From the IMG/VR virus record IMGVR_UViG_3300036045_000503, positions 1 through 30,340 of that record: a DNA stretch of 30,340 nucleotides; one strand, 5' to 3'. This DNA comes from a virus. Under the pieces are notes generated by a model, which saw only the letters and a list, made by a program, of their open reading frames with translations, ran no database searches and was not told the origin of the DNA. Position numbers and translations under genes: made by a program. This document shows positions 1-30,340 of this stretch, in pieces (positions within the stretch are counted from its first letter, which is position 1; the number at the start of each line of letters is the position of its first letter).

Positions 1-122
1 ATGATCCACCGGCAGGGTGAGGCGCTGCGCGCCTCGAGCTGGGCAGAACTCGAGCCTCGCCACGCTTCGGGATCGGCTTCAGGATTGGCTTCGGGAATGG
101 GCCCGGGGTGGCCTCGGATTGT

Positions 123-144
123 CCCCCGGGGTTGGCCCCGGGGG
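123..144. repeat. perfect GC hairpin
   Basis: Nine-base arms (123-131 and 136-144) are perfectly complementary around a TTGG loop. No T-run follows on either strand, so it is not a classical intrinsic terminator. It sits in a stretch with no convincing gene. Confidence 0.6.
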
Positions 145-181
145 CATCGGCTCCGCTGCCCTGCGCCACGCCAAACGAACA

Positions 182-203
182 GCCCCCGGGCGGAGCCGGG
201 GGC
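182..203 (-). terminator. hairpin downstream of the tRNA-like element
   Basis: An eight-base perfect stem (182-189 with 196-203) and a six-base loop lie a few bases beyond the 3' end of the minus-strand tRNA-like element. The sequence after it on the minus strand is only mildly T-rich (TGTTCGTTT). Position and shape suit a transcript end or processing stop for the tRNA; terminator activity is inferred. Confidence 0.4.
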
Positions 204-208
204 CGAGA

Positions 209-303
209 GGTCGCGGTGGGATTTGAACCCACGAATAACGGATTTGCAAGCCGTAATCCTACGGACTCTAAGTCCGTAGTGGATCACAAGATAGAGCGCG
301 ACG
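209..303 (-). tRNA. tRNA-like element, Leu(TAG) or 3' half of Cys(GCA)
   Basis: The minus strand shows a canonical T arm (five-base stem at 216-220/228-232 with loop TTCAAAT) and an acceptor-like pairing of 210-215 with 297-302. Two anticodon arms can be drawn. A perfect five-base stem (261-265/273-277) with loop CTTAGAG gives anticodon TAG (Leu), leaving a long variable region of about 28 nt that has its own five-base stem. The other arm (238-254) has loop TTGCAAA, giving anticodon GCA (Cys) with a normal five-base variable loop but one mismatch in its stem. The D-arm region (278-296) lacks the usual GG pair. It may be a degenerate phage tRNA, or an attachment-site tRNA in which the host 3' half joins phage sequence. 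Only the T arm and acceptor are secure. Confidence 0.5.
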
Positions 304-490
304 ATGGAGAGGGCGCGACGCCGGCGCTGCGCGCCGGTGATTCAGCTCGGGACGACGACCCCGACCCACCTGCTCGATCTCGCGCGCGCCGCCGGAGCGC
401 ACGCGAGCGAGCCCAGTCCGGTGAGTCCCCGTCCTCGGAGCGAGCCGTGGCCAGGCTCCTCGCCGGCATCCGCCTCATGGGGGTGCAGAC
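304..490. other. leader of the early operon, no gene seen
   Basis: The stretch between the tRNA-like element and the first credible gene is open in some frames, but every translation is Arg/Ala/Pro-rich low-complexity sequence with no domain, and the longest frame also runs through the tRNA T arm. It probably holds the promoter for the operon beginning at 491, although I could not identify a convincing -35/-10 pair. Confidence 0.4.
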
Positions 491-1006
491 GTGAGCCGCC
501 TCGCCTCCCCCGCAGGGCCCGCTCAGGTGGCAGATCAGCCGCCCGATCAGTTTCCCGCCGACCAGGCGGCATGGGACACGGTCTTTGGTCGCCTCCAGCG
601 GGAGGAGCTCGCCCGGGCGACCCGCGAGCACCCCGACCCCGTGCTCTCCCTCCATGAGGGCTACGCGATTCTGTGGGAGGAGGTCGATGAGCTGTGGGAG
701 CTGGTGAGGCAGCGGGCCGACCGGAGGTCGGGCGCCGCGGTGCTCGCGGAGCTCGTGCAGATCGCCGCGATGGCGCAGCGGATCGCCCAGGACCTCGGCT
801 GCGTCGGGCAGACCACCCACCTGCGGCCATCGGTCTGGCAGCTCGCTCAGCAGCGGGCGCTAGAGATCGACTGGCACATCCGGCGCAACGACGTGCTCGA
901 GCGGGAGGTCTCCGTCCTCGCGGCCGACCTGCGACACGCCCAGGCGCGGGCACAGCTGCGGGAGCTGCGGCGCCCGACCACCAAGCGGAAGGGGGGTCGC
1001 CGGTGA
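491..1006 (+). CDS. MazG-like nucleotide pyrophosphohydrolase-type protein
   Basis: A 171-residue protein with a helical core resembling the MazG/all-alpha NTP pyrophosphatase fold. It has an EExxE motif at residues 63-67 (WEEVDELWELV) followed by ExxQ at 87-90 (AELVQIAAMA), where the family usually has ExxD. Such enzymes hydrolyse (d)NTPs to the monophosphate and pyrophosphate, and phages use them in nucleotide-pool control. The last acidic ligand is replaced by Gln, so catalysis is not assured. A helical region from about 115 to 160 and a basic tail (TKRKGGRR) follow. The start is a GTG with a G-rich Shine-Dalgarno-like run just upstream. It overlaps the next start by four bases (GTGA), opening the replication operon. 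The family call is moderately sure; substrate is unknown. Confidence 0.6.
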   Translation: MSRLASPAGPAQVADQPPDQFPADQAAWDTVFGRLQREELARATREHPDPVLSLHEGYAILWEEVDELWELVRQRADRRSGAAVLAELVQIAAMAQRIAQDLGCVGQTTHLRPSVWQLAQQRALEIDWHIRRNDVLEREVSVLAADLRHAQARAQLRELRRPTTKRKGGRR

Positions 1007-1388
1007 GGCTCCTCTCCATCGACCCATCCTCGACTTGCGTCGGGTGGGCCGTCTTCGACGGCGCGGCGCTCCATTGCGCCGGCCGGCTCCATCCTGAGCC
1101 CGAGGGTCGCACGCGACCAATCGGATCCGCTGCCTGGTCGGTCGCGTCGCCAAGCTGGTCGAGATGCAGCAGCCCGCCAGGGTGCTCATCGAGATCCCCA
1201 GCGGCCACGCCGGGCGCGGCAGCCGCGGCCGACCGAAGCGGGGCAGGGCGGAGCTCCTGCGACTCGAGCACCCGGGGCTCGACTGGGACGCCGACCGAGG
1301 CCTCGACATGGCCGACGCCATCGGAATCGGGCAGTGGCATCTCGACTGCGAGCCACGTCGGCACGAGGCGTCAGGAGGACAGCCATGA
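1003..1388 (+). CDS. RuvC-like Holliday-junction resolvase, split by an apparent frameshift
   Basis: The first frame starts at GTG 1003 and reads MRLLSIDPSSTCVGWAVFDG, the RuvC first strand with catalytic Asp at codon 1021. After about 1095-1130 the family-like sequence continues in another frame (one base back): LVGRVAKLVEMQQPARV, then LIEIPSG with Glu at 1191 and DMADAIGIG with Asp at 1305 and 1314. The complete D-E-D-D acidic set of RuvC nucleases is therefore present but spread over two frames. RuvC-like enzymes cleave branched DNA and serve phage recombination and packaging. The downstream frame ends at 1388 in an ATGA overlap with the next gene, so the operon spacing is intact. A sequencing error, a recent inactivating indel or programmed frameshifting would all fit; I see no slippery heptamer. 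Confidence 0.7.
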
Positions 1389-1936
1389 GCGATCTGATGG
1401 GGCAGTGCCTGATGGACAGCACCAGCCCGGAGAGGAGGCCCGCCGTGCATGAGTCCCCTCGGACGGATGGAGGCGCCCTCACGCCCACGGAGGTGATCGA
1501 CCTGTGCTGCCGCGAGCTCGCCGGGTGGCGATTCGCTGAGTCGCGCGGCCTGCTGACGTGGGACTTCCGGCGCGCGGGGAGCGAGGCGACCTTCAATGCC
1601 ATCCTCCACGCCATGCAAGCCGTCGATGCGGTGATCGACAGCGGACTGGTGCTATCGAGCTGGCTCGATCAGACCGGCATGGACAGTGTTGATCGCGACG
1701 CCCGATCCCGGACTCGTCGCAAGAGGCCGCCTGCGCTCGAGGAGGCGTGCAGGCAGGATCTGCTGCGTGCCGCCAAGGAGGCCCGTGACGCCTGCGCAGC
1801 ACTGTTCCGCTTCGCGGCGGCGACCGGCAAACATGACGAGGCGATGTTGTACATCGCTCGGGCTGGCGTCCGGGATGGCTTCGGTGTCCGGCTCCAGCAG
1901 GCGATCGCCGCCATGGAGGAGGTGCGCCGTGCCTGA
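1385..1936 (+). CDS. hypothetical early-operon protein
   Basis: A 183-residue protein that I do not recognise. The ATG at 1385 has a GGAGG Shine-Dalgarno six bases upstream and overlaps the preceding stop (ATGA), so the coding assignment is firm. Residues 31-45 (TEVIDLCCRELAGWR) and most of the remainder look helical. A basic segment around 105-118 (RSRTRRKRPP) precedes a helical C-terminal half rich in Ala and Arg. No catalytic motif, signal peptide or membrane segment is visible. Position between RuvC-like and DnaA-like genes suggests a role in replication or recombination. Confidence 0.7.
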   Translation: MSDLMGQCLMDSTSPERRPAVHESPRTDGGALTPTEVIDLCCRELAGWRFAESRGLLTWDFRRAGSEATFNAILHAMQAVDAVIDSGLVLSSWLDQTGMDSVDRDARSRTRRKRPPALEEACRQDLLRAAKEARDACAALFRFAAATGKHDEAMLYIARAGVRDGFGVRLQQAIAAMEEVRRA

Positions 1937-2255
1937 CCGATGCACGACGCGCACGTCCTCAGGCACTCTGCCCCAGCGAGTGGGTGCGCCGCAGCCCATC
2001 CCACCCGACCGCGGTGTGGCGATCCAGGACATCATCGGAGCCGTCTGTCGAGAGCGGCGGGTGGATCTGAGCGAGCTGCTCGGTGGGTGCGGGCACCACG
2101 AGGTGGTCGCGGCCAGAGACCTCATCGCCGGGCTCGCCCGGGAGCTGACGCGGCTCTCCTACCCCGGGATCGCCCGGCAGCGTGGGCAGCGGTCCCACTC
2201 GACGGCGTGGGAGGCCGACCGCAGATGGCGCGCGGAAGGAGGTGGCCTGTCGTGA
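1929..2255 (+). CDS. DnaA domain IV-like DNA-binding protein
   Basis: A 108-residue protein beginning at GTG 1929, which overlaps the upstream stop. Residues about 30-100 match the C-terminal DNA-binding domain of DnaA: the EVVAARDLIAGLARELTRLS segment corresponds to the basic helix preceding the HTH, and PGIARQRGQRSHSTAWEA to the signature helix, with the hallmark HST triad. DnaA domain IV reads nine-base DnaA boxes. Domains I-III, including the AAA+ ATPase, are absent, so the protein can bind DNA but cannot act as a full DnaA. The next gene encodes a winged-helix initiator containing an iteron array, so this protein may help open the phage origin or compete with host DnaA for boxes. The domain call is strong; the role is inferred. 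Confidence 0.75.
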   Translation: MPDRCTTRTSSGTLPQRVGAPQPIPPDRGVAIQDIIGAVCRERRVDLSELLGGCGHHEVVAARDLIAGLARELTRLSYPGIARQRGQRSHSTAWEADRRWRAEGGGLS

Positions 2256-3598
2256 CCACCAGTGAAGCACGAGGCGCGATGATCCGACTGACGGACAAGC
2301 TCAACCTCTTGGCTCACGCCAGGATCAGCATGGTCATGGGCCGCAGGCGTGCCGAGGGTCGGAGTGTCATCGACGCGGCCAAGGCGCGGTGCGTCCTCTT
2401 CGCGCTCGTGAACAGGAGCGACCAGGATGGCTGCTGCCACCCATCCCTGTCGCTCTTGGCCGCCGAAAGCGATGTTCCAGCGAGGACGCTGCAAGCCGTG
2501 CTCTCAGTCCTACAGGACGAGGGCCTCGTGCGAGTGCAGCACCGCCACCAGCGGGGGGGAGCCGACCGCACCAACCTGTACCAGATCGTCTGGGACGCCC
2601 TCGCTGAATGCGCGGAAGGTGGCCAGAGATCATGCGCCACAGAGTCACCACATCTCTTCGACCGAGGGCGCGTGGACTGCGCCCTCATGGGCGCAACCGT
2701 TGCGCCCATGAGGGCGCAGAAGCCGCGCCCACAAGGGCGCACCGATGGCGCCCTGAGGGCGCAGCCACTGCACCAGGAGGGCGCAGTACCTGCGCCGGAA
2801 GGGCGCAGTGGAGCGTGTCGCTCTAAGGAAGAACCTCCCAATGAACCTCCCAATGAACCCGCCCCCAACCCCCCAGAGGGGGGCAAGCCGGAGGGGGGGG
2901 GAGGAGATGCACTCGCCCGGCAGACGGAGATCCGGATCGACCCCGCCGACCGATGCCCCACGCAGCTCGCACCCGGCGACACCGACCGGGCTTGGGCGGA
3001 GCGTGTCCGTGGCGCCTACCCGTGCCACCGGACCGACAGCCCGCTCCCGATCGCGGACGAGGACGCCGTGGTCGAGGCCATGGCCGCCGAGCGGCTCCGG
3101 GCATCGGGTGTGCGGCCCGAGGAGATCCTCAGGGCCGCCCGCCAGGTCGCCGACGATGCCGCCTCCGGCCGCTTGCGGAGCGTGCTCCGCCTGAGGGTCT
3201 GGGCCCGCGGCCGCGGCTACGTCGCCCACGCCGAGGCTCAGCGCGCCCTCCGGGCGGCGGCTGAGTCGCGCCCCGGGCCGATCGACACCGAGGCCGCCGC
3301 CAAGGCGATGGCTGATCGGGAGGCTGCGGCACGGGCCGAGCGGCATGCGGCGGAGGCCGATCGGGAGCGTCTCCGGCGGGAGCGGGACGCCGAGATCGAG
3401 GCGGAGCTTGCTGGGCTCTCCGTCGAGGAGCTCGAGGGCCTCAGGGCACGGATCGCAGCCGCCGAGACCACGGCCTTCGGGCGTCAGCACTGGAGCCGCA
3501 AGAGCGTGAGGGCCGACCCCGCGCTGAGGCAGCGCATGGCCGAGCTGCACCGCGCCGACCGCGCCGGCCAATTGGTGCCGGAGGGGGCTGCGGCATGA
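2252..3598 (+). CDS. winged-helix replication initiator protein
   Basis: A 448-residue protein beginning at GTG 2252, overlapping the previous stop by GTGA. Residues about 45-115 form a winged-helix/HTH_36-type domain, with CCHPSLSLLAAESDVPARTL as the turn and recognition helix followed by a wing with a GGADRTNLY motif. This domain is typical of phage and plasmid replication initiators. Residues about 140-235 are low-complexity, Pro/Gly/Arg-rich, and are encoded by the iteron array at 2666-2807. The C-terminal part is helical, with an Ala/Arg/Glu coiled coil at about 345-410. The layout, initiator gene containing the origin in its middle, matches lambda O and related phages. It probably binds the iterons and recruits host helicase. 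It ends in an ATGA overlap with a 27-codon frame. Confidence 0.75.
   Translation: MTTSEARGAMIRLTDKLNLLAHARISMVMGRRRAEGRSVIDAAKARCVLFALVNRSDQDGCCHPSLSLLAAESDVPARTLQAVLSVLQDEGLVRVQHRHQRGGADRTNLYQIVWDALAECAEGGQRSCATESPHLFDRGRVDCALMGATVAPMRAQKPRPQGRTDGALRAQPLHQEGAVPAPEGRSGACRSKEEPPNEPPNEPAPNPPEGGKPEGGGGDALARQTEIRIDPADRCPTQLAPGDTDRAWAERVRGAYPCHRTDSPLPIADEDAVVEAMAAERLRASGVRPEEILRAARQVADDAASGRLRSVLRLRVWARGRGYVAHAEAQRALRAAAESRPGPIDTEAAAKAMADREAAARAERHAAEADRERLRRERDAEIEAELAGLSVEELEGLRARIAAAETTAFGRQHWSRKSVRADPALRQRMAELHRADRAGQLVPEGAAA
2666..2807 (+). repeat. iteron array, candidate replication origin
   Basis: The motif GGGCGCA recurs as direct repeats starting at 2689, 2712, 2735, 2757, 2779 and 2801, with a GGGCGCG copy at 2666. 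Spacing is 23, 23, 23, 22, 22 and 22 bases, about two helical turns, so all copies face the same side of the DNA. Since 22 and 23 are not multiples of three, the repeats fall in all reading frames; they are conserved as DNA, not as a protein repeat. Inverted copies (TGCGCCC) occur at 2678 and 2701. The array lies inside the initiator gene, the usual place for lambdoid-style origins. Confidence 0.75.
2677..2719. repeat. perfect palindrome within the iteron array
   Basis: Arms 2677-2697 and 2699-2719 are perfect reverse complements over 21 bases around a single C at 2698. The palindrome embeds two direct and two inverted copies of the iteron core. It could be a cruciform or nicking structure, or a paired initiator-binding site at the edge of the origin. 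Confidence 0.8.
2831..2854 (+). repeat. tandem 12-bp repeat beside the iterons
   Basis: GAACCTCCCAAT occurs twice in tandem (2831-2842, 2843-2854), followed by a partial third copy. This short interval is less GC-rich than its surroundings and lies just after the last iteron, so it is a candidate unwinding element. A small C6/G6 hairpin follows at 2869-2883. In protein terms the repeat adds PPNE twice, and 12 is a multiple of three, so a protein-level repeat is the other explanation. Confidence 0.5.
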
Positions 3599-3678
3599 TC
3601 CCCCAGCCCGTCCACGGGTCCTCCCGGACCCCCCGGGGGGCCGTCACGCCTGTGGGAACAGTCACGGACCCAGACTGA
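3595..3678 (+). CDS. possible 27-codon leader peptide
   Basis: An ATG overlapping the initiator stop (ATGA) opens a 27-codon frame reading MIPQPVHGSSRTPRGAVTPV and ending at 3678. It fills most of the only sizeable gap in the early operon and ends two bases before a TTG in frame with the methyltransferase. It might couple translation of the methyltransferase, or simply be chance; a C6G6 palindrome (3630-3641) lies inside. Confidence 0.25.
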   Translation: MIPQPVHGSSRTPRGAVTPVGTVTDPD

Positions 3679-3728
3679 CTTTGTTTCCGCGCTCGCGCGG
3701 CCGACCTCTCGCACCCCCCGCGGACGCC

Positions 3729-5231
3729 ATGCTCGTCGCCAACCGCCAGACCGGCTCGATCCGCCCATACCCCGGGAATCCGCGGCGCATCCCCGACACC
3801 GCCGTCGCCGCCGTCGCCCGGTCGATCGAGGCGTTCGGGTTCCGTGTCCCGATCGTGGTCGACGCCGAAGGGGTCATCATCGCGGGCCACGTCCGGCTCC
3901 TCGCCGCCCAGCGGCTCGGTCTGGCCGAGGTGCCGGTGCATTTGGCCGTCGACCTCTCGCCGGAGCAGGCTCGGGCCTACCGCATCGCCGACAACGCGAC
4001 GGCCGACCACACGTCCTGGGACGAGGAGCTCCTGCCGATCGAGATCGAGGCGCTGGGCGCCGCCGGCGTTGACCTGGGGGCCCTCGGACTCGACCCGGAC
4101 GAGCTCGCCGCCATGCTCGAGCCCGAACCCCAGGGCGGCCTCACCGACCCTGACTCCATCCCCGCGCCGCCGGACCAGCCCACGACGCGCCTGGGTGACG
4201 TCTGGATCCTCGGAGACCACCAACTCCTCTGCGGCGACAGCGGATCTCGCGCTGATCTCGACACGCTGCTCGAGGGCGAGTCCGTCCAGATGGTCAACAC
4301 CGACCCGCCCTACAACGTCCGAGTCGAGCCGCGTTCGAACAACGCCATCGCCGCGGCGATCACCGCCGGCGCCGGGCCGAAGTCCGGGCCTCCGCGCACC
4401 CCAGGTCGCGTTCGCGCGGGCAAGCTCCGCCCCAAGGACCGGCCGCTCGCCAACGACAACGTCAGCGATGAGCAGTTCACTCGCCTCCTCGACGGGTGGT
4501 TCGGCGCGATCTCCCACGCCCTCGATCCCGGCAGGGCGTTCTACATCTGGGGTGGCTACACGAATTGCGCCGTGTACCCGCCCGTGCTCTCCCGGCACGG
4601 CCTGCGGTTCGCCCAGGCGATCATCTGGGTGAAGGAGGCCCCGGTCCTCACGCGCAAGGACTTCATGGGCAACCATGAGTGGTGCTTCTACGGCTGGCGA
4701 GAAGGTGCTGCGCACCAGTTCTTCGGCCCGCGGAACGTGCCTGACGTCTGGCAGGTCAGGCGAGGTGGTTCGGCCGAGGCCTGCATCGCGAGCGGCCTGC
4801 GACTCGAGGCGGAGGATGGGTCCCGCATCGACGTGCTCCCACCCGCCGGAAGCCGCCGGCTGCCCACCATTCGGCTTGGGCCGGAAGGCGCCGCAGTGCA
4901 CGGCCCGGCAGCGGCAACGGACGTCTGGTCGGTGCGGAAGGTGCCCGGTCAGGCAATGGTGCACCTCACCGAGAAGCCCGTCGAGCTGGCGGCCCGGGCC
5001 ATGCGGAACTCGTCGCGGGCGGGCGAGCGGGTGCTTGACCTCTTCGGCGGGAGTGGCTCGACGCTCATCGCGGCTCAGCAGCTGGGCCGGCACGCCAGGC
5101 TGGTCGAGCTCGACCCACCATACTGCGACGTGATCGTCGAGCGATGGCAGCGATTCACGGGCGGGCAGGCAGTCCTGCGGGAAGGAGCGGTTCCATGGAC
5201 AGACGCGCGTCGCGCCCGCGTGGGAGCGTGA
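3729..5231 (+). CDS. ParB-like domain fused to a beta-class DNA methyltransferase
   Basis: A 500-residue protein. Residues about 8-100 are a ParB/Srx-type nuclease domain (RPYPGNPRRI, VVDAEGVIIAGHVRLLAAQ, AYRIADNATAD). The rest is a methyltransferase with motif IV DPPYNV at about 192 and, later, TEKPVEL and motif I LDLFGGSGST at about 435-445. Catalytic motif before the AdoMet-binding motif is the order of beta-class N6-adenine or N4-cytosine enzymes. Such fusions are common in phages and may protect phage DNA or regulate genes; no partner restriction enzyme is seen. ATG 3729 was chosen because the protein then begins directly at the ParB domain; an in-frame TTG at 3681 would add 16 residues. 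The end overlaps the next gene by 37 bases. Confidence 0.85.
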   Translation: MLVANRQTGSIRPYPGNPRRIPDTAVAAVARSIEAFGFRVPIVVDAEGVIIAGHVRLLAAQRLGLAEVPVHLAVDLSPEQARAYRIADNATADHTSWDEELLPIEIEALGAAGVDLGALGLDPDELAAMLEPEPQGGLTDPDSIPAPPDQPTTRLGDVWILGDHQLLCGDSGSRADLDTLLEGESVQMVNTDPPYNVRVEPRSNNAIAAAITAGAGPKSGPPRTPGRVRAGKLRPKDRPLANDNVSDEQFTRLLDGWFGAISHALDPGRAFYIWGGYTNCAVYPPVLSRHGLRFAQAIIWVKEAPVLTRKDFMGNHEWCFYGWREGAAHQFFGPRNVPDVWQVRRGGSAEACIASGLRLEAEDGSRIDVLPPAGSRRLPTIRLGPEGAAVHGPAAATDVWSVRKVPGQAMVHLTEKPVELAARAMRNSSRAGERVLDLFGGSGSTLIAAQQLGRHARLVELDPPYCDVIVERWQRFTGGQAVLREGAVPWTDARRARVGA

Positions 5232-5467
5232 CGCCGCAAGAGGACCGGCTGAAGCCGGACGCATCCACCGGGGCCAGGCACGACGCCCGGCGCCTCTCGA
5301 TCGAGCAGCTCTCCACGCTGCTCGCTCGGGCTGGCGCAACGCACGCGACGCAGGAGATCATCAGCGCGGACGTCGAGGCCGGCGCCCCATCCAATTCCGA
5401 CGGGACGGTGAGCATCGTCCAGTACGCCGCCTGGCTGGCGCAAGAGGAAGCCCGTGGCGGGCGCTGA
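5195..5467 (+). CDS. small terminase-associated DNA-binding-like protein
   Basis: A 90-residue protein whose ATG has a GGAAGGA Shine-Dalgarno eight bases upstream and lies within the end of the methyltransferase gene. The N-terminal 30 residues are basic and probably flexible. Residues about 34-86 (LSIEQLSTLLARAG through VSIVQYAAWLAQE) resemble the first 60 residues of the large terminase encoded next, sharing a DVE/HVE helix, a DG-V-turn and YAAWL. The order, small protein then large terminase, suggests a small-terminase or DNA-recognition subunit. The assignment rests on position and this internal similarity rather than on a known family match. Confidence 0.55.
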   Translation: MDRRASRPRGSVTPQEDRLKPDASTGARHDARRLSIEQLSTLLARAGATHATQEIISADVEAGAPSNSDGTVSIVQYAAWLAQEEARGGR

Positions 5468-7760
5468 GGCCAGGAGGCTCCTGCCGACCGAGGTCGCGCG
5501 TCTGCTCAACTCCACCCCCCTCGGGCCGGTCACCACCGGTGCGAGGGTGCGGCGGCACGTGGAGCAGGCGGGCTACCGCATCGGCGATGGACGCACCGTC
5601 GACCTGCTGCGCTACGCCGCGTGGCTGATGGACCGCTGCCACGGGCCGTCGACGGAAGGAATGGCAGGACGCCGCTCCACCACCGAGGCCCCCGGCTCCG
5701 CCTATGCCTCCAAGCGGGCGGCGATGGCCGCGCAATCCAAGCGGATCAGCCGCTTCGGGAGGGACATCGGTGCGCTGCCTCCTCCCGCAGATGCTGAGCG
5801 GAGGGCGGCATGTGCGCGGGACCTCCGGATGTTCTGTGAGACGTACACGCGGTCCCTCTTCCCCTTGGCCTGGTCCGACGATCACCTGCGGGCCATCCAC
5901 ATCATCGAGACAGCGGTCATCGAGGGCGGGCTCTTCGCGTTCGCCATGCCGCGCGGGAGCGGGAAGACGACGCTGGTCGAGGTCGCGGTGCAGTGGGCTG
6001 CCCTCTATGGCCATCGCCGATTCACGGCGCTGATCGGATGCACCGAGTCCCACGCCGAGGCCATGCTCCGGAACATCGAGTCGGAGCTCTCGACCAACGA
6101 CCTGCTGATCGCCGATTTCCCCGCGGTGTGCGTGCCGCTCGAGCGCCTCGAAGGCATCGCCCAGCGGGCTCGCGGGCAGTTGTGCCAGGGCCAGCGGACG
6201 CACGTCGAATGGGGGCAGAAGGTGCTGGTGCTCCCATCGATCCCCGGGAGCTCCGCGAGCGGCGGCATCATCCGCGTCGCAGGGATCACCGGGACCATCC
6301 GCGGCATGTCCTTCCGGCGCCCCGACGGAACGAAGGCCCGTCCGGACTTCGTCGTCCTGGACGACCCGCAGACAGACGAGAGCGCCCGCAGCCCGAGCCA
6401 GTGCCGCCAACGACTGCAAGTGATCTCAGGCGCGATCCTCGGCCTCGCTGGTCCAGGTGCCGCGATGTCCGGCTTCGCGCCCTGCACCGTGGTCCGTCCC
6501 GGCGACCTCGCGGACACGATCCTCGACCGTGAGAAGCACCCCGAGTGGCAGGGCGAGCGGTACCGCATGGTCTACACGTGGCCGCAGGAGGTCGACCTGT
6601 GGGAGGAGTACGCCCGCCTGCGCCGGGAGAGCTTCCGCAACGGGGGGCGCGGCGAGAACGCCACGGGGCTCTACCGGAGGCACCGCAGGCGCATGGACAA
6701 GGGCGCGGTCGTCGCGTGGCCGGCGCGGATGAAGGCGGACGAGCTGTCGGCGCTGCAGCACGCGTGGAACCTCCGCATCGACCGCGGGGAGCAGGCCTTC
6801 GCAGCGGAGTACCAGAACGACCCGCTGCCCGAGGACGAGGCTGGGGCCGATGAGCTGACCGCCGAGCAGATCGCCGCCCGGACGGGTGGAGCGCCGCGAG
6901 GCGTGGTCCCCGCGGATGCATCTCATCTGACGATGTTCGTCGACGTCCAAGGACGGCTGCTCTACTGGCTGGTCGCCGCGTGGAGGGACGACTTCACCGG
7001 GCAGGTCGTCGACTACGGATCTTGGCCCGCGCAGAAGGCGATCCACTTCACCCTGCGGGACGCGCGTCGCACTCTGCGCGAGGCGATCCCCGGCGCAGGG
7101 CTGGAGGGCGCCATCGCCGGTGGGCTCGCGGCGCTGTTCACCGAGCAGCTCGGCAAGGAGTTCCGCGCTGAGGATGGATCGGTGCACCGCATCTCCAGGT
7201 GCCTCGTCGACGCGAACTGGGGAGACTCGACCGACGTGGTGTACCAGACCTGCCGTCGGTCGATTCACGCCGGCCTCGTCATGCCCAGCCACGGGAGGTT
7301 CGTCGGCCCGCAGTCGACTCCCATGAGCGAGTATCGCCGTCGTCCTGGTGATCGCGTCGGCCTGAGATGGCGCGTCCCGGGCGCTGGGGGCAAGCGCGCC
7401 ACGAGGCATGTGCTCTTCGACGCGAACTGGTGGAAGAGCTTCATCCGTGAGCGGCTGTCCACAGCCGTGGGGGACCCAGGCGCGCTGACCCTGTTCGGCG
7501 CGAAGCCTGATGCACACCGCATGCTCGCGGACCACCTGGTGGCTGAGCGACGCGTCCCTCTTGAGGCTTTTGGTCGGAAAGTGGACACGTGGCAGCTCCG
7601 TCAGCCAGGCCTCGACAACCACCTCCTCGACTGCCTGGTCGGGGCCGCCGTCGCCGCCAGCATGCAGGGGGCGACTCTGGCGGGCCTCGAATCCGCTGCG
7701 GGCGCGCGTGGCGTCAGGCAGCGGCTCCGCCTCTCCGATATCCAGAGGGCCCGCAGATGA
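5454..7760 (+). CDS. terminase large subunit
   Basis: A 768-residue packaging motor beginning at GTG 5454, within the end of the preceding gene. An N-terminal helical domain (about 10-65) resembles the small upstream protein. The ATPase domain has Walker A PRGSGKTT at 166-173 and Walker B VVLDDP at 300-305. The C-terminal nuclease domain has acidic residues in RNase-H-fold positions: FVDVQG (Asp 497), CLVDANWG (Asp 586) and NHLLDCLVG (Asp 726). It would cut concatemers and pump DNA into the prohead through the portal encoded at 8573. At nearly 770 residues it is longer than many terminases, matching the gpA-like class. It ends in an ATGA overlap with the next gene. Confidence 0.9.
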   Translation: MAGAEARRLLPTEVARLLNSTPLGPVTTGARVRRHVEQAGYRIGDGRTVDLLRYAAWLMDRCHGPSTEGMAGRRSTTEAPGSAYASKRAAMAAQSKRISRFGRDIGALPPPADAERRAACARDLRMFCETYTRSLFPLAWSDDHLRAIHIIETAVIEGGLFAFAMPRGSGKTTLVEVAVQWAALYGHRRFTALIGCTESHAEAMLRNIESELSTNDLLIADFPAVCVPLERLEGIAQRARGQLCQGQRTHVEWGQKVLVLPSIPGSSASGGIIRVAGITGTIRGMSFRRPDGTKARPDFVVLDDPQTDESARSPSQCRQRLQVISGAILGLAGPGAAMSGFAPCTVVRPGDLADTILDREKHPEWQGERYRMVYTWPQEVDLWEEYARLRRESFRNGGRGENATGLYRRHRRRMDKGAVVAWPARMKADELSALQHAWNLRIDRGEQAFAAEYQNDPLPEDEAGADELTAEQIAARTGGAPRGVVPADASHLTMFVDVQGRLLYWLVAAWRDDFTGQVVDYGSWPAQKAIHFTLRDARRTLREAIPGAGLEGAIAGGLAALFTEQLGKEFRAEDGSVHRISRCLVDANWGDSTDVVYQTCRRSIHAGLVMPSHGRFVGPQSTPMSEYRRRPGDRVGLRWRVPGAGGKRATRHVLFDANWWKSFIRERLSTAVGDPGALTLFGAKPDAHRMLADHLVAERRVPLEAFGRKVDTWQLRQPGLDNHLLDCLVGAAVAASMQGATLAGLESAAGARGVRQRLRLSDIQRARR

Positions 7761-8008
7761 GCACACACCATCCCACCTCACCAGCTGGACGAGACATCAG
7801 CCCGGGAGATCGCGGCATCGCCTGCCGGCGGTGTGGCTGTCGGCACCATTGGGTGGTGTACTCCCGCCGACGCGTCGACGGCTCGATCGCCCGACGCAGA
7901 GAGTGTCGCCGTTGCGGCCGACAGTTCACGACGCGCGAACTGGAGATCGGCGCGCCACAGGTGGAACGATTCCGCGATCACGCGGCCGACTCGCTTGACG
8001 CGGGGTAG
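7757..8008 (+). CDS. stand-alone NrdR-type zinc-ribbon protein
   Basis: An 83-residue protein. Residues 21-61 match the N-terminal zinc ribbon of NrdR: CRRC at 23-26, VVYSRRRVDGSIARRREC, then CRRCGRQFTTRE at 50-61. In NrdR this ribbon binds the NrdR box upstream of ribonucleotide reductase genes and is followed by an ATP-cone; the cone is absent here. The protein might therefore bind DNA without nucleotide sensing, either altering host nrd regulation or acting as a packaging accessory, since it sits between terminase and head genes. The fold call is good; the role is open. Confidence 0.7.
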   Translation: MSTHHPTSPAGRDISPGDRGIACRRCGCRHHWVVYSRRRVDGSIARRRECRRCGRQFTTRELEIGAPQVERFRDHAADSLDAG

Positions 8009-8271
8009 TGCAGTGCATCACATCCTCCATGCCGACCGCGTGGACGCCAGTCGACGCCCACCTCCCCCCGCTCCGCCGCGGTGCCGCCATAGATCGGCTG
8101 GCGGCGGAAGTCCGTCTCGTCCGCGGCAGCCACCGCGCTGAGGCCATCCAGGTCGCTTGGGTGGCCTGGCTCGAGGGTCGTCAGCCGGCGCGGGCGGTCA
8201 ACACGTGGTGGCGGGGAGAGCTGCGTCGGAGGGCCCGCGAGCGTCAGCCCCCCACTCTCCCAGAGGATTGA
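8008..8271 (+). CDS. small hypothetical protein, possibly sigma/HTH-like
   Basis: An 87-residue protein whose GTG shares its first base with the preceding TAG. The central and C-terminal parts are helical and basic (IDRLAAEVRLVRGSHRAEA, then a Trp-rich helix VAWVAWLEGRQPARAVNTWW, then RRRARERQ). The shape, acidic/aromatic helix followed by a basic one, faintly recalls a sigma-70 region 2-like fragment, but I would not assign it. No Cys motif, membrane segment or signal peptide is present. It lies between terminase and connector genes. Confidence 0.6.
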   Translation: MQCITSSMPTAWTPVDAHLPPLRRGAAIDRLAAEVRLVRGSHRAEAIQVAWVAWLEGRQPARAVNTWWRGELRRRARERQPPTLPED

Positions 8272-8272
8272 A

Positions 8273-8485
8273 ATGCCCACACCGACCGACGCAGACATCG
8301 AGACCGCCATCCGCGAGAACGCCGCGTCCGGCGTCGCCAAGGCCACCACGGACGTGGGGTCAGTCAACGCCCATCCACTCCGCGACCAGATCGAGGCCGA
8401 CCGCTACCTCAGGTCCAAGTCCGCGGCGAGCTCCCGCCGCCGTGGTCTCCGGCTGTCGACCATGGTCCCGCCGGGGCCCGATTGA
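8273..8485 (+). CDS. gpW-like head-tail connector protein
   Basis: A 70-residue protein starting one base after the previous stop. It shows the features of lambda gpW-type proteins: very short, an N-terminal helix (DADIETAIRENAAS), a short beta-like segment (AKATTDVGSVNAH), a second helix (LRDQIEADRYLRSKSA) and a basic C-terminal tail SSRRRGLRLSTMVPPG. In lambda, gpW sits between large terminase and portal genes, exactly as here, and joins head to tail. The call rests on size, layout and tail motif. Confidence 0.6.
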   Translation: MPTPTDADIETAIRENAASGVAKATTDVGSVNAHPLRDQIEADRYLRSKSAASSRRRGLRLSTMVPPGPD

Positions 8486-8517
8486 CGCAGATCAGTCCAC
8501 CGGTGGACCGATCTGCG
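8486..8517. promoter_or_regulatory. 32-bp near-perfect palindrome between connector and portal genes
   Basis: Arms 8486-8501 and 8502-8517 pair with one mismatch (A8494/C8509) and no loop, centred on GTCCACCGGTGGAC. It begins directly after the stop codon in one of the few gaps of the structural operon. No T-run follows closely, so a protein-binding site or an mRNA processing or attenuation hairpin is more likely than a strong terminator. Confidence 0.55.
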
Positions 8518-8572
8518 CCCGGAACCGCGAATCCGGCGGTTTTGCGCCTCGCGCCGTGTCGGTACAGGGTGG

Positions 8573-10042
8573 ATGCCGCGCGCAGGCTCCATCCTCCGTC
8601 GTTTGGCCCAGCGGGTCACTGGCTCCTCCGGGCGCCGGACGCTCGCTGGACGCATCGTCACCCGCGGCGCCCACGTCATCCGGGCGGCCGTCGACGCCGC
8701 CCGCACCACCGATCAGAACCGCCGGCACTGGGCCATGGCCGACGGCCTCGGCCCCAACGCCGCCCTGAGCCCCGATGTGCGCCGCACGGTGCGCGAGCGA
8801 GCGCGCTACGAGTCGACCAACAACGCCTACGCCCGCGGCATCGTGCGCACGCAGGCGAATGACGTGGTGGGCACGGGCCCGCGGCTCCAGCTCCTGACGG
8901 AGGACCAGGCGCTCAACACCCGGATCGAGGCGGAGTTCGGACGCTGGGCGGCCGCCATCGGGCTCGCCGCCAAGCTGCGGCAGATGCAGCAGGCCAAGGT
9001 GGTCGATGGCGAGGCCTTTGGTCAGCTCATCAGCAATGCCCGCGTCGGACATCCCGTGGTGCTCGACCTCCAGCCGATCGAGGCAGACCAGATCGCCTCG
9101 CCTGTCGGTGCGAGGCTCGCCGAGCGTGAGGTCGACGGGATCCAGTTCGACGAGGCATGGAACCCCGTGACCTACACCATGCTCGATGGGCACCCGGGCG
9201 AGGACTGCACCGCCCTGCCGACGACCCGGCCAGTGCCTGCGGAGCAGATGCTCCATCTCTACCGCGCCGACCGGGCCGGCCAGCGACGCGGTCTGTCGGA
9301 GATCGCTCCATCGCTGCCGCTGTTCGCGCAGCTCCGCCGCTACACCATCGCCGTGCTCACCGCCGCGGAGACCGCGGCCAGGTTCGCGGGCGTGCTCCAG
9401 ACGGACGCTCCCCCCGACGGTGCGGACGAGATCGATCCGCTCGATGCGATCGACCTCGAGCCGAACATGCTGCTCACCCTGCCGGCAGGGTGGAAGATGG
9501 GGCAGGTCCAGGCCGAGCAGCCCACCACGAGCTATGGGCAGTTCAAGGCGGAGCTGATCAATGAGATCGCTCGCCCGCTCAACATGCCGTACAACGTGGC
9601 GGCCGGCAACAGCGCGAGCTACAACTACGCCTCCGGCCGCCTCGACCATCAGACGTACCACAAGGCCATCGACATCGAGCGGCAGGACATTGAGCAAGCG
9701 GTGCTCGACCGCATCCTCCGCGCGTGGCTCGCCGAGGCCCGCATCGCCCTCAACCTCGATGGTGTCGGCGCGGACTCGATGCTGGTGCCGCACGCGTGGT
9801 TCTGGCCGGGACGAGAGCACGTGGACCCCGCCAAGGAGGCGAACGCTCAGGCGACCCGCCTCGCATCGAGCACCACCACGCTCGCCGCAGAGTTCGCGCG
9901 GCAGGGCCTTGACTGGGAGGCGGCCCTCCGCCAGCGGGCCAAGGAGATCGCGCTCATGCGGGAGCTGGGCCTCCCGGTCCTGGTCGGGGTCGACGAGGAG
10001 GAAGATGCTGACGAGGAGGAGGTGAGCGATGCCGCGGAGTGA
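8573..10042 (+). CDS. portal protein, lambda family
   Basis: A 489-residue protein of the lambda gpB-type portal family, the dodecameric ring through which DNA is packaged and ejected. Typical portions are the N-terminal YESTNNAYARGIVRTQANDVVG segment (about 82-104), LDLQPIEADQI, the HLYRADRAGQRRGLSEIAPSL region (about 223-245), and RPLNMPYNVAAGNSASYNYA with SGRLDHQ in the clip and crown region. The C-terminus is very acidic (VDEEEDADEEEVSDAAE), perhaps facing the DNA channel. ATG 8573 was chosen as the first start after the palindrome. The end overlaps the next start by 14 bases. Confidence 0.9.
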   Translation: MPRAGSILRRLAQRVTGSSGRRTLAGRIVTRGAHVIRAAVDAARTTDQNRRHWAMADGLGPNAALSPDVRRTVRERARYESTNNAYARGIVRTQANDVVGTGPRLQLLTEDQALNTRIEAEFGRWAAAIGLAAKLRQMQQAKVVDGEAFGQLISNARVGHPVVLDLQPIEADQIASPVGARLAEREVDGIQFDEAWNPVTYTMLDGHPGEDCTALPTTRPVPAEQMLHLYRADRAGQRRGLSEIAPSLPLFAQLRRYTIAVLTAAETAARFAGVLQTDAPPDGADEIDPLDAIDLEPNMLLTLPAGWKMGQVQAEQPTTSYGQFKAELINEIARPLNMPYNVAAGNSASYNYASGRLDHQTYHKAIDIERQDIEQAVLDRILRAWLAEARIALNLDGVGADSMLVPHAWFWPGREHVDPAKEANAQATRLASSTTTLAAEFARQGLDWEAALRQRAKEIALMRELGLPVLVGVDEEEDADEEEVSDAAE

Positions 10043-12086
10043 GTCCACACCCGCCCGACCGTTCCACGCCTTCCGCGTCTCAGCCCCCATCGCGCCCGAC
10101 GCGTGGCGCGATGTCGAGGCTGCCGAGGGCAAGCCGGCGCTGCGCAAGTTCGCGATCATGGCCTACACCGGCGCCGCGATGAACCTCTTGGGCTGGCGCC
10201 ACCCGACTGTGATCGACCTCGCCGGCCTCACCGTCGCGGCGAAGTCGCGGCCCGTGCTCATGGACCACGACCCCCGGCTCATCGTCGGGCACAGCACGGA
10301 CATCGTCGTCGGCCAGTCGGACGTGCGCCTCGAGGGCGTGGTGTCCGGCACGGGCGAGAGCGCCCGAGAGATCGTCGAGAGCAGCCGCAACGGCTTCCCC
10401 TGGCAGGCCTCCATCGGTGCGTCAGCGCGCCGATGGGAAGAGGTCAAGGCTGGGGACCAGGTCACGGTGAACGGGCGCGAGTTCGCTGGACCTCTCTACG
10501 TCATCCGCGCCGCGGACCTGAAGGAAGTCAGCTTCGTGGCGCTCGGCGCCGACGACAACACCGAGGCGGCAGTCGCCGCCCGCAACAGCACGGAGAATGT
10601 CATGACCTTCATCGAGTGGCTCAACGCCCGAGGCTTCGCGCCGGAGACCATCACCGACCAGCAGCGATCCACCCTCCAGGCGGCCTACGACGCCGAGCAT
10701 GCTGCCGCGGATGGCGACGCCCCCAGCAGCCCGCCCGCCTCGCCCTCGCCCGTCGAGGCCATGCGCATTCAGGCGGCCGCCGAGGCAGAGCGCATCGCCG
10801 CGGTGACCGCCGCGAGCGAGGGACATCCTCAGATCCGCGCCCAGGCCATCCGTGATGGGTGGAGCGGTGAGAGGACCGAGCTCGCCGTGCTCCGTGCCTC
10901 GCGGCCTCGGGCGACCGCTCCCTTCGCCGGCTCCGGCGCCGCTGCTCCGTCGCTCGAGACCATCGAGGCTGGATTCGCGCTCTCCGTCGGCCGCCACTGC
11001 GGAGCACGGGAGGACGACATCGTCGCTCGCATCGGCGAGCGCAACGCCCAGGCGGCCCGCGATCAACGTCTGCACCGGCTGGGCATGCGCGACCTCGCCG
11101 CCATCTGCGCGAGGCATGACGGGCTCGACATCCCCGCGTATTGGGGGGATGGTGAGGCGACGATCCGTGCCGCATTCTCGTCGAGCAGCCTGCCGATCGT
11201 CCTGGGCAACACCCTCAATCGCGAGCTGCTCAGGATCTACGAGGGCATCTCCCCCGTCGCCCTCCAGGTCGCACGCGTGGGGACGGTCAGCGACTTCAAG
11301 CAGGCCAAGCGCACGCGGCTGATCACCAACGGTCGATGGTCGCGCGTGGCGCGTGGTGGTGAGCTGGATCACGCACAGCTCTCTGATCAGGACTACACGG
11401 TGCAGGCGGACACCTCCGGCGAGGTGGTGATCATCGACCGGAAGTCCTTCATCGACGACGACCTCGGCGCATTCCGGCAGCTTCCGCAGCACTGGGCCCT
11501 CGCTGCGGCTGGATCGATCGACCATGAGTTCTTCACGCTGCTCCTGGCCAACCCGGGGACCTTCTTCGGGGTCGGCAACGGCAACTACATCGAGGGCGCC
11601 GGAACCTCTCTCGGCGTCGACAGCCTCTCGCAGCTTGTCGCCGGGCTCCAGAAGGCCACGATCGCGCCCAAGATCGGCAACGCCGACGGCAAGGCGAGGT
11701 TCCTGAACATTCCGATGCGGAAGCTGCTGGTCCCGCCTGAGCTCTCGGCTGCGGCCAAGGTGCTGATCTCGTCGATGCAGGTCGTCGGCGCCGCCAGCAA
11801 GACGCCCATCGACAACCCCCACCGCGGAATGTTCGATGTCGCCTCCGCTCCGCACCTGAGCCACTCGAGCTACACCGGCAACAGCGCCACGCATTGGTAC
11901 CTGTTCGCCGACCCGAACACGTACCCAGCGGCCGAGGTGGCGTTCCTCAATGGTCGCAGCACGCCGACCGTCGAGGCTGTGCAGCCGCCTGCTGGCATCC
12001 TCGGGTTCTCGTGGCACGGCTACATCGACTTCGGCGTCGCGATGCTCGACCCGCGCGCTGCCGGCCGCAGCAAGGGCGCTGCATAG
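10029..12086 (+). CDS. fused prohead protease and major capsid protein
   Basis: A 685-residue fusion. Residues about 40-180 are an HK97-type prohead protease: VLMDHDPRLIVGHST with candidate His 80, WQASIGAS with candidate Ser 128, and LKEVSFVALGADDNT with acidic residue Glu 166. Residues about 190-310 are Ala-rich and helical (SPSPVEAMRIQAAAEAERIA) and may act as scaffold or delta domain. The rest is the capsid protein, including SSSLPIVLGNTLNRELL, IIDRKSFIDDDLGAF, and a C-terminal HGYIDFGVAMLDPRA. Encoding protease, scaffold and capsid as one chain implies self-cleavage during maturation. The ATG at 10029 has a GGAGGAGG Shine-Dalgarno. Confidence 0.88.
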   Translation: MPRSESTPARPFHAFRVSAPIAPDAWRDVEAAEGKPALRKFAIMAYTGAAMNLLGWRHPTVIDLAGLTVAAKSRPVLMDHDPRLIVGHSTDIVVGQSDVRLEGVVSGTGESAREIVESSRNGFPWQASIGASARRWEEVKAGDQVTVNGREFAGPLYVIRAADLKEVSFVALGADDNTEAAVAARNSTENVMTFIEWLNARGFAPETITDQQRSTLQAAYDAEHAAADGDAPSSPPASPSPVEAMRIQAAAEAERIAAVTAASEGHPQIRAQAIRDGWSGERTELAVLRASRPRATAPFAGSGAAAPSLETIEAGFALSVGRHCGAREDDIVARIGERNAQAARDQRLHRLGMRDLAAICARHDGLDIPAYWGDGEATIRAAFSSSSLPIVLGNTLNRELLRIYEGISPVALQVARVGTVSDFKQAKRTRLITNGRWSRVARGGELDHAQLSDQDYTVQADTSGEVVIIDRKSFIDDDLGAFRQLPQHWALAAAGSIDHEFFTLLLANPGTFFGVGNGNYIEGAGTSLGVDSLSQLVAGLQKATIAPKIGNADGKARFLNIPMRKLLVPPELSAAAKVLISSMQVVGAASKTPIDNPHRGMFDVASAPHLSHSSYTGNSATHWYLFADPNTYPAAEVAFLNGRSTPTVEAVQPPAGILGFSWHGYIDFGVAMLDPRAAGRSKGAA

Positions 12087-12157
12087 ACCACCACGCCCAG
12101 TGAACCTCGGCGACAGACAGCATCGAGGGCTGAGCACCCCACATAGAGGCACCATCC

Positions 12158-12484
12158 ATGAGCAGCACCATCACCATCGGAGACGACAGGTACATCGATT
12201 ACACCCCTGGCTCGACCGTACCGGCGGGGTTCATGATCGTCCAAGGTGAATTTGTCGGTTACGCAGAGCAGATCATCCCCAGCGGGACTCGAGGCTCCCT
12301 CAGGGTCCGGGGCAAGTGTGAGTGCCCTGCGGACACGCCCGCGCTGACCGTCGGCACCATCGTGTACTGGGATGCGGTCAACGAGCGCGTCACCACCACC
12401 GTGGGGAGCAACAAGCGGGCAGGCCTCGTCGCCGAGGCCAAGGCCCTCAACGCCACGCGCGCGAAGATCCTCGTCGGGCGCTGA
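12158..12484 (+). CDS. DUF2190-type capsid-associated protein
   Basis: A 108-residue protein directly after the capsid gene. The pattern PALTVGTIVYWDAVNERVTT, then NKRAGLVAEAKALNATRAKI, is typical of the DUF2190 family, small beta-rich proteins found next to major capsid genes and thought to decorate or stabilise the head. The ATG follows a 71-base gap in which I see no gene or clear hairpin. The family call is good; the decoration role is inferred from family context. Confidence 0.75.
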   Translation: MSSTITIGDDRYIDYTPGSTVPAGFMIVQGEFVGYAEQIIPSGTRGSLRVRGKCECPADTPALTVGTIVYWDAVNERVTTTVGSNKRAGLVAEAKALNATRAKILVGR

Positions 12485-12486
12485 CC

Positions 12487-12861
12487 ATGCCAGACCTCGT
12501 CGACAAGGGCGCCCGCTGGCTCGCCGGGCATCGCGCGGTCAGCCTCATCCGGCCCGTGGTCTACCACCCACGGGGCGGCTCGCCTGCGCCCGTCAATGCG
12601 ACGATCGGCAGGACCGAGGTCGACACGGTCACCGCCACGGGAGTCGTCGAGCGCGTCGAGTCGCGGGACTTCATCATTGGATCCGAGTTCAGCATCGACC
12701 CCGCGCGCGGAGACCGGATCATCGAGAGCGACGGCACGACACAGTGGACCTATGAGGTCCTGGCCCTTCCGGGGCGATCAAACTGGCAGTGGGCGGACGC
12801 GTCGCGCACCGCGCGGCGAGTCCACACCAAGCTCATCCTCACGGAGTCCATCGGTGGCTGA
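12487..12861 (+). CDS. head closure (neck) protein
   Basis: A 124-residue beta-rich protein starting two bases after the previous stop. The segment VVERVESRDFIIGSEFSIDP, then GDRIIESDGTTQWTYEVLA and a C-terminal RVHTKLI strand, resembles the small connector and head-closure proteins (lambda FII-like group) that plug the portal and present the surface for tail docking. Its position between capsid and tail terminator genes agrees. It overlaps the next gene by eight bases. Confidence 0.6.
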   Translation: MPDLVDKGARWLAGHRAVSLIRPVVYHPRGGSPAPVNATIGRTEVDTVTATGVVERVESRDFIIGSEFSIDPARGDRIIESDGTTQWTYEVLALPGRSNWQWADASRTARRVHTKLILTESIGG

Positions 12862-13138
12862 CCTCCAGACCATCCTCCAGCTCGCGCAGCTCCTCGCGCT
12901 CATCACCATGGCCGCAGGCGTATTCGTCCGCCTGGGCCGGATCTACTCGCAGATGGAGCGCACCGTCGAGGACGTCGGCGAGCTCCGGCGCGATGTCCGG
13001 AGCCTCGGCGACCAGTGGAGCGACTTGCGCAACGCGACCGATCGCACAGCCGTGAGACTGGACGGCCTCGAGCGCCGGGTGGACCGCATCGAGACCAGTG
13101 GCCACAGCGGCCACGGCCTGAAGGGAGCGCTCACATGA
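12854..13138 (+). CDS. small membrane protein with coiled coil
   Basis: A 94-residue protein from GTG 12854. One hydrophobic helix (about residues 5-27, ILQLAQLLALITMAAGVFVR) is followed by a charged heptad-like region (about 32-84) likely to form a coiled coil. This layout occurs in phage XhlA-like and other lysis-associated membrane proteins, but its place between head-closure and tail-terminator genes is unusual. It could assist the holin-like protein at 14945 or act at the membrane during assembly. It ends with an ATGA overlap. Confidence 0.6.
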   Translation: MADLQTILQLAQLLALITMAAGVFVRLGRIYSQMERTVEDVGELRRDVRSLGDQWSDLRNATDRTAVRLDGLERRVDRIETSGHSGHGLKGALT

Positions 13139-13560
13139 GTCGAGCCACGGACATCGCCGACGCCATCGTCGGCGTGCTGAACGCCGCGGAGCTCGGCTTC
13201 GGCGCCACACGGGAGTGGCTCGCCATCGGTGAGCTGGGCGAGTCCGACGATCCGGTCGTGGTGGTGGTGCCGTCTGGCGCCGAGTGGTCGTCGCTCAGCC
13301 GCGAGTCCCGCACCGTCGACACCACGGTCACCATCGTCGTCCGCCGCATGATCTCGCAGGGGCCGGACGCTCCCGAGGGCCAGATCGATGAGATGGTCGC
13401 CCTCTGCGAGCAGATCATGGATCTCCTCGCCGGCGTCAATCTGGGAGGAGGCAGCTACGTCGGCCTGCGACAGGATCCGCTCTGGCGCCAGGATGTCTAC
13501 GAGCAGCACCACGAGTTCGTGGCGGAGATGGAGGTCACCTACAGGTGTCACGTGCCATGA
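13135..13560 (+). CDS. tail terminator / tail completion protein
   Basis: A 141-residue protein with the layout of gpU-like tail terminators: an N-terminal helix (ATDIADAIVGVLNAAE), alternating strands (DDPVVVVVPSGAEWSS, TVDTTVTIVVRRM), a second helix (EMVALCEQIMDLLAG) and a final strand MEVTYRC. The final ring of a siphovirus tail is made by such proteins, and the gene sits just before the tail tube gene as expected. ATGA overlaps occur at both ends. I rate the family call as moderate because it rests on pattern and position. Confidence 0.6.
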   Translation: MSRATDIADAIVGVLNAAELGFGATREWLAIGELGESDDPVVVVVPSGAEWSSLSRESRTVDTTVTIVVRRMISQGPDAPEGQIDEMVALCEQIMDLLAGVNLGGGSYVGLRQDPLWRQDVYEQHHEFVAEMEVTYRCHVP

Positions 13561-13817
13561 GCAATGTCCTCGCCTTCCGCGTGCTCCTGGGCACCAGCTT
13601 CGGCCCGATCGTCGCGCAACGGCTCGTCGGCACGCTCATCCTCATCAATGAGGCGGGGTCGGCCGAGGTCCACATCACCGCCGATGAGGGCGCCAACTAC
13701 GCGATGATCCCCCCGCGGGGCCAGGTCAGACTGGAGGGCGTCGATCTCGCCGCACTCCAGGCCAAATCCAACGTCGTCAGCACTCCTCTGAGCGTGTTCT
13801 TCACTTCGACGAGGTGA
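13557..13817 (+). CDS. small beta-rich structural protein
   Basis: An 86-residue protein with mostly beta-forming sequence (VGTLILINEAGSAEVHITAD, VRLEGVDLAAL). I do not recognise a family. Its coupling by overlap on the 5' side (ATGA) and by a two-base gap on the 3' side, between tail terminator and tail tube genes, marks it as a virion or tail-assembly component. No Cys pairs, signal or membrane helix is seen. Confidence 0.65.
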   Translation: MSNVLAFRVLLGTSFGPIVAQRLVGTLILINEAGSAEVHITADEGANYAMIPPRGQVRLEGVDLAALQAKSNVVSTPLSVFFTSTR

Positions 13818-13819
13818 CC

Positions 13820-14260
13820 ATGTCGTTTGTTTTGGGACAGCACTGCAAGCTCTACCGCAACACGGGCACGTACGGGTCGCCGGTGTGGGATCTGATCCCG
13901 TCCACACGGGACCTCACCCTGAACATGGAGACCGCCGAGGCGGACGTGACAACGCGAGGGAACAACGGCTGGCGGGCCAACGTGGCGACGCTCCGCGACG
14001 CATCGATCGACTTCGAGCTGGTGTGGAACCCCACCGACTCCGACGTGACGGCGATCATGCTCGCCTTTACGACCAACGCGCCCATCGAGCTGCTCGTGCT
14101 CGACGGCCCCAACACCACACCTGGCTCCTCCGGCCTCAGGGCGACCTGCATGATCACCGGCTTCACGCGGTCCGAGCCGCTCGAGGAGGCGGTCAGCGTG
14201 CAGGTGACCGCCAAGCCGACACTCGCCGCCAACGCCCCGTCCTGGTTCGTCGCGGCCTGA
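13820..14260 (+). CDS. major tail (tube) protein
   Basis: A 146-residue protein with the character of siphovirus tail tube subunits: LNMETAEADVTTRGNNGWRA, a central DASIDFELVWNPTD segment and a beta-rich remainder ending in a domain with MITGFTRSEPLEEAVSVQVT. It stacks as rings to form the tail tube. ATG 13820 is preferred over an in-frame GTG six bases upstream because a GAGG lies eight bases before it. Followed by the tail chaperone genes, the classical order. Confidence 0.75.
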   Translation: MSFVLGQHCKLYRNTGTYGSPVWDLIPSTRDLTLNMETAEADVTTRGNNGWRANVATLRDASIDFELVWNPTDSDVTAIMLAFTTNAPIELLVLDGPNTTPGSSGLRATCMITGFTRSEPLEEAVSVQVTAKPTLAANAPSWFVAA

Positions 14261-14277
14261 TCGGTCCCACCATCGCC

Positions 14278-14703
14278 ATGCAGACCTTCACCGACAGCCT
14301 CCATCGCACATGGGATGTGTGCGTCACCTGCGCGAGCGCCAAGCGGGCGAGGGACCTTGCCGGGGTGGACATCCTCGACATCACCGGCGGCAGCCTCGAG
14401 CGGCTCGAGCGGGACATCATCGCCGTGGGCGAGGTCCTGCACGCGATCTGCGGACCGCAGCGGCCGGGAGTCGCGCTCGACGAGTTCCTCGCGGCGCTGC
14501 ACGGCGACAGCGCCCACGCCGCCCGCCAGGCGCTGATCGACGAGATCGTGTCTTTTACCCCAGACCCGAGCCTCAGGGCCGCGCTGGCGAGGGTCGTGAC
14601 GCAGGCGAGGGCCGAGGCTCAGGCCCGAACGGCGGCGCTGACGATGGATGGCAGCTCGTCTGGCGATGCGCCGGCATCGTCGGCGTCGACCCTGGACCAC
14701 TGA
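14278..14703 (+). CDS. tail assembly chaperone, first segment (G-like)
   Basis: A 141-residue protein between tail tube and tape measure genes, the position of lambda G. It begins MQTFTDSLHRTWDVCVTCAS and contains helical stretches (LERLERDIIAVGEVLHAICG, LDEFLAALHGDSAHAARQAL) as is common for these chaperones, which coat the tape measure during tail assembly. The frame ends at 14703, while a second frame carrying a T-like sequence (from about 14643) overlaps it in the -1 register, as in the lambda G/GT pair. Confidence 0.65.
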   Translation: MQTFTDSLHRTWDVCVTCASAKRARDLAGVDILDITGGSLERLERDIIAVGEVLHAICGPQRPGVALDEFLAALHGDSAHAARQALIDEIVSFTPDPSLRAALARVVTQARAEAQARTAALTMDGSSSGDAPASSASTLDH

Positions 14704-14948
14704 CGTTGCGGGAGCTCCTGGCCATGGCCAGGGCCCGCCTGGAGACGGAGCACGACAGGACGGCTCAGATCATGGCCACCGTGATCAACATGCTCAGGGA
14801 CCCGAGGCGATCGCGCCACGTGAAGCCCGAGAACCTCAACCCCTATCGGAGCGACAGGCGGGCCTCACCACAGGCCGCCGTCGGGATCGAGGCGCTGCGC
14901 ATCTTCCTCCCGCCCGAGGCGTCGGGGGCTCCCGGGGTGCGTCCATGA
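14643..14948 (+). CDS. tail assembly chaperone, T-like extension in the -1 frame
   Basis: This frame has no plausible start of its own near its conserved beginning. It opens with GWQLVWRCAGIVGVDPGPLT and continues LRELLAMARARLE, the WxxxW-rCAG-xGxDP-LTLREL pattern of tail chaperone extensions, then ends HVKPENLNPYRS and a short tail. It overlaps the end of the G-like gene by about 60 bases in the -1 register, so it is most simply expressed by a -1 ribosomal shift, although no canonical XXXYYYZ heptamer is evident. It ends with an ATGA overlap. Confidence 0.65.
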   Translation, partial: DGWQLVWRCAGIVGVDPGPLTLRELLAMARARLETEHDRTAQIMATVINMLRDPRRSRHVKPENLNPYRSDRRASPQAAVGIEALRIFLPPEASGAPGVRP

Positions 14949-15196
14949 GAGTCCTGCGGACACTCATGGTCGGAGCCCGCAACGGACGCACCACCGCGGT
15001 CGGCGCCGTCTCAGGGGCCGCGCTCGCCTGGATCGCGGTCCACTACTGGAGATCGCTGCCCGATGGGATCGGCGAGGCGCTCCTCATCCTCGCGATCGCA
15101 CAGCTCACCGGAGGCATCCTGGCGCGAGACGCCGATGTGACGAGCGAGCAGTGCGGCGCATCCCGCACCACCAACGACAGGCACACCACGCCATGA
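14945..15196 (+). CDS. holin-like membrane protein
   Basis: An 83-residue protein with two predicted membrane helices: residues about 17-35 (AVGAVSGAALAWIAVHYW) and 39-60 (GIGEALLILAIAQLTGGILA), with a short turn between and a polar, charged C-terminal tail. Size, topology and basic N-terminus (RVLRTLMVGARNGR) suit a class II-like holin. No adjacent endolysin is recognised; the exported protein encoded next might be a lysis accessory. Starts at an ATGA overlap. Confidence 0.55.
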   Translation: MRVLRTLMVGARNGRTTAVGAVSGAALAWIAVHYWRSLPDGIGEALLILAIAQLTGGILARDADVTSEQCGASRTTNDRHTTP

Positions 15197-15618
15197 CGGC
15201 ACCGCTCCACACGATGCGACTCCTCTGCACATCGATCCTCCTCCTGCTCGCCACGTGCATCCGGCCGGTCGCGGCCGTGAGCGCAGCGGCTCTCGTCGTG
15301 GGCATCGCTCCCGGCTGCGCCGCCAATCCCGCAGCTCAGGCCGCCGCGATCGACTCCTCCATCGCCGGCTACGAGCGATCGGTGATGAGGCTGCACCAGC
15401 AGGGACTACTCTCCGACGATGGCCTGGCGCAGGCCCACGCGTTCGCGGTCGCCGAGGGTGTGACGGGCAGCCCGCAGGAGCGTCAGCGGGCCATGGACAT
15501 CGCCCAAAACAAGGTCGCCGACCTCGCCGCGGACAAGGTCGCCGACCTCGCCGCGGTCGTCCAGCACGTGGGCGGAGAGCCGCCTGGCCCGTGGTCGGAG
15601 CCGGGGATCTTCCGCTGA
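15193..15618 (+). CDS. exported protein, possible lipoprotein
   Basis: A 141-residue protein with a long hydrophobic N-terminus (RLLCTSILLLLATCIRPVAA) and a lipobox-like IAPGC around residue 45, so either a secreted protein or a lipoprotein. The mature part is helical (AAAIDSSIAGYERSVMRLHQ). It contains a near-exact tandem repeat KVADLAAD-KVADLAAV encoded by a 24-bp duplication (15511-15534, 15535-15558). Following a holin-like gene it may be a spanin or other lysis accessory, but there is no family match. Its stop codon is part of a 20-bp palindrome. Confidence 0.6.
   Translation: MTAPLHTMRLLCTSILLLLATCIRPVAAVSAAALVVGIAPGCAANPAAQAAAIDSSIAGYERSVMRLHQQGLLSDDGLAQAHAFAVAEGVTGSPQERQRAMDIAQNKVADLAADKVADLAAVVQHVGGEPPGPWSEPGIFR
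15511..15558 (+). repeat. 24-bp in-frame tandem duplication
   Basis: Two copies differ in a single base near the end (GGAC versus GGTC). It extends a helical segment by eight residues, suggesting a recent slippage event. Confidence 0.85.
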
Positions 15619-15635
15619 GGGCCGCGCGGCCCTCA
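15616..15635. terminator. 20-bp perfect palindrome at the end of the exported-protein gene
   Basis: TGAGGGCCGC followed at once by GCGGCCCTCA; the first three bases are the stop codon. It lies in a 44-base gap and would fold into a strong hairpin, but no T-run follows. A partial terminator or mRNA-stabilising hairpin ahead of the tape-measure genes is possible. Confidence 0.45.
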
Positions 15636-15662
15636 CACAGTCCGCCTCTCTCCATCACCATC

Positions 15663-15860
15663 ATGCCAGCCATCGCCATCATCTCAGCCGCCATCCCCAT
15701 CATCGCAGAGGCGATCGCCGCCGGCCGCACCATCCTCACCGCAGACGACCTCACAGTCGAGGAGATCGAGCGCATCCGCGCGGACGCCAAGGCGACGCAC
15801 GATGAGTTCGACGCGTATGTGGCCCAGCGGCTTGGGCGCTCCAAGCAGGTCAGGACCTGA
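15663..15860 (+). CDS. small hypothetical protein with hydrophobic N-terminus
   Basis: A 65-residue protein, MPAIAIISAAIPIIAEAIAA at the N-terminus followed by a charged helix (VEEIERIRADAKATHDEFDA). The N-terminal segment may be a membrane anchor or amphipathic helix. ATG 15663 is chosen because it follows the palindrome gap; the stop shares its last base with the next ATG. No known family. Confidence 0.5.
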   Translation: MPAIAIISAAIPIIAEAIAAGRTILTADDLTVEEIERIRADAKATHDEFDAYVAQRLGRSKQVRT

Positions 15861-16402
15861 TGCTCGACCTGAGGCTGGATGCCGCCAAGAAGCAGTTCTT
15901 TGACCGCGCCAAGGTGCTGCGCGCGATGGATCGCGCGCAGCACCGCGCGCTGTCGAAGGCGGGCGCCTATGTGCGCCAGCGCGCGCGCACGTCCATCCGA
16001 CGGCCACGGCAGGCGTCGCTGGCCGACCTGTCGCCTGAGCAGCGGGCAGCCTACGAGAGGGCGGTGCTGCTCGCCGCCCGGCGTGGACTGCCGCGGCCGA
16101 AGCGACCGCTCGCAGCCAGCCGACCCGGCGAGCCGCCACGGACGCCCACAGGCATCCTGAAGCGCTCGATCGTGTTCGTGTACGACGGTGCCCGCAAGAC
16201 CGTCCTGATCGGGCCGTACGCACTCAACAAGGGCACCGGCGCCCCACGCACGCTCGAGTACGGTGGCACCACGAGGATCGAGCGTGGAGACGGGTCTCGC
16301 ACGGTGACCATCGCTCCCCGGCCGTACATGCGCCCAGCGCTCGCGGCCGAGATCGCCGCGGGCAAGATCCGCGATGCATTTCGGGACACGGTGCGAGGCT
16401 GA
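15860..16402 (+). CDS. HK97 gp10-like neck / tail-completion protein
   Basis: A 180-residue basic protein. The C-terminal half has the hallmark GPYALNKGTGAPRTLEYGGT and RPYMRPAL motifs of the HK97 gp10-like and minor tail families, which act at the head-tail interface. The N-terminal half is helical and basic (RAQHRALSKAGAYVRQRART). Usually this gene precedes the tail tube gene, so its position after the chaperones and holin-like genes and just before the tape measure is slightly displaced. TGATG overlap with the preceding gene. Confidence 0.7.
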   Translation: MLDLRLDAAKKQFFDRAKVLRAMDRAQHRALSKAGAYVRQRARTSIRRPRQASLADLSPEQRAAYERAVLLAARRGLPRPKRPLAASRPGEPPRTPTGILKRSIVFVYDGARKTVLIGPYALNKGTGAPRTLEYGGTTRIERGDGSRTVTIAPRPYMRPALAAEIAAGKIRDAFRDTVRG

Positions 16403-16405
16403 TCC

Positions 16406-18247
16406 ATGGCCAAGAGCGCAGCAGGAGTCAGGGCGGGAGGAGCCTACGTCGAGATCGGCGCTCGTCTCGCGCCCCTCATGCAGGGGCTCAAGGCTGCACA
16501 GGCGCGGCTCCAAGCATTCGGCTCGGCGGTCCGCGGCATCGGCCTCGGGATCTCCGCCGCGGCCAGCGGCGCCGTCACCGCTCCAGCCGCGGCGACGGCG
16601 GTGTTCACGCAGCGCGGCGGTGACATCGCGGACGCCGCGAAGCGGACCGGCATGACCACCGAGGCCATGTCAGAGCTCGGCTACGCGGCGACGCTCTCAG
16701 GCTCCTCCATGGAGGAGCTCGAGGGCGGGGTCCGCATCATGCAGCGCATGATCGCCGCCGCCGGCGAGGGATCACAGGCGTCGGCTGACGCCCTCGGCAG
16801 GCTGGGACTCTCAGCCCAGCAGCTCGCCGGCATGTCGCCGGACCAGCAGCTCGAGGCGATCGCGGACGGCCTGAGCGGCATCACGTCGCCCGCTGAGCGC
16901 ACCGCCGCGGTGATGGGGGTCTTCGGTCGCAGCGGCGCCAAGCTGATCCCGCTCCTCGAGGGCGGATCCACGGCGATGCGACGGATGCGAGGAGAGGCCG
17001 TCGCGCTCGGGGCGTCGCTCTCAGGCGCTGACGCCAGGTCGGCCGAGGAGCTCGGCAACGCCATGAAACGCGTGCGGAAGGCGGCAACGGCGGTCGCCAT
17101 GGCGATCGGGGCCGCGCTCGCGCCCACGATCGCCGACGTGGCCAACCGTGTGGCCACGGTCATCGGCGGCGTCTCCCGATGGATCGACCAGAATCGCGGG
17201 CTCATCGTGACGGTCGCGGCGACGGCGGCGGCGCTGCTCGCGGCGGGGACGGCGCTCGTGGGCATCGGGCTGGCGGCCACGGTCGCTGGTGCGGCGGTGG
17301 GAGGCATCGCCACCGCCATCGGTGCCATCGGCACCGTCGCGGGGGTTGCGGCCGGAGCCGTGGGACTGCTCATCACGCCATTGGGCCTCGTGGTCGCCGC
17401 GGCTGCGGCGGCCGGTGTCTCGATCGCCATGATGTCCAGCACCGGAGGCGCGTCGCTCGCGTCGCTGCGGCAGACGGCCACGGACACGCTCGGAGGGATC
17501 GCCGAGGCGCTGCGGGCGGGGGACATCCGACTCGCGGCGATCGAGCTCTGGAGCGGCCTCAAGGCCGCGTGGGCCAACGGCATGGCCGAGATCAGCACTC
17601 TGTGGGAGACGTGGACGACTGACCTCGCGCAGGCCTTGTTCGTGGTCCAGTCGACCGCGCTGAGCGTCGTCTCCAAGGCGCAGGAGCTGCTGGCCGGGCA
17701 GTTCCTAGCGGACAGCGCGGGAACCCAAGTCCAGCGCTCGAATCTCCCCGCTTGGCTCAGCGATCCCCTCGGCTTGCAGCTGTCGGAGGGTGATGTCGGG
17801 CGTGCGAAGGCCCTGATGGCTCAGGACACCACGGCCAAGGAGACTGAGCGAGCGGCAAGACTCAGCGAGAGGATCGCCGCTCTGGAGCAGTCGAGGAGCG
17901 CCGCGCTCCGACGCATCGAGCAGGAGCGACGTGATGCGCTCAAAGGAATCCGCGAGGAGATCGAGCAGGAGCGCCGCAACTCCGAGGGTGCGCGGGTGGG
18001 CCCGCCGGTTCCGTCGGTCGGGCGATCCGGCACTGGGCCGCTTGAGATCGAGGCACTCGCCGGGGAGGTCGCGAGGCAAGCTGCGGCTGTCCGGGGGACC
18101 TTCAACGCGGGGGCGGTGCAGGCGCTGCAAGGCGGCGTCTCAGGCAGTGCGCAGGACCGCACCGCCCGCGCGACGGAGAAGTCGGCCGAGCTCCTCCGTC
18201 GGATGCTCGACCGCGCCTCGACCGACGGCCTCGTCTTCGCGGAGTAG
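16406..18247 (+). CDS. tape measure protein
   Basis: A 613-residue protein starting three bases after the previous stop. The N-terminal region (LKAAQARLQAFGSAVRGIGL) and DAAKRTGMTTEAMSELGYAA, with FGRSGAKLIPLLEGG, are typical of phage tail tape measure proteins. The middle (about 265-350) holds Gly/Ala-rich hydrophobic segments that could span a membrane during DNA ejection. A charged coiled coil occupies about 465-530. It sets tail length and probably forms the ejection channel; at 613 residues it predicts a short tail relative to lambda. The longest gene of the tail module. Confidence 0.85.
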   Translation: MAKSAAGVRAGGAYVEIGARLAPLMQGLKAAQARLQAFGSAVRGIGLGISAAASGAVTAPAAATAVFTQRGGDIADAAKRTGMTTEAMSELGYAATLSGSSMEELEGGVRIMQRMIAAAGEGSQASADALGRLGLSAQQLAGMSPDQQLEAIADGLSGITSPAERTAAVMGVFGRSGAKLIPLLEGGSTAMRRMRGEAVALGASLSGADARSAEELGNAMKRVRKAATAVAMAIGAALAPTIADVANRVATVIGGVSRWIDQNRGLIVTVAATAAALLAAGTALVGIGLAATVAGAAVGGIATAIGAIGTVAGVAAGAVGLLITPLGLVVAAAAAAGVSIAMMSSTGGASLASLRQTATDTLGGIAEALRAGDIRLAAIELWSGLKAAWANGMAEISTLWETWTTDLAQALFVVQSTALSVVSKAQELLAGQFLADSAGTQVQRSNLPAWLSDPLGLQLSEGDVGRAKALMAQDTTAKETERAARLSERIAALEQSRSAALRRIEQERRDALKGIREEIEQERRNSEGARVGPPVPSVGRSGTGPLEIEALAGEVARQAAAVRGTFNAGAVQALQGGVSGSAQDRTARATEKSAELLRRMLDRASTDGLVFAE

Positions 18248-18252
18248 CGTGC

Positions 18253-19089
18253 ATGCCGACCACGGTGACATTCACCAAGCTGCCGTCGAGCGACCGCGCG
18301 GCGACCGGGGCCAACGGGTACCGAGAGCTGAGGTACCTCGCTCGAGCCGAGGGCGACGACATCGACGACTACTCAGTGATCCTCGCGGCAGCGATCGCCG
18401 ACCTGCCGGCGTCCGTGGATGGACTTGGGGGGCGCCAAGTGATGGTGGAGCCGATCGACGCGGAGCGGGGACTCTGGGAGGCCGCCGCGCACTACAGGCC
18501 GCTCAGCAGGCAGCCCGCGGAGCCGCCCCCAGTGGGCGCGGATTCGGAGCTCGAGTTCGTGGTGAGCACGTCAAGCGTGCGGATCACCCAGAGCCGCGAC
18601 ACGTCCGGAGTCTACGTCCCCGACGGAGAGCCGGCGCCGACACCGACTGGCGCCATCGGCCTGACCGACGATGGGGTCGAGGGATGCGACATCCTGGTGC
18701 CTGAGGCACGATGGAGCGAGACGCACTTCTTCGCGGATGCCACCATGACCCCGACGTATCGTCGGCAGCTCCTCGAGATCGTGGGCCGGGTCAACGACGA
18801 CACGTTCCGCGGTCACGCCGCGGGAGAACTCCTGTTGTTGGGCGTGCGTGGCCGCCCGAGGCGCTCGGACGCGGTATGGCAGGTCTCCTTCGAGTTCGCG
18901 TTCTCGTCCAACGCGACCGGTCTCCAGGTCGGCGAGATCGAGGACATCGACAAGCTCGGCCACGACTACCTCTGGGTGTACTACGAACCCGTGGTCGAGG
19001 GGGATCGGCTGGTCCAGAGACCGGCTGTGGTCTACGTCGAGAAGGTCTATGAGACGGCCGACTACGCGCTGTTGGGGATCGGCGCGTGA
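18253..19089 (+). CDS. distal tail / baseplate protein
   Basis: A 278-residue beta-rich protein directly after the tape measure gene, where distal tail proteins lie. Recognisable stretches are ITQSRDTSGVY, GAIGLTDDGVEGCDILVPE, WSETHFF, VNDDTFRGHAAGELLLLGV and YLWVYYEPVV with VYVEKVYE near the end. I recall closely similar proteins from prophage-like loci of Planctomycetota, which is the main hint to the host; this is memory, not a search. It probably forms the ring between tail tube and tip. The stop is overlapped by the next GTG. Confidence 0.65.
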   Translation: MPTTVTFTKLPSSDRAATGANGYRELRYLARAEGDDIDDYSVILAAAIADLPASVDGLGGRQVMVEPIDAERGLWEAAAHYRPLSRQPAEPPPVGADSELEFVVSTSSVRITQSRDTSGVYVPDGEPAPTPTGAIGLTDDGVEGCDILVPEARWSETHFFADATMTPTYRRQLLEIVGRVNDDTFRGHAAGELLLLGVRGRPRRSDAVWQVSFEFAFSSNATGLQVGEIEDIDKLGHDYLWVYYEPVVEGDRLVQRPAVVYVEKVYETADYALLGIGA

Positions 19090-19994
19090 GCGATGTCAAT
19101 CCTGGTGATCGGCTGAGCATCTCGGCCGGAGACTGGAACACCATCCGTCGACGCATGCGGGCACGCGAGATTGGCGACGGCTCTCGGGTCGGCTCGCGCA
19201 TGAGCCCGCTGCTCGCGACGACACCGTCAATCGCGCTCGCCCGCAACATGGGGGTGACGGACATCGCCCGTGGTGACGTCGTGCGAGTCTCTGCGCCGAT
19301 CATCATCCCGGCCGACAATGAGGAGGAGTGGTGGGGCAGGCTCGCGCTCGAGGTGCAACACCCAGCGACGATGCCGCCTGGGGCGTGGCTCGGCGTGGCC
19401 CGGGCACCCATCGCCGCCGGCAAGTTCGGCCGCGTCGCCGTCGCCGGGGTGGTCCAGTGTCGGCTCAATGTCACCGACGCAGGTCATCTCTTCGCCGGCG
19501 CCAACGCGGGGGACACGATCCTCCGCAGCAGGGCGAGCGGCCCGCACACCATCATCTGGAGGGAGACGGGCACCGGCGCGAAGCGGGCGCTCGTGCACCT
19601 CGGCGGGGCGCAGGTGGTGCAGGAGGTCACGGCATGGCTCACGGGCGGAGCCATCATCTCCGGCGCGGCCAACCGCTGGGAGTACGACTGGCAGGAGGTG
19701 CAGCTCCACGCCAGCAGCGGCTGGCAGGCCAAGAGCGGTGGCCTCTCGAGCGCCGCGGGCGAGCCGAAGGCCTGGAACGGAGTGGAGGCGACCAACGACG
19801 GCAGCGGCCGCGAGAGCGCAGGCGTCGACATCGCCCCGACCTCCTACTCGACGGCCACGCTGCTGCGCATCGGACACGGCGGCCTGAAGCCGGTCTATCG
19901 CATGTGGAGGGAGCCCATCGTCAGCGGGACCGTCGGGGCGTACCGGTGGATCTTCACGGAGGGCAACGAGATCGACGTCGCCTGCGAGGAGTAG
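19086..19994 (+). CDS. tail tip / structural protein
   Basis: A 302-residue protein from GTG 19086 (GTGA overlap). It begins with a short helix (ISAGDWNTIRRRMRAREIG), followed by mostly beta sequence with GDVVRVSAPIIIPA, WWGRLALEVQ and many Gly/Trp positions typical of virion surface proteins. No enzyme motif is seen. Order after tape measure and distal tail suggests a tail tip or fibre-base component. No family recognised. Confidence 0.6.
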   Translation: MSDVNPGDRLSISAGDWNTIRRRMRAREIGDGSRVGSRMSPLLATTPSIALARNMGVTDIARGDVVRVSAPIIIPADNEEEWWGRLALEVQHPATMPPGAWLGVARAPIAAGKFGRVAVAGVVQCRLNVTDAGHLFAGANAGDTILRSRASGPHTIIWRETGTGAKRALVHLGGAQVVQEVTAWLTGGAIISGAANRWEYDWQEVQLHASSGWQAKSGGLSSAAGEPKAWNGVEATNDGSGRESAGVDIAPTSYSTATLLRIGHGGLKPVYRMWREPIVSGTVGAYRWIFTEGNEIDVACEE

Positions 19995-19996
19995 CC

Positions 19997-20674
19997 ATGG
20001 GCACCCCGCGCCGTCGCTGCTGCTGCGCCACGAGCCCGGCCCCGCCGGACTCGTGCGTCTGCACCGCGTGCGCCAGCGCCTACCTGGCGAACTTCTCCGC
20101 GCGGCTCCGCTACGAGCACACCGGCAGCGGGGTGTTCTGGGAGTGGCGGTATGCGAGCGCCTCAGCGGTGCTCGCCGGGGCGAGCTGCTCTTGGTGGCAG
20201 GATGAGGCCGGCAGCGGCACCATGACATGGGAGGTCGACGCGTTCGACCCGAGCGACGCCTGCACCGGCGAGCCCACGGTCGGGAGCTGCGACGTCTCCA
20301 CATGGGATCCATCGATCCCGCTCATCGCGCTGAGCTGCGGGGTGACGTCGCTGTTCCCGGGCTACTCCTCCGTGACCACCCCGACGCTGTGGTCTGTGAG
20401 CATCGAGCCCATGCAGCGGTACCACCCCTTCGACGCGGGCTATGAGTGTGAATGCAATCCGCTCTGGACCTCTGGTGGCCTCGCGTACAAGCCTGCCTAC
20501 GGGCTGTCGCTCATCTACGACCGTGCGGTCGACTGCCCGACCACGCTCGGAGTGCTGCGGCACATCGGCGCCTTCACGGCGGATGGTCTCAGCCTGCTGA
20601 TCCTCGGCGGGGCGGGGACCTACACCGATGGGCCGTGGGAGATCACTGTGAGCGGTGGAGCCAGTCTGGCATGA
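19997..20674 (+). CDS. cysteine-rich tail-region protein
   Basis: A 225-residue protein, ATG two bases after the previous stop. It is Cys-rich for a phage protein: the N-terminus reads MGTPRRRCCCATSPAPPDSC and continues VCTACASAY, and more Cys occur later (CSWW, DACTGEP, GSCDVS, YECECNP). The N-terminal set could bind metal; the later ones could form disulphides in the assembled virion. The rest is beta-rich and Trp/Tyr-rich. Position at the end of the tail module suggests a receptor-binding or fibre-associated part; no family is recognised. Confidence 0.6.
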   Translation: MGTPRRRCCCATSPAPPDSCVCTACASAYLANFSARLRYEHTGSGVFWEWRYASASAVLAGASCSWWQDEAGSGTMTWEVDAFDPSDACTGEPTVGSCDVSTWDPSIPLIALSCGVTSLFPGYSSVTTPTLWSVSIEPMQRYHPFDAGYECECNPLWTSGGLAYKPAYGLSLIYDRAVDCPTTLGVLRHIGAFTADGLSLLILGGAGTYTDGPWEITVSGGASLA

Positions 20675-20913
20675 GCGCGTGCCGTGAGTGGTCGGGGGAG
20701 GAGCGCCGCTGCCGCCTCGGGCTGTATGGAGGCCGGCCGAGTCCTGGCGTCTGTGCTGTCTGCGACCGCTACGAGGGCCCGCCCAGGGGGCTGGGGGACG
20801 TGGTGCACTCGGTGGCCCGGGCGGCGACGGCGGGGCTGGTGCAGCCCTGCGCGGGGTGCCGGCAGAGGCGGCGGCGATGGAATCGGGAGGGCTCGAGGCC
20901 CCGGGCGACCTGA
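20671..20913 (+). CDS. small zinc-binding-like protein
   Basis: An 80-residue protein at an ATGA overlap, closing the structural operon. It has CAVC near the middle and CAGCRQRRRRWNR at about 60-72, with two further N-terminal Cys, suggesting one or two zinc sites. The basic C-terminus could bind nucleic acid. Function unknown. Confidence 0.55.
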   Translation: MSACREWSGEERRCRLGLYGGRPSPGVCAVCDRYEGPPRGLGDVVHSVARAATAGLVQPCAGCRQRRRRWNREGSRPRAT

Positions 20914-21072
20914 GACCACCCGCATTGAGGGCGTGCACCCTGCCACCGTCTGGCGCTGGTGCCGCCATGGCGTCGTCGCCGGCGGGCGCGGCCGCGCCAC
21001 CCCTCACCATGCCCCGCGCCCCGAGTAGCAGCGCCGACGTGACACTACCAGACCAGCAGCAGCGCTGATGCT
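20914..21072. other. convergent interval with HTH-like remnant and hairpin
   Basis: Between the end of the structural operon and the end of the minus-strand genes. One frame from GTG 20933 to 21028 reads VHPATVWRWCRHGVVAGGRG, strikingly like the first helix-turn-helix of an excisionase/MerR-type protein, but stops after 31 residues. A six-base perfect hairpin (CGCTGA/TCAGCG, 21063-21078) sits at the convergence point; it has no T-run. Confidence 0.4.
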
Positions 21073-21624
21073 TCAGCGTGTCGCCTCACTCTCCCGACCA
21101 CGCGCAGACTCAGGGTCCGTCGCATCCCACAGCTCATCCCATCGCCGCACGATCTTGCGGGCGCGCTGCGGGATGATCTCCTGCCAGACCGCCCGGCGCT
21201 CGGTGCCGTCAGCGATGATGAGCGTCGAGATGGGCGCCCCTGCATCACGCCGCTCGCGGATGATGTCTCTCGCCGCGCCGGGGGTTGCAGCGGGCTCGCC
21301 CCACTGCCACTCGTCACCGGCCATCCAGACGGGCCACCAGCGAGTCGCGCCGGAACCGTCGAGGCCCTCGCAGACATCCTCGAGCCGGTCCCACCACACG
21401 CAGACCTGCCGGGCCTCGGCGGGCACCACGAGTTCGCGCACAGGCCACAGCTCGCCGCCGCCAGCACAGACGACGCAGCCGAGAGAGTGACCTCGCTCGA
21501 TCATCTCACCGGCGAGGTGCTCCGTGGCCTGCTCCCTCGTGTTGCACAGGGGACCCCAGGACCACCCTCCAGCCTTGCGGCCGTCGGCGATCCAGACGGG
21601 GTACCAGAGCGAGCGATCGCTCAT
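21073..21624 (-). CDS. tandem-duplicated Trp-rich protein
   Basis: A 183-residue protein made of two similar halves of about 75 residues. YPVWIADGRK...GWSWGP...LWPVRELVVPAEARQVCVWWDRLEDV in the first matches WPVWMAGDEW...WGEP...AVWQEIIPQRARKIVRRWDELWDA in the second. Each half appears to alternate strands and helices. The second half has lost the CVVC Cys pair present in the first. ATG 21624 is chosen over an upstream ATG because it forms an ATGA overlap with the ADP-ribosyltransferase-like gene upstream, which suggests a functional pair. No known family. Confidence 0.65.
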   Translation of the reverse strand: MSDRSLWYPVWIADGRKAGGWSWGPLCNTREQATEHLAGEMIERGHSLGCVVCAGGGELWPVRELVVPAEARQVCVWWDRLEDVCEGLDGSGATRWWPVWMAGDEWQWGEPAATPGAARDIIRERRDAGAPISTLIIADGTERRAVWQEIIPQRARKIVRRWDELWDATDPESARGRESEATR

Positions 21625-22085
21625 TGGGTGTCCTCGATCCACCGGACATCATCCGGTGTGCTGCCGTCCCCGAGCCTCTGCACGCGATCCACGGCTGTCG
21701 TGGGGATGTCGTGCGGCACGACCCGCCACGTGGTGTAGTGCGAGCCGACGTACTGACCAGTCCAGACGATCCAGCGCCACGCTTCTGGGTCGCGGCCGGT
21801 CTGGTCACACCACTCCGGTAGCGAGAGGTCGGTGTAGTCCAGAGGGAGCACGAGTCGCACCAGATTGCCGGTGATGGGCAGGCCCATCGCGTGGAGCTTG
21901 GCGATCACGGTCATCTCGATGAGCGGGTTGATGGTGAGCCAGACCAGCGGCGCTGACAGTCTCGGCTCATCGGTCATGTCCAGTGTGCGGTACAGCCTCG
22001 CCGGCGAGGCGCGGATGATCCCGTCTCGGCGGATGGCCGCAAGTGCAGTGCGGGAGGTGTAGTGGTAGAGCCAGTCGCCAGCCAT
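21621..22085 (-). CDS. ADP-ribosyltransferase-like protein
   Basis: A 154-residue protein. The N-terminus LYHYTSRTALAAIRRDGIIR fits the HYTS...L..I...G.I pattern found at the NAD-binding first strand of several ART-fold families (DarT-, KptA- and related groups), and VWLTINPLIEMTVIAK fits the next core strand and helix. A candidate catalytic acid near the end (DDVRWIED) is only a guess. If active it could modify nucleic acid or protein with ADP-ribose, a common theme in toxins and phage host-takeover proteins. It is coupled by ATGA overlap to the tandem-repeat protein. Confidence 0.5.
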   Translation of the reverse strand: MAGDWLYHYTSRTALAAIRRDGIIRASPARLYRTLDMTDEPRLSAPLVWLTINPLIEMTVIAKLHAMGLPITGNLVRLVLPLDYTDLSLPEWCDQTGRDPEAWRWIVWTGQYVGSHYTTWRVVPHDIPTTAVDRVQRLGDGSTPDDVRWIEDTQ

Positions 22086-22115
22086 CGGTCCTCAATGGAG
22101 GGACGGGACGAGCCG

Positions 22116-22147
22116 CCGATCGCCCGCATCGTCGCGGGCGATCGGCA
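22116..22147 (-). terminator. 13-bp perfect hairpin after the zinc-binding protein gene
   Basis: Arms 22116-22128 and 22135-22147 pair perfectly around a six-base loop, eight bases beyond the stop at 22155 on the minus strand. No T-run follows, so it may be a partial terminator or RNA-processing site separating the gene above it from the two-gene unit below. Confidence 0.55.
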
Positions 22148-22154
22148 CACAATG

Positions 22155-22730
22155 TCAATGGCCTGGCAACGTGCTTGCGACGGCCGCCGTGGCAAGCATG
22201 GCGAGCAGCGCCGATCCGGGTGCCGCGATCTCTCGGGCGAGCGCCAGCAGATGTGGGTTGGTGGCGAAGATAGGGGCTGTGATCAAGTCAGTGATGCTGG
22301 CCGCGCGATTGTCTATCCACCATCTGCACGATGCCTCGGCTCGCACCTGCTGGACCCTCGCCAGCGTCTTGGCGCGCAAGTCGGCGAGCAGGGCCATCGC
22401 CTGGCCTCGCTTATCCTCCGATAGGGCGCGCACCGCCTCGGACTCCGGCATGGCCAGCCAGCACTGGCATTGTGCGGCAACCTGCGCATCAATCTGCGCG
22501 AGCAGGTTGGCGCGGATCTCCTCCGCCCAGGCGATCTGCTTGGCTGACCCAAGCAGAGCTGGGAGACCGGCGTTGGCGATACATGCGGCTTCCGCGCGTC
22601 GCTCGCGATCACAGCTCTCGCAGGGCTGCTTCGCGAGCCGCTGCTCCTTGCGGTCCCGGTCTTTGCCGGGTCCGTAGAGTTGGTGCTCGACCGTGTGCCC
22701 GCACGAGTGGTGGATCGCGTACTTGGTCAT
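22155..22730 (-). CDS. phage zinc-binding protein of unknown role
   Basis: A 191-residue protein starting MTKYAIHHSCGHTVEHQLYG, with Cys 10/His 12 and CESC at 37-40 as a likely zinc site, then LPALLGSAKQIAWAEEIRAN. I recognise this layout (C-G-H-T near the start, CxxC after a basic helix, then a GSxKQIAWAExIR helix) as a recurrent hypothetical protein of phages and mobile elements. The remainder is helical. Transcribed from the promoter at 22832-22859 at the repressor end, it looks like an early or lysogeny-phase gene. Confidence 0.65.
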   Translation of the reverse strand: MTKYAIHHSCGHTVEHQLYGPGKDRDRKEQRLAKQPCESCDRERRAEAACIANAGLPALLGSAKQIAWAEEIRANLLAQIDAQVAAQCQCWLAMPESEAVRALSEDKRGQAMALLADLRAKTLARVQQVRAEASCRWWIDNRAASITDLITAPIFATNPHLLALAREIAAPGSALLAMLATAAVASTLPGH

Positions 22731-22831
22731 GCTTGTGATCCTGCGGTTAGCGCCGCTGTCATGGTCTCAGGCTCATCGAGCCCGGCCCGGCGTGCTGGCC
22801 GGTCAGGCCGGGATGCTCTCCCGACACCCAC

Positions 22832-22859
22832 AGTATACCATCATGCTATGGCCGTGCAA
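22832..22859 (-). promoter_or_regulatory. promoter with operator-like motif, minus strand
   Basis: On the minus strand, TTGCAC (22854-22859) and TATACT (22832-22837) are 16 bases apart; the -10 matches consensus at five of six positions. The spacer holds CATAGCATGATGG (22838-22850), sharing TAGCAT with the site at 23135-23147 next to the repressor start. It should drive the gene beginning at 22730 and may be controlled by the nearby repressor. Confidence 0.5.
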
Positions 22860-23136
22860 CCCCACGGGCGATTTTTCGCCGCTTTTTTTCCGGGCCGGCT
22901 GGCGCCAGCCGGCCAGGCTTATCGGACCCATCCTCCCACCGTCGACACGCGGCATCGACTCGCTCCGCGATGGGCAGCCGCTGGGGTGGGGCCGCCCTCC
23001 GGGCTGCCACCCAGCGGTGCAGGCTGGGCTGCGAGATGCCGGCCGATCGGGCGATCTCAGACAGTGAGACGCCAGAGGCCAGCACGCGGTCGAGCCTGTC
23101 GATGATGGGGTCGGGGCGTGCGGCCATGGCGGCCAT
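22846..23136 (-). CDS. small HTH repressor-like protein
   Basis: A 96-residue protein with an HTH of the Cro/CI type (VSLSEIARSAGISQPSLHRW), an adjoining basic stretch, and a Lys/Arg-rich tail (PEKKRRKIARG). There is no C-terminal LexA-type peptidase domain, so it is a short repressor or Cro-like regulator. ATG 23136 is chosen because longer starts (GTG 23157) would overlap the divergent gene; ATG 23127 is also possible. No Shine-Dalgarno is evident, and the operator-like palindrome covers the start. Its location at the boundary between divergent units suits a lysogeny switch. Confidence 0.65.
   Translation of the reverse strand: MAAMAARPDPIIDRLDRVLASGVSLSEIARSAGISQPSLHRWVAARRAAPPQRLPIAERVDAACRRWEDGSDKPGRLAPAGPEKKRRKIARGVARP
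22893..22914. repeat. 22-bp perfect GC palindrome
   Basis: GGCCGGCTGGC directly followed by GCCAGCCGGCC, within the 3' part of the repressor gene. It could stall polymerase or be a fold in the repressor mRNA; no T-run follows in either direction. Confidence 0.5.
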
Positions 23137-23147
23137 GATAGCATCAT
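23135..23147. promoter_or_regulatory. operator-like palindrome between divergent HTH genes
   Basis: ATGAT-AGC-ATCAT overlaps the start of the repressor and lies just before the first possible start of the plus-strand HTH gene. Its TAGCAT core recurs in the promoter spacer at 22838-22850, as expected for sites bound by one repressor. Confidence 0.45.
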
Positions 23148-23150
23148 GCG

Positions 23151-23655
23151 ATGCCACGGACCCGCAGACTCAGCCGGACGACCGGACGACCGACGATCAG
23201 CAGCCGCAGAGCCGACGGACGAGGCCACTGGCCGCGAGGCGTCCGTCTCCACGCGTCTGTCCGCGTGCCAGGCTGGGAGTCCATCCCCCGCCTCATCCAG
23301 GACGTCCGCCGGCTCAGCGAGCCCTTCGGGGTCAAGGCCGAGCTGGCGCGGTCGCTCAAGGTCTCGCGCAAGACGCTCTGGCGATGGCTCTCGGGGCAGG
23401 ACTGGCCGGGCCCAGAGCACTCCCGGCGGCTCGCCCGCTGGGCTCGCCTCCAGCGACAGGGAGTTGGCCGACCGAGCCGCCCGGGCGGGGATCTCGACCT
23501 CGGCCCTCGCCGCCGCACTGGGGAGGGCGGTGCCGACGGTGAGCAAGTTCTTCGGCGGGCCGCCATCGCGGGCCGAGCTGTTGGCCGCGGAGATCGAGGC
23601 GCATATCGAGCTCGATGGGCGGGCTGTCGGTGTGCGAGCTCCGCGGAAGCCTTGA
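23151..23655 (+). CDS. HTH regulator, apparently frameshifted
   Basis: The first frame holds a good HTH: WESIPRLIQDVRRLSEPFGV, then ELARSLKVSRKTLWRWLSGQ and RRLARWARL, at about 23265-23450. After about 23445-23475 a second sensible stretch appears one base on: ELADRAARAGISTSALAAAL, then GRAVPTVSKFFGG and ELLAAEIEAHIEL, ending at 23655. Either one two-domain protein is broken by an indel, or two small HTH genes overlap. The N-terminal 38 residues from ATG 23151 are Arg-rich and unconvincing; GTG 23265 is an alternative start. Opposite in direction to the repressor, it resembles a Cro/CII-type partner. Confidence 0.45.
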
Positions 23656-23685
23656 GTGTGGGTATGGTTCCGGCCTCCTCCATCA

Positions 23686-24519
23686 ATGGGGACTTGTGTG
23701 ACGACCAGAAGGCCTCCAGCCGCGTTCGAGATCAGACTCATCGCCCGAGGCGTGACGCCTTGGGATGTGCCCATGCGCTCTCTGGCCAGGATTCTCCAAG
23801 CCGCGGAGAGGATGATTGATGGTCGTGACGTGGATGAAGAGGCGACCGAGATGGCTGACCCAGCGGAGGCCAATCTGAATCTGCTTGATGTGAAGAAGGG
23901 TTCGGCCCGGTACCCAGTCGCCGCGGCGCGCCGCGACTACGCAATTGCGTCGCTGAAGGCCACGGGAGCGGGCATCCAGGCCCCTCGCTCTCACGAGTGG
24001 AGCGAGGGCAGCCTTGGGGCGATCGAGGAGCTCAGCCAGATCGCAAGATCGCTCGGCTGCGAAATCCAGTTCAGGGGCATCGGCCCCGCGAGGAACTGGC
24101 CTCGATGGGACGTCCTCGCACTGATCGAGCCATCGACCTATTCAGAGATCTCCGTCGGGGCGTTCGTGCGCGGCGACTCCTCAGCGGTCGGCAAGGTCGA
24201 GCGGGTGGGTGGGGCCACGCAGATGAGGTGTTCGGTCCGGCTCCAAGGACAGCCGGATCGACTCGTGTACTGCTCCGTTGACTCGCCCGAGCTGGTTCGT
24301 GCGCTTGGCGCGTGCGTCTACCAGGACGCGACACTCACGGGGAGGTTCACATGGCTGCACCCCAGTTGGCGAGTCCGACACATCGAGATTCGTTCGGTGC
24401 ATCCACTGGACCCGGACAAGCGGGCGGCGTCTCTTCTCAGGCTGCGGGAGATAGCCTCGAAGGCTTGGGGGTCGATCAAGGATCCGACGGCGTTCGTAGC
24501 GGAGCTGCGAACGAAATGA
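23686..24519 (+). CDS. hypothetical partner of the PIN protein
   Basis: A 277-residue protein of mixed alpha/beta character. It begins with an alternating segment (AFEIRLIARGVTPWDVPMRS) and a helix (LARILQAAERMIDG), then LNLLDVKKGSARYPVA, and later beta-rich stretches (VLALIEPSTYSEISVGAFVR). No catalytic motif is seen. Pairs in which such a protein is followed by a PIN nuclease with ATGA overlap, as here, suggest a regulator or substrate-binding partner. An in-frame GTG at 23698 with GGGGA ahead of it is an alternative start. Codon use looks less GC-biased than in the structural genes, hinting at recent acquisition. Confidence 0.6.
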   Translation: MGTCVTTRRPPAAFEIRLIARGVTPWDVPMRSLARILQAAERMIDGRDVDEEATEMADPAEANLNLLDVKKGSARYPVAAARRDYAIASLKATGAGIQAPRSHEWSEGSLGAIEELSQIARSLGCEIQFRGIGPARNWPRWDVLALIEPSTYSEISVGAFVRGDSSAVGKVERVGGATQMRCSVRLQGQPDRLVYCSVDSPELVRALGACVYQDATLTGRFTWLHPSWRVRHIEIRSVHPLDPDKRAASLLRLREIASKAWGSIKDPTAFVAELRTK

Positions 24520-25004
24520 ACTGTGCACGAGCGGTCGTCTCGATCGACAGTCAAGTGCTGGGTTGGTACGTCCAGGATCCATCGAAAAACTCAGACGGCA
24601 GGATTCGGCGAGCTCGATGGTTGATCGACGATCTTGCGCGTGAGAAGGTCCAGATTCTGCTGCCGAGCTTGGCGCTATCAGAGTTCCTCCATCCCGTGGA
24701 CGAGATCGACCGCCGGGCCATTTGGGCGACGGTGGCGGAAGTCCTCCACATCGCGCCGCATGATGCCCACGCTGCGGAGATCGGCGCCAAGCTGGCGGTG
24801 CTAGCCCTCGCCCGTCCCCGGAGTGAGCCTGGCGACCGACAAGTGGCCAAGGCTGATGCGCAGATCGTGGCGTCGGCGAAGGCTGCTGGCGCGACGGTGT
24901 TCTATTCAGATGATCAAAGCTGCCGAGCTCTCGCAGAAGCGGCGGGGATGGAGGCGAGGGTCTTGCCTGACATCCCACCGAATCTCTTTGACGGTGACAA
25001 ATAG
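24516..25004 (+). CDS. PIN-domain nuclease
   Basis: A 162-residue protein with PIN-fold acidic residues: SIDSQVLGWY (Asp 11), LALSEFL (Glu 56), AKADAQIVASAKAAGATVFY (Asp 114) and SDDQSCRALAE (Asp 132/133). PIN proteins are metal-dependent RNases, often toxins of VapBC-type modules. It is translationally coupled (ATGA) to the larger upstream gene, which is far too big for a typical VapB antitoxin. It lies tail to tail with the TerB/HNH gene, 25 bases away. Toxin, RNA-processing or phage-exclusion roles are possible. Confidence 0.8.
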   Translation: MNCARAVVSIDSQVLGWYVQDPSKNSDGRIRRARWLIDDLAREKVQILLPSLALSEFLHPVDEIDRRAIWATVAEVLHIAPHDAHAAEIGAKLAVLALARPRSEPGDRQVAKADAQIVASAKAAGATVFYSDDQSCRALAEAAGMEARVLPDIPPNLFDGDK

Positions 25005-25029
25005 CAGGTCCCGCACTTGTCGCCTGAAT

Positions 25030-26379
25030 CTAGATCCGGTCCGACTTCGCGATGTTGCACGCCCTACACAGCAGCTGCACATTCTGCTCGCTGTTGCTGC
25101 CTCCACGTGCGACAGGAACGATGTGATCGAACTCGAGATATTGAGTGGCGGCGCAGTTCGCGCAGCTACCTCCGTACTTCTGCCAGACACGCTGTCTCAC
25201 GTCGCGGGCGACGAAGCGGCTGCGGTCGCGACCAGCCTCCGTCTCCGTCTGCTTCGCGAGTGCCACCGCCTTCCGAAGGATCGCGGTGGGGACTCCCGCA
25301 TCCCGGCCGAAGAGGATGGTTCCATCCGCCTTTCCACCCGAGCTGATGTCAACCCCACCGCGGACTTGGTCGACCCCGATCACCTTGCGCAGGCGCACCG
25401 CAAACGACCGCTCCTCGCCTCGGAAGAGGAGGCGGGTATCGGTGATCCCCACAACGCCCCCATGCTCCTCCAATCGAGGTCCTGAGCGAAGCGTCCTCAC
25501 TCGTTGGAAGAGAGCTGGCCCCTCAAAGAAGCCCCGCTCGCCGGCGTCAAGGGAGAAGGATCGGATTGTCGCAGTCGGCATGCGACCCTCCGCCACGTCC
25601 GTGAGGATCACGATCCGCCGGACTTCGTCTTGAAAGTACTCGCGGACGGAGGCTGGCAGCGGTAGGGTGTTCAGGAGCCGGTCGATCGCCTCTCGTTCGA
25701 CAGAATCAAGACGGTTGTCGGCCGCGGCATCCGCGAAGAAGTGCCCGAGGACGGCTCTCATCTGCTGTTCCAGCAGCCCTCCGGTGGCTGATTCAGAGAA
25801 GCCGAGGCGGCGCGCGGTCGCCGCGATTCGGCGCCAAGCAGCGGGGTCCTTGGTCAACGCCGGGGCCGCATCCGCGAACTGGCGCCGCAGCAAGCCAATG
25901 GCCTCTTGCTCGTAGAGCCGCTGCACCAGCGCCGCGGTCGTCGTCCCCAGCGAAGCCGCTATCTGATCCAGACGAGCCACCTCCACGTCAGTGACGTCAC
26001 CATCAGCGAAGACATGAGCGATCGCGCCGAGGAAGATCCTCCTCCCGCACTCTTCGTCGATCGACTGGCGCTCAGACGGGCGCAGTTCGAGCTTGGCCGC
26101 GATCCAGTCCAGCTGCTGGCGTTCCTTCTCGGTCTGGCGCTCGTCCTCCCATGACTTCTGCACGAACACGCGATAGGCGAGCGCGGCGGCCTGACGGCAC
26201 TCGGATGACGTCATGGAGAGTCGGTCCCTCTCCGCGTCGACGGAGAACTCTCGACGCTGGGTGACCAGCGCGCGACGGAGCTCGGCGGCGAACTGCCCAA
26301 TTCGGTGCTCCCGGCCTGGATCCGTGGCGTCGGCCGCCGCAACCTTCAACTTGGTCCACAGGCTCTTCAGGCTTGACAC
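25030..26379 (-). CDS. TerB-like, PH-like and HNH endonuclease fusion
   Basis: A 449-residue protein. Residues about 112-160 (FLGAIAHVFADGDVTDVEVA) and 205-245 (VLGHFFADAAADNRLDSVER) resemble two TerB-type helical repeats with acidic DxD-like loops. Residues about 300-370 (GVVGITDTRLLFRGEERSFA, then VIGVDQVRGGVDIS) look like a bacterial PH/GRAM-like barrel. The C-terminus is a clear HNH nuclease: CANC at 406-409, LEFDHIVPVARGG with Asp 418/His 419, and LLCRACNIAKSD with CxxC at 438-441. The start is GTG with an AGGAGG Shine-Dalgarno. Sensor-like domains joined to a DNase suggest a conditional nuclease, perhaps a defence effector; the function is inferred. Confidence 0.75.
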   Translation of the reverse strand: MSSLKSLWTKLKVAAADATDPGREHRIGQFAAELRRALVTQRREFSVDAERDRLSMTSSECRQAAALAYRVFVQKSWEDERQTEKERQQLDWIAAKLELRPSERQSIDEECGRRIFLGAIAHVFADGDVTDVEVARLDQIAASLGTTTAALVQRLYEQEAIGLLRRQFADAAPALTKDPAAWRRIAATARRLGFSESATGGLLEQQMRAVLGHFFADAAADNRLDSVEREAIDRLLNTLPLPASVREYFQDEVRRIVILTDVAEGRMPTATIRSFSLDAGERGFFEGPALFQRVRTLRSGPRLEEHGGVVGITDTRLLFRGEERSFAVRLRKVIGVDQVRGGVDISSGGKADGTILFGRDAGVPTAILRKAVALAKQTETEAGRDRSRFVARDVRQRVWQKYGGSCANCAATQYLEFDHIVPVARGGSNSEQNVQLLCRACNIAKSDRI

Positions 26380-26388
26380 GTGGCCTCC

Positions 26389-26685
26389 TCAGACCCTTCG
26401 TCCACAACCCGAGCAATAGGGCCGCGACTCGATGTAGATGTAGTAGATCAAACCGGGGAGAACCCCGAGGATGAGCAGGATGACGGCTGTGCACACCTCG
26501 CCCATCCCCTGAAGGCCACGCACCTTTCCGACAGATTGTGCGCCGCACCGAGGGCATTGCCGGCCCAGAGGACCAGCCGCCTGAGCGCGAGCAGATCGCG
26601 ACTGCATGGGTCGTCCACAACCGGGGCATGCTGGTGCCTCGGAGGACACCTGCCGGGCGCAATCTGGGCATTCGATCAGGGACAT
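26389..26685 (-). CDS. zinc-ribbon membrane protein, first of three
   Basis: A 98-residue protein. The N-terminal double-CxxC ribbon (MSLIECPDCARQVSSEAPAC, PGCG; Cys 6, 9, 20, 23) is followed by further CPRC (44-47) and CSGC (91-94) knuckles, with a hydrophobic helix at about 64-84 between them. ATG 26685 has an AGAGG Shine-Dalgarno and puts the ribbon at the N-terminus. It ends nine bases before the TerB/HNH start, so the two are probably co-transcribed. The ribbon is nearly the same as that of the protein encoded at 28625. Confidence 0.7.
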   Translation of the reverse strand: MSLIECPDCARQVSSEAPACPGCGRPMQSRSARAQAAGPLGRQCPRCGAQSVGKVRGLQGMGEVCTAVILLILGVLPGLIYYIYIESRPYCSGCGRRV

Positions 26686-26775
26686 GCTACCTCTTGGCGT
26701 CCGCCCTTCGTCGGGGCCGACGCCGATCATCACCGGGACGGCTGATGTTGCAGTTGCAGTGAATGTCAACACGGC

Positions 26776-27267
26776 CTAAAACGGGTGTGGAACGGTGATC
26801 TCCAGTCTGCCGCAGTCTCCTCCAACGAGGCTCCCCCACGACGGGGGCTCAAGCGGGCCCTCGGGACCATCGGGGTCCGTGGGTGCGACAATGACGGACT
26901 CGCCGCCACAAAGCGTGACCAGCACCGCCCCATTTCCGCCACAGCCGACAGTGACGGTCTCCGTCATGTAGCACCCTCCGAACGGCGGCTGCCCGGAACA
27001 GCTCATCTCGACATGTATCCGTACGAAGCACTGAAGCACCTCTCCGACAGCAATTAGCCTTCGGCTCAGCGTCACTGAAACAGTGCAAGTGTGCGACGGC
27101 GTGGGGCCTCCTGGGGGAACGAAGTCCTGCACCGAGCAGGTCATGGTCGGTGCCGTCGACTGTGGGGGGATCGGACCTTGGCCACCGCCGCCGTGGCAGC
27201 CAACCAGCACTGCTGTGAAGACAAGAAGGGCGGCGAGGTAGCGAAAAGACAGAAGCGGTGTGCTCAT
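26776..27267 (-). CDS. cysteine-rich lipoprotein
   Basis: A 163-residue protein with a signal peptide and lipobox (ALLVFTAVLVGC|HGGGG), so likely lipidated at Cys 24 and anchored on the outer side of a membrane. The mature part is Pro/Gly-rich and contains about eight Cys (CSVQDF, HTCTVSV, CFVRIH, SCSGQ, GGCYM, GCGG, LCGGE, DCGR), suggesting disulphides. Prophage lipoproteins often act in superinfection exclusion or lysogenic conversion; that is family-level expectation, not seen here directly. In the same orientation as the TerB/HNH unit, 90 bases ahead of the zinc-ribbon gene. Confidence 0.7.
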   Translation of the reverse strand: MSTPLLSFRYLAALLVFTAVLVGCHGGGGQGPIPPQSTAPTMTCSVQDFVPPGGPTPSHTCTVSVTLSRRLIAVGEVLQCFVRIHVEMSCSGQPPFGGCYMTETVTVGCGGNGAVLVTLCGGESVIVAPTDPDGPEGPLEPPSWGSLVGGDCGRLEITVPHPF

Positions 27268-27295
27268 GGGTGCTTGGCTGCGAGTTGTGGGCTGA

Positions 27296-28447
27296 TCACT
27301 TCACCAGGAGCCGGGGCTCCACTCCATCACGCTCGTCGTACCTGGCGATCTCGCGCCCAAGACCCGAGTCTCGCACGGATACAGCGACGAACCCGCAGCG
27401 ATAGTCAGTGCGGGCGAAGTCGGAGGCCGCGCGGCAGATCATCTCCCGGGTGCGGTCATCGACCGTCGTCCAGTGCTTGCCGACCCAGATGGTGGTCACT
27501 GGCTGCTTCAACGCCACCTCCGCGACGACCTCGGACTTGATCGCGGCTTGGATGAACTGGAGGCGTGGCGTCTGCTGGCGCAGCTCCTCCGCCCACCGGT
27601 CTGCATCATGCTCCGCGGCCACCACGCTGGCCGGAGTGTCGTCCGGCTCGAGCTCCGGCTCCGGCTCGAGCTCGGCTTCTGGCTCTGGCGCCACGGCCGG
27701 CTCCGTCTCGTCCTCCGCTGTCATTGCTTCTGATACATGGGAAGCCGCCTGCAAGGTCTGAGGGGGCTCCGGGCCTTGCGGCGCCGGGATCGGCAAGCCC
27801 GCATGGCTGCCCGCGTCCGTCAGCGCGACGGCAGAGGGGTGATGAGCGCCAAGCACATCTGTCAACCAGAACACCAAGGCCACTCCGGTCGCAAGGATCG
27901 CCAGCGCAAGCACGGATCGAGCGGCCTTGGAACGCGCGCGAGGTGCCTCGACCTCACGCAGGCGAGCCCCATGCCGCGACAGCCACCGGTGGCCGCTCTG
28001 CGCAAGCTCGCGAGGCACAGGCACACCGTCGACCCCCACTAGAGACACACGCACCCGCAACCAGAATGGCCTGTTGCAGAGGCCGCACTTCGGATCCTCA
28101 TAGCAGCAGGGCACCTTGCAGGCGGGGCACCACAGCTCATAGCTGTCGAGCGCTTCTTGGATGGCGGTCGCCTCGTGCTCCGTGATCGGCCTCGGCAGGA
28201 CGAGGCTGCCTGGCCGCATGGACTCCAGGCCTTCCGGGTCTGCCGGCGACTGGCCTTCCTCGAACTCGATCGCTTCCGAGATGGATGAGGCATCGTACCG
28301 ATCAGGATCCAGCCCCAGAGACTTCGCGTACCGGCGCTGGGCCGGAGTGGGAGGACCTCGACGCGGATCGCGCCTCGCCTTCGGCGGGGAGACATCGACC
28401 ACGAGCTCGTCGTCGATCTCTATCTGCTGCCTGGCAATCCTCGCCAC
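27296..28447 (-). CDS. zinc-ribbon, single-TM protein with exported C-terminal domain
   Basis: A 383-residue protein from GTG 28447 with an AGGAGG Shine-Dalgarno. Residues 1-100 are polar; CPAC (107-110) and CGLC (121-124) form a zinc ribbon; a membrane helix spans about 176-199 (VLALAILATGVALVFWLTDV); an acidic Glu/Pro linker lies at about 245-280; and residues about 315-383 form a small domain (TTIWVGKHWTTVDDRTREMI, GFVAVSVRDSGLGREIARYD). That domain resembles the C-terminus of the protein at 28625-29194. The layout suggests a cytoplasmic ribbon and an outside sensory or effector domain. It is 28 bases upstream of the lipoprotein gene. Confidence 0.65.
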   Translation of the reverse strand: MARIARQQIEIDDELVVDVSPPKARRDPRRGPPTPAQRRYAKSLGLDPDRYDASSISEAIEFEEGQSPADPEGLESMRPGSLVLPRPITEHEATAIQEALDSYELWCPACKVPCCYEDPKCGLCNRPFWLRVRVSLVGVDGVPVPRELAQSGHRWLSRHGARLREVEAPRARSKAARSVLALAILATGVALVFWLTDVLGAHHPSAVALTDAGSHAGLPIPAPQGPEPPQTLQAASHVSEAMTAEDETEPAVAPEPEAELEPEPELEPDDTPASVVAAEHDADRWAEELRQQTPRLQFIQAAIKSEVVAEVALKQPVTTIWVGKHWTTVDDRTREMICRAASDFARTDYRCGFVAVSVRDSGLGREIARYDERDGVEPRLLVK

Positions 28448-28624
28448 AGTCCTCCTCTTTGCGCCGCCCGACGCGGCGCATGTCAGCGGTCGTTCACGCT
28501 GTGACTAGCCACCTCCACCGGACCGCCCGGTGGTCGGATCCCAGACCTTCTCCGCCTTCCCATTGGACCACCGCTCCGACGGCGACCGGAGTGATGCTGC
28601 ACGTCTGGCCGTAGACTCGCCGCC
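28448..28624. promoter_or_regulatory. divergent promoter region of the zinc-ribbon genes
   Basis: A 177-base gap between outward-facing zinc-ribbon genes must carry both promoters. I could not pick confident -35/-10 pairs: it contains a TTGGAC at about 28564 and GTAGACT near 28610, but too far apart to be a pair. Confidence 0.4.
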
Positions 28625-29194
28625 ATGGCTCTCATCCAGTGCCCTGACTGTGGGCTAGATGTCTCCTCGGTCGCCGCAGCCTGTCCGGCGTGTGGCTGGC
28701 CCCTGAAGAAGGCGGCCCGAACCTCCCCCAGAGCGGCCTCGGGGTGCGGCGGGTGCGTCGTCATGCTCGCCCTGATGGTTGGTGGGGTCCTGTTCGCGGC
28801 CCGCTTCTGGTCAACATGGTTCCCACCTCCCACACCAGAGCAGGCGGCTGCCCAGGCAGCCAAGCAGGCTGCTGAGGCGGCGGCGGAGACCGCTCGTTGG
28901 GACGCCGAGGCCACTAAGCAGCCGGCGAGAGAGGTGCTCATCGCCAAGCTGATCGAGCAGGGCATCTTCCAAGGCGTGGAGTACACGGGCAGCAGGGCTT
29001 TCGTGTGGGTTGGCGCCGAGTTCTACTTGCAGGACTTCAGCGCCAAGCAGGACTTCTGCTCAGTGGTCTATGCGTACATGGCAGGCCGAGAGAGATCGGA
29101 GTTGGTGAGCGTGAAGCTTCGTGACACCCGCACCGGCAAAGACATCGGGGAGTTCAGCCAGACACTGTCTGGCCTCAAGCTGACCCTGCACTGA
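28625..29194 (+). CDS. zinc-ribbon, single-TM protein, paralogue
   Basis: A 189-residue protein: an N-terminal zinc ribbon (MALIQCPDCGLDVSSVAAAC, PACG; Cys 6, 9, 20, 23), a membrane helix at about 43-60, an Ala-rich coiled coil at about 70-100, and a C-terminal domain (FVWVGAEFYLQDFSAKQDFC, then VSVKLRDTRTGKDIGEFS). The ribbon matches the 98-residue protein at 26389-26685, and the C-terminal domain that of the 383-residue protein, so it combines the parts of both. It is divergently transcribed from them. Function unknown; membrane sensing or conversion is possible. Confidence 0.7.
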   Translation: MALIQCPDCGLDVSSVAAACPACGWPLKKAARTSPRAASGCGGCVVMLALMVGGVLFAARFWSTWFPPPTPEQAAAQAAKQAAEAAAETARWDAEATKQPAREVLIAKLIEQGIFQGVEYTGSRAFVWVGAEFYLQDFSAKQDFCSVVYAYMAGRERSELVSVKLRDTRTGKDIGEFSQTLSGLKLTLH

Positions 29195-29250
29195 ACAACC
29201 TCAGGCCAGCCGCGAGCCGGCGGCGATCCGGGCGATGACATCTGGACCAC

Positions 29251-29622
29251 TCAGGCTATCCGGCGGCGCCTGGTCTTCCCCGACCGCTCCCGCCGGTTGT
29301 CGGCGCCCGGGGTATGCGACTGACTGACGGGGGCCTGACCCCTGAACGGCCCTCCTTGCGCTTCCGCGTCCGGGAGCCGGGATCGCAGCCACTCTGCGAC
29401 GATCCGATCCCACTCTGCTGGGTGCTCCGTAGCCCACCACAGGAGCACCTCTATCCGGCTGCCCACCGTCTGCTTGGGGATCGGCAGGTGCTTCAGGCGA
29501 TGCAACAGCCCCTTGGCAGACCGCGATATGCGGACGAAATCTGTGGCCTTCTCGGGGGCATGATCCATCGGTGGAACGGTAAACCCGTCGTATACACCAT
29601 CCACTGTTCCCAGTGAGTACAT
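29251..29622 (-). CDS. small basic hypothetical protein
   Basis: A 123-residue protein. ATG 29622 is chosen over ATG 29664 because GGAGG lies six bases ahead of it. The middle (FVRISRSAKGLLHRLKHLPI, then SRIEVLLWWATEHPAEWDRI) could be a helical or ribbon-helix-helix-like fold, and the tail is basic and disordered (RRERSGKTRRRR). A second frame on the same strand is also open but gives Arg/Gly-rich nonsense. Divergent from the gene at 29676, with a palindromic operator between them. Confidence 0.5.
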   Translation of the reverse strand: MYSLGTVDGVYDGFTVPPMDHAPEKATDFVRISRSAKGLLHRLKHLPIPKQTVGSRIEVLLWWATEHPAEWDRIVAEWLRSRLPDAEAQGGPFRGQAPVSQSHTPGADNRRERSGKTRRRRIA

Positions 29623-29637
29623 TTCGTCCTCCGTACG

Positions 29638-29665
29638 TTGACACCGCGTAAACGTGTAGTACACT
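29638..29665 (+). promoter_or_regulatory. sigma-70-type promoter with overlapping operator
   Basis: TTGACA (29638-29643, consensus) and TACACT (29660-29665) are spaced by 16 bases. The palindrome GTGTA-G-TACAC (29654-29664) overlaps the -10, an ideal repressor site. The ATG at 29676 is only about 10 bases beyond the -10, so the transcript may be leaderless. Confidence 0.6.
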
Positions 29666-29675
29666 GAGTGCGTCT

Positions 29676-29954
29676 ATGCGATCTCAGATTGGCTCTCAAT
29701 TGACGCGTGTGCCAGGGCGCGTGGCCCAAGTCTTAGACCTACTCCGTATTCGGACCGGGCGCCGCAAGCTGGACCTCATCCAAGATGGCGTGGCCATGCT
29801 GGTGGACCGGATCGCGCCGGACCTTCTCCCCGTGCTACATGGCGTCCCAGAGACCACGCCGGGGCCCCAAGAGGACGGCAGCCACGTTGATGCGCTGAGA
29901 AATCCCCACGATTCCGGGGCCAAGGCAGCGCAACGAGGAGGGCCACGCCGGTGA
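29676..29954 (+). CDS. small hypothetical, possible ribbon-helix-helix regulator
   Basis: A 92-residue protein. Residues about 14-48 (RVAQVLDLLRIRTGRRKLDL, IQDGVAMLVDRI) resemble the strand-helix-helix pattern of Arc/MetJ-type regulators. The C-terminal 35 residues are polar. It could bind the palindrome in its own promoter. The ATG is immediately after the promoter with no room for a Shine-Dalgarno. GTGA overlap with the next gene. Confidence 0.5.
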   Translation: MRSQIGSQLTRVPGRVAQVLDLLRIRTGRRKLDLIQDGVAMLVDRIAPDLLPVLHGVPETTPGPQEDGSHVDALRNPHDSGAKAAQRGGPRR

Positions 29955-30340
29955 CCAGCGTTGCGGGACGCCGTGACGTGCTCGCCGATCGCATCCAGCA
30001 GAGGCGCGACCGTGGCCAGCGACTGACCTGGCCACTCATCGAGTCGATGGCGCTGGACCTCGGATGCCCATCTGATCTCCCGACGCTCGCGGCGGCTGTG
30101 GAACTGGCCGCGTCTCTCGCGAGCCGGGAGAGGCGACTGTCCTCCATCCGTCCGCTGATCCAGCCGCGGCCGACTGCGCCTGAGCGCGTGACGGCACAGA
30201 TCACATATGGCACCTGCGTGCATGGCGGCCTCGTCGGCCCCATCCGTCGGATGGTGCTCGAGCCCATCTCTCCACCCACCAATCGATGCCTCCTCAGTGC
30301 GGGCGGGGGCACCGCCTTCGCCCCCGCCCGTCACCCCTGA
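29951..30340 (+). CDS. hypothetical protein
   Basis: A 129-residue protein from GTG 29951, coupled to the preceding gene. The N-terminal 65 residues look helical (LADRIQQRRDRGQRLTWPLI, LPTLAAAVELAASLASRERR) and the rest is without recognisable structure. No motif or family. It ends at the last base of the window. Confidence 0.5.
   Translation: MTSVAGRRDVLADRIQQRRDRGQRLTWPLIESMALDLGCPSDLPTLAAAVELAASLASRERRLSSIRPLIQPRPTAPERVTAQITYGTCVHGGLVGPIRRMVLEPISPPTNRCLLSAGGGTAFAPARHP

Follow-up and report, generated by a model that had tools for sequence, protein, structure and literature searches.

The initiator gene and its neighbourhood

The DNA analysed here, a viral sequence of 30,340 bp referred to as the window, constitutes a complete IMG/VR record, and the features of interest are centred on a gene for a replication initiator, which is immediately preceded by a small gene:

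1928 to 2255, plus strand: small gene whose product carries a DnaA C-terminal DNA-binding domain (Bac_DnaA_C, E = 1.9e-12 in the ORF 1686–2255), its start codon tentatively assigned from the sequence
2252 to 3598, plus strand: replication initiator gene, 448 amino acids, GTG start, with a GGAGG ribosome-binding site upstream

The initiator protein consists of an N-terminal winged helix (approximately residues 42–117), a low-complexity linker encoded by the repeat array described below, and an Ala/Glu-rich C-terminal part. An earlier note on this DNA had placed the repeats inside a winged-helix initiator gene, and this is borne out both by the PHROG families of O-like replication initiation (phrog_391, E = 2.6e-10; phrog_1032, E = 7.4e-9; also phrog_8540 and phrog_270) and by an AlphaFold2 model, built with 25 relatives, in which the N-terminal domain is a winged helix with a pLDDT of 85. 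The N-terminal domain fits the family profiles, the match to Pfam HTH_36 (E = 0.0047) being under the cut-off, and no RepA_N domain was among the Pfam matches of the initiator at E ≤ 1. Concerning the fold, the PDB matches of the modelled domain were generic winged helices, mostly MarR-like regulators, while those in a viral library were phage HTH and O-like proteins, including the putative replication protein O of phage Min27. It should be noted that no close relatives of the initiator gene were found in the viral or genome contig collections searched.

The small protein encoded directly upstream of the initiator comprises the DnaA C-terminal DNA-binding domain only. The DnaA-domain neighbour given weight in the earlier note is thus present, but not as a regular companion, since no counterpart was seen beside the other initiators examined; DnaA boxes within one mismatch were absent from the first 6 kb. 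On the other side of the initiator gene, positions 3729–5231 encode a protein in which an N-terminal ParB-like domain is joined to a DNA methyltransferase (phrog_620, E = 1.4e-42). This protein is 72% identical to that of IMGVR_UViG_3300009527_000200 and is frequent among other viral contigs. At approximately 200–290, the minus strand resembles, by eye, a tRNA gene in its 3' half, with ARAGORN finding no complete tRNA; this tRNA-like stretch may represent an attachment site or flanking host DNA.

The iteron array and the adjoining AT-richer stretch

The array occupies positions 2666–2807 and is followed by the stretch of lowest GC content in the gene:

2666 to 2684, plus strand: iteron 1, GGGCGCG-TGGAC-TGCGCCC, 6 of 7 arm pairs
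2689 to 2707, plus strand: iteron 2, GGGCGCA-ACCGT-TGCGCCC, 7 of 7 arm pairs
2712 to 2730, plus strand: iteron 3, GGGCGCA-GAAGC-CGCGCCC, 6 of 7 arm pairs
2735 to 2753, plus strand: iteron 4, GGGCGCA-CCGAT-GGCGCCC, 6 of 7 arm pairs
2757 to 2775, plus strand: iteron 5, GGGCGCA-GCCAC-TGCACCA, 5 of 7 arm pairs
2779 to 2797, plus strand: iteron 6, GGGCGCA-GTACC-TGCGCCG, 6 of 7 arm pairs
2801 to 2807, plus strand: terminal half-site GGGCGCA, without partner arm, 1 of 7 arm pairs
2677 to 2719, no strand assigned: near-perfect long palindrome (iterons 1–3 with the complementary spacers TCAT/ATGA), with cruciform or hairpin potential
2818 to 2857, plus strand: presumed DNA-unwinding element, the 40 bp with the lowest GC content in this gene (GC 0.475 versus a gene mean of 0.717)

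All seven GGGCGCA/G copies at 22–23 bp that had been reported are present—GGGCGCG at 2666 and GGGCGCA at 2689, 2712, 2735, 2757, 2779 and 2801—with successive spacings of 23, 23, 23, 22, 22 and 22 bp and codon phases of 0, 2, 1, 0, 1, 2 and 0 relative to the GTG at 2252, as was to be expected from the claim that the copies fall in every reading frame. The 7-mer itself, although real, is not the repeat unit that the earlier note had taken it to be, the half-sites on the opposite strand having been missed. These are TGCGCCC at 2678 and 2701, CGCGCCC at 2724, GGCGCCC at 2747, TGCACCA at 2769 and TGCGCCG at 2791, perfect or decayed, each 12 bp downstream (start to start) of one of the first six copies. 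The two half-sites together define a repeat unit of 19 bp, the imperfect inverted repeat GGGCGCA-N5-TGCGCCC, present as six units and a final lone half-site. This iteron sequence appears to be new. Eight exact GGGCGCA/TGCGCCC words lie within 150 bp, whereas no more than four were reached in any of 200 first-order Markov simulations of the complete 30,340-bp sequence; within 130 bp, eight such words compare with a mean of 3.0 and a maximum of 5 in synonymous-codon shuffles of the initiator gene (0 of 1000 shuffles reaching the observed number).

The 40-bp stretch with the lowest GC content in the gene begins at 2818, directly 3' of the array; it is in absolute terms just moderately AT-rich and contains two 12-bp tandem repeats GAACCTCCCAAT at 2831–2854; an AT-rich region directly beside the iterons, as in a lambda-O-type origin, is thus found here. 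The AT-richer stretch 2831–2860 encodes EEPPNEPPNEP, and the same place in many relatives encodes EPSxEPS/NRKEPS-like peptides, which are probably a by-product of the AT-richer DNA element.

The O proteins of lambda and the Stx phages bind 19-bp inverted repeats in the middle of the O gene, where additional iterons just lengthen the protein by further residues (PMC7466680). In the lambda O gene, analysed as a control, the four annotated iterons are 20, 24 and 23 bp apart, with codon phases 0, 2, 2 and 1, and the lowest-GC 40 bp are found at locus position 622, three bases past iteron 4. The analysed gene resembles lambda O/ori-lambda in having 19-bp imperfect inverted repeats, spaced within the 20–24 bp range and in more than one codon phase, in mid-gene, past the DNA-binding domain, and in that the 40 bp of lowest GC content follow the iterons immediately on the 3' side. 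It differs in its half-site (GGGCGCA versus ATCCCTC in lambda), in the number of copies (six iterons and a half-site versus four iterons) and in that no gene P-like loader was recognised adjoining the initiator. A direct hhalign comparison of the analysed winged helix with lambda O gave no match (probability 0.4%), and the sequence link between the two is indirect, via a shared PHROG, phrog_678 being matched by lambda O and, weakly, by the analysed initiator.

Judged from its sequence, the segment 2666–2857 is very probably an iteron origin of the lambda type, unwinding element included, lying inside the gene of its own initiator and bound by the product of that gene. The lambda-O-style initiation site proposed in the earlier note thereby gains support from the array, the adjoining low-GC stretch and the same layout in relatives, whereas the cumulative GC-skew minimum sought at such a site lies near 16 kb and not at 2.7 kb, a weak test, because the record is a linear 30-kb viral fragment with unknown ends and mostly co-oriented genes.

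Arrays in related initiator genes

A tblastn search with the winged helix of a relative yielded 95 phage records, including Pseudomonas, Klebsiella, Lactococcus, Microbacterium and cyanobacterial phages. Of 19 genes taken as one set—the analysed gene, that of locus L004 and those of annotated phages—15 had in-gene repeat clusters exceeding synonymous shuffles at p ≤ 0.005. The half-sites of this set vary (GGTGCAA, GGTAGTA, GTGACAC, TATGCCA, GGGGTCA, ACCGGTC and others), but the location of the array is shared and the spacing is mostly 22–24 bp. A search of IMG/VR with a winged-helix alignment, in which selection was by protein similarity of that domain alone, provided 80 loci (L203–L282) with 54 non-redundant O-like genes, and an in-gene array was detected in 53 of them against synonymous-codon shuffles at p ≤ 0.05 (47 at p ≤ 0.005). 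These arrays mostly begin within approximately 20 bp of the end of the winged helix; direct-repeat lags of 17, 22, 21 and 23 are prominent in the linker only and not elsewhere in the relatives' genes, the most enriched inverted repeats have 7-bp arms and a 5-bp centre, and for 42 of 53 relatives, versus 5.5 expected, the 40-bp stretch of lowest GC content falls between −20 and +60 relative to the end of the array. Where both spacing classes are present in the 54-gene set, copies 16–18 bp apart precede, on the 5' side, those 21–24 bp apart (34 of 36 genes); the analysed phage and lambda have the longer class only.

The array could alternatively serve as an operator for early transcription, bound by the initiator or by another regulator, for instance the DnaA_C-domain neighbour, with the origin elsewhere. 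Winged-helix proteins are often repressors, MarR-like regulators prevail among the PDB fold matches and the GC-skew minimum is indeed elsewhere; the arrays, however, lie approximately 400–550 bp inside the gene, behind the winged helix, in one family after another and not at promoters, the adjoining AT-rich stretch better suits unwinding, and in lambda an array of this geometry is a proven origin, so that an operator seems improbable.

Concerning the divergence of the repeats, 49 pairs of related genes with protein identities of 70–98.5% were compared. Differing positions amount to 5.0% in half-sites, 15.2% in spacers and 18.3% in the remainder of the gene; for third codon positions alone, the values are 7.4% for half-sites versus 31.4% for the remainder, i.e. 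about four times less, all these figures being descriptive because the gene pairs overlap. The check suggested in the earlier note, whether the phase of the repeats is kept while the encoded residues vary, had a positive outcome in the relatives, where the position of the array, its spacing (17/21–23 bp) and the third positions of the half-sites are conserved and the peptides differ. That the repeats are kept as DNA, also claimed previously, is likewise upheld by the use of all reading frames and by the conserved third codon positions of the relatives' half-sites. Similarity of the recognition helix predicts similarity of the half-site after correction for the rest of the winged helix (partial Mantel with kinship ignored, partial r = 0.38, p = 0.001), the reverse test being weak (r = 0.11, p = 0.083, likewise with kinship ignored). 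Such a co-variation would be predicted for initiators that each recognise the array within the gene encoding them.

Maintenance of the repeats at the level of the protein or RNA, as a repetitive peptide linker or as mRNA hairpins, is very unlikely. The RNA of 2660–2825 does fold far better than its shuffles (z = −9.2), but stable hairpins are an automatic outcome of inverted DNA repeats, and no Rfam family matched. Since the copies occupy all reading frames, the encoded peptide is not repeated; this, together with the conserved third codon positions of the half-sites, led to the rejection of peptide- or RNA-level selection.

A DNA pattern built on a sister half-site (GGGTGCA-N3-5-TGCACCC-N3-5-GGGTGCA) was run, without regard to proteins, against 2.9 million viral contigs and matched 36 contigs. 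In 33 of them the array lies inside an ORF with a winged-helix domain; the remaining three are a contig edge that keeps a typical EPSxEPS-like tail, an open frame without a winged-helix match and an apparently intergenic case. The GGGCGCA half-site of the analysed phage recurs at the same gene position in L004, an otherwise different initiator. In genomes, the exact GGGCGCA triple pattern gave 60 matches, mostly dispersed Oscillatoria repeats, just three loci, in three genomes of Mesorhizobium, being in winged-helix genes, with the half-site again in that position. In these three (L111, L155 and L164), the number of in-gene GGGCGCA copies varies between species by whole in-frame units, seen as GRTHAPP peptide repeats. 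The Oscillatoria contigs (within L105–L164) carry dispersed, often contig-end TGCGCCC/GGGCGCA repeats in two assemblies, and these repeats have no relation to initiator genes.

A role of the array as a partition centromere serving the ParB-like/methyltransferase protein of 3729–5231 is hardly credible, even though that protein is encoded by the next gene and parS sites are palindromic, because none of 80 related ParB-methyltransferase loci has a dense GGGCGCA/TGCGCCC cluster (three at most in 150 bp, at one locus) and none has a winged-helix gene, the arrays tracking the latter instead.

Proposed mechanism, comparable systems and implications

For the lambda-type origin, we infer binding, unwinding, helicase loading and origin activity of 2666–2857 along the following lines. 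Within the linker-coding part of the initiator gene, each 19-bp inverted-repeat iteron would be bound by the N-terminal winged helix, probably as a dimer, and the spacing of 22–23 bp—about two helical turns—would align the bound initiators on one face of the DNA in an O-some-like complex. The strain from this complex may then open the AT-richer stretch directly 3' (2818–2857), where the host replicative helicase would be loaded. No gene for a helicase or a P/DnaC-like helicase loader was recognised among the proteins scanned, a subset of the ORFs.

In pSK41-type plasmids, the origin also lies within rep, and the peptide it encodes is a dispensable linker (PMC5703833). The RepA_N initiators of these staphylococcal plasmids resemble the analysed one in that an N-terminal winged helix binds repeats central in its own rep gene (PMC5703833); they differ in belonging to the RepA_N winged-helix family, in their AT-rich Rep boxes, in being plasmid-borne and in a C-terminal primase-interaction domain, which is not seen in the analysed initiator. 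Two weak fold matches, the Rep–DNA complex 5kbj and the initiator 4pt7, may be pSK41-type proteins, going by their PDB titles only. The Rep of pPR9, with a phage-type HTH_36 (pfam13730) domain, supports autonomous replication as a mini-replicon (PMC5703833). It shares with the analysed protein the same kind of N-terminal HTH, although the analysed initiator matches HTH_36 only at a level under the Pfam cut-off, and the phage relatives analysed have in-gene arrays. The replication proteins of the Lactococcus phages BK5-T and phi31 possess a related winged helix, and in BK5-T four ATGTAAA copies at 22–23 bp occupy the same place, where the record annotates a repeat region; the AT-rich repeats of these phages are, however, not significant in an exact 7-mer test, and the C-terminal half is of a Gram-positive type.

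Since lambda O and the pSK41-type plasmids share the origin-in-initiator layout, that of the analysed phage is of a known kind, and it is the family-wide survey that constitutes the useful part of this work. The comparison of more than 100 related phage genes suggests, at the level of sequence, that this layout may be the rule for a large and diverse phage family. More tentatively, with a chance that we would put slightly below even, an origin directly behind the winged helix could be a design shared almost universally by O-like phage initiators from many phyla, in which a fast-changing half-site co-evolves with the recognition helix and 16–18 bp copies are often followed by 21–24 bp copies and by an AT-rich element encoding EPSxEPS-like peptides, a design with no general description so far. 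In open-access papers on phages with pfam13730 proteins, these are annotated as replication proteins and an embedded origin is not described; judged from that literature, the family-wide in-gene layout seems, tentatively, to have been undescribed to date.

The probable origin of a metagenomic phage has thus been located from its sequence, and the odd repetitive linkers of O-like initiators would find an explanation as a by-product of DNA sites. This provides, for a large initiator family, a recipe for finding origins, namely 19-bp inverted repeats and then an AT-rich stretch, directly behind the winged helix. If the general design holds true, the origins of thousands of temperate phages would be readable from the initiator gene, and the O-like phages would represent a natural set of matched initiator/iteron pairs, useful for studies of DNA recognition and for building compatible replicons.
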